Origin: a virus
Reading direction: 5' to 3' (one strand)
IMG/VR virus record: IMGVR_UViG_3300048928_000358
Span: 1 to 42,814 of that record
DNA length: 42,814 nucleotides
A model generated the notes under the pieces. That model was not told the origin of the DNA and searched no databases. It saw only the letters and a program-made list of their open reading frames with translations. Position numbers and translations under genes: made by a program. Positions 1 through 42,814 of the stretch are shown one piece after another; position 1 is the stretch's first letter, and each line of letters begins with the position of its first letter.

Positions 1-123
1 ACACCGGAGGCGGTGACGTCACCGCCGGCCCGCCCGCGACGCGGCCAGGGGGCGGCGAAGGCGGAGCCGGGGGGCGCTGCCGTCGCCGCTCCCGCTAGCG
101 GCGCGATCCGCGGCCTGAAGGCC
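1..123. repeat. Terminal direct repeat, left copy (circular join)
   Basis: Bases 1-123 are identical to bases 42692-42814. A coding frame passes through the repeat without interruption, so the two copies are best read as the overlap of a circular sequence and not as two real copies. The non-redundant length is then 42,691 bp. Confidence 0.95.
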
Positions 124-564
124 CTGCAGGCGCTCGCCGGGCACCCGGCCGGGCTGACCGAACAGCAATGGGCATGGATCGCCGGCCTGTCCCGGAAGGG
201 CGGTACCTGGACCACCTACAAGGGCGCGCTGCGCGTCGCCGGCCTGGTCGAACTGACCGGAGGCCGATGGCGCGTAACCGAGGCCGGCATCGCGGCCGTC
301 GGCCCGATCGGCGCGGTACCGCAGCTCGGCGCAGATCTCGCCCGCGCGTGGGCCGCGCGGATCCCCGGCACGCGCCGCATGGTCGACGTCCTGATCAAAC
401 GCTGGCCCCACATGGTCACGCGCGAAGCCCTCGCCGCCGATCTCGGGATGGCCACCGGCGGCGGCACCTTCACCACCTACCTCGGCCGCCTCCGCGGCCA
501 ATCCATGCTCGATGAGCAAAGCAAACGCCTGCGCCTCGCGCCGGCGCTGATGGGAGACGCCTGA
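1..564 (+). CDS. HerA-like ATPase, C-terminal part (continues from 41519)
   Basis: This is the 3' part of the gene that starts at 41519 and crosses the circular join. Position 1 is a codon start in the same frame, giving a 578-residue protein. This part holds a Pro/Ala-rich linker and then two similar winged-helix-like units, at about residues 430-475 and 517-561 of the full protein. Each carries the same signature (GGTWTTY and GGTFTTY), which suggests an internal duplication of a DNA-binding domain. The first in-window ATG (13) is internal and not a real start. The stop abuts the next small gene at 565. Confidence 0.85.
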   Translation, partial: TPEAVTSPPARPRRGQGAAKAEPGGAAVAAPASGAIRGLKALQALAGHPAGLTEQQWAWIAGLSRKGGTWTTYKGALRVAGLVELTGGRWRVTEAGIAAVGPIGAVPQLGADLARAWAARIPGTRRMVDVLIKRWPHMVTREALAADLGMATGGGTFTTYLGRLRGQSMLDEQSKRLRLAPALMGDA

Positions 565-687
565 ATGTCGGCCGACGACAATCGCCAGCTCGATACGGAG
601 GCGCAGGAGATCGCCGTCCGCATCTTTTTCGCGCTCGCGGTGCTCATAGCAGCCGTGCTCGTCTGGCTCGCCTGGGGAGCCGCCTGA
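565..687 (+). CDS. Small single-span membrane protein
   Basis: A 40-residue product starts directly after the stop of the ATPase gene, and its own stop overlaps the next start (ATGA at 687). After about 17 polar residues it has one hydrophobic segment (FFALAVLIAAVLVWLAWGAA) that reaches the C-terminus, so it is probably a membrane peptide with its N-terminus in the cytoplasm. It resembles no family I can name. Tight coupling on both sides and a clean membrane segment are the reasons to call it real. Its role is unknown. Confidence 0.6.
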   Translation: MSADDNRQLDTEAQEIAVRIFFALAVLIAAVLVWLAWGAA

Positions 688-998
688 TGCCCAGCGTTGA
701 GGAACAGGTCATAATGGATCTGTCTAGGGCAGCGGTGCAGGAGGCGATGGCGGCGGTCGTTCGCAAATGCGAACTGCTGCCGGGAGCACAGACCAAAATC
801 CTTGTGCTGGCGATGCTCGAATTGGAGATCAAGGCGCGCGTGGTCCGCGAAAAATTGGCCCCGACGTTTGGCGCCGAAGCTGCTGAAAACATCAATGAGG
901 CGATCGACGCCGGGACGGCGCAATCTTCCGCATTGTTCGATGTGATCCACCGCGAGAGGACCGGTGCGCGATCGCCGGTAGCCCCGTCCAATGGCTGA
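687..998 (+). CDS. Hypothetical early-operon protein
   Basis: A 103-residue, mostly helical protein of unknown function. It starts with ATG overlapping the preceding stop and overlaps the next gene by 8 bases, so it is part of the same polycistronic unit. There is no membrane segment, no cysteine cluster and no recognisable motif. The region around residues 10-50 looks amphipathic. Its codon use is slightly less GC-rich than its neighbours, which may indicate a separate origin. Confidence 0.65.
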
Positions 999-1230
999 TC
1001 TGATCGCCGCCGACCAGCTCCGCCTGTTCATCGAGCGCATCGAGCGGCTCGAGGAAGAGAAGAAGGGCATCATGGACGACGTCCGCGACGTCTACCAGGA
1101 GGCCAAGGGCCAGGGCTACGACACCAAGACGATGCGCGCGGTCATCCGCCTGCGCCGGATGGAGAAGAACGCCCGCGACGAAGCCGAGGCCCTGCTCGAC
1201 ATCTACAAGTCTGCGCTGGGGCTGTCATGA
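991..1230 (+). CDS. gapR-like: GapR-like nucleoid-associated protein (DUF2312)
   Basis: The 79-residue product matches the DUF2312/GapR pattern: a helical N-terminus ([19 protein letters not shown]), then [18 protein letters not shown] and a C-terminal helix ending [10 protein letters not shown]. In Caulobacter, GapR (about 89 residues) is a clamp-like dimer/tetramer that binds overtwisted, AT-rich DNA and stimulates type II topoisomerases ahead of the replication fork. Those family facts are established; a similar role here is inferred. The gene lies in the early operon between the ParB/HerA-like genes and the integrase, where a topology factor could help phage replication or modify host chromosome organisation. 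Its start overlaps the previous gene by 8 bases. Confidence 0.9.
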
Positions 1231-1733
1231 CGGCCGACCCCGCTGCGCTTATCCGCCTGTTCGTCGCGATCGCCGTGTCCGCGCGTTCGCGGCCGCTGCG
1301 CCGCGCCGCAAGCTCGGCGGCCGCCGTCATCTGCGCGAGGGCAGGGATGCCCGCCTCCACCATGCGACGTCCGCGGCGCATGTTGACGGCTGACACGACC
1401 GCGCGGATCTTCGCACCCCGCTACGTCGGCCGCCATCCGATCGAGTTCGCCGATCTGGACGACGATCCGCACGGCCCCGTAGGCGCCTCGCTGTTCGAAC
1501 CTGTCGCGCCGCGCCGCCTGTCCGCCTTCCGGGCTCCTCCCCGACCGCAGCGGCCTGTGGCGTCCCTCCAGGATGTCCTGAGCCGCCTCGATCGGGCTCT
1601 GCAGCAGGCCGCCGATCGAAGCGGGGCGGATCTCGGCAGCGAAACCGTCCAGGACGCGCAAGCGCGCAACTTCGCCGCTGCTGTCGCTGACGCGCGACGC
1701 CGCGACGCAGCTCGGGAGGCGTCCGGGCGATGA
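1227..1733 (+). CDS. Hypothetical basic protein
   Basis: A 168-residue Arg- and Ala-rich protein coupled by ATGA overlaps to the GapR-like gene before it and the gene after it. The N-terminal 60 residues contain many arginines. The second half has a helical stretch (about residues 112-165) that could form a coiled coil. No domain is recognised. The long open frame inside a strictly coupled operon supports it as coding, but composition alone in such GC-rich DNA is weak evidence. Confidence 0.55.
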
Positions 1734-1978
1734 GCGAGGGATCCGGAGCCATGCGCCAGACCGTTGTCCACCGCGAGGTCATGGGTGGCTGTTTCGACTG
1801 CCACGGCGATCGTGCGCACTGGATTGGCGCCCACGCCCAGGGCGTCGCGGCCCGACATCACGACGCGACTGGCCACACCACCTGGACCGACGTCGTCATG
1901 ACCGTGCGCTACGGACAGCGCGCGATCGACGGCGACCAGATGGACATCGAGACGGCGATCGCCGGGGCGACCGCATGA
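1730..1978 (+). CDS. Small CxxC protein, hypothetical
   Basis: An 82-residue protein with one CxxCH motif (GGCFDCHGD, about residues 19-27) and several further histidines, which could bind a metal. It starts in an ATGA overlap with the gene before. A second methionine (MRQTV) eight codons in is an alternative start. The CxxCH motif also fits haem attachment, but there is no signal peptide, so a zinc-binding cytoplasmic protein is more likely. The function is unknown. Confidence 0.55.
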   Translation: MSEGSGAMRQTVVHREVMGGCFDCHGDRAHWIGAHAQGVAARHHDATGHTTWTDVVMTVRYGQRAIDGDQMDIETAIAGATA

Positions 1979-2003
1979 AGCGGCCTAGAACGGGAGAGAA
2001 ACC

Positions 2004-2339
2004 ATGACGGTCCCGACGATCGTCCACCTCGACACGCGCGTCAGCCGGGCGTCGGAGCGCGGCCGCGGGCTCAAGCTGGAGCCCGCGGATCTCGATTTGC
2101 TCGTCAGCCTGGGCGTGATGGACATCCTGCACCGGGCCAAGGCCGATTATCTGAAGGAACAGGCACGATGCCGCGACGCGCGGAACCGCTCTATCAACGG
2201 GGCAAATACAAGCTCGACTGGGATCGACGAGCAGACGGCTCCCTCCGCTCTCCTTACCTCACGGTCTTCTGGTACGATGCCGAAGCGCAGCGCAAGCGTA
2301 GCCGTTCAACGGGCACGGCAGACGAAGCCGCCGGGATGA
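2004..2339 (+). CDS. Small helical protein overlapping the integrase start
   Basis: A 111-residue frame preceded by a purine-rich ribosome site (GGGAGAG at about 1990). The N-terminal 60 residues look like a folded helical protein (LKLEPADLDLLVSLGVMDIL, then a charged helix). The last 57 residues overlap the 5' end of the integrase gene (from 2168) in another frame and are Ser/Thr/Arg-rich. The overlap of 172 bases is unusual. Either the tail is real and the genes overlap, or the conserved part ends early. The function is unknown. Confidence 0.5.
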   Translation: MTVPTIVHLDTRVSRASERGRGLKLEPADLDLLVSLGVMDILHRAKADYLKEQARCRDARNRSINGANTSSTGIDEQTAPSALLTSRSSGTMPKRSASVAVQRARQTKPPG

Positions 2340-3472
2340 GGGCCCTGGACGCCCAATATCTTCAGGATGCGTCGGAATCGCCGGCCTACTGCCCGCACTG
2401 CGGCCGTCCGATGGCGCGCGCCACCGAATATCTGCTCGCCGACGCGATCGCGGACTATCGTCTCGAAATCGGCGACGAGCGCGCGTCGGCCGACACGATC
2501 GCGGCGCGGCTGAAACATGTCGTCGATTTCCTCGAGGCGACCAATCGGATCGAGGCCAGCTGCGCCCATGCGTGCGTGCCGGGATTCGCCGAGGCGTTTC
2601 GCCTATGGTCGAAGAAGCAGCCGGTCGTATGGCGCAACAAACAGGGTGCGATCACCGTCTCGCGCGCGCGATCGCCGGCGACGACCGAGGAATCGATCCT
2701 GCAGCTGGTCGCGGTGCTCAACCACGCGGCGAAAGAGAAGCGGTCGGACACGAGGCCGGAATACAGTCCGATCGGCCGCAAGCGCGTCACCCGCAAGCGC
2801 CGGGTGCGTGTCGACGTCGACGTGCTGGCGCGCATGCTCGCCTACGCGGCGGAGCCGAAGAAACAGCGCGAGACGCTCCACGCCTTCCTGGTCGGCTCGA
2901 TCTGCACCCTCGCCCGGCCGGACGCGGTCGTCGATATCTCGACCGATCCATCGCGCCGGCAATGGTGGCCGGGATCGACGACGATCGACCTGAACCCGCA
3001 GCTTCGGACGCAAACGAAGAAAAGCCGCCCGGTCCTGCCCGTCGTCCCGCTCCTCGATCGCTGGCTGACCGAGATCCACGCCGACGCCAACGACGAGAAG
3101 CGGCCGACGAATCACTGGCTGGTCAATTATTTCGGATCGCCGGTCGCGAACGTCGAATCGGCCTGGGAGACGATGCTCAAAAAATTGAGCCTCCCGCTCG
3201 ATCGCGAGTGGCGTCCCTACGTCCTGCGCCACAGCCTGGCGACGCTGATGCGCCGGCGCGGCGTCCCGAAATGGGAGCTCCAGGGCTTCATGGGCCACGC
3301 GGACGGAAGCGTGACCGAAACCTATGCTGTGGAGCTAGAATTTCCCAATGTCTGCAATGCGTTGAACGCCATCATTGGGGAATTGGAGGCGATGGCGCCC
3401 GGTGCTTTACACCGGACGCTCACCGGACCTTCTCACACTATCATCCCCCTAAGGAGACGCAAAATGCCCTGA
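2168..3472 (+). CDS. int: Tyrosine-type site-specific integrase
   Basis: A 434-residue tyrosine recombinase that integrates and excises the phage at the adjacent attP. Residues 1-45 form an N-terminal arm-binding-like region (LYQRGKYKLDWDRR). A CPHC pair sits near residue 74 and may bind zinc. The SAM-like core-binding domain covers about residues 85-200. The catalytic domain follows: the first arginine is probably that of LARPDA, box II reads YVLRHSLATLM (Arg-His), and GFMGHADGSVTETYA carries the second His and the Tyr nucleophile. The gene ends 15 bases before the attP core, the usual arrangement for P2-like phages. ATG 2168 is preceded by AAGGAAC. Confidence 0.95.
   Translation: MPRRAEPLYQRGKYKLDWDRRADGSLRSPYLTVFWYDAEAQRKRSRSTGTADEAAGMRALDAQYLQDASESPAYCPHCGRPMARATEYLLADAIADYRLEIGDERASADTIAARLKHVVDFLEATNRIEASCAHACVPGFAEAFRLWSKKQPVVWRNKQGAITVSRARSPATTEESILQLVAVLNHAAKEKRSDTRPEYSPIGRKRVTRKRRVRVDVDVLARMLAYAAEPKKQRETLHAFLVGSICTLARPDAVVDISTDPSRRQWWPGSTTIDLNPQLRTQTKKSRPVLPVVPLLDRWLTEIHADANDEKRPTNHWLVNYFGSPVANVESAWETMLKKLSLPLDREWRPYVLRHSLATLMRRRGVPKWELQGFMGHADGSVTETYAVELEFPNVCNALNAIIGELEAMAPGALHRTLTGPSHTIIPLRRRKMP
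3410..3428 (+). repeat. Candidate integrase arm sites, left pair
   Basis: The octamer CACCGGAC occurs at 3410-3417 and again at 3421-3428, an 11-bp period. A matching pair with the same 11-bp spacing lies on the other side of the attP core (3629-3647). Paired direct repeats in helical phase on both sides of a core are what arm-type integrase sites look like. The left pair lies inside the 3' end of the integrase gene. Confidence 0.6.
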
Positions 3473-3487
3473 TATCAGAGCATTAAG

Positions 3488-3532
3488 TGGTGGGCGCGGC
3501 TGGGATTGAACCAGCGACCCCTGCGGTGTGAA
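3488..3532 (-). other. attP: attP core: 3' half of tRNA-Val(CAC)
   Basis: On the minus strand these 45 bases read as the end of a tRNA: anticodon loop TTCACAC (anticodon CAC, valine), anticodon stem CGCAG, variable loop GGGTC, T stem and loop GCTGG-TTCAATC-CCAGC, acceptor CGCGCCC, discriminator A and an encoded CCA. The 5' side of the anticodon stem is not continued in the phage, so identity with the host tRNA is expected to start at the anticodon loop. Integration here would rebuild a complete tRNA-Val gene. The single uninterrupted core shows the element is in its excised form. Confidence 0.9.
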
Positions 3533-3628
3533 CAAAGGCGATATCCCGGATTTCCGCCATTTTTGACGCCCTTTGCTACTTAGCAACGGGCGCTAAACGG
3601 GCGAAAATCTGCCGATTTAGCTGCCTTT

Positions 3629-3647
3629 CGCCGGACTTCCACCGGAC
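3629..3647 (+). repeat. Candidate integrase arm sites, right pair
   Basis: CGCCGGAC at 3629-3636 and CACCGGAC at 3640-3647 repeat with the same 11-bp period as the pair at 3410-3428. Together the two pairs flank the attP core and probably bind the integrase N-terminal domain. Confidence 0.6.
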
Positions 3648-3698
3648 CCCGTAGGCGCCCCTTCCACCCCCGGAAATATCGCTCCACGATCTAGGCGG

Positions 3699-3722
3699 CG
3701 GCTGACACCCCTAAGTCAGCCG
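3699..3722. terminator. Stem-loop after attP
   Basis: CGGCTGAC and GTCAGCCG form an 8-bp stem around an 8-base loop. No T-run follows directly. It could end integrase-side transcription or act as an operator for the gene that follows. Only the inverted repeat itself is certain. Confidence 0.4.
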
Positions 3723-3764
3723 GCGCTTTCGTGCGCCCATCGACCTTCCATCCTGGAGGCCGAA

Positions 3765-3848
3765 ATGTACTCGTTTACCTTCGCGGTAGGCGCGGCCGAG
3801 ACCGCCTGCCCTGCCATGTCAAATCAGCGCCGCGGTGCGGCACGATGA
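3765..3848 (+). CDS. 27-residue leader peptide, coupled
   Basis: A short frame begins with ATG eight bases after a good ribosome site (TGGAGG at 3754-3759). It ends in an ATGA overlap with the start of the HTH gene at 3845. It has no recognisable domain. The strong ribosome site and exact overlap suggest that translation of this leader delivers ribosomes to the HTH gene, which has no good site of its own at 3845. Confidence 0.4.
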   Translation: MYSFTFAVGAAETACPAMSNQRRGAAR

Positions 3849-4561
3849 CACAGACGCGCTACCACCAATCCGCCCCCGGCCTCGGCGATCTGCTCGCCGG
3901 CCGGAAGCACGGCCAGCATATGGAGCGCACCGGCAATCCTTGCTGGCGAGACAGCTACGACGTCGACGACGAACGCTGCCAACGGTTCGTTCATCCGGTC
4001 GACCGGGATGAGGTCGCGGCGATCCTCACCGTCGTCGAGCAGCACAATCTGGAAACGAAGGATCCGGGTAAGCGGTGCGGAGTGCTGCGGATGTGGGGCA
4101 CGGCTGTGATGCGCTACCTGTTGCGCGAGTCTCTTTCGAACAAGGGCGTTTGCTGTCCGTCACAAGCGCAGATCGCCCAGGCGCTGCGGATCGCGCGGAG
4201 CACGGTCGTGGCCACGCTCGAGGCGCTTGCGAGCGCCGGCTTCCTCGAATGGACGCGCCGCACGGTTATCGATGACGACGGCTCTGGGCCGCGGCGCAAG
4301 CAAACGAGCAACCTCTACCGCTTCATCCTGCCGAAGCACCTTGCCTGGCGCGTGAGCAAATTCCTGGTGAAGCGCTTCGGACGTAAGCCCGGGATACCGC
4401 GCAGCATTGCCGCGGCGCTCGCTCCGGCCGCCCTGGAGGCCCGCCGCGTCCGACTGATCGCCGGCCAGGAAGCGCGCCGGCGCAAGCGGCCGTCGATCGT
4501 CGAGGCGCTCGGCAGGCTGCTCAATGGAGCTAGCCCGAGTCCAATGAACGGACTGTCCTAG
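3845..4561 (+). CDS. Helix-turn-helix protein, possible replication/regulatory role
   Basis: A 238-residue protein with a winged helix-turn-helix at about residues 105-140 (CPSQAQIAQALRIARSTVVA, then a wing leading to GFLEWTRR). A basic region and a C-terminal helical tail follow. The HTH has the multi-step form seen in phage replication-organiser and MarR/GntR-type DNA-binding proteins. The frame is open upstream to 3731, but ATG 3845 coincides with the end of a coupled leader and begins the ordered part. It lies alone between attP and the cos-like region. It may initiate replication or regulate; neither is proven by sequence. Confidence 0.7.
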   Translation: MTQTRYHQSAPGLGDLLAGRKHGQHMERTGNPCWRDSYDVDDERCQRFVHPVDRDEVAAILTVVEQHNLETKDPGKRCGVLRMWGTAVMRYLLRESLSNKGVCCPSQAQIAQALRIARSTVVATLEALASAGFLEWTRRTVIDDDGSGPRRKQTSNLYRFILPKHLAWRVSKFLVKRFGRKPGIPRSIAAALAPAALEARRVRLIAGQEARRRKRPSIVEALGRLLNGASPSPMNGLS

Positions 4562-4676
4562 GGCCCGAAAGTTGAAGAATATGAGGAGTGACTACGTCAC
4601 GCTCTGATTTGTCGGACCCGCTGCAGGCGGATCGAGCCTCCAAACGTCCTGCCCGCCTGATGGCGATCGGCAGGGG

Positions 4677-4696
4677 GTGCCGGCTTGCGCCGGCAC
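4677..4696. repeat. Perfect 8-bp hairpin
   Basis: GTGCCGGC and GCCGGCAC pair around the loop TTGC. No T-run follows, so it is more likely a structural or protein-binding element near the packaging region than an intrinsic terminator. Confidence 0.5.
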
Positions 4697-4899
4697 AATG
4701 CTCCCCGACGGGGGCATGCGGCTTTCGGCATCCATCCCAGCCGACGTCATCCCTTGCGCAGGCCGGGGGACGCGCGGGGATGGGGGCTAGCGTGCAACAA
4801 ACCGCGATTTGGGCATGGGATGCCGCCAAGGCCCTATACCCTCGGAAACGGCGGGAAATCGGCCCTCCCCCGCCCCGGCGGGAAAACGAGGAATGCAAC

Positions 4900-4919
4900 A
4901 AAAACCGCTCCAAAAGCGG
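4900..4919 (-). terminator. Leftward intrinsic-type terminator
   Basis: Read on the minus strand, CCGCT-TTTGG-AGCGG is followed by TTTTT. It would stop leftward transcription coming from the terminase-portal-dam operon just before the cos candidate. The stem is only 5 bp, so the call is moderate. Confidence 0.4.
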
Positions 4920-4922
4920 GCG

Positions 4923-4943
4923 GGCGAGGCGCGGGGGCAAGCG
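4923..4943 (+). other. cos: Candidate cos (packaging) site
   Basis: The stretch starts GGCGAGGCG, then a G-run and CAAGCGC. The 19-base cohesive end of P2, as I remember it, is GGCGAGGCGGGGAAAGCAC, so the first nine bases agree exactly and the remainder is similar. The position also fits: in P2 the cos lies just beyond the leftward portal gene, at the genome end. Here it is non-coding, beyond portal and dam. The exact nicks cannot be seen. Confidence 0.5.
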
Positions 4944-5045
4944 CGGCGCCCGGGCCCGCGGTTTTCGGCCGGCCGGCCGGGCCGGGCGCCCGCCGCGGCC
5001 TCGCCCTTGACGGCGGCGGTCTGGTTTTGTTCTCATTGGGGGGTG

Positions 5046-5471
5046 ATGGCCCGCCGCGGAACGCCCTTCCCTGTTGAACCCACCCGGCCGGTCCAGGAGA
5101 AAGCTGTAGCGCTGTGTGTCCGGGAGCTGCCGCTCGGCGTGTTCGATCGCCGCATGGCAAAGCTCGGCGCGCCGGGCGCGATCGCGGCGATTCGTGGCAG
5201 CGCTACGGACGACCGGCCCTATCTGGTCCGCCTGCTGCAGCAGACGTTGCGCGACTGCACCGAGCCCGGGAACGGCGGCGAGCCCTACCATATCTGCGCG
5301 CGGTTGTATGAGCAGCTGGTCGGGCCGTTCGGGCCCGACGAAGAGCGTTGGCTGATGCAGGTGCTCGTCAACACCTGGATCCCCGAGACGATCAGGGATG
5401 AGATGGGCGGGCCGACGAAGCTGACGCCCTGGGCGAAGGCCGAGCTGGCGCGATGGTCCTGCCTGCCCTGA
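5046..5471 (+). CDS. Hypothetical protein next to cos region
   Basis: A 141-residue protein of unknown function. The frame is open upstream to 4809, but that part is Arg/Pro/Gly-rich shadow sequence. ATG 5046 begins the ordered part (MARRGTPFPVEPTRP). The rest is mostly helical, with conserved-looking tracts RPYLVRLLQQTLRD and DEERWLMQVLVNTWIPETIR. It is the only rightward gene between the HTH gene and the leftward packaging operon. The two operons converge at about 5471-5511. Confidence 0.6.
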   Translation: MARRGTPFPVEPTRPVQEKAVALCVRELPLGVFDRRMAKLGAPGAIAAIRGSATDDRPYLVRLLQQTLRDCTEPGNGGEPYHICARLYEQLVGPFGPDEERWLMQVLVNTWIPETIRDEMGGPTKLTPWAKAELARWSCLP

Positions 5472-5510
5472 CCGGCGACGGCCGCGCCGCGGCCGCCGCC
5501 GATCGGCGCG

Positions 5511-6332
5511 TCATTCGATTGCGAAGTTGCTGATCAGCAGCTCGGTCACCGGCTTGGCCGTGCCGGTCGCGGCCGTCGCGATCGCGTAGGTCGTCGGCAC
5601 CTCGGCGATTCGAAACGCGCCGAACAGCTCGCGCACGCCTGGCGTGTCGTTGATCGACATCAGAAAGCGGCCGCGGATCCTCGCCAGCTGCGCGGCCAGC
5701 TGTGCGAAGTCGGCGCGGCCGAACACGTCCTGGCCGTAGTCGGTCTCGCATCCCCAATAGGGCGGATCGAGATAGAACAGAGCCCCGGCCCGATCGTACC
5801 GCCGGATGAACTCGCCGTAGCCGAGCTGCTCGATCGTCACGCCGGCTAGCCGCTCGTGAATGTCGGCCAGTACCGGCTCGACCTTCGTGGTGTTGAACCG
5901 CGCGCCCTGGCTGGCGTCGACGCCGAAGTGTCGCCCGCTCACCCTGCCGCCGAACGCGAGCCGCTGGAGATAGAGGAAGCGCGCAGCGCGCTGCAGATCC
6001 GTCAGCGTCACCGGATCCTGGGCGAGCAGCCGAGTGAACTCCGCCCGGCTCGCCACGCGGAACCGCAGCATGTCGACGAAGTAAACGTAATGCTCCTGGA
6101 GCACGCGGAAGAACGTCGCGACGTCGCCCGAGATATCGTTGATCACCTCGACCCTCGGCCGACGCGATCGCCGCAGGAAAATCCCGCCCATGCCGACAAA
6201 GGGCTCGGCATAGCTGTCATGGTCCGTCGCGTCGATGATCGCGCAGATCCGCTTCGCCAAGGCGCGCTTTCCGCCTTGATAACCCGCCGCGGGGCGGACG
6301 GGTTGAACTGCCATCAGTGATGTCATTTGCAC
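5511..6332 (-). CDS. dam: DNA adenine N6-methyltransferase (Dam/D12 class)
   Basis: A 273-residue D12-class methyltransferase that methylates adenine using S-adenosylmethionine. The AdoMet-binding motif near the N-terminus is AAGYQGGKRALAKRI (about 15-29), followed by YAEPFVGMGGIFLRR (about 41-55). The catalytic motif IV DPPY is in LFYLDPPYWGCETDYG (about 188-203). GTG 6332 opens the frame, and ATG 6326 or 6314 are equally possible starts; none has a clear ribosome site. It is the last gene of the leftward terminase-portal operon. A late phage methylase could protect packaged DNA from host restriction or alter regulation. The target sequence cannot be read from the gene. Confidence 0.92.
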   Translation of the reverse strand: MQMTSLMAVQPVRPAAGYQGGKRALAKRICAIIDATDHDSYAEPFVGMGGIFLRRSRRPRVEVINDISGDVATFFRVLQEHYVYFVDMLRFRVASRAEFTRLLAQDPVTLTDLQRAARFLYLQRLAFGGRVSGRHFGVDASQGARFNTTKVEPVLADIHERLAGVTIEQLGYGEFIRRYDRAGALFYLDPPYWGCETDYGQDVFGRADFAQLAAQLARIRGRFLMSINDTPGVRELFGAFRIAEVPTTYAIATAATGTAKPVTELLISNFAIE

Positions 6333-6347
6333 ACTCGCACGTTATGA

Positions 6348-6370
6348 CCCCGCCGGTACCGGTGGCGGGG
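6348..6370. repeat. Hairpin between portal and dam
   Basis: CCCCGCC and GGCGGGG form a 7-bp stem around a GGTACCGGT centre. A second 7-bp hairpin (CGCCCGG/CCGGGCG) lies at 6443-6461, just after the portal stop. Neither has a T-run in the leftward direction. They may lower transcription into dam or stabilise the mRNA end. Confidence 0.4.
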
Positions 6371-6468
6371 CGGCCTGATCGGCCGGTCTTGTCGTGGCGA
6401 GCTTGCTCTCGTCGGTGGAGCGCGTGGCAGCGCGCTTCCCCCCGCCCGGCGGTACCGGGCGAGCTGGA

Positions 6469-7530
6469 TCAGTTGCGGGCGGCGGCGCCCCCGGCTTTCG
6501 ACAGCGGCCGATATTCTTCGAAGGCGACCGCCTCTTCTCCGATCCAGTCGTTGATCTCGAGGAAGCGCGACATCAGCGGCTCGATCACGGTCGGGTGGAA
6601 CGTGTCGGCCGCGTCCATGATGTTGCCGAATCCGCCGGCGTTCTTCGGAACCACGCCGAGCAGGATCGGCGGCACGCGATGCGAGGCGAGGATATCGTCG
6701 CGCGTCACTTCCTTGATGCCGAGGAATTCGTCCTTCGCCGCCACCTCGCCGACCGGGATCAGCTGGACGCCGTCTTTCTTGCCGCCGGGCGCATGGATGA
6801 ACATGTTCTTGAAGTTGCCGACACCCTTGCTGTCGTCGAGCGCCTGTTCGATCGCATCGGCATCTTCGTCGGTCATCGTCGGTTCGTTTAGATAGAAGAT
6901 GAAGCCGGCGTGACTTCCGTTCTTGAAATATTTGCGGCGGAACAGCGTCGCATCTTCGTTGAGGAAGCCCGACGACATCGCCGCGAGATATTCCGGCGTC
7001 CCGTAGATTTCCTGGCTCAGATCCGTTTCGGTCAGCTGGAAGACCGCGCCGTCGCGGAACGCCTGCTCTTGCTTGTAGCCCGGCACCCAGAAGAAAGCGC
7101 CATCTTCCCGCCCGCGGCGCGTGTAGAGCGCCGGCGAATTCTTCAGCTTCAGCGCGCCGCCGGCGAGATTGCTACGCTGCTCGAGATAGGCGTTGCCGGT
7201 CGTCAGGAAGTTGAACGCCATGTCGCCGAAGTTGCGGCGATCGAGCAGCCGCGACGGCTTGAAATGGCGGACGAGCTGGTCGCGCTTGTAGATGATCGCG
7301 CTCGAATGATGCGGGCTGACACGGAAGGCGCGCGCGAGATCGCGCATCGGGATCGGCGGCTCGTACCACCGCCCGTTCCACATGCACTCGGCGTAGCTGA
7401 TCAGGTCGCGCCGATCGAGCACCTGCTCGATGTCGCCGAACCGGAACGCCCGGATCGCCCGGCCGCTGCTCGTCGCGCCGATCGGCGCCGTCTCGGCCGC
7501 CGGCGCCGGCAACGCCACCTGGGTTTCCAT
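6469..7530 (-). CDS. Q: Portal protein (P2 gpQ family)
   Basis: A 353-residue portal protein, close to the 344 of P2 gpQ. It matches that family along its length: FGDIEQVLDRRD, NGRWYEPPIPMRDLARA, HHSSAIIYKRD, DMAFNFLTTGNAYLEQR, YTRRG, EIYGTPEYLAAMSS, ATLFRRKYFKNGSHAGFI, NFKNMFIHAPGGKKDGVQLIP and a C-terminal INDWIGEE. It forms the dodecameric ring through which DNA enters the capsid and to which the terminase docks. ATG 7530 is preceded on the minus strand by AAGGAGC. The upstream terminase frame stays open across the first 359 bases of this gene. Confidence 0.96.
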   Translation of the reverse strand: METQVALPAPAAETAPIGATSSGRAIRAFRFGDIEQVLDRRDLISYAECMWNGRWYEPPIPMRDLARAFRVSPHHSSAIIYKRDQLVRHFKPSRLLDRRNFGDMAFNFLTTGNAYLEQRSNLAGGALKLKNSPALYTRRGREDGAFFWVPGYKQEQAFRDGAVFQLTETDLSQEIYGTPEYLAAMSSGFLNEDATLFRRKYFKNGSHAGFIFYLNEPTMTDEDADAIEQALDDSKGVGNFKNMFIHAPGGKKDGVQLIPVGEVAAKDEFLGIKEVTRDDILASHRVPPILLGVVPKNAGGFGNIMDAADTFHPTVIEPLMSRFLEINDWIGEEAVAFEEYRPLSKAGGAAARN

Positions 7531-9391
7531 GTCCGAAGCTCCTTACTCTGGTCTTGCGTGAGTGGCTGTCGCCGGGATCGAGCGGCTCGGCCGCAAGCGC
7601 GTGCATGATCGCCCAGGCGAGATCGGCATGGCCGGTGTCGCCGGCCCGGCTCGCGACATAAGTGACCTGGCGCTGCGAGCCGGTCAGCTCGGCGCGGATC
7701 GCCATGAAGCTGTTCGCGATATCGAGCGCGCCGGAATCGAACTCGAGGCGCTTCGCCATCATGACGCTCTTGGCCTTCAGGACCATCTGCGTCTTGACCG
7801 GTACCGAATAGTCGATCCGCCGCGCGGTCGGGAAACGCTTCGTGACCAGCTGCCAGACCGACGCGCCGACGCCGGTCGTATCGATGCCGATGTAGCTGAC
7901 GTTGTAGCGGTCGAGCTGCTCGATGATCTTGTCGGCCTGCGCCTGGAAATCGAGACCCTTCAGCCGGTATTTCTCCAGCACGCGGATCTTGTCCTTCGGC
8001 GATCGCGGCGCCGCGAGGATGACGAGCGCCGCATCGTCGCCGGCGGCGCTCTCCGCCGGATCGTAGCCGATCCACACCTCGCGATCGCCGAACGGCCGCA
8101 GCGCATAGGGGTCGAAATCCTCTGCCCAGGCATCCCAGCTGTCGACCATGCAGCCGCGCATCAGTGCGAACGGGAACATCGACTGGCTGTCGTCGACGAA
8201 CCGGCACATGTAGAGATTGTCGAAAACGTCGGGCGGATAGCGCAGCCGGAGCCGTTGCTCGCTCATCAGCTCGCACCCGCCGGCGCGCGCATCGAGCAAG
8301 GTCACGACCTGGCGCCAGATGCCGTCGGGCCCGAGCACGCCGCGGCGCAGCGCCTCCGGATCCATGTCGAACGCCGCGCGATCGGCCTTCGCCCGATCGG
8401 CGTTGAACTTCTCGCCGCTCCAGACCCGGTGCGCTTGGTGGGCGACGGTCGACGGCGTCGAGAAATAGGTGATGCGGTAGCGATCATGGCTCGCCATCGC
8501 GCTGGCGACTTCGTCGATGCGTTCGAACGCATGAACCCAGAAACATTCGTCGATGTAGACGTCGCCGTGATAGCTCTGCGCCGTCCGGTAATTGGTCCCG
8601 AGGAAATAGAGTTTCGGCGCCTCGCCGTTCGGCCCGGCGATCTCGTCCAGGTCGAGGATGATCGGGTCGCCGGTCAGCTGGACGCCGCAGGCGTTGAACA
8701 CGAAGTCGACGATATATTGGCGAAAGACGTTCGCCTGGGCGCGGCTCGCCGAAATGAAGATCTGGTTGTTGCCGGTCTCGAGCAGGCGGCAGAAGGCTTC
8801 GCGCGCGAAATAGAAGGTCGCGCCGATCTGCCGGCTTTTCAGAATGAAGCGCGTCGCCAGCGCCGTCGATCCGGCGAACATCGCGATCGGCGCGCGCCAC
8901 GCCAACTGGTAGGCGAACAGCCCGTCGCTAAAGGCCGCCTTGACCGCGTCGACCTGTTCGGCCGTCAGGTAATTCTTGCGGGCCTTTTTCTTCGGCGCCT
9001 CGTTGCGCGCGAGGATGTTCGGATTAAGATCCGCTTCGCGCCCGGTCTCGCGATATTTGCCGATCCGCGCGAACCGCTCGATCTGTCGGCCGAGCAGGTC
9101 GATTTCCTTGAAATCGTGCCCGCTCTTCGTCTCCTTTTCGACCAGCGTGCAATAGCGCGTCTCGAGGCAGCTCTCGCACCGGGCGACGAGCGGCGCCTCA
9201 TCCCATCCGTCGCGAGCCTTCCACGATCGCACCGTCGCGGCCTTCAAGGTCAGCCCGTGCAGCGTGTTCAGCTCGTCGACCAGCTGCTCGATCGCCCAGC
9301 CGCGCCAGTAGAGCGACCGGGCCAGGCGGCGCGGATCGAGGAATCGCTCGCCCTGCAGCGGCGCGGAAGGATCGGGGGCGGGCCCAGTCAT
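7172..9391 (-). CDS. P: Terminase large subunit/ATPase (P2 gpP family)
   Basis: The packaging motor. An N-terminal HTH (LYWRGWAIEQLVDEL, about 25-40) recognises DNA. The ATPase has a Walker A-like KSRQIGATFYFAREA (about 184-198) and Walker B VYIDECFW (about 275-282). The C-terminal nuclease has VWIGYDPAES (about 430) and YIGIDTTGVG. The gpP-like part ends near DLAWAIMHALAAEPLDPG, about 610 residues, close to the 590 of P2. No stop follows in frame: the reading frame continues another 120 residues through the start of the portal gene to 7172, with Arg-rich shadow-type sequence. A TAA at 7543-7545 lies in another frame, so an indel or lost stop near 7545 is likely. Confidence 0.93.
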   Translation of the reverse strand: MTGPAPDPSAPLQGERFLDPRRLARSLYWRGWAIEQLVDELNTLHGLTLKAATVRSWKARDGWDEAPLVARCESCLETRYCTLVEKETKSGHDFKEIDLLGRQIERFARIGKYRETGREADLNPNILARNEAPKKKARKNYLTAEQVDAVKAAFSDGLFAYQLAWRAPIAMFAGSTALATRFILKSRQIGATFYFAREAFCRLLETGNNQIFISASRAQANVFRQYIVDFVFNACGVQLTGDPIILDLDEIAGPNGEAPKLYFLGTNYRTAQSYHGDVYIDECFWVHAFERIDEVASAMASHDRYRITYFSTPSTVAHQAHRVWSGEKFNADRAKADRAAFDMDPEALRRGVLGPDGIWRQVVTLLDARAGGCELMSEQRLRLRYPPDVFDNLYMCRFVDDSQSMFPFALMRGCMVDSWDAWAEDFDPYALRPFGDREVWIGYDPAESAAGDDAALVILAAPRSPKDKIRVLEKYRLKGLDFQAQADKIIEQLDRYNVSYIGIDTTGVGASVWQLVTKRFPTARRIDYSVPVKTQMVLKAKSVMMAKRLEFDSGALDIANSFMAIRAELTGSQRQVTYVASRAGDTGHADLAWAIMHALAAEPLDPGDSHSRKTRVRSFGHGNPGGVAGAGGRDGADRRDEQRPGDPGVPVRRHRAGARSARPDQLRRVHVERAVVRAADPDARSRARLPCQPASFERDHLQARPARPPFQAVAAARSPQLRRHGVQLPDDRQRLSRAA

Positions 9392-9437
9392 CGCCGGCGA
9401 CGCTAGCCGCGCCGCCGGAGACAGTGCGCTCGGCCGC

Positions 9438-9462
9438 TGTTGTAGATCGCGCTCCTACAACA
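9438..9462. promoter_or_regulatory. Late activator (Ogr-type) dyad, divergent P/O promoters
   Basis: TGTTGTAG and CTACAACA form 8-bp perfect arms around the 9-base centre ATCGCGCTC. The same 25-bp element stands at 15754-15778 (one mismatch) and 23611-23635 (identical). P2 Ogr and P4 Delta bind dyads of the type TGT-N12-ACA about 55 bases upstream of late starts. Here one site sits between divergent terminase and scaffold genes and could serve both. Confidence 0.85.
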
Positions 9463-9575
9463 AGCCCGCGTTGCGATCGGCACGCCTTCCCGCGCTTGTT
9501 CGGCCGACGGATCGCGGCGGTTGCCCCCTTGCCGCCGCGGTCCACCGAAACAGCCCCCGGGAGCCCGACGAGTCC

Positions 9576-10430
9576 ATGGCCAAGACCCGCTTTTTCCGCA
9601 TCGCCATCGAGGGCGGTACGACCGACGGCCGCGTGATCGAGCGCGCCTGGATCGAACAGATGGCCGCAGACTATAATCCGGCCACCTACACCGCCCGGAT
9701 CAACTGCGAACATCTGCGCGGCTATTCGCCCGAACCCCCGTTCAACAGCTATGGCTCTGTCACCGCGCTGAAGGCTGAGCCGGTACAGCTCGAGATCGGC
9801 GGCAAGAAGCAGACCCGCCTGGCGCTCCTGGCGCAGCTCGATCCCAACGAGCAGCTGCTCGCGATCAACAGCAAGCAGCAGAAGCTGTTTACCAGCTGCG
9901 AGATCTCGACCGACATGGGCGGCACGAAGCGCGCCGGCCTGGTCGGCCTTGCCGTGACCGACAACCCCGCCAGCCTGGGGACCGAGATGCTGGAATTCGC
10001 CGCGAAACAGTCCGTCAACCCGTTCGCCGCGCGCAAGACCGATCCGACCAACCTTTTCTCGGCCGCGACCGAGGCGACGATCGAGCTCGAGGCGGAGACT
10101 CCGCCGGCGCCGAGCGAGGCCCAGGGCTTTTTCGCCGCGGCCACCGAATTCTTCAAGGCGCTGAAGGGCGAGCCGGCCAAGGATCCGGCGACCCCGCCAC
10201 CCCCGCCGCCGGCCGCCAACGACAATGACGCGCGCTTCGCCGCGGTCCTGTCCGGCGTCGAGAAGCTTGCCGCCGGTATCGAGGCGATGGGCAAGGATCT
10301 GCAGGGCTCGATCACCAAGCTGCGCGGCGACCACGATGCGCTGAAGGCGTCGATCGAGACCACCGATGGCGACAGCCGGCAGCGCCCGCCCGCCACCGGC
10401 GGCGGCAACTACGCCCGCGCCGACTTCTAA
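9576..10430 (+). CDS. O: Capsid scaffold and maturation protease (P2 gpO family)
   Basis: 284 residues, the same length as P2 gpO. It acts as an internal scaffold for the capsid and as the serine protease that cleaves itself and the other head proteins. The catalytic triad is in place: Asp17, His46 (INCEHLRGY) and Ser107 (LFTSCEIS), against Asp19, His48 and Ser107 in P2 as remembered. A Pro/Ala-rich linker (about 205-215) leads to a C-terminal helical scaffold region (VLSGVEKLAAGIEAM). An in-frame extension upstream to 9471 is Arg/Pro-rich; ATG 9576 begins the conserved MAKTRFFRIAIEG. Confidence 0.95.
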   Translation: MAKTRFFRIAIEGGTTDGRVIERAWIEQMAADYNPATYTARINCEHLRGYSPEPPFNSYGSVTALKAEPVQLEIGGKKQTRLALLAQLDPNEQLLAINSKQQKLFTSCEISTDMGGTKRAGLVGLAVTDNPASLGTEMLEFAAKQSVNPFAARKTDPTNLFSAATEATIELEAETPPAPSEAQGFFAAATEFFKALKGEPAKDPATPPPPPPAANDNDARFAAVLSGVEKLAAGIEAMGKDLQGSITKLRGDHDALKASIETTDGDSRQRPPATGGGNYARADF

Positions 10431-10467
10431 CGCCCGCCCGCCCGCACGCACACCGGAGACCGCCTCG

Positions 10468-11490
10468 ATGCGCAACGACACCCGCCTCGCCTTCGCCGAC
10501 TTCGAGCGCCAGATCGGCTCGCTCAACAACGTCGGCCGGGTCGACAAGACTTTCACCGTCGATCCGAGCGTCCAGCAGAAGCTCGAGACCAAGGTCCAGG
10601 AATCGAGCGCCTTCCTGTCGCAGATCAACGTCTTTCCGGTCGACGAACTGAAGGGCGAGACTGTCGGTCTGACGATCGGCAGCACGATCGCGGGTCGTAC
10701 CGACACGAGCGGCGCCGGTCGGCGATCGCCACGCGATCCGTCCGGCAACGAAGGCCGCGGCTACGAGCTGCATCAGACCGATTTCGACACGTTCATCAGC
10801 TATGGCAAGCTCGACGCCTGGGCGAAGTTCCCCGATTTCCAGACGCGGATCCAGGGCATGATCGTCGAGCGCTGCCAGCTCGATCGGATCATGATCGGCT
10901 TTAACGGTACGTCGGCCGCCGCGACCACCGATCGGGCCGCCAATAGCTTGCTCCAGGACGTCAACATCGGATGGCTGCAGCATATGCGCGCCGAGAACCA
11001 GATCCGCGTCATGGACGAGGGCTCGGTCGAAGACGGCAAGGTGATGGTCGGTCCTGGCGGCGATTATGCCACGCTCGACGCTCTGATCTGGGACGCGGTC
11101 CAGTCGCTGCTGCCGGCCTGGGCGAAGGGCCGAACCGATCTGGTCGCGATCTGCGGCTCGGGCCTACTCCACGACAAATATTTCCCGCTGATCAACGCTG
11201 ACGAAAAGCCGACCGAACAGATCGCGCGCGACATCATCATGTCGAGCAAGCGCCTGGGCGGCAAGCAGGCGGCCGAAGTCCCCTACTTTCCCGATGATGC
11301 GGTCCTGATCACGCCGTTGAAAAACCTGTCGCTTTACTATCAGGACGGCAAGCGCCGCCGCAGCATCATCGAGGAGCCGAGCGCCAACCGGATCGCCGAC
11401 TATCAGTCGTCGAACGAAGGCTATGTGGTCGAGGATTACGATCTCGCCTGCATGGTCGAGAACATCGAGCTCATCCCGGCGCAGGATTGA
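10468..11490 (+). CDS. N: Major capsid protein (P2 gpN family)
   Basis: 340 residues, near the 357 of P2 gpN. It builds the icosahedral head and is probably trimmed at the N-terminus by the protease encoded just before. Family-like stretches include FTVDPSVQQKLETKVQESS, FLSQINVFPVDELKGETVGL, FDTFISYGKLDAWAKFPDF, QLDRIMIGFNGTSAA, NVGWLQ-type NIGWLQHMR and VENIELIPAQD at the end. The frame is open upstream to 10366, but that overlaps the O gene; ATG 10468 follows CGGAG. It belongs to the rightward head operon. Confidence 0.96.
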   Translation: MRNDTRLAFADFERQIGSLNNVGRVDKTFTVDPSVQQKLETKVQESSAFLSQINVFPVDELKGETVGLTIGSTIAGRTDTSGAGRRSPRDPSGNEGRGYELHQTDFDTFISYGKLDAWAKFPDFQTRIQGMIVERCQLDRIMIGFNGTSAAATTDRAANSLLQDVNIGWLQHMRAENQIRVMDEGSVEDGKVMVGPGGDYATLDALIWDAVQSLLPAWAKGRTDLVAICGSGLLHDKYFPLINADEKPTEQIARDIIMSSKRLGGKQAAEVPYFPDDAVLITPLKNLSLYYQDGKRRRSIIEEPSANRIADYQSSNEGYVVEDYDLACMVENIELIPAQD

Positions 11491-11494
11491 TCCA

Positions 11495-12268
11495 GTGGCG
11501 ATCAGCCCGGCCAAACGTCACCTGATCCGCGCCGCGGCGGCGGCCGGTACCGCCGTTGCGGATCCGCGCGCCGCCGCACGCTACGCCGGCGCGACCGCCA
11601 GCGAGTATCAGCTGCAGCGCGCGCGGCTCGGCGTCGATCTGCGCCGGCTGAAGGAGATCCAGTCGCGTGAGCGCAAGATCGAGCTGAAGCGCGAGCTGCT
11701 GCCGGGCTATGTCGACTGGATCGATGGCGTCCTCGCGGCCGAGGCGCTCGGCAAGGGCGGCGCCGAAGACGACGTGCTGGTCCATATCATGATCTGGCGG
11801 ATCGATGTCGGCGACTTCGCCGGCGCGCTGCCGCTCGCCGCCTATGTGCTCAAACATACTCTCCCCTTGCCCGAGCGCTTCAATCGCACGCCGGCGACGC
11901 TGATCGCAGAAGAAACGGCCGAAGCAGCGTTGAAGGCGCTCGGGCAGGACAACGGCACGTTCGACGTCGCCGTCCTGCTCGCCGTCGACGATCTCGTCGA
12001 CGTCCATGACATGCCGGACCAGGTCCGCGCCAAGCTCGAGAAGGCGACGGGCTTCGCGATCGCGCGTCGCGCCGATGCGATCGAGCCCGACGCGGACGGT
12101 CCCGCCGGCGGCCGCGGTGCCGCGCTCTCGCGCGCGCTCCGGTATCTGAAGCGGGCCCAGGCGCTCGATCCGGGCTGCGGCGTCAAGAAGGAGATCCAGC
12201 GGCTCGAGCGCGCCCTCCGCAAGGACACCGCGGCAGAGCCCGAAACGGATACGACTGGCGCCGGCTGA
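11495..12268 (+). CDS. M: Terminase small subunit/endonuclease (P2 gpM family)
   Basis: 257 residues, close to the 247 of P2 gpM. It binds cos and provides DNA recognition and cutting with the large subunit. The N-terminal part is basic (SPAKRHLIRAAAA), and the middle carries family features (ELLPGYVDWIDGVLA, VLVHIMIWRIDVGDFAGALPLA, FNRTPATLIAEETAEAA). The C-terminus has a helical ALRYLKRAQALDPGCGVKKEI tract like the end of gpM. GTG 11495, four bases after the capsid stop, is the start that fits the family (VAISPAKRH). Confidence 0.92.
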   Translation: MAISPAKRHLIRAAAAAGTAVADPRAAARYAGATASEYQLQRARLGVDLRRLKEIQSRERKIELKRELLPGYVDWIDGVLAAEALGKGGAEDDVLVHIMIWRIDVGDFAGALPLAAYVLKHTLPLPERFNRTPATLIAEETAEAALKALGQDNGTFDVAVLLAVDDLVDVHDMPDQVRAKLEKATGFAIARRADAIEPDADGPAGGRGAALSRALRYLKRAQALDPGCGVKKEIQRLERALRKDTAAEPETDTTGAG

Positions 12269-12278
12269 AGCCGGCGCC
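12257..12278. terminator. Perfect 9-bp hairpin at end of M
   Basis: GGCGCCGGC and GCCGGCGCC pair around TGAA, with the stop codon of gene M in the loop. Two more GC hairpins follow in the 140-base gap before gene L, at about 12288-12306 and 12367-12383. No T-run follows any of them. They may attenuate or process the head mRNA. Confidence 0.5.
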
Positions 12279-12408
12279 GCACAGCTCGCCCCCCGGCGCT
12301 CGGGGGCGGAATGCCAGGGACGGCTGAGCCTTCGGGCCCGATCGCCGCGCCCGACGCAATCCTCACCCCCGCTAGCCGCGGGGCGGGCACCCTGGAGACC
12401 CGCTCGCC

Positions 12409-12885
12409 ATGTCGTTCATCGCCTCTCCCGCCCCGACTGCAGCGCCGCCGGCGGCGCCCGGCGACGAGGTCGCGAACGACGGCTGGTTTCCTGCCGTCAA
12501 ACTGTCCGAAACCCGCGCGATCCTCTGCCTGACGACCGCGGTGACCGATGCCCGCCTCGCCGACGCGATCCGCGGCGCGATCATGTCGGCCAATCGCCAG
12601 CTCGCCGACTGGACGATCGCGAGGGAGGCCGCCGGCTTCGCCAATCTCGCCGCGGTGCCCAGCCCGGGCCGCGGCAAGGCCAAGCCGATCGATGGCTACG
12701 CCCGGGCGGTTCGCGCCTATGTCGCGGCCGAGCTCGCCGATCTCGAGGGCGAGATCAGCGCGACCGATGCCGGGCGCGAGCGGATCGAGACCCGGCACAC
12801 GACCGCGACCGAACACCGCCGGATCGCGATCCATGCGATCCGCGATATCCTCGACGTCCGCCGCACGAAGGTGCGGCTCGTCTGA
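12409..12885 (+). CDS. L: Head completion protein (P2 gpL family)
   Basis: 158 residues, close to the 169 of P2 gpL, which closes the DNA-filled head and forms the connector for tail attachment. The pattern fits: GWFPAVKLSETRAILCL near the start, VTDARLADAIRGAIMSANRQLADW in the middle, then YARAVRAYVAAELADLEGEI and HRRIAIHAIRDILDVRRTKVRLV at the end. The stop overlaps the start of the tail X gene (TGATG). Confidence 0.92.
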   Translation: MSFIASPAPTAAPPAAPGDEVANDGWFPAVKLSETRAILCLTTAVTDARLADAIRGAIMSANRQLADWTIAREAAGFANLAAVPSPGRGKAKPIDGYARAVRAYVAAELADLEGEISATDAGRERIETRHTTATEHRRIAIHAIRDILDVRRTKVRLV

Positions 12886-13097
12886 TGCCGCGCGCATTGA
12901 CCGCCCAGGCCGGCGACGTCCTCGACCAGCTTCTATGGCGCGAGACCGGCAGCACCGCCGCGATCGCCGCGGTCCTGGCCGCCAACCCCGGGCTGGCCGC
13001 CGTCGGCGCGACGCTCGCCGAAGGCACCGTCGTCCTGGTACCCGACGACGCGGCCGCCGCGGCCGTGATCGTCCCCCTCGTCAACCTGTGGGATTGA
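12885..13097 (+). CDS. X: Tail protein X (P2 gpX, LysM-like)
   Basis: 70 residues, about the same as P2 gpX (67). The family has a LysM-type fold and is needed for tail assembly; it may help join the tail tube terminator or baseplate. The first half carries the typical GDVLDQLLWRETG and the sequence ends in the common VNLWD. It lies between L and the lysis genes as in P2 and is coupled to L by overlapping stop and start. Confidence 0.93.
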   Translation: MPRALTAQAGDVLDQLLWRETGSTAAIAAVLAANPGLAAVGATLAEGTVVLVPDDAAAAAVIVPLVNLWD

Positions 13098-13101
13098 TCG
13101 C

Positions 13102-13473
13102 ATGCAGAAACTCCTGATGGCCTGGGCCGACGGCCTGCTCGCCGCGCTGGCCGCGATCGCGCCCGGGGCGTTCGGCTCGATGGTCGCAGTCATCTACGAA
13201 TGGGATCCCGGGCTGACCTGGCGCCAGCGCCTGGCGCAGTGGATCGCCGGGATCTGCGTCTCCTATTATGTCGGGCGCCTGCTCGCCCTCGCGTTCGGCT
13301 GGGATGGCTTCGGCGTCCAGTCGATCTCGTTCGTCACCGGGATGATCGCGTTCAAGGCCGCGCCGCGGTTCATCGGCAAGGCGACCGACGCGATCGGCGA
13401 TATCCCGGCGGACCTGCGCGAGCGGCTGCTCGGCCTGCTCGATCGGATCCTGCCGAAGCGGGGCGAGCGATGA
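13102..13473 (+). CDS. Y: Putative holin
   Basis: A 123-residue membrane protein with three hydrophobic segments (about residues 12-33, 47-67 and 75-90) and a charged C-terminal tail (LRERLLGLLDRILPKRGER). Its position, right after tail X and just before the endolysin with an overlapping stop and start, is that of the holin in P2-like phages. The holin forms inner-membrane lesions that trigger lysis. The sequence itself is not close enough to P2 gpY for identity, so the call rests on topology and context. Confidence 0.75.
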   Translation: MQKLLMAWADGLLAALAAIAPGAFGSMVAVIYEWDPGLTWRQRLAQWIAGICVSYYVGRLLALAFGWDGFGVQSISFVTGMIAFKAAPRFIGKATDAIGDIPADLRERLLGLLDRILPKRGER

Positions 13474-14105
13474 CCGCGCCATTCGTACCGCCGGCGCGGT
13501 TCTTCGAACTCTATATCGCACGTTGGGAGGGCCGGCCCGGCCGCTATCTGTCGCTCGATCCGAACGACAACGGCAATTGGTATCAGCCCGGCGCCGGCGC
13601 CCAGCGCAAGGGCCAGGGCGCGTTGATCGGGTCGAACTATGGCGTCACCGGCGCGACGCTGGCGACCTATCGTGGCAACCCGATCGTGACGGCGGCCGAC
13701 ATCGCCCGGCTGACGCTCGCCGATGCCGCGGCGATCGCGACCAGGCTGTTCTATGTCGCGCCTGGCCTCGCCTTCCTCCCATGGAATCGCGTCACCGCGT
13801 CGATCGTCGACTTCGGCTGGGGCGCCGGGCCTGTCGCTTCGATCCGGATGCTGCAGGATCTGCTCGACTGCGGTCAGGATGGCAGGATCGGCAGCGCCGC
13901 CGGCGAGACCGCGTCCGCCTACAAAAGTTTGCTCGCGAAGGGCGAGGAATTCGCCGCCGGCGCCTGGTGGGCGATGCGCGAGGAATATTACGAGGATCTC
14001 GTCGTCCGTCGGCCGAGCGACGCGCTCTACCTGAACGGATGGGACAATCGATCCGACTGGTTCACCCCGGGGCACCCGGAAGGCATGTGGGGCATGGTCG
14101 CATGA
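13470..14105 (+). CDS. K: Endolysin, GH108-type muramidase
   Basis: 211 residues, resembling the glycoside hydrolase 108 / zliS lysozyme family that cuts the MurNAc-GlcNAc bond of peptidoglycan. The catalytic Glu is probably Glu20 in RWEGRPGRYLSLDPNDNGNW, where the family has an EGG..NDPND pattern. A C-terminal peptidoglycan-binding-like part follows (about 100-211, with RIGSAAGETASAYKSL, then LYLNGWDNRSDWF). There is no signal peptide, so it depends on the holin encoded before it. Start ATG 13470 overlaps the holin stop. Confidence 0.85.
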   Translation: MTAPFVPPARFFELYIARWEGRPGRYLSLDPNDNGNWYQPGAGAQRKGQGALIGSNYGVTGATLATYRGNPIVTAADIARLTLADAAAIATRLFYVAPGLAFLPWNRVTASIVDFGWGAGPVASIRMLQDLLDCGQDGRIGSAAGETASAYKSLLAKGEEFAAGAWWAMREEYYEDLVVRRPSDALYLNGWDNRSDWFTPGHPEGMWGMVA

Positions 14106-14569
14106 TCGGCTTTCTCGGCACCGCCGGCGCCTGGTTGTCCGCCCGTCGCGGCTGGATGACGTTGCTCGCGATCGCGGCGATCGCCGCCTGGCTCTATGCG
14201 CATTATGCGACCGTCCGCGCCGAACGCGATCGCGCCTATATCTGGCGCGAACGGGTCTGCGCGGCCGCCGGCGTCGACATCAAGGCGCCCGGCTTCGTCA
14301 AGGGCGCCTGCGCGGCGCGGATCTTGCGGCTCGCCGCGTTCGAGCGCGACGCGACTAGCGCGAGCAACGCTCTGCTCGAGCGGGCAATGGCGGAGGGCAA
14401 CCGGAAGAACGGCGCGGATCTCGCGGCCATGCAACAGGCGGCGCGCGATGCGCGCGCCGCGGCGGAATCGATGGAGAAGGCGAATGCGGCGATCGGCAAG
14501 GATGATCATGTCGGTGGCGATTGGTTCGCTGCTCTCAATCGCGCTGGCGGCCTGCGGCCCGCGGACTAG
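14102..14569 (+). CDS. lysB: Inner-membrane spanin (Rz/LysB-like)
   Basis: A 155-residue protein with one N-terminal membrane segment (WMTLLAIAAIAAWLYAHYA, about 18-36), followed by a long charged, mostly helical periplasmic part rich in Ala and Arg (about 75-140). This is the form of an i-spanin. The 3' end overlaps the start of a lipoprotein gene in another frame (14502), the classic nested Rz/Rz1 arrangement. Two cysteines (in RVCAAAG and KGACAAR) may form a disulphide. Together the pair disrupts the outer membrane at lysis. Confidence 0.8.
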   Translation: MIGFLGTAGAWLSARRGWMTLLAIAAIAAWLYAHYATVRAERDRAYIWRERVCAAAGVDIKAPGFVKGACAARILRLAAFERDATSASNALLERAMAEGNRKNGADLAAMQQAARDARAAAESMEKANAAIGKDDHVGGDWFAALNRAGGLRPAD

Positions 14570-14816
14570 CCGCCCGGCGACGCCGGCGGCGATCGCGATC
14601 GAGGCACGCGTCCCCGCTCCGGCCGAGCTGGTCGGATGCCCGGTGCGCGCCCGCGGCTTCGCCGCCGGCGCCGAGGCCACGATCCCGCCCGCGGTTCGCG
14701 TCACGATGATCGGCCTCGCGACCGGCTACGCGGCCGTCGTGTCGCAGCTCGAGCGGCTGATCGCCTGGGAAACCGGGCGCAGCTGCCCGGCGGCCGCTCC
14801 GCCGGCGGCGCGCTGA
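14502..14816 (+). CDS. lysC: Outer-membrane spanin lipoprotein (Rz1/LysC-like), nested
   Basis: A 104-residue lipoprotein whose first 68 bases overlap the spanin partner in another frame. The signal peptide (MSVAIGSLLSIALAACG) ends in the lipobox LAAC, so the mature protein starts at a lipidated cysteine. A Pro/Ala-rich stretch follows, typical of o-spanins. ATG 14502 and 14508 are both possible. It is longer than most Rz1 proteins and includes two more cysteines, which could help dimerise. The stop overlaps the start of R. Confidence 0.8.
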   Translation: MIMSVAIGSLLSIALAACGPRTSRPATPAAIAIEARVPAPAELVGCPVRARGFAAGAEATIPPAVRVTMIGLATGYAAVVSQLERLIAWETGRSCPAAAPPAAR

Positions 14817-15280
14817 TGCGCAAGGCCGATTCGCTGCGCGCGGCGATCGTCGCCGAACTGCCCGAACTCGCGCAGGATCCGCAGGCGCTGAAGATCTGGC
14901 TCGACAAGGGCAGCGTGATCGCTCGCACCGCCCCGGGGCGGCTCGCCTGGGAATATCGCTACAGCATCTCGCTGCTGCTGCTCGATTTCGCCGGCGACCA
15001 GGACCGGATCTTCGCCGCCGTGATCCAATGGGTCGCCGTCGAGCAGCCGGATCTGCTGATGCCACCCGCCGGCGTCGAGAATGCGATCCGGTTCCAGGCC
15101 GATATCGTCGACGACGTGCGCGCGGACGTTCTGGTCGAGCTCGAGGTGTCGGAAAGCGTCCAGGTCGAGCAGGGCGTCGCGACGCATCTGACCGAACCGC
15201 CGCTGCCGGAAATGGAATCGATCGATGGCCAGGCCGTGCCGCCGCGGCTCGCGATCGTCGATATGGCGCTCGGCGTCTAA
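14816..15280 (+). CDS. R: Tail completion protein R
   Basis: 154 residues, matching P2 gpR (155), which is needed to finish the tail tube and join it to the head. The characteristic start MRKADSLRAAI and the tract YRYSISLLLLDFAGDQD (about 41-57) are family features, as is the acidic middle (DIVDDVRADVLVELEVSE). ATG 14816 overlaps the o-spanin stop; the stop in turn overlaps the start of S (TAATG). Confidence 0.93.
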   Translation: MRKADSLRAAIVAELPELAQDPQALKIWLDKGSVIARTAPGRLAWEYRYSISLLLLDFAGDQDRIFAAVIQWVAVEQPDLLMPPAGVENAIRFQADIVDDVRADVLVELEVSESVQVEQGVATHLTEPPLPEMESIDGQAVPPRLAIVDMALGV

Positions 15281-15747
15281 TGGACCTGTCGCCACTCGAT
15301 GCCGAACTGGCCGGGCTCGCGGCGCGCCTTGATCCCGGCGCCCGCAAGGCCCTCGCCGCCCGCCTGGCGAAGGATCTGCAGGCGGCGAACCGCCAGCGGA
15401 TCCGCGACAACGTCCAGGCCGATGGTGCCGAGATGGTGCCACGCAAGCGGCCGACCGGCAAATTGCGCGACAAGCCCGGCGCGGTAAGGCGCAAGGCGCA
15501 GCGCATGTTCCAGGGCGCCGCGGCGCCGCGGTATCTGCGGCGCGAGGCGAGCGACGGTGAGGCCCGTGTCGGTTTCGTCGGCGCGATGGCGCGGATCATG
15601 CGCGTCCATCAGCTCGGCCTGCGCGACACCGTCACGCGCGATCCGCGATCGCCCGAGGTCACCTATCCGGCGCGCCGCGTGATCGACTTCAGCGCTGGCG
15701 ATCGCGCGCGGATCCTGGCGACCGTTATCGAGCATGTCGACGGCTAG
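15280..15747 (+). CDS. S: Tail completion protein S (virion morphogenesis)
   Basis: 155 residues, against 150 for P2 gpS. It matches the phage virion morphogenesis family: LAARLAKDLQAANRQRIRDN near the start, then MVPRKRP, a basic middle, RVGFVGAMARIMRVHQLG and YPARRVIDFSAGDRARI at the end. It acts with R in tail completion and head-tail joining. The gene closes the head/lysis operon; its stop sits in a 6-bp hairpin that abuts a late activator dyad. Confidence 0.92.
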   Translation: MDLSPLDAELAGLAARLDPGARKALAARLAKDLQAANRQRIRDNVQADGAEMVPRKRPTGKLRDKPGAVRRKAQRMFQGAAAPRYLRREASDGEARVGFVGAMARIMRVHQLGLRDTVTRDPRSPEVTYPARRVIDFSAGDRARILATVIEHVDG

Positions 15748-15753
15748 GCCGTC
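15739..15753 (+). terminator. Short hairpin at the end of S
   Basis: GACGGC-TAG-GCCGTC is a 6-bp stem that includes the stop codon of S and directly touches the activator dyad at 15754. The same order, hairpin then dyad, occurs at 23582-23635. Confidence 0.4.
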
Positions 15754-15778
15754 TGTTGTAAATCGCGCTCCTACAACA
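15754..15778. promoter_or_regulatory. Late activator (Ogr-type) dyad before J
   Basis: TGTTGTAA-ATCGCGCTC-CTACAACA is the second copy of the element at 9438, differing by one base in the left arm. It stands 44 bases before the J start and probably drives the J-I-fibre operon. Confidence 0.85.
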
Positions 15779-15822
15779 GCGGCCGCTGGCGCCGCCGGTA
15801 CGCGCGCGACGACACCGGCCGC

Positions 15823-16674
15823 ATGTCCAGCACCACGACCGCGGTCGATCTCTCGCAGCTGACCGCGCCCGATCTGATCGAGACGCTCGACTATGAGGCG
15901 ATCCTCGCCGGGCTGGTCGCGGATCTGCGCGCGCGCGACGCGAGCTATTCCGGCCTGGTCGAAAGCGATCCGGCGATGAAGCTGCTCGAGGTCTGCGCCT
16001 ACCGGATCCTGCTCGAGCGCCAGCGCGTCAACGATGTCGCCAAATCGCTGCTCGTCGCCTACGCGACCGGCGCGGATCTCGATCACCTGGCCGCGCTGTT
16101 CGGCGTCGGCCGCCTTGCCGGCGAAAGCGATGCCGCGCTGCGCCAGCGGATCGTCCTGGCCCCGGAAAGCTATTCGGTCGCCGGCCCCGAAGCCGCCTAC
16201 GTCTTCCACGCCCGCACGGCGAGCCCGCTGGTCGCCGACGCCAGCGCGACCAGCCCGGCGCCGGGCGAAGTCGTCGTTTCGGTGCTGTCGAGCGAGGGCA
16301 ACGGCGCCGCCTCGGGCCAGCTCGTCGCCGCCGTCGCCACGATCGTCAATGCGGACGGCATTCGCCCGCTGACCGACCACGTCACCGTCCAGTCGGCCGA
16401 GATCGTCGACTATGCGATTGACGCGACGATCTACACCTTCGCCGGCCCCGACAGCACGCTGATCATCGATCAGGGGACCGCTGCTCTCGCCGCCTACCAG
16501 GTCGCGCGCCGGCGCCTGGGCCAGGACGTCACCGCCAGCGGCATCATGTCGGCGCTGCACGTCGCCGGCGTCCAGCGTGTCGTGCTGAACGATTGGGAGG
16601 ATGTCGTCATCGGCGATACCGAGGCGGCCCATTGCACGTCGGTCTCGATCACGTTCGGCGGCTACGCGCAGTGA
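15823..16674 (+). CDS. J: Baseplate protein J (P2 gpJ family)
   Basis: 283 residues, near the 302 of P2 gpJ, a wedge protein at the edge of the baseplate. Family features include the N-terminal YEAILAGLVADLRAR, a DPAMKLLEVCAYRILLERQRVND tract (about 50-72), ATGADLDHLAALFGVGRL and LRQRIVLAPESYSVAGPEAAY. The C-terminal part has VTASGIMSALHVAGVQRV. It is the first gene after the dyad, unlike P2, where V and W precede J. Its stop overlaps the GTG of I. Confidence 0.94.
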   Translation: MSSTTTAVDLSQLTAPDLIETLDYEAILAGLVADLRARDASYSGLVESDPAMKLLEVCAYRILLERQRVNDVAKSLLVAYATGADLDHLAALFGVGRLAGESDAALRQRIVLAPESYSVAGPEAAYVFHARTASPLVADASATSPAPGEVVVSVLSSEGNGAASGQLVAAVATIVNADGIRPLTDHVTVQSAEIVDYAIDATIYTFAGPDSTLIIDQGTAALAAYQVARRRLGQDVTASGIMSALHVAGVQRVVLNDWEDVVIGDTEAAHCTSVSITFGGYAQ

Positions 16675-17303
16675 CGTCGACGATTCTGCCTCCCAACGCC
16701 TCGCGGCTCGAGCGCGATCTCGAGGCGACGATCGCCGCCGTCGCGGATGTGCCGAAGGCGCCGATCGCGACCTTGTGGGATCCGGCGACCTGTCCGGCGC
16801 CGATGCTGCCATGGCTCGCGTGGGGCTTGTCGATCGACCGGTGGGAGACGAGCTGGACCGAGGCCGAGAAGCGCACGGCGATCGCCGGCGCGATCGAGGC
16901 GCAGCGGCGCAAGGGGACGCCGGCGTCGGTTGAGGCGGTGCTCGCCTCGCTCGATCAGCTGCTCGAGCTGGTCGAATGGTTCGAGAATGGCGGCGACCCG
17001 CACACGTTCGAGATCCGCTATCCGCTGACCGGCGCGCCGGCGGATCGGCGGACGGCCGCCTGGGCCGAGAAGATCGTCCGCGAAGTGTCGATCGTAAAAC
17101 CGGTGCGCTCGCATTTCCGGTTGATCCAACAGTTCGCCGCGGCGGCCGATCTGCGCACTCAGGGCGCGAGCCGGGCAATGGCCGCGCACCGCTTCGCCGG
17201 CATCGCCGCCGTCGACACGTCGCAACCGTGGGAAGCCTTCCTGCAGACCGAATTCGGCGAACCGCTCGTCGACGGCGCGGGCAACTATCTGGAAGACGCA
17301 TGA
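16671..17303 (+). CDS. I: Tail protein I (P2 gpI family)
   Basis: 210 residues, somewhat longer than P2 gpI (176). It links the baseplate wedge to the tail fibre. The first 100 residues carry the family pattern: LPPNASRLERDLEATI, LWDPATCPAPMLPWLAWGLSIDRW (about 41-64) and KRTAIAGAIEAQRRKGTPASVEAVL. GTG 16671 is the start that fits; it overlaps the J stop. The C-terminal 30 residues (TSQPWEAFLQTEFGEPLVDG) look like a fibre-docking extension. The stop overlaps the fibre start (ATGA). Confidence 0.93.
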   Translation: MTSTILPPNASRLERDLEATIAAVADVPKAPIATLWDPATCPAPMLPWLAWGLSIDRWETSWTEAEKRTAIAGAIEAQRRKGTPASVEAVLASLDQLLELVEWFENGGDPHTFEIRYPLTGAPADRRTAAWAEKIVREVSIVKPVRSHFRLIQQFAAAADLRTQGASRAMAAHRFAGIAAVDTSQPWEAFLQTEFGEPLVDGAGNYLEDA

Positions 17304-19081
17304 CGACGCCGATCGGGATCGCCATCACGAACGCCGGCATAGCGGCCCTGACCGCCGCCAACGGCACCTATCCGATCGTCATTGCGTCGATGGCGCTGAC
17401 GGCCACGCCCTTTGTCTTGTCGCCGACGATGGTGGCGGTACCTGGCGCCTTCAAAACGATCTCAGCCGTTGGCGGCGGGGCTGTCGACGACGCAACGATC
17501 CACCTCGTCGCCCTCGACAATTCCAGCGATGCCTACACGGTCACCGGCTTCGGTCTGTTGCTCGACGACGGCACGCTCTTCGCCGCCTATACGCAGGCCG
17601 ATCCGCTGGTCGCCAAGGTAGCAGCGTCCACCCTTTGGTTCGCCCATGACATCGTGCTGTCGAACGGCAACGCCGGCTCGATCAGCTTCGGCCCGGCCAA
17701 CTTCACCAATCCGCCTGCGGGTACCGATCTCGCCGGGATCATCGAGATCGCGACGCAGGCCGAGGTCGATGCGGGCCTCGACGAGCAGCGCGCGGTTACG
17801 CCGAAGACGCTCGCGGCTCGGATCGAGGGCGTGATCCCGCTGACCCGCAACATATCGACCGCGGGGCTCGCGACAGGTGGCGGTTCGCTCGAGGCCGACC
17901 GAACGATTACGGTGGCAGCGGCGAACAACGCGGAAGCGATCGCCGGAACCGTCACGACGAAGGCGATGACGCCTGCCTCGACCAAGGCGGCACTCGACGC
18001 AGCGATCGCGGCCGTCGTCAACGGCGCGCCAGGCGCGCTCGACCAGCTGAGCGAGCTGGCGGCGGCGATGGGCAACGATCCCAACTTCGCGACGACGATG
18101 ATCAACCAGCTCGCCGGCAAGGCTGCGCTCGCCGGCGCCGCTTTCACCGGTAACATCTCGGCGCCCCAGATCGTCACTACATCGCAGGGCCTCGGCCGAA
18201 ACGTGTGGATCGGCGACGACGCCTGGCTCGGGGACTGCAACCTCGACAACACCGTTTCGGTAATGGGTCAGCAGGACGCGACCAGCGGCTATTTCAAGTT
18301 CGGCAGCAACGCGAACCGACTCGGTGTCACCGCCGGCGGCCCGCTGCGCTGGGGCACCAACGTGATCTGGCACGCCGGCAATATGGGCTCGGGTGGCGGC
18401 CTCGACGCCGACAAGCTCGATGGCCAGGAAGGCGCCTGGTACGCGGATATCCCCGCCCGCCTCGGCTACACGCCCGCGGCGAGCGGCCGCTCGATCGCCA
18501 CCACCGGCCTCGCGACCGGCGGCGGCAACATGTCCGCCGATCGGACGATCACCGTGCAGGCCGCCTCGGCCGGCGACGTCTCCGCCGGTACCGCCACCGA
18601 TCGCGCCGTCACGCCCGCGTCGCTCGCGGGGCGGACGATCGCGACGTCCGGCCTGGCGACCGGGGGCGGGAACCTGGCGGCCGATCGCACGATCTCGGTT
18701 GTAGCCGCCTCCGGCGCCGACGTCGCCGCCGGAACCGCCACCGATCGCGCGGTCACGCCGGCCGCGCTCGCCGGGCTGGCGAAGAACCTGAGCCCGAACG
18801 GCTACTGCACGCTACCCGGCGGACTGATCATCCAATGGGTGCAGCACCGCACGACCTACACCTACGAGGCCGTCGTTCCCATCACCTTCCCTGTCGCGTT
18901 CCCGAACGCCGCTCTGGCCGTCTCTCTGACCGGCTACACCGAACTGCCGTCGAACGTCCGCGATCTTTGGCCGCAGCTGCAGAACGGCGCGATCGCGACC
19001 GGCTGCAGCGTCCAGCTGCAGAGCGACGACAGCGACGACAGCCGCGTCGACGGCTTCGATCTGATCGTCTTGGGATACTGA
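17300..19081 (+). CDS. H: Tail fibre protein (gpH-like) with triple internal repeat
   Basis: 593 residues. The N-terminal part (about 1-190) replaces the usual gpH collar region and contains LAGIIEIATQAEVDAGLDEQRAVTPKTL, a common fibre repeat. A unit starting IxTxGLATGGG and ending VTPAxLAG occurs three times, from about residues 185, 399 and 447; the last two are tandem, exactly 48 residues apart. Between them lies a WHAGNMGSGGGLDADKLDGQ tract typical of phage fibres. The C-terminal 85 residues (LPGGLIIQWVQHR...) resemble the gp53-like fibre tip that contacts the receptor. Confidence 0.88.
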   Translation: MTTPIGIAITNAGIAALTAANGTYPIVIASMALTATPFVLSPTMVAVPGAFKTISAVGGGAVDDATIHLVALDNSSDAYTVTGFGLLLDDGTLFAAYTQADPLVAKVAASTLWFAHDIVLSNGNAGSISFGPANFTNPPAGTDLAGIIEIATQAEVDAGLDEQRAVTPKTLAARIEGVIPLTRNISTAGLATGGGSLEADRTITVAAANNAEAIAGTVTTKAMTPASTKAALDAAIAAVVNGAPGALDQLSELAAAMGNDPNFATTMINQLAGKAALAGAAFTGNISAPQIVTTSQGLGRNVWIGDDAWLGDCNLDNTVSVMGQQDATSGYFKFGSNANRLGVTAGGPLRWGTNVIWHAGNMGSGGGLDADKLDGQEGAWYADIPARLGYTPAASGRSIATTGLATGGGNMSADRTITVQAASAGDVSAGTATDRAVTPASLAGRTIATSGLATGGGNLAADRTISVVAASGADVAAGTATDRAVTPAALAGLAKNLSPNGYCTLPGGLIIQWVQHRTTYTYEAVVPITFPVAFPNAALAVSLTGYTELPSNVRDLWPQLQNGAIATGCSVQLQSDDSDDSRVDGFDLIVLGY

Positions 19082-19082
19082 A

Positions 19083-19529
19083 ATGGCCAGCCGCATTTTC
19101 TATTCCGGCGAAGCCGGCGGTTTCTACCATTCGGATCTGCACGGCGATGCGATCCCGGCCGATGCGGTCGCGATCACGGCAGCGCGCCATGCCGAGCTGC
19201 TCGCGGCGCAGGGTGCGGGCCGACGGATCGTCGCCCGGGGCGGCCGACCGATGATCGAACCGCGCAGCGCGCCGTCGCTGTCGCAATTGCGCGACCGTGC
19301 GGTCACCTCAGTCAAGCGCGAGGCAGGCCGCCGGATCGCGGCGATCGCGCCCCTGTGGCGCCAGCTGAACGCTCTGCGTTCGGACGCCGGCGCGCAGGCA
19401 CCGTTGTTCGTCGCGATCGACGCGATCCGCGCCGCCTCGGGCGCGATCGAGGCCGCGATCGCGACGATGACCGCCGCCGACATCGCCGACTTCGATATCG
19501 CGGCGGATCCGCGCTGGCCGGGAGCCTGA
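19083..19529 (+). CDS. G: Tail fibre assembly protein (gpG-like)
   Basis: A 148-residue protein that starts two bases after the fibre gene. The beginning resembles fibre-assembly chaperones (RIFYSGEAGGFYHSDLHGDAIPADAVAIT, then an HAELLAAQGAGRRIV tract), which help fold or trimerise the fibre. The second half is helical (APLWRQLNALRSDAG, then FVAIDAIRAASGAIEAAI), also a feature of the DUF4376/fibre-assembly type. The match to P2 gpG is only partial, so the role comes from both position and the N-terminal pattern. Confidence 0.75.
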   Translation: MASRIFYSGEAGGFYHSDLHGDAIPADAVAITAARHAELLAAQGAGRRIVARGGRPMIEPRSAPSLSQLRDRAVTSVKREAGRRIAAIAPLWRQLNALRSDAGAQAPLFVAIDAIRAASGAIEAAIATMTAADIADFDIAADPRWPGA

Positions 19530-19533
19530 CGCC

Positions 19534-20421
19534 ATGGCCACGATCAAAAGCCGCCCCGAAATCTCGACCCTGCCGGCGGACGGCCGCGTCGTGGTCGATA
19601 CCGACGCCGGCGCACGTCGGATCAGCGGCAGCAACCTCGGCGCCGCGATCGCGGCCCAGTCCGAAGCGGCGCGCGACGCGGCGATCGCCGCCCGCAATGC
19701 CGCCCAGGCCGCATCGGCGGCGGCCTCGACGACGGCCGCCGGCGTCAGCACCGCCATCACCGATCGCCTCTCGGCCGCCGGCGCGTCGAGCGGGATCGCC
19801 TACAAGGGCGGACTGAGCGTGCAGGACGCGCTGGATCGCCTGCTCTACCAGGCGCCGGCGATTTCCTCGCTTGCTGCCTCGCCGTCGCAGGCCGAGATCG
19901 GCTCGACCGTGACGGTCACCGTGTCCTGGACGCTGACCGGCTCGATTACCGGCCAGACCCTGAAGGGCGCCGGTCTGCCAATCGGCAACCGCTCGGCGAC
20001 CTATAGCGGCGTGGCCGCCAGCACGACCTACGACCTGGTCGTGACCGACGCCGCCGCCCCCGGCGGTGCCGCCGGCGACGCGAAATCCGCCGCAGTGACC
20101 TTCCTCGCCAAATATTATGCTGGCGTCCTGGACGCCACGACGATCACCGACGCGCAGCTGCGCGGGTTCGCCGCGCAGGGCCTCGCCGCCGCTCGAGGCC
20201 GGTCGCTCACCTTCGACGCCAGCGCCGGCGGCTACCCCTATTACGCCTGGCCGGCATCGCTTGGCGCGATTGCCGGCGTCACCGTCGGCGGTCTCGCGAT
20301 GACCGACTATTCGGTCACGACCCGCGACGTCGTCAACGCCTCAGGCGCCTCGATCTCGATGAACATCCTGCGCTTCAACAACCGCCAGACCGGCGCGGCG
20401 ATCGGAGTCACCTTCGCATGA
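19534..20421 (+). CDS. Tail fibre-associated structural protein
   Basis: A 295-residue protein in the fibre block. It begins with a MATIKSRPEISTLPADGRVVVDTDAG tract that looks like a docking region. An Ala-rich coiled coil follows (about 45-80). The middle contains an Ig-like beta region (TVTVSWTLTGSITGQTL, about 125-185). The C-terminal 100 residues have a compact beta fold ending IGVTFA. It may be a second fibre or an adaptor carrying the esterase protein encoded next, whose ATG overlaps its stop. No exact family is recognised. Confidence 0.65.
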   Translation: MATIKSRPEISTLPADGRVVVDTDAGARRISGSNLGAAIAAQSEAARDAAIAARNAAQAASAAASTTAAGVSTAITDRLSAAGASSGIAYKGGLSVQDALDRLLYQAPAISSLAASPSQAEIGSTVTVTVSWTLTGSITGQTLKGAGLPIGNRSATYSGVAASTTYDLVVTDAAAPGGAAGDAKSAAVTFLAKYYAGVLDATTITDAQLRGFAAQGLAAARGRSLTFDASAGGYPYYAWPASLGAIAGVTVGGLAMTDYSVTTRDVVNASGASISMNILRFNNRQTGAAIGVTFA

Positions 20422-22751
20422 GCAGTATTTCCGGCACCCAGGTCGCCGCCCCGGTCGTGCCGATCGACACGAACGACACCTATCCGACCCACGACGAGCG
20501 CTACGGCGCCGGCGGCTACCGCACCGTTGCGGACCTGACCGCGCGCGACGCGATCCCGACCGGCCGCCGGCGCGACGGGATGCGGGTCTACGTCCGCGCG
20601 ACCGACACGCTCTACCAGCTCGCCCGCGATAATATGAACGCGGCCGACGCCGGTACCTGGACCGCGCTGCGCTACGCCAGCGCCGCCCAGGGCGCCGCGG
20701 CCGACCAGGTCGCCGGCGAAGTTTTCATCGACAGCGCCACGACGTTCGCCGTGGGCAGCTATGGCGAGATCGCCTGGGGCTGGGCCAACCAGGCGCTGAG
20801 CAGGCTGGCCGCGTTCATCTCGATCAGTGGCCTGTTCGTGATCGACAAGCTCGACGTCCTGCGCGGTCTCAATCTGAACGGCTCGCGGATCCAGAACGTC
20901 GCCGCGCCTTCGGCCGACACGGATGCGGCGAACCGCGGCTATGTCACGACATCGATCGCCGCGGCGATCCCGGCGCTCGCCAGCGACGCGCAGGCGATCG
21001 CGAAGACGGCGACCGACCGCGTCGTGACGCCGGCGAACCTCGCGGCCGTGTTCGCCGAGCGCGACGTCAACAGCGATATCGTAAACGACCCGAACATCAC
21101 GCTTACCGTCTCCGGCTATGGCGCCGTCGTATTCGGCTGGGCCAATGCGGCCCTGACCAAGCTCGCAGGCTTCATCACGACGAGCGGCCTTTGGGCGATC
21201 GACAAGCTCGAGGTGATCCGCAAGCTGAGCCTGGGCTCTGGGGTCGCGATCGAACCGGCCGAGACCCAATATGATTTCTACGTCGCGGACAGCGCTGGCA
21301 ACCCCGGTTTCGGCACGTCGCGTGGCCGCGTTTTCACCGGCGTAACCGGCGACATCGATCTGACCCTTGGCGGTGCCGCGGCGCTGGCGCGCAGCCGCGG
21401 CGCGGCGCGCACGGCTAACCTGGCGGGACTGATTGCCGGCGACAACATCATATTGTCCTACGGCCAATCGCTGTCGGGCGGCGCCGAGGGTTTTCCCGGT
21501 CTGACAGCCCCGGCGCCGCTTTCGAACGTCAAGGCAGTAATCGACCAGGGATCATCGGAGTCGGCCTGGTCGCCCGCTCCGGCGCTGGTCGATCTGGTCG
21601 CTGGCAACCTTGACGCGTCCAGCTTCGCCCCGGGCGACGGCCGTGGCGGCGAGGCACCGACCCTCGGCTTGTGCTACGCCGCGAAGGAGATCGCGGACCA
21701 GGCGCTGCAGCTGCTCCCGGGAGATGCGACCCGTCGCATCGTGTCCATCGTCGCCGGCATCGGCGGCAAGAGCCTCGAGCAGCTTTCCAAGATCAATACG
21801 GCCGACAGCACGACCCGCTACGTCCGGATGACCCAGTCGATCGACAATGCGGTTTCGCTGGCCTCCACCGCAAGCCGCGCCGTCAGCTGCCCGGCGATCC
21901 TCTGGATCCAGGGCGATAGCGACTATGGCACGATCAACAACAGCGTTGCCGACCACAAGGCCAAGCTCAAGACGCTGATCACCGATATGCAGGCCGATAT
22001 CGTCGCCCGCACCGGCCAGCGTCGGCCGCCCGCCTTCCTCTCGTTCCAGCTTTCGGGCCGTGTTGTGTGGAACACGGACAAGGCCGGCGCCGACGCGTTG
22101 CCGATCCCGGTCGCGCAATGGGACGCGGTGCGCGAGACGCCCGGCGCTTACATGATCGGCCCCTATTATCAGGTGACGGACAAGGGGACGTCGACCGCCG
22201 TCTCTCACCTTGATCCCAACGGCTATCGCTGGCTCGGTGAATATGCAGCGAAGGTGTTCGAGGCCGTCGTGATCCACCGTCGTGGCTGGCGCCCGCTCTC
22301 CCCGACCCGCGTCCGCAAGTTCGATCGCGATATCTTCGTCGATTACTTCGTGCCGGTCGGAGATCTCCAGTGGGGTACGATCTACCAGCAGACGACGGGA
22401 GTCGCCGCGCTCGTCAACGCGCAGGGTGTCGCGACCTACGGTTTCCGCGTGACCGACACCCTTGGCGATGTGGGCATCCTGTCCGTGTCGATCGTCGGCG
22501 GCGCGACCGTCCGGATCCAGTGCCGTCGTGCGCCTATCGGCGCGGCCTTCGTCTGGTACGGAAGCTCTGAATTCCAGGGCGCCGGAAACCTGCGCGACAG
22601 TGATCCCGCGGTCGGCCGCAGCAATTACGAATATCAAGCCGGGCGCGGACAATATGCCGGCGCGAACATCCCCGAACTGGTCGGCAAGCCCTACCCCCTG
22701 TTCAATTGGGCAATCCTCGGCCGCTGGCCCGTCGGCTATACGGAGTTCTGA
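20418..22751 (+). CDS. Tail protein with SGNH/CE6-type esterase domain
   Basis: 777 residues. An N-terminal collar (about 1-85) leads to a duplicated unit: WGWANQALSRLAAFI...VIDKLDVLRGLNL (to about 150) and FGWANAALTKLAGFI...AIDKLEVIRKLSL (to about 270). The middle is an SGNH hydrolase of the sialate-O-acetylesterase type: Ser351 in LSYGQSLSGG, block III WIQGDSDYG (from 496) and a C-terminal His597 in SHLDPNGYRWLGEYA. Such enzymes remove acetyl groups from polysaccharide, so this tail protein probably deacetylates capsule or O-antigen during adsorption. About 150 residues of beta-rich C-terminus follow. The enzymatic call is good; the substrate is unknown. Confidence 0.8.
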   Translation: MSSISGTQVAAPVVPIDTNDTYPTHDERYGAGGYRTVADLTARDAIPTGRRRDGMRVYVRATDTLYQLARDNMNAADAGTWTALRYASAAQGAAADQVAGEVFIDSATTFAVGSYGEIAWGWANQALSRLAAFISISGLFVIDKLDVLRGLNLNGSRIQNVAAPSADTDAANRGYVTTSIAAAIPALASDAQAIAKTATDRVVTPANLAAVFAERDVNSDIVNDPNITLTVSGYGAVVFGWANAALTKLAGFITTSGLWAIDKLEVIRKLSLGSGVAIEPAETQYDFYVADSAGNPGFGTSRGRVFTGVTGDIDLTLGGAAALARSRGAARTANLAGLIAGDNIILSYGQSLSGGAEGFPGLTAPAPLSNVKAVIDQGSSESAWSPAPALVDLVAGNLDASSFAPGDGRGGEAPTLGLCYAAKEIADQALQLLPGDATRRIVSIVAGIGGKSLEQLSKINTADSTTRYVRMTQSIDNAVSLASTASRAVSCPAILWIQGDSDYGTINNSVADHKAKLKTLITDMQADIVARTGQRRPPAFLSFQLSGRVVWNTDKAGADALPIPVAQWDAVRETPGAYMIGPYYQVTDKGTSTAVSHLDPNGYRWLGEYAAKVFEAVVIHRRGWRPLSPTRVRKFDRDIFVDYFVPVGDLQWGTIYQQTTGVAALVNAQGVATYGFRVTDTLGDVGILSVSIVGGATVRIQCRRAPIGAAFVWYGSSEFQGAGNLRDSDPAVGRSNYEYQAGRGQYAGANIPELVGKPYPLFNWAILGRWPVGYTEF

Positions 22752-22754
22752 GCC

Positions 22755-23576
22755 ATGCTTTTTCGATCTTCGACCGCAAGCTTTACTGACAGCGCGATGC
22801 CGGCGCCATCGGTTCGCAAATATGGCTTCCCGGTGTCCGGACTGATCGGCCTGTATTTCTTCATGGAAGCGGCGATCGGACAGGCGAATGCCGGTCCCTA
22901 TCAGGACTGGTCCGGCAACGGGAATCACGCGACCAAGGCGAGCAACCGGGCGACGCCCGTCCAGCGCGCCTACGGGCTCGAGATCACCGACCAATATGGA
23001 TGGTATCTGCAGACGCCGTTCGCCCAGCCCGACAGCTTCTCGGTGATCGCCGGCGTCTATGCCGATGCGCAGGCCGGCGGCACGACCGAGGTCCATTTCT
23101 CGTCCTGCTCCGCCAACGGACAGCCGACCGACCCGACGCAATATTGGACGCAGACGCCCTACCCTACTCTGTCGATGGTCGTCGGCGCCGACGCACCGAT
23201 CCGGGCCTACTCCGGCCAAGGGGAATTTTCGGATTCGGCGATGCAGTCGGTGATCCAGCTTTCGACGTCGTCGGGCAAACGCGGTCAGTGGATCGTGCCG
23301 GCGATGTCGGTCAAGGGTGACACCGGCAACATCAAGGTCACCGCCAAGAGCGGCGAACTGGTCCAGGCGACGACGACCAAGCTCGTTACGCGATACGCTG
23401 CATCCGATCCCGCTAACATGTTCCTCGGGATCATGCCGATCGTCCAGCGCTTCCCGGTCACCGGCAAGGTGGGCGCGTTTGCGGTGTACAACCGCCAGCT
23501 TCCCGACGACGAGATGACGATCGCCACTGCGGTCATGGCCAAGATCATGACCGACCGCGGCCAGACCGTCGCCTGA
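22755..23576 (+). CDS. LamG/concanavalin-like tail protein
   Basis: 273 residues. The tract GPYQDWSGNGNHATKASN (about 47-64) is the hallmark of LamG-type beta-sandwich lectin domains, and the C-terminal part has the closing motif KVGAFAVYNRQLPDDEM that such domains use near their end. It is the last gene of the J-I-fibre operon, three bases after the esterase gene. It probably binds a surface glycan with the other fibre proteins. A terminator hairpin follows. Confidence 0.75.
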   Translation: MLFRSSTASFTDSAMPAPSVRKYGFPVSGLIGLYFFMEAAIGQANAGPYQDWSGNGNHATKASNRATPVQRAYGLEITDQYGWYLQTPFAQPDSFSVIAGVYADAQAGGTTEVHFSSCSANGQPTDPTQYWTQTPYPTLSMVVGADAPIRAYSGQGEFSDSAMQSVIQLSTSSGKRGQWIVPAMSVKGDTGNIKVTAKSGELVQATTTKLVTRYAASDPANMFLGIMPIVQRFPVTGKVGAFAVYNRQLPDDEMTIATAVMAKIMTDRGQTVA

Positions 23577-23581
23577 TCCCG

Positions 23582-23609
23582 GCCGGGCCGTCGCTGTCGA
23601 CGGCCCGGC
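23582..23609 (+). terminator. Strong 12-bp hairpin closing the fibre operon
   Basis: GCCGGGCCGTCG and CGACGGCCCGGC pair perfectly around CTGT, six bases after the stop of the LamG-type gene. The T-run is minimal (TTGTT) because the activator dyad begins at 23611. It most likely ends transcription of the fibre operon and separates it from the V-W-sheath operon. Confidence 0.75.
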
Positions 23610-23610
23610 T

Positions 23611-23635
23611 TGTTGTAGATCGCGCTCCTACAACA
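23611..23635. promoter_or_regulatory. Late activator (Ogr-type) dyad before the V-W-sheath operon
   Basis: The third copy, identical to that at 9438-9462 including the 9-base centre. It stands 80 bases before the next gene (23716) and directly after a strong hairpin. Confidence 0.85.
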
Positions 23636-23715
23636 GCGGCCCCGCGCCTCGCGCGACACCCTCGGCCAAGACTGCGGATCGACCCTGATCGATCCAGCAG
23701 CTGAGGCCCCGCACG

Positions 23716-24195
23716 ATGCCCACGCATAAATCCGTCACCGCCAGCTTCGCCCGTCCGGCCAACACGACGGCTTATGCGAGCGGCGATATCGTCGCCAACA
23801 ACGCCGCCGGCGCCTCGGTCGTCGCGGTGCAACTCGCGGTTTCGCAGCGTCCCGGCCGCGGCGGCCAGATCACCCGCGTGATGCTCGCCAAAACGTCGAC
23901 GTCCCTGACGGCCGCGGCCTTCCGCGTCCACCTGTTCGCCGCCCTGCCGGCCGTCACCTCGGGCGACAATGCCGCGCTCGCCGCCGCCGGCGTCGCCGCA
24001 GGCTATCTCGGCGCCGCCGACATCACGATGTCGGCCGCCTTCACCGATGGCGCCTACGGTGCCGCCGCGGTCGCTATCGATTTTCGCCTCCCCGCCGGCG
24101 CGACCGAGATCTTCGCCCTGGTCGAGGCCCGGGACGTCTACACGCCGGCCAGCGCCGAGACGTTCAAGATCAGCCTCGCGGTCGTCCTGGACTGA
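23716..24195 (+). CDS. Structural protein of unknown role
   Basis: A 159-residue, Ala- and Thr-rich, beta-type protein with no charged clusters, no membrane segment and no signal peptide. It reads VTASFARPANTTAYASGDIVANN at the start and IDFRLPAGATEIFALVEARD near the end, as in small phage decoration or baseplate hub proteins. It is the first gene after the third late dyad and stands nine bases before V, so it is expressed with the baseplate and sheath. No P2 gene corresponds to it here. The role is unknown. Confidence 0.65.
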   Translation: MPTHKSVTASFARPANTTAYASGDIVANNAAGASVVAVQLAVSQRPGRGGQITRVMLAKTSTSLTAAAFRVHLFAALPAVTSGDNAALAAAGVAAGYLGAADITMSAAFTDGAYGAAAVAIDFRLPAGATEIFALVEARDVYTPASAETFKISLAVVLD

Positions 24196-24204
24196 TCGGC
24201 CGCG

Positions 24205-24774
24205 ATGCGGATCAGCGACGACGATCCCGGCCGCCTCGATCGCGTGGCCCGCTACGGCACGATCGAGTCCGTCGATCTCGCCGCGGCCCGCTGCGTCGTG
24301 CGCGCCGGTGACGTCCTGACCCATCCGATCCGCTGGGCGGCCGCGGCCGCCGGCGCGACGCGCAGCTGGTCGCCGCCGAGCGTCGGCGAACAGGTTCTGA
24401 TCCTCTGCCCGGGCGGCGACGATGCCGCGGCGATCGCGCTGCGCGGCATCGGCAGCACGGCCAATCCCGCGCCCGGCGACAGCCTGCGCGAGCTGGTCCG
24501 CTTCAGCGACGGCACGATCCTCGCCTATGATCCCGAGGCGCAGCGGCTCGAGCTGCTCGTCGCCGCCGGCGGCACCGTCCATCTCGTCGCCGATGGCGGC
24601 CTGACGATCGACGCGCCGGTGACGATCAACGGCGACGTGACGATCGCCGGCGACGTCGCCGTGACCGGCAAGATCGATGCGACCGGCGATGTCGTCGGCC
24701 AGGGCACGGCGCTCCACACGCACAAGCATACCGGCGTCCAGACCGGCGGCGGCGTCAGCGGCGTGCCGCAATGA
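24205..24774 (+). CDS. V: Baseplate spike protein V (P2 gpV family)
   Basis: 189 residues, against 211 in P2. It forms the membrane-piercing spike under the tail. The N-terminal OB-fold domain contains YGTIESVDLAAARCVVR and WSPPSVGEQVLILCPGG. A repeated beta-helix follows (APVTINGDVTIAGDVAVTGKI), and the tip has the iron-binding His pattern HTHKHTGVQTGG (about 172-183), typical of gpV. In P2, V lies before J; here it lies after the fibre block. The stop overlaps the W start. Confidence 0.95.
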   Translation: MRISDDDPGRLDRVARYGTIESVDLAAARCVVRAGDVLTHPIRWAAAAAGATRSWSPPSVGEQVLILCPGGDDAAAIALRGIGSTANPAPGDSLRELVRFSDGTILAYDPEAQRLELLVAAGGTVHLVADGGLTIDAPVTINGDVTIAGDVAVTGKIDATGDVVGQGTALHTHKHTGVQTGGGVSGVPQ

Positions 24775-25133
24775 GGGGGATGAGCGCCACCGCCGGCGTC
24801 GCGATCGAGGGCGACGCGCATCTCGCCCAGTCGATCGGCGACATATTGTCGACGCCGATCGGCACCCGCCCGATGCGCCGCGACTATGGCTCGGCGCTGT
24901 TCGAGCTGCTCGACGCGCCGCTCAACGGCGTGACCCGGCTCCGGTTGTTCGCCGCGGCCGCGCTCGCGATCGCGCGCTGGGAGCCGAGGATCTCGCTGAC
25001 CCGCGTGACGCTCGACGCGCCCTCGGCGGCCGCCGGTGCCGCGACGCTGAAGCTCGAGGGAAATCGCACCGACGATCCCGGCCCCAACGCGCTCGTCGCC
25101 CTGTCCATTCCGCTTCGCCCCTTCAACGCCTGA
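24771..25133 (+). CDS. W: Baseplate wedge protein W (gp25-like)
   Basis: 120 residues, near the 115 of P2 gpW, related to T4 gp25 with lysozyme-like ancestry. The conserved tract LAQSIGDILSTPIGTRPMRRDYGSALF (about 21-47) includes the EPR-type arm region, and RWEPRISLTRVTL (about 64-76) carries the EPR motif itself. It joins J and I in the wedge that triggers sheath contraction. The frame begins at ATG 24771 in an overlap with V; a second ATG lies three codons later. Confidence 0.95.
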   Translation: MRGMSATAGVAIEGDAHLAQSIGDILSTPIGTRPMRRDYGSALFELLDAPLNGVTRLRLFAAAALAIARWEPRISLTRVTLDAPSAAAGAATLKLEGNRTDDPGPNALVALSIPLRPFNA

Positions 25134-25143
25134 GGATCCGCGC

Positions 25144-26316
25144 ATGACCATTTTCCACGGGATCAAGATCAACGAGCCGCTGACCGGCGCGCGGACGATC
25201 ACCGATGCCTCGAGCGCGGTGATCGGCCTCGTCGCCGTCTCGTCCGATGCCGTCGCCGGCACCTTCCCGCTCAACAAGCCGCAGCTTGTCACGAACCTGC
25301 CCGCGGCGATCGCCGATGCCGGCACGAACGGCACCCTCGCCCGCGCGCTGCGCGAGATCGCGAACCAGGGTTCGCCGGTCGTCGTCGTCGTTCGCGTGCT
25401 GCAGGGCGTGGCATCGCAGGGCGTGACGGTCGAGCAGGCGACCGATGCGAACGTCGTCGGCACGACGACCAACAACAGCTTCACCGGTATGCAGGCGCTG
25501 CTCGCCGCCGAAGCGCAGTGCGGCGTCAAGCCGCAGATCCTCGGTTGCCCGGGTCTTGATAGCCAGGTCGTCGCCTCGGCCCTCGCGATCGTCGCGGCCA
25601 AGCTCGACGGCTTCGCCTATGTCTCGGCGTTCGGTGACGACGTCGCCGACGTGCTCGATTATCGCGAGGAATTCGCGGCGCGCGAGCTGATGGCGATCTG
25701 GCCCGAATTCACCGGCGGCCCGGTGGGCAGCTGGGCCGGCAAGACCGTCGCGATCGCCATGGGGCTGCGCGCCGCGCTCGATGAGCGCGAAGGCTGGCAC
25801 AAGTCGCTGTCGAACGTCGCCGTCGCCGGCGTCACCGGCACGTCGAAGGACGTCCATTTCGCGCTGGGCGACATGTCGACCGACGCCGGCCTGCTGAACA
25901 GCGGTGACGTCACCACGATGATCCGCTTGGCGGGCTATCGCTTTTGGGGCAACCGCACCTGTTCGGACGAGCCGTTGTTCGCGTTTGAGACGTCGGTGCG
26001 CACCGCCCAGGCGATCAAGCGCGCGATCGCTGAAGGTCTCGTCTGGGCGATCGACAAGCCGATGACCGTCGGCCTGGTCCGCGACATCGTCGAAAGCATC
26101 AACGCGACCTTGCGCCGCTGGATCGCCCAGGGCCGGTTGATCGGCGCGACTTGCTGGTACGATCCCGCGTCGAACGAGCAGGCGGATCTGTCCGCCGGCC
26201 AGCTGATCATCGACTTCGACTTCACCCCCGTCTCGCCGCTGGAGGGTCTGACGATCAACCAGCGCATCACCGGCAAATATTACGCCGGCTTCGCCGACGT
26301 GCTGAGCCAGAACTAA
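25144..26316 (+). CDS. FI: Tail sheath protein (P2 gpFI family)
   Basis: 390 residues, almost the same as P2 gpFI (396). It forms the contractile sheath. Typical features are the start FHGIKINEPLTGARTITDASSAVIGLV, the C-terminal domain with GYRFWGNRTCSDEPLFAFETSVRTAQAI, the tract TVGLVRDIVESINATLRRWIAQG and the end FTPVSPLEGLTINQRITGKYY. It follows W directly, where P2 has the Z/fun cargo and fibre genes between J-I-H-G and FI. Confidence 0.97.
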   Translation: MTIFHGIKINEPLTGARTITDASSAVIGLVAVSSDAVAGTFPLNKPQLVTNLPAAIADAGTNGTLARALREIANQGSPVVVVVRVLQGVASQGVTVEQATDANVVGTTTNNSFTGMQALLAAEAQCGVKPQILGCPGLDSQVVASALAIVAAKLDGFAYVSAFGDDVADVLDYREEFAARELMAIWPEFTGGPVGSWAGKTVAIAMGLRAALDEREGWHKSLSNVAVAGVTGTSKDVHFALGDMSTDAGLLNSGDVTTMIRLAGYRFWGNRTCSDEPLFAFETSVRTAQAIKRAIAEGLVWAIDKPMTVGLVRDIVESINATLRRWIAQGRLIGATCWYDPASNEQADLSAGQLIIDFDFTPVSPLEGLTINQRITGKYYAGFADVLSQN

Positions 26317-26328
26317 GGAATCGGATCG

Positions 26329-26841
26329 ATGGCTGGACTTCCTTCGAAACTGCGCAACTGGAACGTATTCGTCGACGGGACGAGCTACGCCGGCATCGCC
26401 AGTGAGATCAGTCTCGGCAAGATCGCCGAGAAGCTCGATCAGTGGCGCGGCGCCGGCATGCTCGGCGATATCGATGTCGCGATGGGCCTCGAGAAGCTCG
26501 AGATCGAGCATAAGTATGGCGGCCTGGTCGTGCCGATCCTCCGCCAGTTCGGCGCGCTCGGCTCCGATGCGTCGCAGCTGCGCTTCGTGGGCGCCTATCA
26601 GGAGGATGTCGCCGGCGGCGTCGTCCAGGCCGAGCTCGTCGTCCGCGGTCGCCATGTCGAGATCGATCTCGGCACCGCCAAGCCTGGCGAAGCCAACGAA
26701 TGGGCCGTCAAGTCGAGCTGCCCTTATTACCGCTGGCGCGTCGCCGGCCGGACCGAGCTCGAGGTCGACATCATCAACAACGTCTTCGTCGTCGGCGGGA
26801 TCGATCGCATGGCTGCGATCCGCGCCGCGATCGGCCAGTAA
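26329..26841 (+). CDS. FII: Tail tube protein (P2 gpFII family)
   Basis: 170 residues, the same as P2 gpFII (172). It forms the inner tube of the tail. The family pattern is present from start to end: LPSKLRNWNVFVDGTSYAG, ISLGKIAEKLDQWRGAGMLGDIDVAMGLEKLEIEH, and WAVKSSCPYYRWRVAGRTELEVDIINNVFVVGGID. It follows the sheath gene with 12 bases between and is expressed with it. Confidence 0.96.
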   Translation: MAGLPSKLRNWNVFVDGTSYAGIASEISLGKIAEKLDQWRGAGMLGDIDVAMGLEKLEIEHKYGGLVVPILRQFGALGSDASQLRFVGAYQEDVAGGVVQAELVVRGRHVEIDLGTAKPGEANEWAVKSSCPYYRWRVAGRTELEVDIINNVFVVGGIDRMAAIRAAIGQ

Positions 26842-26855
26842 AGGGAGCCCGATCC

Positions 26856-27152
26856 ATGTCCGAACGCAAGATGCTCGCCACTGTTGATCTCGATCATCCG
26901 CTGAAGCGCGGTGACGAGGAAATGGCGAAGCTCACCTTCCGCCGCCCGAATTCCGGCGAGCTGCGCGGGCTTAGCCTCGTCCAGCTCGGTCAGATGAACG
27001 TCGACGAGATCCGCAAGCTGCTGCCGCGGATCTCGATGGAAGGGCTGATCGTCGAGGAAGTCGACAAGCTCGATTCGGCGGACATCATGTCGATCGCGTT
27101 CGAGCTGTCGGATTTTTTGCTGCCCAGTCGGATGAATGCGGCGGCCCAGTAG
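26856..27152 (+). CDS. E: Tail assembly chaperone E
   Basis: 98 residues, near the 91 of P2 gpE. It guards the tape measure protein during tail building. The typical tract is LDHPLKRGDEEMAKLTFRRPNSGELRGLSL (about 10-39). A T6G slippery run lies 33 bases before the stop (27113-27119), where a -1 shift continues into the E' frame. In-frame start ATG 26856 follows AAGGGAG. Confidence 0.93.
   Translation: MSERKMLATVDLDHPLKRGDEEMAKLTFRRPNSGELRGLSLVQLGQMNVDEIRKLLPRISMEGLIVEEVDKLDSADIMSIAFELSDFLLPSRMNAAAQ
27113..27119 (+). other. -1 frameshift slippery site, TTTTTTG
   Basis: In the E frame the codons are GAT TTT TTG; T-TTT-TTG is the classical X-XXY-YYZ slippery form and the same kind of run used in the P2 E gene. 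A -1 slip leads with no stop into the frame of the GpE-like gene, giving one fused product of about 143 residues (E+E'), near the 142 of P2. Confidence 0.85.
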
Positions 27153-27172
27153 CCGATATCGTCGAGGAGGCC

Positions 27173-27286
27173 ATGGCGAATATCTTCGCCTGCCTCCCCG
27201 GCTTCACTCTCGATATCGACGCGATGGAGCTTGCCGAGCTGATGCGCTGGCACGGCCGCGCGATCGCCCGGGCGCAGAAGGAATGA
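27173..27286 (+). CDS. E': E' frame / GpE family tail protein
   Basis: A 37-residue frame: MANIFACLPGFTLDID and MELAELMRWHGRAIARAQK match the GpE+E' C-terminal family. It has its own ATG and ribosome site (GAGGAGG), but it is also exactly in frame with E after the -1 slip at 27113-27119 (the shifted frame covers 27119-27286). Most likely it is made as the C-terminal part of the E-E' tape-measure chaperone. Whether the short form is also made is unknown. Confidence 0.88.
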   Translation: MANIFACLPGFTLDIDAMELAELMRWHGRAIARAQKE

Positions 27287-27290
27287 GGCC

Positions 27291-29732
27291 GTGAACCGCA
27301 ACCTCGAGCTGCTGGTCAAGTTCGCGGCGCTCGACAAGCTGAGCGCCCCGCTGAAGAAGATCGCGCTCGGGTCCAAGACGACGTCGCGCGATCTTGCCGC
27401 GACCCGCCAGCAGCTGACCGAGCTCGGCCGCGCCCAGGACCGCCTGGGATCGTTCAAGGCTCTGCAGAAGGGCCTGACCGACAGTCACGCCAAGCTCGAC
27501 GCGACGCGCCGGCGTATGCGCGCGCTGAAGGAGCAGATCGAGGCGACCGACGGGCCGGCCAAGCGGCTGCGCGCCTCGTTCGATGCCGCCCAGCGCAGCG
27601 AGCAGCGCCTCGCCGAGAAGACGTCCGACCAGGTGGCGAAGCTGAAGAAACTTCAGGGCGAGCTCCGCGGCGCCGGCGTCGACACGATGAACCTGGCGCA
27701 GCAGGAGGCGCGCCTCGGCCGCGAGGTCGACCAGGCCACCGCCAAGCTGGCCCGCCACCGCGCCGAGCTCGATCGCGTCGACGCGCGGCGCGCCCGGTCG
27801 GAGAAGGTCGCAGCCGTCGGCGGCAAGCTCCAGTCGCTCGGCGCCGGCAGCGCCGCCGCCGGCGCGGCGATCGGCGCGCCGCTGGTCGGTGTCGGCAAGA
27901 GCGCTGCCGATTTCCAGTCGGACATGACCAGCATCGCCCAGAAGGTCAATCTGAGCCGCACTGCCGGTACCGCGCTCGGCCGCCAGCTCGATGAGCTCGG
28001 GCCCAAAGTCGCCCAATTGCCCGTCGACCTGGCCAAGGGCCTCGACGATCTTGCCGGCAAGGGGATGGATCCGCGCGCCGCGATCGCGATGCTCGCGCCG
28101 ATCGGCAAAGCCGCGACCGCCTACAAGGCCGAGATCGCCGATATCTCGGCGACGTCATTCGCCGTGCTCGACAATCTGAAGGTGCCGATCGGCCAGTCTG
28201 CGAAGGCGCTCGATATCATGGCCGTCGCCGGCAAGCGCGGCGCGTTCGAGCTGAAGGACATGGCGCAATATTTCCCGAGCCTGACCGCGCAGGCTCAGGC
28301 GCTCGGCATGAAGGGCGTCGCCGGCGTCGCGGATCTCGCCGCGGCGGCGCAGATCACGCGCAAGGCGACCGGCGACAGCGCCGCCGCCGCGACCAATCTC
28401 GAAAACCTTCTATCGAAAATCAACACGAAGGACGCGATCGACAATTTCAAGAAATTCGGCGTCGATCTGCCCGCCGCGATGAAGAAGGCGGCCGCCGAGG
28501 GCAAGAGCCCGATCGAGGCGATCGCCGAGCTGACGAACAAGGCGCTGAAGGGCAATCTGGCGAAGCTGCCGTTCCTGTTCCAGGATATGCAGGTCCAGTC
28601 GGCCTTGCGCCCCCTGGTCCAGAACCTCGCCCTCTACCGGCAGATCCGCGCCGACGCCCTGGCCGCCAACGGCGAGGTCGAGCGCGATTTCGCCGAACGG
28701 ATGGGCGATGCCGACGCAAAGGCGCAGCGCCTCCAGGCGACGATGCAAAAACTGGCCCACGCGCGCGGCGCGGATCTGCTGCCGGTTACGAGCGCCGCCA
28801 TGGACAAACTAAGCGGCCTCATCGAGCGCTTCAATGCATTCGCCGGCCGCAACCCGGCCGCGGCAAAATGGATCACGATCATTGCCGCCGGTCTGGCAGC
28901 CCTTCTCGCGGTTCTCGGCACCGTCGCGATCGCGCTCGGCTTCATGCTACCGGGGCTCAACGCGATGTGGAGCGTTCTCTCGAGGCTCGCTGCCGTGTTC
29001 CGTGTTGCCTCGATCGCGATCCGGATCATGGGCAGCGGCCTGATGTGGATCGGCCGTCTCGCCCTCGCCAATCCATGGATGCTGCTGATCGCCGGTATCG
29101 CGCTCGCCGCCTATATGATCTGGAAGCACTGGGACACGATCAAGGCGGCCTTCTCGGCCGCGCTGGCCTGGCTTCAGGCGCGATGGGCTGATTTCAAGGC
29201 CATGGGCGCGAACCTGATCGAAGGCCTGATCGGTGGCATCACCGGCAAACTTTCCGCGCTGAAAAGTCGGGTCGTCGGCATCGCGGAAAGCGCCAAGGGC
29301 TGGTTCAAGGCCGCGCTCGGCATCCATTCGCCCAGCCGCGTGTTCGCCCAGCTCGGCGGCTTCGTCACCCAGGGCCTGGCCGACGGGATCGATCGCGGCG
29401 GCCGCGTCCCCGTCGATCGGCTGCGCCGCGTCGCCGGGGCCATGTCTGGCGCGCTGGCGATCGCAATGCCGGCGCAGTCGCCGGCGATCGCCGCCGTCGC
29501 TGCCCGCGGCGCGACCGCGGCGCCGGTCCCGATGCTGGCAGGCGCTCGCCCGCCTGGCCCCGGGCGGCCGCCGATCGCCGCAGCGCCGGCGCCGCTCGGC
29601 CCGGTCGAGATCCACATTCACGCGGCCCCCGGTCAGGATCCGCAGGCGATCGCGCGCGAGGTCGCGCGCCAGATCGCCGAGCTGCAGCGCCGCGCGAGCG
29701 CAAAGCGCGCCTCGCGCTACGAGGACGACTGA
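27291..29732 (+). CDS. T: Tail tape measure protein (P2 gpT family)
   Basis: 813 residues, practically the same as P2 gpT (815), which implies a P2-length tail. It starts with GTG 27291 just after the E' stop. The first 180 residues are a charged coiled coil. The central part has the phage-type GLDDLAGKGMDPRAAIAMLAPIGKAATAYKAEIADISATSF tract. Hydrophobic segments lie at about 525-560 and 585-620 and could pass the host membrane during DNA entry. The C-terminus carries FFKAALGIHSPSRVF-type sequence (GWFKAALGIHSPSRVFAQLGG), typical of this family. Confidence 0.95.
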   Translation: MNRNLELLVKFAALDKLSAPLKKIALGSKTTSRDLAATRQQLTELGRAQDRLGSFKALQKGLTDSHAKLDATRRRMRALKEQIEATDGPAKRLRASFDAAQRSEQRLAEKTSDQVAKLKKLQGELRGAGVDTMNLAQQEARLGREVDQATAKLARHRAELDRVDARRARSEKVAAVGGKLQSLGAGSAAAGAAIGAPLVGVGKSAADFQSDMTSIAQKVNLSRTAGTALGRQLDELGPKVAQLPVDLAKGLDDLAGKGMDPRAAIAMLAPIGKAATAYKAEIADISATSFAVLDNLKVPIGQSAKALDIMAVAGKRGAFELKDMAQYFPSLTAQAQALGMKGVAGVADLAAAAQITRKATGDSAAAATNLENLLSKINTKDAIDNFKKFGVDLPAAMKKAAAEGKSPIEAIAELTNKALKGNLAKLPFLFQDMQVQSALRPLVQNLALYRQIRADALAANGEVERDFAERMGDADAKAQRLQATMQKLAHARGADLLPVTSAAMDKLSGLIERFNAFAGRNPAAAKWITIIAAGLAALLAVLGTVAIALGFMLPGLNAMWSVLSRLAAVFRVASIAIRIMGSGLMWIGRLALANPWMLLIAGIALAAYMIWKHWDTIKAAFSAALAWLQARWADFKAMGANLIEGLIGGITGKLSALKSRVVGIAESAKGWFKAALGIHSPSRVFAQLGGFVTQGLADGIDRGGRVPVDRLRRVAGAMSGALAIAMPAQSPAIAAVAARGATAAPVPMLAGARPPGPGRPPIAAAPAPLGPVEIHIHAAPGQDPQAIAREVARQIAELQRRASAKRASRYEDD

Positions 29733-30106
29733 TGCTCGCCGCCCTCGGTCTGTTCGTTTTCGAGCTCGCCAGCCTCCCCTACGACGAGCTGCAGCGCCGC
29801 ACCGAATGGCGCCATCCGCGCGCGCCGCGCGTCGGCGCGCGCGATGCCAGCCAGTTCGTCGGGCCCGGTGACGAGCGGCTGTCGCTCGCCGGCGTCTTGC
29901 TGCCCGAGGTCGCCGGCAGCTTCGCGGCGCTCCGCACCTTGCGCGAGATGGCCGACGAGGGCGAGGCCTGGCCGTTCGTGACCGGTACCGGCGAGATCTT
30001 CGGCCAGTTCGTCCTGATCTCGCTCGATGAACGCCGCCGCTACATGATGGTCGACGGCGTCGCCCGGATGGTCGACTTCTCGATCGAGTTGGACCGGGTC
30101 GCCTGA
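29732..30106 (+). CDS. U: Tail protein U (P2 gpU family)
   Basis: 124 residues, shorter than P2 gpU (159). It is a minor tail part at the baseplate hub or tube end. Family features are MLAALGLFVFELASLPYDELQRRTEWRHP at the start, PGDERLSLAGVLLPEVAG in the middle and VDGVARMVDFSIELDR at the end. The ATG overlaps the tape-measure stop and the stop overlaps the D start. Confidence 0.94.
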   Translation: MLAALGLFVFELASLPYDELQRRTEWRHPRAPRVGARDASQFVGPGDERLSLAGVLLPEVAGSFAALRTLREMADEGEAWPFVTGTGEIFGQFVLISLDERRRYMMVDGVARMVDFSIELDRVA

Positions 30107-31140
30107 TGCCGGCCGCGGTCGGTGCCGAGCGCCGCCAGAACAAGGCGGATTTCCGGCTGACCCTCGACGGCCAGGATCTGACCGACAAGGTCCGCCCGCG
30201 GCTGGTGTCGCTGCGCCTGACCGAGAAGCGCGGCGGCGAGGCCGACGAGCTCGAGCTCGTCCTGGACGACAGCGACGGCAAGCTCGCGATCCCCCGCGAC
30301 GGCGTCCTGATCCGCCTGTCGCTCGGCTGGGCGTCGGGCAGCGATATCGTCGCCGGCCTGGTCGACAAGGGGCGTTTCACCGTCGACGACGCGGAATGGT
30401 CCGGCCCCCCCGATCAGGTGACGATCCGCGCTCGCTCGGCCGATCTGACATCCGCGTTCCGCTCGCGCCGCGAAGGCAGCTGGCGCGATACGACGCTCGG
30501 CGCCGTAGCGGCCGACGTCGCCGGGCGCCATGGTCTGACGGCCAAGGTCGCGCCGGCGCTGCAGGCGGTACCGGTCAAGATTCTCGCCGCCGATCAGCGC
30601 AGCGACATGGCGGTTCTGCGCCGGCTCGGCCGGGAGCATGACGCGATCGCGACGGTCAAGGATCGCACCCTGATCCTGGCGCCGATCGGCGCCGGCACGA
30701 CCGCCGGCGGCAAGCCGATCCCCGCAGCGGCGATCGCCCGCGCCGACGGCGACCGCGCCACATGGAAACGGATCTCGCGCGACAAATATCAGAAAGTCGA
30801 GGCGCGCTGGCACGATCAGGACGGCGCGGCCCGCAAGACCGCGTCGGCGCCGATCGCCGGTGCCACCGCCGGCGGCACCCGCCGCTTGTCGCGCACCTAT
30901 CACAGCCAGGCCGACGCCGAGGCGGCCGCGAAGGCCGAGGCTGGCCGCATCGCCCGCAAGGCGGCCTCGCTGTCGCTGAGCCTCGCGCTCGGCCGACCCG
31001 ATCTCTATCCCGATCGCGCCGTCTCGGTTTCCGGCTTCAAGGCCGAGATCAACGCCGGCAAATGGCTGATCGCCGATGCGACCCATAGCCTGGACGGCCA
31101 GGGCGGCCTGACGACGGCGCTGACCCTCGAAACGGCCTGA
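30106..31140 (+). CDS. D: Tail protein D / late control (P2 gpD family)
   Basis: 344 residues, against 387 in P2. It forms the baseplate hub (related to T4 gp27). Family features are LTLDGQDLTDKVRPRLVSLRLTEKRGGEADELEL (about 17-50), PRDGVLIRLSLGWASG, KGRFTVDDAEWSGPPDQVTIRARSADL and WRDTTLGAVAADVAGRHGLTAKV. It is the last tail gene, as in P2, but ogr does not follow it here. Confidence 0.94.
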   Translation: MPAAVGAERRQNKADFRLTLDGQDLTDKVRPRLVSLRLTEKRGGEADELELVLDDSDGKLAIPRDGVLIRLSLGWASGSDIVAGLVDKGRFTVDDAEWSGPPDQVTIRARSADLTSAFRSRREGSWRDTTLGAVAADVAGRHGLTAKVAPALQAVPVKILAADQRSDMAVLRRLGREHDAIATVKDRTLILAPIGAGTTAGGKPIPAAAIARADGDRATWKRISRDKYQKVEARWHDQDGAARKTASAPIAGATAGGTRRLSRTYHSQADAEAAAKAEAGRIARKAASLSLSLALGRPDLYPDRAVSVSGFKAEINAGKWLIADATHSLDGQGGLTTALTLETA

Positions 31141-31235
31141 CGCACGCCCGTCTTTCCCTTGTATTCCGAATTGGAATATGCCATATCGGAATTTCTGCGG
31201 TCTATGCCGCGGTGTGCGCCTGGGGAGTATCGAAC
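31141..31235 (+). promoter_or_regulatory. AT-richer promoter/operator region before cargo
   Basis: This stretch is clearly AT-richer than its surroundings. A possible promoter is TTGTAT (31159) with 17 bases to CATATC (31182). An 11-bp palindrome, ATATG-C-CATAT (31176-31186), overlaps it, and ATTCC-GAATT-GGAAT lies just upstream. This fits an autoregulated operator for the regulator encoded at 31619. The exact promoter is uncertain. Confidence 0.45.
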
Positions 31236-31322
31236 ATGTCTTTCACTGTTGAAATCCGCGGCCGCTTTCGAGGGGGCCGTAGGCAAAAGGCGGCAACGAT
31301 ATGGAAGAGCGTTATCGGGTAA
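31236..31322 (+). CDS. 28-residue basic peptide, uncertain
   Basis: A short frame with a good ribosome site (GGGGAG nine bases before ATG 31236) encodes a basic peptide rich in Arg and Gly. Its end overlaps the start of the next gene (31301) in another frame, which would couple the two. It could be a leader or a chance frame. Confidence 0.3.
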   Translation: MSFTVEIRGRFRGGRRQKAATIWKSVIG

Positions 31323-31594
31323 CTCTGTCACCGTCGCTTGCCGGACGTGCAAGCAAGTGGCCCGAGCAGGATCAGGCGATCTTCACGGGTTTGGTAAGAG
31401 CACTTAGCGAAGCGGGTTTCGACGTCTTGGTGGGCGCCTATCATTTGCTCCATCCCAATGTCGTCGTCATCTGGATCGAACCGGCCGAAATTCCGGATAT
31501 GCTCTGGGCGGATATAGATCTGCGCCTGAGTCTCGGATCGGTTCTTCTTCGCATTGAGGTGCACGCGGGCATGCGCCTGCGTCTGTCGGGCTGA
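31301..31594 (+). CDS. Hypothetical protein, possible toxin partner
   Basis: A 97-residue protein of no family I recognise. It has a compact mixed fold with hydrophobic strands (GFDVLVGAYHLLHPNVVVIWIEPAE, about 38-62, and LGSVLLRIEVHAGMRLRL at the end). Base composition is less GC-rich than the tail genes, as expected of acquired cargo. It stands 24 bases before an XRE-type regulator of the antitoxin kind, so it may be a toxin from an undescribed family. The pairing is inferred from order and size only. Confidence 0.55.
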   Translation: MEERYRVTLSPSLAGRASKWPEQDQAIFTGLVRALSEAGFDVLVGAYHLLHPNVVVIWIEPAEIPDMLWADIDLRLSLGSVLLRIEVHAGMRLRLSG

Positions 31595-31618
31595 CCGGGA
31601 GGTCGGCATCGAGGTAAT

Positions 31619-31933
31619 ATGAGTGATCATTTCGAGACGGAAGGAGTGGAATGGCGTCCACAGCTCAGTGCGGAAGGTGAGCGACTTGCCGAGCAGGTGC
31701 GCGCCGATCTTGTCGAGCGGGCCAATCTGTTTCGGCAGGTTCGCAAGATGCTGAACGTGCCGCAGGCGCGCGCGGCCGAGGTTCTGGCGACCAGCCAGGC
31801 CAACATTTCGAAGATCGAGGCGCGCGGGCGCATCGATATCGCGCAGTTGCAGCAATTCGCCGAGGCGTTCGGCGCAAAGCTCCACCTGGTCCTGGAAAAG
31901 GCCGACGGCGAGAAGGTCGAGATCGCGGCTTAG
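31619..31933 (+). CDS. XRE-family HTH regulator, antitoxin-like
   Basis: A 104-residue protein with an XRE helix-turn-helix at about residues 38-90 (RKMLNVPQARAAEVLATSQANISKIE, then LQQFAEAFGAKLHLVLEKADG). This architecture is typical of HigA-like antitoxins and of regulators paired with RelE/HigB toxins, in which the C-terminal strand ends the fold. The N-terminal 35 residues are acidic and may bind a partner. It most likely represses its own promoter at 31141-31235 together with the 31301 product. Confidence 0.75.
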   Translation: MSDHFETEGVEWRPQLSAEGERLAEQVRADLVERANLFRQVRKMLNVPQARAAEVLATSQANISKIEARGRIDIAQLQQFAEAFGAKLHLVLEKADGEKVEIAA

Positions 31934-32021
31934 CAGCCGTGATCTCACCGCGTCGTTGACCCTGACCATCTCGCCGGACTGCCGGACGATCGGGCCATAT
32001 CAATATTGTGTTAGCTGACGG

Positions 32022-32050
32022 TTGACACATGTAAGCCGATCCCTTACACA
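32022..32050 (+). promoter_or_regulatory. higBA promoter with embedded operator
   Basis: TTGACA (32022-32027) and TACACA (32045-32050) are 17 bases apart. Between them lies the dyad TGTAAG-N7-CTTACA (32030-32048), so a bound HigA would block polymerase. The toxin ATG (32058) is only about eight bases beyond the -10, suggesting a very short or absent leader. Confidence 0.7.
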
Positions 32051-32057
32051 TTCTCCC

Positions 32058-32333
32058 ATGATCAAGTCCTTCCGCAGCCGGCCTCTGAAGCGTTTCGCCG
32101 AAACCGGCGATGCGTCGAAACTGCCGGTCAACAACCCTGATCGGATCCGCCGCATCCTCGCCCTGCTCGATGCGGCGACGAAGCCCGAGGATATGAACAT
32201 CCCCGGCCTTCGCTTCCACGGCCTGCAGGGCAAGCCGAAGCGCTACGCGGTCGATGCAAGCGGCAACTACCGCATCACCTTCGGCTTCGACGGGCCGGAT
32301 GCGATCGCGGTCGATCTGGAGGACTATCACTGA
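32058..32333 (+). CDS. higB: HigB-type toxin (RelE superfamily)
   Basis: A 91-residue protein of the HigB/RelE plasmid-maintenance toxin type, a ribosome-dependent mRNA endonuclease. Features are IKSFRSRPLKRFAETGDASKLP at the start, RIRRILALLDAATKPEDMNIPGLRFHGLQGKPKRYAVDASGNYRITF (with the usual GLRFH and WRITF-like NYRITF tracts) and FDGPDAIAVDLEDYH at the end. ATG 32058 begins the conserved part; 12 upstream codons are in frame but lie in the promoter. It stands before its antitoxin, the order typical of higBA. Confidence 0.93.
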   Translation: MIKSFRSRPLKRFAETGDASKLPVNNPDRIRRILALLDAATKPEDMNIPGLRFHGLQGKPKRYAVDASGNYRITFGFDGPDAIAVDLEDYH

Positions 32334-32358
32334 TGTCGATGAGACCAAGGAGGGTCGG

Positions 32359-32664
32359 ATGAATAGTTTGCTCAAGGGCCTGCGCCCCACCCATCCCGGC
32401 GAGGTGCTGCGCGAAGACGTGCTGCCGGCGCTCGGCCGGAACAAGGCCGAGATCGCGCGCGCGCTCGGCGTGTCGCGCCATACGCTCTACGAGCTGCTCG
32501 GCGAACGCCAGCCGGTCACACCGCAGATGGCGCTGCGGCTCGGCAAGCTGTGCGGCAACGGCCCCGAGATCTGGTCGCGGATGCAGGGCGCCTTCGATCT
32601 CGCGGTAGCGGCCGAGGCGATGGCCGACGAGCTGGCGAGGATCCCGACGCTCGAAGCGGCCTAG
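32359..32664 (+). CDS. higA: HigA-type antitoxin
   Basis: A 101-residue XRE-type antitoxin that neutralises HigB and represses the operon. The start is typical (LLKGLRPTHPGEVLREDVLPALG). The helix-turn-helix covers about residues 29-60 (KAEIARALGVSRHTLYELL, then RQPVTPQMALRLGKL), and the end has the family WSRMQGAFDLAVAAEAM. ATG 32359 follows AAGGAGG. The gene lies 25 bases after higB and faces the leftward glycosyltransferase gene. Confidence 0.94.
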   Translation: MNSLLKGLRPTHPGEVLREDVLPALGRNKAEIARALGVSRHTLYELLGERQPVTPQMALRLGKLCGNGPEIWSRMQGAFDLAVAAEAMADELARIPTLEAA

Positions 32665-32671
32665 CGCCGGG

Positions 32672-33688
32672 TCATCCCCGGATCGCGATCTTGCCCAGCC
32701 GCAGCGCCGATCGCGCGGTCTGCATCGTCACGCCCTTCAGCGCCCGGCTGCGGTGCAGCCGGCCGACGTGCCGCAGCAGCTGCCACAGCAGCAGGCGGGT
32801 CGATCGGAACGCGGCGCCGGGATCGCGCCGATTGAGATCGTGCTCCACCCGGCGCAGCACGCGCAGAACGGTCCAGGCCACCTCGCCCCCGGCCTCGGGA
32901 TAGCGCGCCAGCAGTTCGGCGATCGATGGATCCGCGCCGTCGGCGAACGCATCGACGCCGGCCCGCTCGACGATCGCGCCGGCGAGCTGCGCCTTCAGCG
33001 CGCTGGCGAGCTGGATCTCGGCATGGCGTGTCGAGACCGCGCCCCCATGGATCCGATAGTCGAGCAGCACCTCGGGCAGGATCGCCATCTTGCCCAGCCG
33101 CGCCAGCCGGATGAACAGGTCGTGATCCTCGGCATGGGGAAACTGCTCGCGGTACCCGCCCAAGCTGACGATCGCGTCGCGCCGGACCATTAGGCTCGGG
33201 TGCGGCACTGCCGCGACATAGGGCGGGAACCGCCGCATATCGGTCTGGCGGCCCTGCCCTCCCGGCTGTTGCACATGGCCGGGCCTGCCGGCCTCGTCGA
33301 TCACCCGGAACAGGCAGCCGACGAACACATGGTCGGGCTGCTCGTCGAGATAGGCGGCCTGCTTTTCCAGTCGATCGGCGCGCGCGATATCGTCGGCGTC
33401 CATCCGCGCGACGTAGCGACCGTTCGCCATGGCCAAGCCATTGTTCAGCGCGCCGACGATCCCCGCGTTCGTCTGATGGAACACCTTCAGCCGCGGATCC
33501 TTCGCCGCCAGCGCGTCGAGCATCTCGCCCGAGCCGTCGGTCGATCCGTCGTCGACGGCGATGATCTCGATCGAGCGGAGCGTTTGCGCGCGGATCGATG
33601 CGATGCTCTCCGCCAGATAGCGCGCTGCATTGTACACCGGGATCACTACGGAAACGTCCGGTCTGCCCCTGACGTCGGTTTTCTGCAT
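32672..33688 (-). CDS. Family 2 glycosyltransferase (lysogenic cargo)
   Basis: A 338-residue GT-A fold glycosyltransferase. The nucleotide-sugar region is VSVVIPVYNAARYLAESIASI (about 12-32) and IEIIAVDDGSTDGSGEM; the DxD-type metal site is in VARMDADDIARADRLEKQ (about 93-110); the acceptor/catalytic part is EDHDLFIRLARLG (about 188-200), with the ED of family 2. The C-terminal 100 residues are basic and helical and could lie on the inner membrane. It is not a phage structural gene. Such cargo usually modifies host surface sugars and can block further phage adsorption; that use is inferred. Confidence 0.9.
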   Translation of the reverse strand: MQKTDVRGRPDVSVVIPVYNAARYLAESIASIRAQTLRSIEIIAVDDGSTDGSGEMLDALAAKDPRLKVFHQTNAGIVGALNNGLAMANGRYVARMDADDIARADRLEKQAAYLDEQPDHVFVGCLFRVIDEAGRPGHVQQPGGQGRQTDMRRFPPYVAAVPHPSLMVRRDAIVSLGGYREQFPHAEDHDLFIRLARLGKMAILPEVLLDYRIHGGAVSTRHAEIQLASALKAQLAGAIVERAGVDAFADGADPSIAELLARYPEAGGEVAWTVLRVLRRVEHDLNRRDPGAAFRSTRLLLWQLLRHVGRLHRSRALKGVTMQTARSALRLGKIAIRG

Positions 33689-33780
33689 GCGCGCCCCCCA
33701 AACGGCGGCGCAGCAAGTCGCCCGCGCGTCTGAGCTTGCGTAACTTGCTTATGATGAGCATGTAAAGTGAGTCGCGCGAG

Positions 33781-33806
33781 TTACACATATACAGCTATAT
33801 GTGTAA
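33781..33806. promoter_or_regulatory. Perfect 26-bp palindrome, operator
   Basis: TTACACATATA and TATATGTGTAA are exact 11-bp inverted arms around CAGC. It lies in an AT-rich pocket between the leftward glycosyltransferase gene and a rightward ribbon-helix-helix gene (33853). The arms resemble the ACATGTAAG/CTTACACAT ends around the higBA operator. It is most likely the operator of the ribbon-helix-helix protein. Confidence 0.75.
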
Positions 33807-33852
33807 TAGGCGGAGGTTGCGCGGGTGATGTCTCCCGGCGCATGACAAGCGG

Positions 33853-34029
33853 ATGGAGAAGAAGGACGTGCGGATCCAGCTCGTGATATCGCCGAGCGAG
33901 GTCGAGGCGCTCGACGAGTGGCGCGCCGAACAGCGCATTTGGTCGCGCTCCGAAGCGATCCGCCGGCTGGTCGCCGACGGCGTCAAAAAGAAGCTTGCAT
34001 CGAACGACGGCAAACCCGCTAGCGAGTGA
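33853..34029 (+). CDS. Ribbon-helix-helix (CopG/Arc-type) regulator
   Basis: A 58-residue protein. The order is strand DVRIQLVIS, helix SEVEALDEWRAEQ, turn, helix SRSEAIRRLVADGVKK: the classical ribbon-helix-helix layout, in which the strand enters the DNA major groove. It is divergent from the glycosyltransferase gene, with the 26-bp palindrome between. A dimer on each half-site would suit the operator. It may regulate itself and the glycosyltransferase. The gene is short but well supported by the fold pattern. Confidence 0.85.
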   Translation: MEKKDVRIQLVISPSEVEALDEWRAEQRIWSRSEAIRRLVADGVKKKLASNDGKPASE

Positions 34030-34077
34030 TCGACCTGAGTTAGCGGCAACCGGTGAAGGCTTAAACCGGCGTGCTCA

Positions 34078-34719
34078 TCAGACCGATTTGCAGAGTTTCG
34101 TCACCTTTATCTCGGACGTAGCGAGCTCGCATCCATGGCGGATCAGAACGTCGCCGCCGTCATGGCGCGCACGGACGTTGGACAACGCCTCGATCGCCTG
34201 GACCGTGTCGTCGTCCGCCGCGCGCAACTCCGCCATCTGGCCATCGAATTGGGCGAGCGGCTCCTCTCGGCCGTCTTTCTGATAGCGGAGCACGATGGTT
34301 ACCGATTTCGCTCGATCGGTGCCGTCGATCTCACCTTGAGCGACCGCCGTGCGGATGTGCACTATCGCTTCGCCGATAACTTCGATGACGTTGGTCGGCG
34401 ATGTTGGCGACGCAACGACCGCCGCGACATCCAAGTGGTCACCATATACGCCCCGCTCGGTGACATGGTACGGCGTATACCGCTCGCCGGCCTCGGTCTG
34501 AGCATCCGGCCCAGACCTAGCACACATGGCAACGGAGATCCCGCTAACTACGATCAGTGCTAGGCACCCGATCGCGCCGTTGCGCTTGTCGTCGCGCGCT
34601 TTCGCGATCGATCCCGCGACCATGCTTTCCGAGAACTCATAGCCGCAATGTTTGCAGACCTTCGCCTCGACCTTGATCGCTTCGGCGCAGCGCGGACATT
34701 TCTTCTCGCCTGGTTTCAT
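34078..34719 (-). CDS. Zinc-ribbon membrane protein
   Basis: A 213-residue protein. Two CxxC pairs (CPRCAEAIKVEAKVCKHCG, about 8-26) form a zinc ribbon at the N-terminus. A basic linker leads to one membrane segment (IGCLALIVVSGISVAMCA, about 49-66), and the remaining 145 residues would be outside, with no known domain. ATG 34719 has a good ribosome site (GAGAGGAAAG); a GTG five codons upstream is less likely. It lies beside the repressor in the same direction, a common place for superinfection-exclusion genes; this function is only a suggestion. Confidence 0.75.
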   Translation of the reverse strand: MKPGEKKCPRCAEAIKVEAKVCKHCGYEFSESMVAGSIAKARDDKRNGAIGCLALIVVSGISVAMCARSGPDAQTEAGERYTPYHVTERGVYGDHLDVAAVVASPTSPTNVIEVIGEAIVHIRTAVAQGEIDGTDRAKSVTIVLRYQKDGREEPLAQFDGQMAELRAADDDTVQAIEALSNVRARHDGGDVLIRHGCELATSEIKVTKLCKSV

Positions 34720-34824
34720 CTTTCCTCTCGGCACTCCCGCGGAGCCTAGTGCGGCTTTTACGAGAGGGCCGCGCCGTTTGATCCGTTTTGGAGCAAACTA
34801 GGATCGCACCAATTCTGGCCAGCG

Positions 34825-35172
34825 CTATCCACCGCCGGTTCGTGCCATCGTGGGGGAAGTGTTGCCTGAAACCGGCAAAAGCGCCTTTTCCAGGATCGCC
34901 TGCCAATCCGACGTCAGCGACCGATAGGCGGCGACGATAGCTGTCTCGCGCGCCGACAGCGCCGCGAGCTTGCGCTCGCCGGTCAGCACATAACCTATAT
35001 CAACGCCGTGGCCGGCGAGCCTGAGCAGATAGTCGGTGTTTGGAGCCGTTTTCCCCGATTCGTATTCCGCTTGGCTGTGCCGGCCGACGCCGCCCAGCTC
35101 GCCGAATCTCTCTTGGTTGAGCGCCTTTTTCTGGCGTTCCTCGCGCAGGCGAGCGGCAACACCGTCCATCAT
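34825..35172 (-). CDS. C: Phage repressor (XRE family)
   Basis: A 115-residue repressor, shorter than lambda CI and without a cleavable peptidase domain, like P2 C. The helix-turn-helix covers about residues 5-60 (LREERQKKALNQERFGELGGVG, then QAEYESGKTAPNTDYLLRLA), followed by GVDIGYVLTGER, a tract typical of phage XRE regulators, and a helical tail for dimerisation. Starts at 35172 or 35169 (ATGATG) begin the conserved part; the frame upstream lies in the operator. It keeps lysogeny by blocking the early promoter facing the other way. Confidence 0.9.
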   Translation of the reverse strand: MMDGVAARLREERQKKALNQERFGELGGVGRHSQAEYESGKTAPNTDYLLRLAGHGVDIGYVLTGERKLAALSARETAIVAAYRSLTSDWQAILEKALLPVSGNTSPTMARTGGG

Positions 35173-35257
35173 TGCCGATTTTCCTCGGCATTTGCGTTGA
35201 CTCTGCCGGACATAGTCGGCATCACTCCAAAATACGCTGGTATGGAGTGCATGGCAC
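35173..35257. promoter_or_regulatory. Genetic switch with two operators
   Basis: Two 18-bp dyads share one form: TGCCGA-N6-TCGGCA at 35173-35190 and TGCCGG-N6-TCGGCA at 35204-35221, with centres 31 bp apart, about three helical turns. The first abuts the repressor start codon. The second lies just after a -35 candidate TTGACT (35197-35202) for the early promoter; the -10 is poor. A further inverted pair, CACTCCA-N13-TGGAGTG (35223-35249), precedes the early gene. Confidence 0.8.
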
Positions 35258-35539
35258 ATGTCGGGCGATTCGGTCGCGACTCAAACGGAACCACCCGCGG
35301 CGTCTGCCGCCGGGATCCCGGAGGAACGCCGCCTCGCTGCCCGTGAATATTTGAGCCAGATCGGTTCGAATCCTGAGCGATGGGCCCGCACCCACGGCTA
35401 CAGCGCGAAAACCGTCCGCAAGGTGCTCGCCGGCAATCTGAAGGCGCACTGGGGCATCAGCCACAATATCGCCGTCCGCCTCGGCATGAAGGACGGCGAT
35501 ATCGTCGCGGAGTTCGAACCGGCGATCGCCCATGGCTGA
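35258..35539 (+). CDS. BcepMu gp16-like DNA-binding protein, Cro/Cox role
   Basis: A 93-residue protein. The core ARTHGYSAKTVRKVLAGNLKA (about 43-63) and SHNIAVRLGMKDG (about 68-80) follow the pattern of the gp16 family of phage DNA-binding proteins, which in Mu-like phages stands at the Ner position. It is the first gene of the early operon and divergent from the repressor, where P2 has Cox. It probably turns off the repressor promoter and may act as directionality factor for the integrase. The role is inferred from position. Confidence 0.8.
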   Translation: MSGDSVATQTEPPAASAAGIPEERRLAAREYLSQIGSNPERWARTHGYSAKTVRKVLAGNLKAHWGISHNIAVRLGMKDGDIVAEFEPAIAHG

Positions 35540-35714
35540 TACGGTCACCGCCGCGGCGTCGATCGACGTCCCCGCCGACAAGGCGCTTCGGCTCGAATGC
35601 CTGCGCCTCGCGGTCCGGGACGAACATGGCGTCACCGCCGACATCGTTGAGCGCGCTGCCGCCTACGCCGCGTTCGTGCTCGAATATTCGGCCCCGGGTC
35701 CGTTCCATGGCTGA
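35532..35714 (+). CDS. Small early protein, hypothetical
   Basis: A 60-residue, mostly helical protein (ADKALRLECLRLAVRDEHG, then IVERAAAYAAFVLE). It overlaps both neighbours by a few bases, as usual in this operon. The pattern is similar to small phage proteins that count as regulators or replication aids, but no family can be named. Confidence 0.65.
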   Translation: MADTVTAAASIDVPADKALRLECLRLAVRDEHGVTADIVERAAAYAAFVLEYSAPGPFHG

Positions 35715-35946
35715 TCGCGCCCCCTTCATCCCGCTGACAGACGCGAGCGTAGACCAGATCCGCACCTTGCTGGACCGCGATCGAGGCTCGCTTTCGCGGG
35801 AGAACCGGCTCGCCGCAGCCGCGCTCGGCACGCTCGCGACGCTCGAGGTGATCGATCGCTACACGGGGCTGCTCCCGGCCGACGACGTCCGCGAGCTGCT
35901 GGCGACGCCGATCGCGCGGCTCCGGTCGGCGCTGGACGCTCAATGA
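35707..35946 (+). CDS. Small helical early protein, hypothetical
   Basis: A 79-residue protein starting at ATG 35707, which begins MADRAPFIPLTDASVDQI. The frame is open upstream, but that part is shadow sequence of the earlier genes. It is all helical and acidic/basic in balance, without any motif known to me. It overlaps the neighbours at both ends. Confidence 0.65.
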   Translation: MADRAPFIPLTDASVDQIRTLLDRDRGSLSRENRLAAAALGTLATLEVIDRYTGLLPADDVRELLATPIARLRSALDAQ

Positions 35947-36434
35947 CGAAGCTCCGCGCGCCTCTCAGCTTCGAACAGGCGATCACCGTGATCGGCGGCT
36001 TGCTTGGCTGGGCCGAGGCCGCCGCGGTGATCGGCAGGAAGGAGCGGACGCTGCGCGACTATGGCGATCCTGACGTCCAGGCGCAGATCACCCTGGAGGA
36101 TGCGTTCGCGCTCGATCGCGCCTATCGCGCCGCGGGCGGCGACGGCACGCCGATCCTGCAATGTTACAAATTTCGCCTGGACGCTGCGGCAGCGGTGTCC
36201 GGTGGAGATCTCGAGGCGCTGGCCCGCCTCGCCCAGTCAGTCGCCAGCGAGGGGGGTGACGCGATCGCGGCCCTGTTCGGCTGCATCAGACCGGGCGCGA
36301 CGCCAGCTGACTTCGCCCTAGCCAGGCGCGAGATCGAGCAGGCGTTGACCGCCCTCTCGAACACCCTGCCGATACTCGATGGCGCGGGGCCATCGTCGGA
36401 CAGGGTGCAGCCCCGAGGGGGGGCAATCGCGTGA
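35943..36434 (+). CDS. Putative CII-like phage regulator
   Basis: A 163-residue protein. A probable helix-turn-helix lies at about residues 22-60 (GWAEAAAVIGRKERTLRDYGD, then ITLEDAFALDRAYRAAGGDG), which resembles the phage regulatory CII family found in P2-like early operons. The rest is helical. Position two to three genes after the switch suits such a protein. The match is to the general pattern only, so an alternative as a structural early protein remains. Confidence 0.6.
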   Translation: MTKLRAPLSFEQAITVIGGLLGWAEAAAVIGRKERTLRDYGDPDVQAQITLEDAFALDRAYRAAGGDGTPILQCYKFRLDAAAAVSGGDLEALARLAQSVASEGGDAIAALFGCIRPGATPADFALARREIEQALTALSNTLPILDGAGPSSDRVQPRGGAIA

Positions 36435-36784
36435 CGAAAACCACCAACGAGCGCGGGCGCAACCGCGTGACCTGTCCCCATTGCGAAGCGGCGGCGCATG
36501 TCCGCTCGAGCCGCGCCGTGACCGATATGGTCCGGCAACTGTTCTACGCCTGCACCAATTTCGAATGCGGCTGCACCTTCGGCGCCCAGCTCGAAATCAC
36601 CCATCAGATTTCGCCTTCAGCCCGCCCGAACCCGGCGGTGATGCTGCGGACGGCGCCGCCCCGCCACCGGATTGGGGCGCGCCCGGCCAACGACAATCGC
36701 GTGGCGGCGAACGACGCCGGCGGCCTGGAGGTGCCGCCGATCCTCCCCGCCAACGATCAGGAATCGGAACGCCAGGCCCTCTAG
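36431..36784 (+). CDS. ogr: Late gene activator, Ogr/Delta-type zinc finger
   Basis: A 117-residue protein with Cys15, Cys18, Cys41 and Cys46, exactly the CX2CX22CX4C pattern of P2 Ogr and P4 Delta. These recruit host RNA polymerase through its alpha subunit at dyads upstream of late promoters, here most likely the three 25-bp dyads at 9438, 15754 and 23611. The zinc part ends near residue 60; the last 57 residues are Pro/Asn-rich and longer than in P2 Ogr (72 residues). GTG 36431 overlaps the preceding gene. In P2, ogr follows D; here it is an early-operon gene. Confidence 0.92.
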   Translation: MTKTTNERGRNRVTCPHCEAAAHVRSSRAVTDMVRQLFYACTNFECGCTFGAQLEITHQISPSARPNPAVMLRTAPPRHRIGARPANDNRVAANDAGGLEVPPILPANDQESERQAL

Positions 36785-36908
36785 CCCGGCGTTCCTCCAA
36801 AGGTTCGGGGCATCCCCCGCCCCGGACAACCGCAACCCCCAACAACTGTCCCGGCCCGGCGCGACACCCTCGCGCCGGGTTCGGGATCCCTTTTGCCCGG
36901 AGCCTGTG

Positions 36909-37673
36909 ATGCTGGACCTGCCCATCACCGTCGTCGAAAGCCCGCCCGGCTTGCCCTTTTCGCCGGGCGCCTATCTGCGCAAGCGCCGCGAGGCCGCCGG
37001 CGTCACGATCGCGATCGCCGCCGCCGCCTATGCCGGCAGCGCTGAGGCGCGCACCGCGGCTGAGCTGACGCTTCAGGATTTCGAGGCTGACCGCAAGATG
37101 CTGACCGGCCAGTCGGCCGAGAAGCTGCGCCAGGCCTTCGCCTTCGATCCGCATATCTATTTCTGTCTCGTCGACGGTGTCCCCGCCGGCAAGATCTGCA
37201 CCGGCTGCGCCTGCACCTGGAACGACGCCTGCACCGTCGGCGGCCGGGGCTGCAGCTGGGCGATGGCCACCTGGGCCGAGACTGGCGAAGTCGACATCTG
37301 CAGCGCGTGCGTCGATCGGATGAGCGCGGCGATCACCGGCGTTACCGCGGAGCTCGAAGAACTGGTGCCGACCGATGCCGGCCCCTGGCTGATCGACCCG
37401 GCCGACGCCGACAGTCTGGTCGCCGCGCTCGAATATGCGGTCGATCATGTCGAGCTCGATCCGAACGCGTTCGTTGATCCGGGCCATGGAACCGCGCTGT
37501 GTCGCGTCGAGCTCGACGACGGCACGCCGATCGTGGGCGTCGTGCTGAAGGCCGAACCGGCGGCGGATGGGCGCACCCGCTACGCCGCTGTCATCACGCG
37601 CGGCTTCGCCGAACAGCCCGGCGCCCTTCCCCCCGACGATCGCGACCCCCTATCCGATCGGCCCGATCTGTGA
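36909..37673 (+). CDS. Phage protein with XRE-like start and cysteine cluster
   Basis: A 254-residue protein. Residues about 13-60 look like an XRE-type helix-turn-helix (SPGAYLRKRREAAGVTIAI). A cysteine cluster follows (ICTGCACTWNDACTV, GRGCSW, ICSACVDR, about 97-140), as in a family of phage zinc-binding proteins with a CxxCxC-type signature. The C-terminal 80 residues form a beta domain (HGTALCRVELDDGTPIVGVVLKAEPA). ATG 36909 starts the conserved part; frame upstream is shadow. It may be a DNA-binding regulator. The stop overlaps the next start. Confidence 0.7.
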   Translation: MLDLPITVVESPPGLPFSPGAYLRKRREAAGVTIAIAAAAYAGSAEARTAAELTLQDFEADRKMLTGQSAEKLRQAFAFDPHIYFCLVDGVPAGKICTGCACTWNDACTVGGRGCSWAMATWAETGEVDICSACVDRMSAAITGVTAELEELVPTDAGPWLIDPADADSLVAALEYAVDHVELDPNAFVDPGHGTALCRVELDDGTPIVGVVLKAEPAADGRTRYAAVITRGFAEQPGALPPDDRDPLSDRPDL

Positions 37674-37822
37674 TGCGCGCCGGCAGCATCCATCCGGCCG
37701 ATTGCGACTGCCCGGCGTGCATTCGCCGTGCGGGGCGCTGGACCCGGCTGCTGATCGTCGGCCTCTACGCGGCGGCCGCGATCGCGCTGATGGTGATCGT
37801 CCTGCGGACGGTGCGGCTGTGA
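37673..37822 (+). CDS. Small CxCxxC membrane protein
   Basis: A 49-residue protein with DCDCPACIRR at residues 10-19 followed by one membrane segment (LIVGLYAAAAIALMVIVL, about 27-44). It is coupled on both sides (TGATG, GTGA). The same CDC-xx-C pattern occurs in the 41047 product, so both may belong to one zinc-binding theme. The role is unknown. Confidence 0.6.
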   Translation: MRAGSIHPADCDCPACIRRAGRWTRLLIVGLYAAAAIALMVIVLRTVRL

Positions 37823-38025
37823 GCGCCGATACGATCATCGCCCGCGGCCGCGTGTTCGCGCTGCAGGGCCTGATCTTCGGCCTTCAGCGGTTCGCTCGCT
37901 ACGCCGAAGCCGATCCGCAGAGCGCCGTCTATCTCGCCGGCGGCGGCGCGCTCGAGATCCAGCTCCGCCGCGAAGCCGGCGGCGATCGCCGCCTGATCCT
38001 CCACGTCGAAAGGCTCACCCGATGA
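37819..38025 (+). CDS. Small hypothetical protein
   Basis: A 68-residue protein beginning with GTG 37819, which overlaps the previous stop. It reads IIARGRVFALQGLIFGLQRFARYAEADPQ at the start and ends with a strand-like LILHVERLTR. The following start (ATGATG, 38022) overlaps its stop. No family is recognised. Confidence 0.6.
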   Translation: MSADTIIARGRVFALQGLIFGLQRFARYAEADPQSAVYLAGGGALEIQLRREAGGDRRLILHVERLTR

Positions 38026-38906
38026 TGACCGACGTCCTGGCCGAACCGGCCGAGTTCGCCCTCGTCCCGTTTCGCGACACCGAGATCCTGGCCGCGCGCG
38101 TCGGCGACACCGTCCGCGTCCCGATGAAGCGCTTCTGCGGCTCGATCGGCCTCGAATGGGAGCCGCAGCGCAAGCGGATCGGCCGCGACGAGGTGCTGAA
38201 CGAAGGCACCGCCATGATGGAGGTGCCCTCTGACGGCGGCAGTCAGCGGCAGGTCACGCTGCGCGCCGATCTGATCCCGGGCTTCCTGTTCGGCGCCGAC
38301 GCCGCGCGATACGCGCCCGAGCTGCGCGAGCGCGTCCGTACCTACCGCCGCGAATGTTTCGCTGTGCTATACGCCCATTTCTTCGCCCAGGCGGCGATGG
38401 CGGTACCTGTCACGATCGAGCCGCCGGCGTCGGCGGTACCTTTGGCGCCGCCGATCGACTGGCGGGAACGGGCCGCGGCGCGTCGGGATCTCCCCGGCCT
38501 GGTCGACGTCATCACCGCCGAGACCCGCCCGACCGTCCGCCGCCTCTACTATCAGCTGCTCGCATTCGATGCCGATCGGCTCGGCCTCCCCCTGCCCGGT
38601 CTCGACCAGCTCGGCGCCGACGCGCCGGAGATCGATCCGCTCGATCAGCTGATCGACGCCCTGACGACGCTGACCGCTCGACGCGTCCGCTGGAACCATC
38701 TGCGGATCCCGAACGGCCGCAAGGCGCTGAACATCGTCGAGGTCGCCGGCCATTTCGTGCGGCACGATATCGACATGCCGATCGCGCGGATCCGCAGCGC
38801 GCTCAGCTGCTCAAGCAAGACCTGGCGCGTGACCGTCGAGACGATCACCGGCGGCGCGATAACGCGCAAGCCCGTCCACTGCCACGTCCTGGAGCGCTGG
38901 TCGTGA
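38022..38906 (+). CDS. Antirepressor-type protein (P22_AR_N domain)
   Basis: A 294-residue protein. The N-terminal 115 residues match the phage P22 antirepressor N-terminal domain: FRDTEILAARVGDTVRVPMKRFCGSIGLEWEPQRKRI (about 16-52), then VTLRADLIPGFLFGADAARYAPELRERVRTYRRECFAVLYAHF. The C-terminal half (about 130-294) lacks a known family and has a WNHLRIPNGRKALNI tract and a helix-turn-helix-like end. It may bind the phage repressor or another phage's repressor to allow induction. It is part of the early operon. Confidence 0.85.
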   Translation: MMTDVLAEPAEFALVPFRDTEILAARVGDTVRVPMKRFCGSIGLEWEPQRKRIGRDEVLNEGTAMMEVPSDGGSQRQVTLRADLIPGFLFGADAARYAPELRERVRTYRRECFAVLYAHFFAQAAMAVPVTIEPPASAVPLAPPIDWRERAAARRDLPGLVDVITAETRPTVRRLYYQLLAFDADRLGLPLPGLDQLGADAPEIDPLDQLIDALTTLTARRVRWNHLRIPNGRKALNIVEVAGHFVRHDIDMPIARIRSALSCSSKTWRVTVETITGGAITRKPVHCHVLERWS

Positions 38907-39208
38907 CCGCGCCGTCCAATGACGACGTCATGGAGGCCCTCGGGCGCCTGGTCGACGTCGCCCGCGGCGACACCGGCCAGAGCGCCCGCGTCGCGAACTT
39001 CCTGCTCGCCTGGTGGAACGGCGACGATTGGGGCCATTTCCCGATCGCCGATCTGTTCGGTATGGACAGCGCGATCGGCGCCGACATCGCGCTGATAATT
39101 ACCTTCCTCGCTCACTACCCGGGCGCGATCTATGCGGACGCTTACGGTCATCGCGAGACGATGGCGGATCTGGTCGCGCGCTGGCGCGTCGAGGATGTCG
39201 CCGGGTGA
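38903..39208 (+). CDS. DUF7673 family protein
   Basis: A 101-residue protein starting with GTG 38903, which overlaps the previous stop. LGRLVDVARGDTGQSARVANFLLAWWNG (about 12-39) and LFGMDSAIGADIALII match the pattern of DUF7673, a family of unknown function seen on phages and plasmids of proteobacteria. Its presence beside the antirepressor and ParB-like genes supports a mobile-element role, but no activity is known. Confidence 0.75.
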   Translation: MTAPSNDDVMEALGRLVDVARGDTGQSARVANFLLAWWNGDDWGHFPIADLFGMDSAIGADIALIITFLAHYPGAIYADAYGHRETMADLVARWRVEDVAG

Positions 39209-39429
39209 GCCCGCTGGATTGGATCAACCAGCCCAGGGGATGGTACTGGCTACGCCGCAAGCGAGACGGAGCGGTGCGCGTCGCCTTCCATGACCGCCTG
39301 GGAGGCTATTGGCGTCTGTCCGACGGTATCGGTCGGACACGCCTAGTCGGCGCCGATCGATTGCATCGCCTATTCGATTTCCTGAGCGGGATACCGACGC
39401 CTGCCGACCCGCTGGACGCGGACGCATGA
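39205..39429 (+). CDS. Small hypothetical protein
   Basis: A 74-residue basic protein starting with GTG 39205, overlapping the previous stop. It is rich in Trp and Tyr in its first 40 residues (WINQPRGWYWLRRKRDG, then RLGGYWRLSDG), which suggests a small beta fold. Nothing identifies its function. The stop overlaps the next start. Confidence 0.55.
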   Translation: MSPLDWINQPRGWYWLRRKRDGAVRVAFHDRLGGYWRLSDGIGRTRLVGADRLHRLFDFLSGIPTPADPLDADA

Positions 39430-39575
39430 TGCTCCGGCGCCTTGGCTGGTTGCTGATCAGCGGTCTGCTGATCTTTCTCGCGGTGCGAAGCATCCGCGAG
39501 CCCGAAGCGATGCTGGCGACCATCATCATGTTCGCAGCCGGATTGACGACTCGGCGCGTGGTCGACGGCGAATGA
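39426..39575 (+). CDS. Small membrane protein
   Basis: A 49-residue protein with a hydrophobic N-terminal segment (LGWLLISGLLIFLAV, about 6-20) and a second weak one (AMLATIIMFAAGL, about 28-40). It starts at ATG 39426 or 39429 and is coupled to both neighbours. This is the third small membrane protein of the early operon, with those at 565 and 37673. Confidence 0.55.
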   Translation: MMLRRLGWLLISGLLIFLAVRSIREPEAMLATIIMFAAGLTTRRVVDGE

Positions 39576-41047
39576 CTGTCGAGGCCCTCCCAAAGGAAGC
39601 GCAGACCGGCCTGGCCGCCGGCCTGCTCCCCATGAAATCCCGACGCGGAGCCGGTGGCAGCCGGATCCGTGAGCGATCTGAGCCGCCCAAGTCGGGATTC
39701 GCTCGCGGCGCCCTACCAGAGACCCGGAGACAGGAGATGCTTACCACTATCCGTTTGGGAAATCTCAGCCGTTCTGATCTGAACGTCCGCAAGACCGATC
39801 CCGCCGCCGATATCGTCACCCTGGCCGATGACATCCACCGCCGCGGCCTGAAACAGAACCTCGTTGTCGAACCGCACGCCGATCGGCCTGGCTGTTACGT
39901 CGTCGTCGCCGGCGGCCGCCGGCTCGAGGCGCTATGGAACCTCGTTGACCGCGAGTTGATGTCGCTCGATGCCGAGATCCCTGCGCTGATCGAGCAGGTC
40001 GGCGAAGGCCGCGAGACGAGCCTCGCCGAGAACATCCAGCGCGTCGCGATGAACCCGGCCGACGAGCTCGAGGCATTCGCGACGATCGTCCGCGAGCATG
40101 CCGACCAGCCCGATCCGATCGCCTACTGCGCCGGGCGGTTCGGCAAGACCGTCCGCTACGTCGAGGAGCGCCTGCACCTCGCGGAGCTCGCGCCCGACAT
40201 CCTCGCCGCGCTGCGCGACGGTCGCATCGGCATCAAGGCGGCCGAGGCCTACGCCAGCGTCGCCGATCACGATGTCCAGTTGAAGGTCTTCGCGGCCGAG
40301 GAGAAGCGCTACGGCGGCCGCCACGAGCCGCGCAACATCCGGGACGGGATGAAGGCGCGCACCTATCCGGTCGGGATCGCACAGGCGCTCTACGTCGGGA
40401 TCGACGCCTACATGGCCGATGGCGGCCGCGTCGGCAGCGATCTGTTCATGGGCGACGATCAGGGCGGCGAGCTGATCCTCGATCCCTCGAAGCTCGACAC
40501 GCTGGCCCGCAAGAAAGCCGCGCAGGAGCTGGAAACGATCGCACCGGCCGACGGCTTCGCCTCCGGCCTGCTCGTCCAGGGCTTCGGCCTCTATCCGAAC
40601 TGGCCGCCGGCGCCGGCGGGCTATGAGCGCGCATGGGGGGACGCTGACCGGTTGAAGGGCGACAAACGCGCCGCCGCGATCGGCGTTTACCACCTCAAGG
40701 ATGGTGCGCTCGCATGCGCTGGATGGTTCAAGCCGCGACAATCGGCAGAGGAGACTGCTGCCGCTCGCCAGCGCGATCAGAATTTCTGGCGTGAACAGCA
40801 ACGCGATCGCGCCGTACGCTGCCGCGCGGCGGCACTGGCCGCTAGCCGCCTCGATGTCGCGGACCTGCGCGAGCGGCTGATCTTCGAGCCGGATGATTAT
40901 CTCGAGGAGGAAGACGACGGCTCGATCCTGGTCAGCGTGCAGGTCCGCCTGACAGCCGACGAAGTCGCAGCGCTGAAGGCGGAGGCCGAAACCGCCTATG
41001 CGGCCGAGCAGGCGGCCGCCGAGCAGCCCGAGGCGGCCGCGGCGTGA
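39572..41047 (+). CDS. ParB/RepB/Spo0J-type DNA-binding protein
   Basis: The frame gives 491 residues; ATG 39737 (residue 56), preceded by ACAGGAG, is the likelier start (436 residues). The ParB N-terminal nuclease/CTP-binding fold is clear: VAGGRRLEAL (about 112-121) as the box II equivalent and SLAENIQRVAMNPADELEAF (about 149-168) as box I. The helix-turn-helix follows (YCAGRFGKTVRYVEERLHLA, about 188-207). The C-terminal 200 residues have no known domain except an acidic segment and an Ala/Glu-rich end. No ParA is present. It stands beside the HerA-like ATPase and may load or mark phage DNA. The exact role is unknown. Confidence 0.85.
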   Translation: MTVEALPKEAQTGLAAGLLPMKSRRGAGGSRIRERSEPPKSGFARGALPETRRQEMLTTIRLGNLSRSDLNVRKTDPAADIVTLADDIHRRGLKQNLVVEPHADRPGCYVVVAGGRRLEALWNLVDRELMSLDAEIPALIEQVGEGRETSLAENIQRVAMNPADELEAFATIVREHADQPDPIAYCAGRFGKTVRYVEERLHLAELAPDILAALRDGRIGIKAAEAYASVADHDVQLKVFAAEEKRYGGRHEPRNIRDGMKARTYPVGIAQALYVGIDAYMADGGRVGSDLFMGDDQGGELILDPSKLDTLARKKAAQELETIAPADGFASGLLVQGFGLYPNWPPAPAGYERAWGDADRLKGDKRAAAIGVYHLKDGALACAGWFKPRQSAEETAAARQRDQNFWREQQRDRAVRCRAAALAASRLDVADLRERLIFEPDDYLEEEDDGSILVSVQVRLTADEVAALKAEAETAYAAEQAAAEQPEAAAA

Positions 41048-41298
41048 TGGCGCATGACGATCGCTGCGACTGCGCCTTCTGCCGCGAGGTCCGCATGTTC
41101 GCCGTCCGGCCCGAGGACGTCGATCGCGTCCACCTCGCCAATGAATGGGAGCGCTGGCGCGGCTTGGACGACGGCGAGGTTCGCAAGCTCCGGGCCGGCG
41201 AGAACGGCAACCCGGGCTCGCCGAGGTGGATCGCCCTGCAGGCGATCGCGCGCGCCCGGATGGCCGCCGAGAAAGCGCGGGTCGTGACCATTCGATGA
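41047..41298 (+). CDS. Small CxCxxC protein
   Basis: An 83-residue protein with CDCAFCREVRMF near the N-terminus (from about residue 7), followed by RPEDVDRVHLANEWERWRGLDDGEV and GNPGSPRWIALQAIARARM. The cysteine start is like that of the 37673 product. ATG 41047 overlaps the ParB-like stop. It probably binds zinc. I recognise no named family. Confidence 0.65.
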   Translation: MAHDDRCDCAFCREVRMFAVRPEDVDRVHLANEWERWRGLDDGEVRKLRAGENGNPGSPRWIALQAIARARMAAEKARVVTIR

Positions 41299-41522
41299 GC
41301 ACGCCCACGCCCAAGATAGCGGCCGCCGGGCGCACGCTGTATGGCGCCTATGCCGCGTGGCAGCGCGAGCGAGGATGCGCATATCCCGATTGGGAGGCGC
41401 TCGACGCCCTGCATCGATCCGTCTGGTACCGGCTCGCCGAAGCCGCCTGCGCGCACTTCGCCAGCTGGCCCCACGACGCGCTCGACGGGCGGATCGTCGC
41501 CCCGCGGAGCGACGTCGCATGA
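41295..41522 (+). CDS. Small hypothetical protein
   Basis: A 75-residue protein starting with ATG 41295 in an overlap with the preceding stop; its own stop overlaps the ATPase start (ATGA at 41519). It has three Trp residues and a helical middle (WEALDALHRSVWYRLAEAAC). It is coupled on both sides to the ParB-like/HerA-like pair and may act with them. The function is unknown. Confidence 0.6.
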   Translation: MSTPTPKIAAAGRTLYGAYAAWQRERGCAYPDWEALDALHRSVWYRLAEAACAHFASWPHDALDGRIVAPRSDVA

Positions 41523-42814
41523 CCGAGCTGCTCGACACGACCAAGCTGATCGTCGGCACGTCCGGCATGGGCAAGACAGTCACGATGAAGGGCGAGGTGG
41601 AGCAGCTGCTGAAGCAGCGGCGGCACCTCGCCCTGATCGATCCCACGGGAGCCTCATCCGGCCTCCGCTCGAACGCCGCCGGTGACGGCCCCGGCTTCGA
41701 TATCCCGATCTTCGGCGGCCGCCTCGGCGATCTGCCGATATCGCCGCGCGATGGCGACGCGGTTGCTCGGATCGTCGTCGAACAGCGCGTTTCCGCGATC
41801 CTCGATCTGTCGGATCCGGATCGTTTTCCCGACGAGCAAGCGCAGCGCGCTTTCGTCCTGCCGTTCCTGCAGCGCCTTCGCCGCAAGGATCGCGGCAATT
41901 TCCACCTGATCCTGGACGAGGCCGACGATCTTTGCCCGCAGCAACCGCCCGATGGCGAGGCCTTCGCGCTCGTCCGCACGATCCGCTGGTTTTCGAAGAA
42001 GGGCCGCCTGCCCGGCTTCGTCCTGACCCTGGTCACGCAGCGCCCCGCTGATATCGACAAGGCGGTGATCAGCCAGGCGCAGACGATCATCGCACACCGC
42101 CTGGTCATGCCGCTCGATATCGACACGATCGACCGGTATCTGAAGGTGCGCGGCGATCGCGGGGTTCGCGATCAGGTGATCAAGTCGCTGCCCGAGCTCG
42201 CCCGCGGCGAGCGGTGGATCTACAGCCCGGGCCTGAAGCTGCTGGAGCGGGGCGTCTCCCCGGCGCTGGAGACCTTCGACAGCTCGCGAACGCCGGAGCC
42301 GGGCGAGGCGCGTCTGGATCCGGTTACCTTCGCCCAGCTTGACCTGTCGGCGATCCGCGCAGCTCTGTCGGAGCACGAACCCCAACCCAAAGTGGTGACG
42401 ATATCGGCGCACGCGGAGGATCAGGTTGGCGAGGTTCGCCGCGCTCTTGCCGCCTCGAGCGGTTTCCAGAGCCTTTTCGTGCACAGCCCTACGGCCGACC
42501 CGCGCGACGGCCGCATCGCCTTTCTCCAGGCGAGGATCGCCGAATTGGAGGCCGAACGGGACAGTTTGGCGAGGGTGCTCGTCAGTTTCGAAGCCGCCTT
42601 GGTCGAAATGTTGAACGCGAACCGGGCCGCGATCGACGCTGCCCGGATCAAATTGCAGTCTGTCGATGCAGATCCGCCATCCGTGCGCGTGACACCGGAG
42701 GCGGTGACGTCACCGCCGGCCCGCCCGCGACGCGGCCAGGGGGCGGCGAAGGCGGAGCCGGGGGGCGCTGCCGTCGCCGCTCCCGCTAGCGGCGCGATCC
42801 GCGGCCTGAAGGCC
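41519..42814 (+). CDS. HerA/FtsK-like P-loop ATPase, N-terminal part (continues at 1)
   Basis: The gene starts at ATG 41519, runs off the window end and continues in phase at base 1 to 564; the full product is 578 residues. The P-loop is GTSGMGKT (13-20). Walker B is LILDEADDL (Asp133-Glu134), and the sensor-type LVTQRPADIDKAVISQAQ is typical of HerA/VirB4-type DNA translocases. A charged coiled coil covers about 328-385, and two similar winged-helix units form the C-terminus. The family are hexameric motors that pump or resect DNA. Beside a ParB-like gene and in the early operon, it may serve replication, segregation or DNA entry; this is inferred. Confidence 0.85.
   Translation, partial: MTELLDTTKLIVGTSGMGKTVTMKGEVEQLLKQRRHLALIDPTGASSGLRSNAAGDGPGFDIPIFGGRLGDLPISPRDGDAVARIVVEQRVSAILDLSDPDRFPDEQAQRAFVLPFLQRLRRKDRGNFHLILDEADDLCPQQPPDGEAFALVRTIRWFSKKGRLPGFVLTLVTQRPADIDKAVISQAQTIIAHRLVMPLDIDTIDRYLKVRGDRGVRDQVIKSLPELARGERWIYSPGLKLLERGVSPALETFDSSRTPEPGEARLDPVTFAQLDLSAIRAALSEHEPQPKVVTISAHAEDQVGEVRRALAASSGFQSLFVHSPTADPRDGRIAFLQARIAELEAERDSLARVLVSFEAALVEMLNANRAAIDAARIKLQSVDADPPSVRVTPEAVTSPPARPRRGQGAAKAEPGGAAVAAPASGAIRGLKA
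42692..42814. repeat. Terminal direct repeat, right copy (circular join)
   Basis: Identical to bases 1-123. It lies inside the ATPase gene, whose codon phase is kept across the join (42692 is a codon start in the frame of 41519; base 1 is a codon start in the frame ending at 564). Confidence 0.95.

Follow-up and report, generated by a model that had tools for sequence, protein, structure and literature searches.

The window (the 42,814-nt stretch of DNA that was analysed, i.e. the whole viral record) carried a 123-bp terminal direct repeat, with positions 1-123 identical to 42692-42814. From this repeat we concluded that the genome is a circle of 42,691 bp, in which the HerA-like reading frame crossing the join encodes 578 aa. 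A 41-aa tandem repeat seen in this protein across the join is an artefact of the terminal repeat. We observed a P2 late gene block with divergent Q and P genes, O-N-M-L, FI, FII, T, U and D (the terminase being gpP-like), all homologous to the genes of pZM36, a P2-family phage-plasmid of Zymomonas mobilis (NZ_CP023680). The virion genes, the divergent Q/P arrangement, Ogr/Delta and the tyrosine integrase are common to the window and phage P2. No tRNA or Rfam RNA was found in the window. The best reading is that of a circular, integrating P2-like phage with a sphingomonad-like host. The features discussed here are listed in Table 1.

Table 1. Coordinates of the features discussed, in window positions
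Feature	Position	Strand	Basis or remark
GapR homologue, 79 aa	991..1230	+	PF10073 9e-35
Tyrosine integrase	2168..3472	+	PF00589 1.7e-8
attP	3403..3648	+	tRNA 3' end core 3487-3533; direct arm-type repeats 3403-3429 and 3622-3648
RepA-type winged-helix replication initiator (predicted), 238 aa	3845..4561	+	plasmid RepA homology, PHROG
Non-coding stretch 3' of repA, candidate origin (speculative)	4562..5138	.	no gene called
CII-like regulator	35943..36434	+	PHROG CII-like 1e-4
Ogr/Delta zinc finger (P2 late activator)	36431..36784	+	PF04606 7e-18
ParB-like protein	39572..41047	+	ParB profile, structure model; start probably 39737 (436 aa)
Small coupled ORF, 84 aa	41044..41298	+	GTG start overlaps ParB stop; no family match
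Small coupled ORF, 75 aa	41295..41522	+	ATGA overlaps on both sides; no family match
HerA-like hexameric ATPase, N-terminal part, P-loop and Walker B	41519..42814	+	42692-42814 duplicates 1-123
HerA-like ATPase, C-terminal part, two winged-helix repeats	1..564	+	continues 41519 across the circular join

Among temperate phages, the P2-like group is the textbook case of rolling-circle replication. The gpA profile (PF05840) matched nothing in the window, and in none of the 20 or more related records did a match exceed the cut-off. The E. coli control was positive, and this confirmed the absence of gpA noted in the first-pass annotation. A match of 14.7 bits in one relative (G012) was partial and under the cut-off, and was discarded. 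The view that no initiator is visible needed correction: a gpA-type protein was not found by profile search, but a predicted initiator was recognised through plasmid RepA homology. P2 has gpA, while the window lacks it and has RepA in its place.

The HTH protein concerned had been named only as the other candidate for initiation, and its plasmid homologues now make it the likely initiator. It showed tblastn matches in 176 plasmid records (best E 1e-13), and its family profile matched five plasmid RepAs with E values of 1e-50 to 1e-67. An O-like replication initiation PHROG was matched by 13 of the 16 family members, and one homologue (L044) was 45% identical over 95% to the 'replication protein A' of pAgK84. 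Homology to the pAgK84/pZM36-type RepA covered most of the protein, including the segments GFLxWxRR and GPxxxQxSNxY, and the RepAs of pAgK84 and of sphingomonad plasmids belong to the same family over most of their length. The family spans alphaproteobacterial plasmids (pAgK84, Sphingomonas pA46BH3, Zymomonas pZMOB04 and pZM36). The structure model was uninformative, since Foldseek returned generic winged helices only. The protein is predicted to be a theta initiator, and RepA would be what initiates replication in this phage.

Another view of the HTH protein is that it regulates transcription or, being encoded beside att, acts as a recombination directionality factor. The winged helix is the only element recognised in it, and the gene usually adjoins att or an integrase. 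However, its homologues are found on plasmids of many types and are annotated as replication protein A, the PHROG matches are mostly to replication initiators, and pZM36 has the gene but no annotated integrase. A late activator is also not needed here, since that role is already filled by the separate Ogr/Delta gene. We therefore consider a regulator or directionality factor unlikely, and retain the RepA assignment. The repA gene sits at one prophage end beside att, and the same att core was found beside the repA end of another prophage (L048). The CACCGGACC repeats flanking attP were rejected as iterons, since they look like integrase arm sites.

The DNA-binding domain of GapR covers the whole of the GapR homologue, although its 90 bits fall under the NCBIfam GapR equivalog cut-off of 140 bits. 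The PF10073 match (Table 1) bears out the identity given earlier. Its position had been described as four genes after HerA, and this was not the case, as the interval contains only one 40-codon ORF and the ORF at 687-998. GapR directly precedes repA in pZM36, pZMOB04 and pZZM403. A pZMOB04 fragment bearing an HTH (pfam13730) gene is a working replicon in a shuttle vector (PMC10832546), and we infer that the cloned gene is the RepA homologue that follows GapR on this plasmid. Since pZM36 carries GapR before RepA without an annotated ParB or HerA, the replicon core of the phage is most likely RepA and GapR. GapR is the usual partner of RepA, probably binding overtwisted DNA ahead of the forks, and may assist RepA in the same way here.

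Two plasmids show how this replicon is placed elsewhere. pZM36 (reported at about one copy per cell; PMC5930841) and the window have the entire late block in common (P-Q-O-N-M-L-X-J-I-FI-FII-E-T-U-D, about 24-55% identity), as well as Ogr/Delta, GapR (its GapR1 is 76% identical to that of the window) and RepA (36%), and gpA is not annotated in pZM36. This plasmid has a ParA and no annotated integrase, ParB or HerA, whereas the window has tRNA-site integration and ParB-HerA. On pAgK84, ParB, RepA and ParA occur together, with a ParB of the same family as that of the window two genes before RepA. In contrast, the RepA of the window lies within a P2-like phage, and HerA, GapR, the integrase and attP lie between it and ParB.

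The non-coding stretch downstream of repA contained CGGCGGGAAA(T/A)CG twice, with the copies 27 bp apart. No iterons were found near repA (the repeats there were weak only), nor any DnaA boxes near repA at up to one mismatch.

When we examined the ParB-like protein, the Pfam matches (ParB_N and HTH_ParB) were weak, but its family profile matched the Spo0J/ParB/Noc structures at 5e-53 and its structure model resembled nucleotide-bound ParB/Noc (with CDP or CTP-gamma-S), so that the ParB assignment of the first-pass annotation stands. The start it had used, at 39572, is less favoured, since homologues suggest the shorter form given in Table 1. The protein is 38% identical to the pAgK84 ParB over 271 aa, and shares with chromosomal and plasmid ParB/Noc the ParB_N domain with its conserved CTP-pocket residues (GGRRxxA and EN), the HTH and the fold. 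Unlike these, it has no ParA (PF13614 matched neither the window nor any ParB-HerA relative tested) and no recognised parS (no clustered repeated palindrome or clear site was found in the window), and its coupled ATPase is HerA. A palindrome present seven times, CGGCGATCGCCG, was not taken as parS because its copies are scattered through the genome.

The HerA assignment was similarly confirmed: the family profile matched HerA in the PDB at 8e-22, and the HerA/FtsK ATPase core was present with Walker A and B intact, as in the HerA of HerA-NurA and SIR2-HerA. Unlike these, the protein of the window has tandem C-terminal winged helices and lacks the long N-terminal region that precedes the ATPase in full-length HerA; the P-loop starts near residue 13, and HerA models match mainly by their C-terminal part. 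The scan of early genes showed no NurA, defence effector or nuclease partner.

The RepA-type early module includes ParB and HerA as a second unit, which is translationally coupled and optional. Relatives were recovered by an alignment query (single-protein scans of viral contigs gave none). ParB lay upstream of HerA in nine records (G001, G002, G004, G006, G012, L017, L027, L074 and L076), and in one (L016) the order was reversed. This order recurs in phages with differing virions and in sphingomonad prophages, i.e. conserved ParB-HerA neighbourhoods do exist in other phages. Among HerA phages ParB tracked RepA (5/5 versus 1/9, p=0.003), where the p value is optimistic because the phages are few and related. 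Seven P2-like RepA relatives (G016-G020, G022 and G023) were without both ParB and HerA, and for this reason we regard the pair as optional; one (G021) had HerA and RepA and no ParB. Many phages have HerA without ParB, so HerA need not be part of a dedicated pair. RepA and ParB-HerA were separated by about 40 kb in two sphingomonad genomes, where they occupied opposite prophage ends. The early operon of ParB-HerA also holds an antirepressor, and the CII-like regulator was kept in the matching early module of five relatives (G001, G003, G004, G006 and G012).

Taken as a whole, we think it probable that a plasmid-type replicon of RepA and GapR replaced the gpA rolling-circle replicon of P2, and that the optional ParB-HerA pair acts on the phage DNA. 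RepA would start theta replication, with GapR binding the overtwisted DNA ahead of the forks. In the likeliest mechanism, ParB would act without ParA as a DNA clamp that depends on CTP and loads at a phage site. The clamp would direct the hexameric dsDNA motor HerA to phage DNA or retain it there, i.e. ParB may load HerA. The motor would then segregate, clear or process the phage DNA after replication.

It had been proposed earlier that ParB, HerA and GapR together may form a replication or host take-over machine; on this reading the HTH protein would be only a regulator. ParB and HerA do share one early operon with coupled starts, and records with a TOPRIM primase-helicase-like protein (G003 and L075) have no ParB, as if the one had replaced the other. 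However, RepA is also missing from G003 and G258, and could equally well be what the primase-helicase stands in for. Further, in the seven relatives described above the HTH protein is present although ParB and HerA are both missing, and pZM36, by its annotation, shows the same. A replication machine of this kind is thus quite improbable.

A further possibility is that the ParB-HerA pair serves in defence or in conflict between phages, comparable to HerA with SIR2, DUF4297 or NurA partners. The PADLOC HerA and mad8 models match the ATPase core, the PDB relatives of this ATPase are HerA-type ATPases, and members of the ParB superfamily that belong to conflict systems are reported to be nucleases (PMC5512222). 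However, the operon contains no recognised nuclease or effector partner, and the pair shares its early operon with an antirepressor and follows RepA in its occurrence, so that a role in defence is unlikely. ParB might instead partition an extrachromosomal prophage in the classical plasmid manner, with HerA as unrelated cargo. This would fit pZM36 being a plasmid and the association of ParB, RepA and ParA on pAgK84, but is very unlikely given the lack of ParA in the window and the tested relatives and the presence of an integrase and a tRNA attP.

What is new here is that a P2-like phage carries a replicon of plasmid style, together with an undescribed ParB-HerA pair. An alphaproteobacterial branch of P2-like phages seems to run on a plasmid initiator rather than on rolling-circle gpA. 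A single exchangeable replicon would then connect phages that integrate with phage-plasmids (pZM36) and with ordinary plasmids (pAgK84). The pair also raises the question of whether DNA motors besides ParA can be driven by ParB. We can only tentatively suggest a ParA-independent motor, in which a CTP-switched ParB clamp at a phage parS would bring in a HerA hexamer to pump the replicated phage DNA, the early module moving between P2-like and other tailed phages with the RepA replicon.

Two apparent ParB-motor neighbours in named phages were rejected once the protein sequences were read. In MW202482, what precedes HerA as a 'chromosome segregation protein' is SMC-like, and the 'FtsK-like DNA translocase' beside ParB in Gordonia phage HannahD looks less like a motor than like a sliding-clamp-like protein with a winged helix at its end. 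In Erythrobacter phages R34L1 and R34L2, GapR (ORF28) adjoins a ParB/Srx protein (ORF29), although these, unlike the window, are siphoviruses with their own DNA synthesis genes, and HerA is not mentioned in their description (PMC12185513).

We searched the window with the profile of gpA (PF05840), the usual P2 rolling-circle initiator, and observed no match; nothing exceeded the cut-off in any related phage record searched either, and the E. coli control was positive. The first-pass annotation was thus correct that gpA is missing. Despite the missing gpA a predicted initiator is present: the winged-helix/HTH protein at 3845-4561, which the first pass named as the other candidate, is a homologue of plasmid replication protein A (RepA). 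Members of its family were found at 16 viral loci, and 13 of these 16 matched the O-like replication initiator PHROG. With the window protein as query, matches appeared in 176 plasmid records (lowest E 1e-13); the family member at the locus L044 had relatives in 230; the L044 homologue was 45% identical to the pAgK84 replication protein A over 95% of the length. Direct replication evidence for this family is confined to relatives of the window protein. A fragment of pZMOB04 carrying an HTH (pfam13730) gene is a working shuttle-vector replicon (PMC10832546), and we infer that this gene is the RepA homologue found on pZMOB04.

The native Zymomonas mobilis plasmid pZM36 is a P2-family phage-plasmid; it is reported at about 1 copy per cell, and 27 of its 47 genes are described as related to phage genes (PMC5930841). 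Its late proteins match those of the window throughout, and its gene row consists of Ogr/Delta, two GapR genes (one product 76% identical to the window GapR), a RepA homologue, two unrelated genes, and then ParA, portal and terminase. As GapR lies just before RepA in pZM36, and directly before it in pZMOB04 and pZZM403, GapR and RepA form a recurrent replicon pair. The window holds both, with the integrase gene and attP in between.

The late genes of the window are P2-type, as seen from gpP-like domains in the terminase and a full block homologous to that of pZM36. An exact 123-bp direct repeat is common to both contig ends, and the genome is therefore a 42,691-bp circle. The HerA-like gene across the join accordingly encodes 578 aa; the terminal repeat rules out the longer reading of 619 aa, in which 41 aa stood twice in tandem. 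We also observed a scattered palindrome, CGGCGATCGCCG, with 7 copies against 0.21 expected from shuffles, which is present in the related records G002 and G012 too. An intergenic 26-bp AT-rich inverted repeat, TTACACATATA-CAGC-TATATGTGTAA, lies at 33781-33806. The stretch with the glycosyltransferase and antitoxin-like genes is possibly a cargo region.

Features of the window and of two HerA loci compared with it
Feature	Position	Remark
Early-side genes		repressor, CII-like regulator, Ogr/Delta zinc finger, P22-type antirepressor, ParB, two small coupled genes, HerA, GapR, tyrosine integrase
attP, tRNA-derived	3487-3533	arm-type repeats flanking on both sides; after early-side genes
Winged-helix gene (RepA)	3845-4561	after attP
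Copies of CGGCGATCGCCG	1953, 14175, 16876, 19679, 25304, 29482, 37980	palindrome
Family 2 glycosyltransferase	32672-33646 (-)	
Two antitoxin-like HTH genes	31619-31933, 32254-32664	
900-aa protein	L034:10317-13010, L075:2785-5487	primase-like zinc finger, TOPRIM, helicase-like P-loop; HerA phages without ParB and RepA

The ParB-like, HerA-like and GapR assignments of the first pass were confirmed. The ParB-like protein is a genuine member of the ParB family: the profile built on its relatives matched structures of Spo0J, ParB, Noc and KorB (lowest E 5e-53), the CTP-pocket residues are invariant in the family alignment, and its AlphaFold model (pLDDT 78) resembles Noc and nucleotide-bound ParB. 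Homologues suggest 39737 as its probable start codon. In the HerA-like protein the ATPase core is that of HerA (8e-22 against solved HerA); unlike in HerA, the ATPase lies at the very start, and two winged-helix repeats at the C-terminal end recur across the family. GapR was clear (PF10073, 9e-35). Successive stop/start codon overlaps connect ParB to the genes at 41044, 41295 and 41519.

HerA relatives were gathered in viral contigs and genomes, together with 299 genomes drawn from a single family without selection for ParB (7 of 299 positive). The ParB-HerA neighbourhood indeed recurs elsewhere: ParB was upstream of HerA in G001, G002, G004, G006, G012, L017, L027, L074 and L076, and the order was reversed in L016. 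The window, G001, G003 and G006 have a P2-like late block in common, while G002, G004 and G012 have other late genes, so the early module is not tied to one type of virion.

Among HerA records complete enough to judge, RepA was present in 5/5 with this ParB (the window, G002, G012, G082 and G121) and in 1/9 without (Fisher p=0.003, a guide only, given the low numbers and the relatedness of the phages). The ParB of G025 differs widely in both sequence and position, and G025 was scored as lacking this ParB. In the prophages G082 and G121, some 40 kb separate RepA from ParB-HerA, with RepA at the opposite prophage end. The P2-like G003 and L075 have neither ParB nor RepA, and a TOPRIM primase-helicase-like protein stands in their place. 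Seven P2-like RepA phages (G016-G020, G022 and G023) lack both ParB and HerA. The pair thus goes with RepA-type replication without being generally required for it, and the first-pass idea that ParB, HerA and GapR themselves make up the replication system was not supported.

RepA would bind an origin near its own gene and start theta replication. We identified no iterons or DnaA boxes near RepA, and 4562-5138 is a candidate origin only. In Caulobacter, GapR forms a ring around overtwisted DNA and boosts the activity of type II topoisomerases (summarised in PMC12185513); the phage GapR would relieve stress ahead of the forks. No ParA was found in the window or in the relatives tested, so classical partition is unlikely. 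Given the translational coupling, the conserved gene order and the families of the two enzymes, the simplest reading is that a CTP-loaded ParB clamp would guide HerA, as a dsDNA motor, onto phage DNA.

Already known are phage-plasmids, phage-encoded ParB and one case of a phage GapR (PMC12185513). In the literature searched, which took in few subscription papers, we found no description of the ParB-HerA pair or of P2-like phages on this RepA family.

Other arrangements were also observed. One P2-like phage that lacks ParB and HerA encodes a fusion of GapR with an FtsK gamma domain (L046:6251-6865; PF10073, and PF09397 at 9e-22). In a relative with GapR and RepA as well, a phage DnaA homologue is encoded between the ParB and HerA genes (L050:3510-4523, the same as G012 9025-10038); it has the ATPase and DNA-binding domains and matched TIGR00362 at 1e-91, below the equivalog cut-off. 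In a HerA-bearing prophage, GapR adjoins a protein resembling the DNA polymerase sliding clamp (L077:832-2192). Gordonia phage HannahD gp56 (L008:10869-11921), annotated as 'FtsK-like DNA translocase', shows no motor in its sequence; it resembles a sliding clamp to which a winged helix is added at the C-terminal end.
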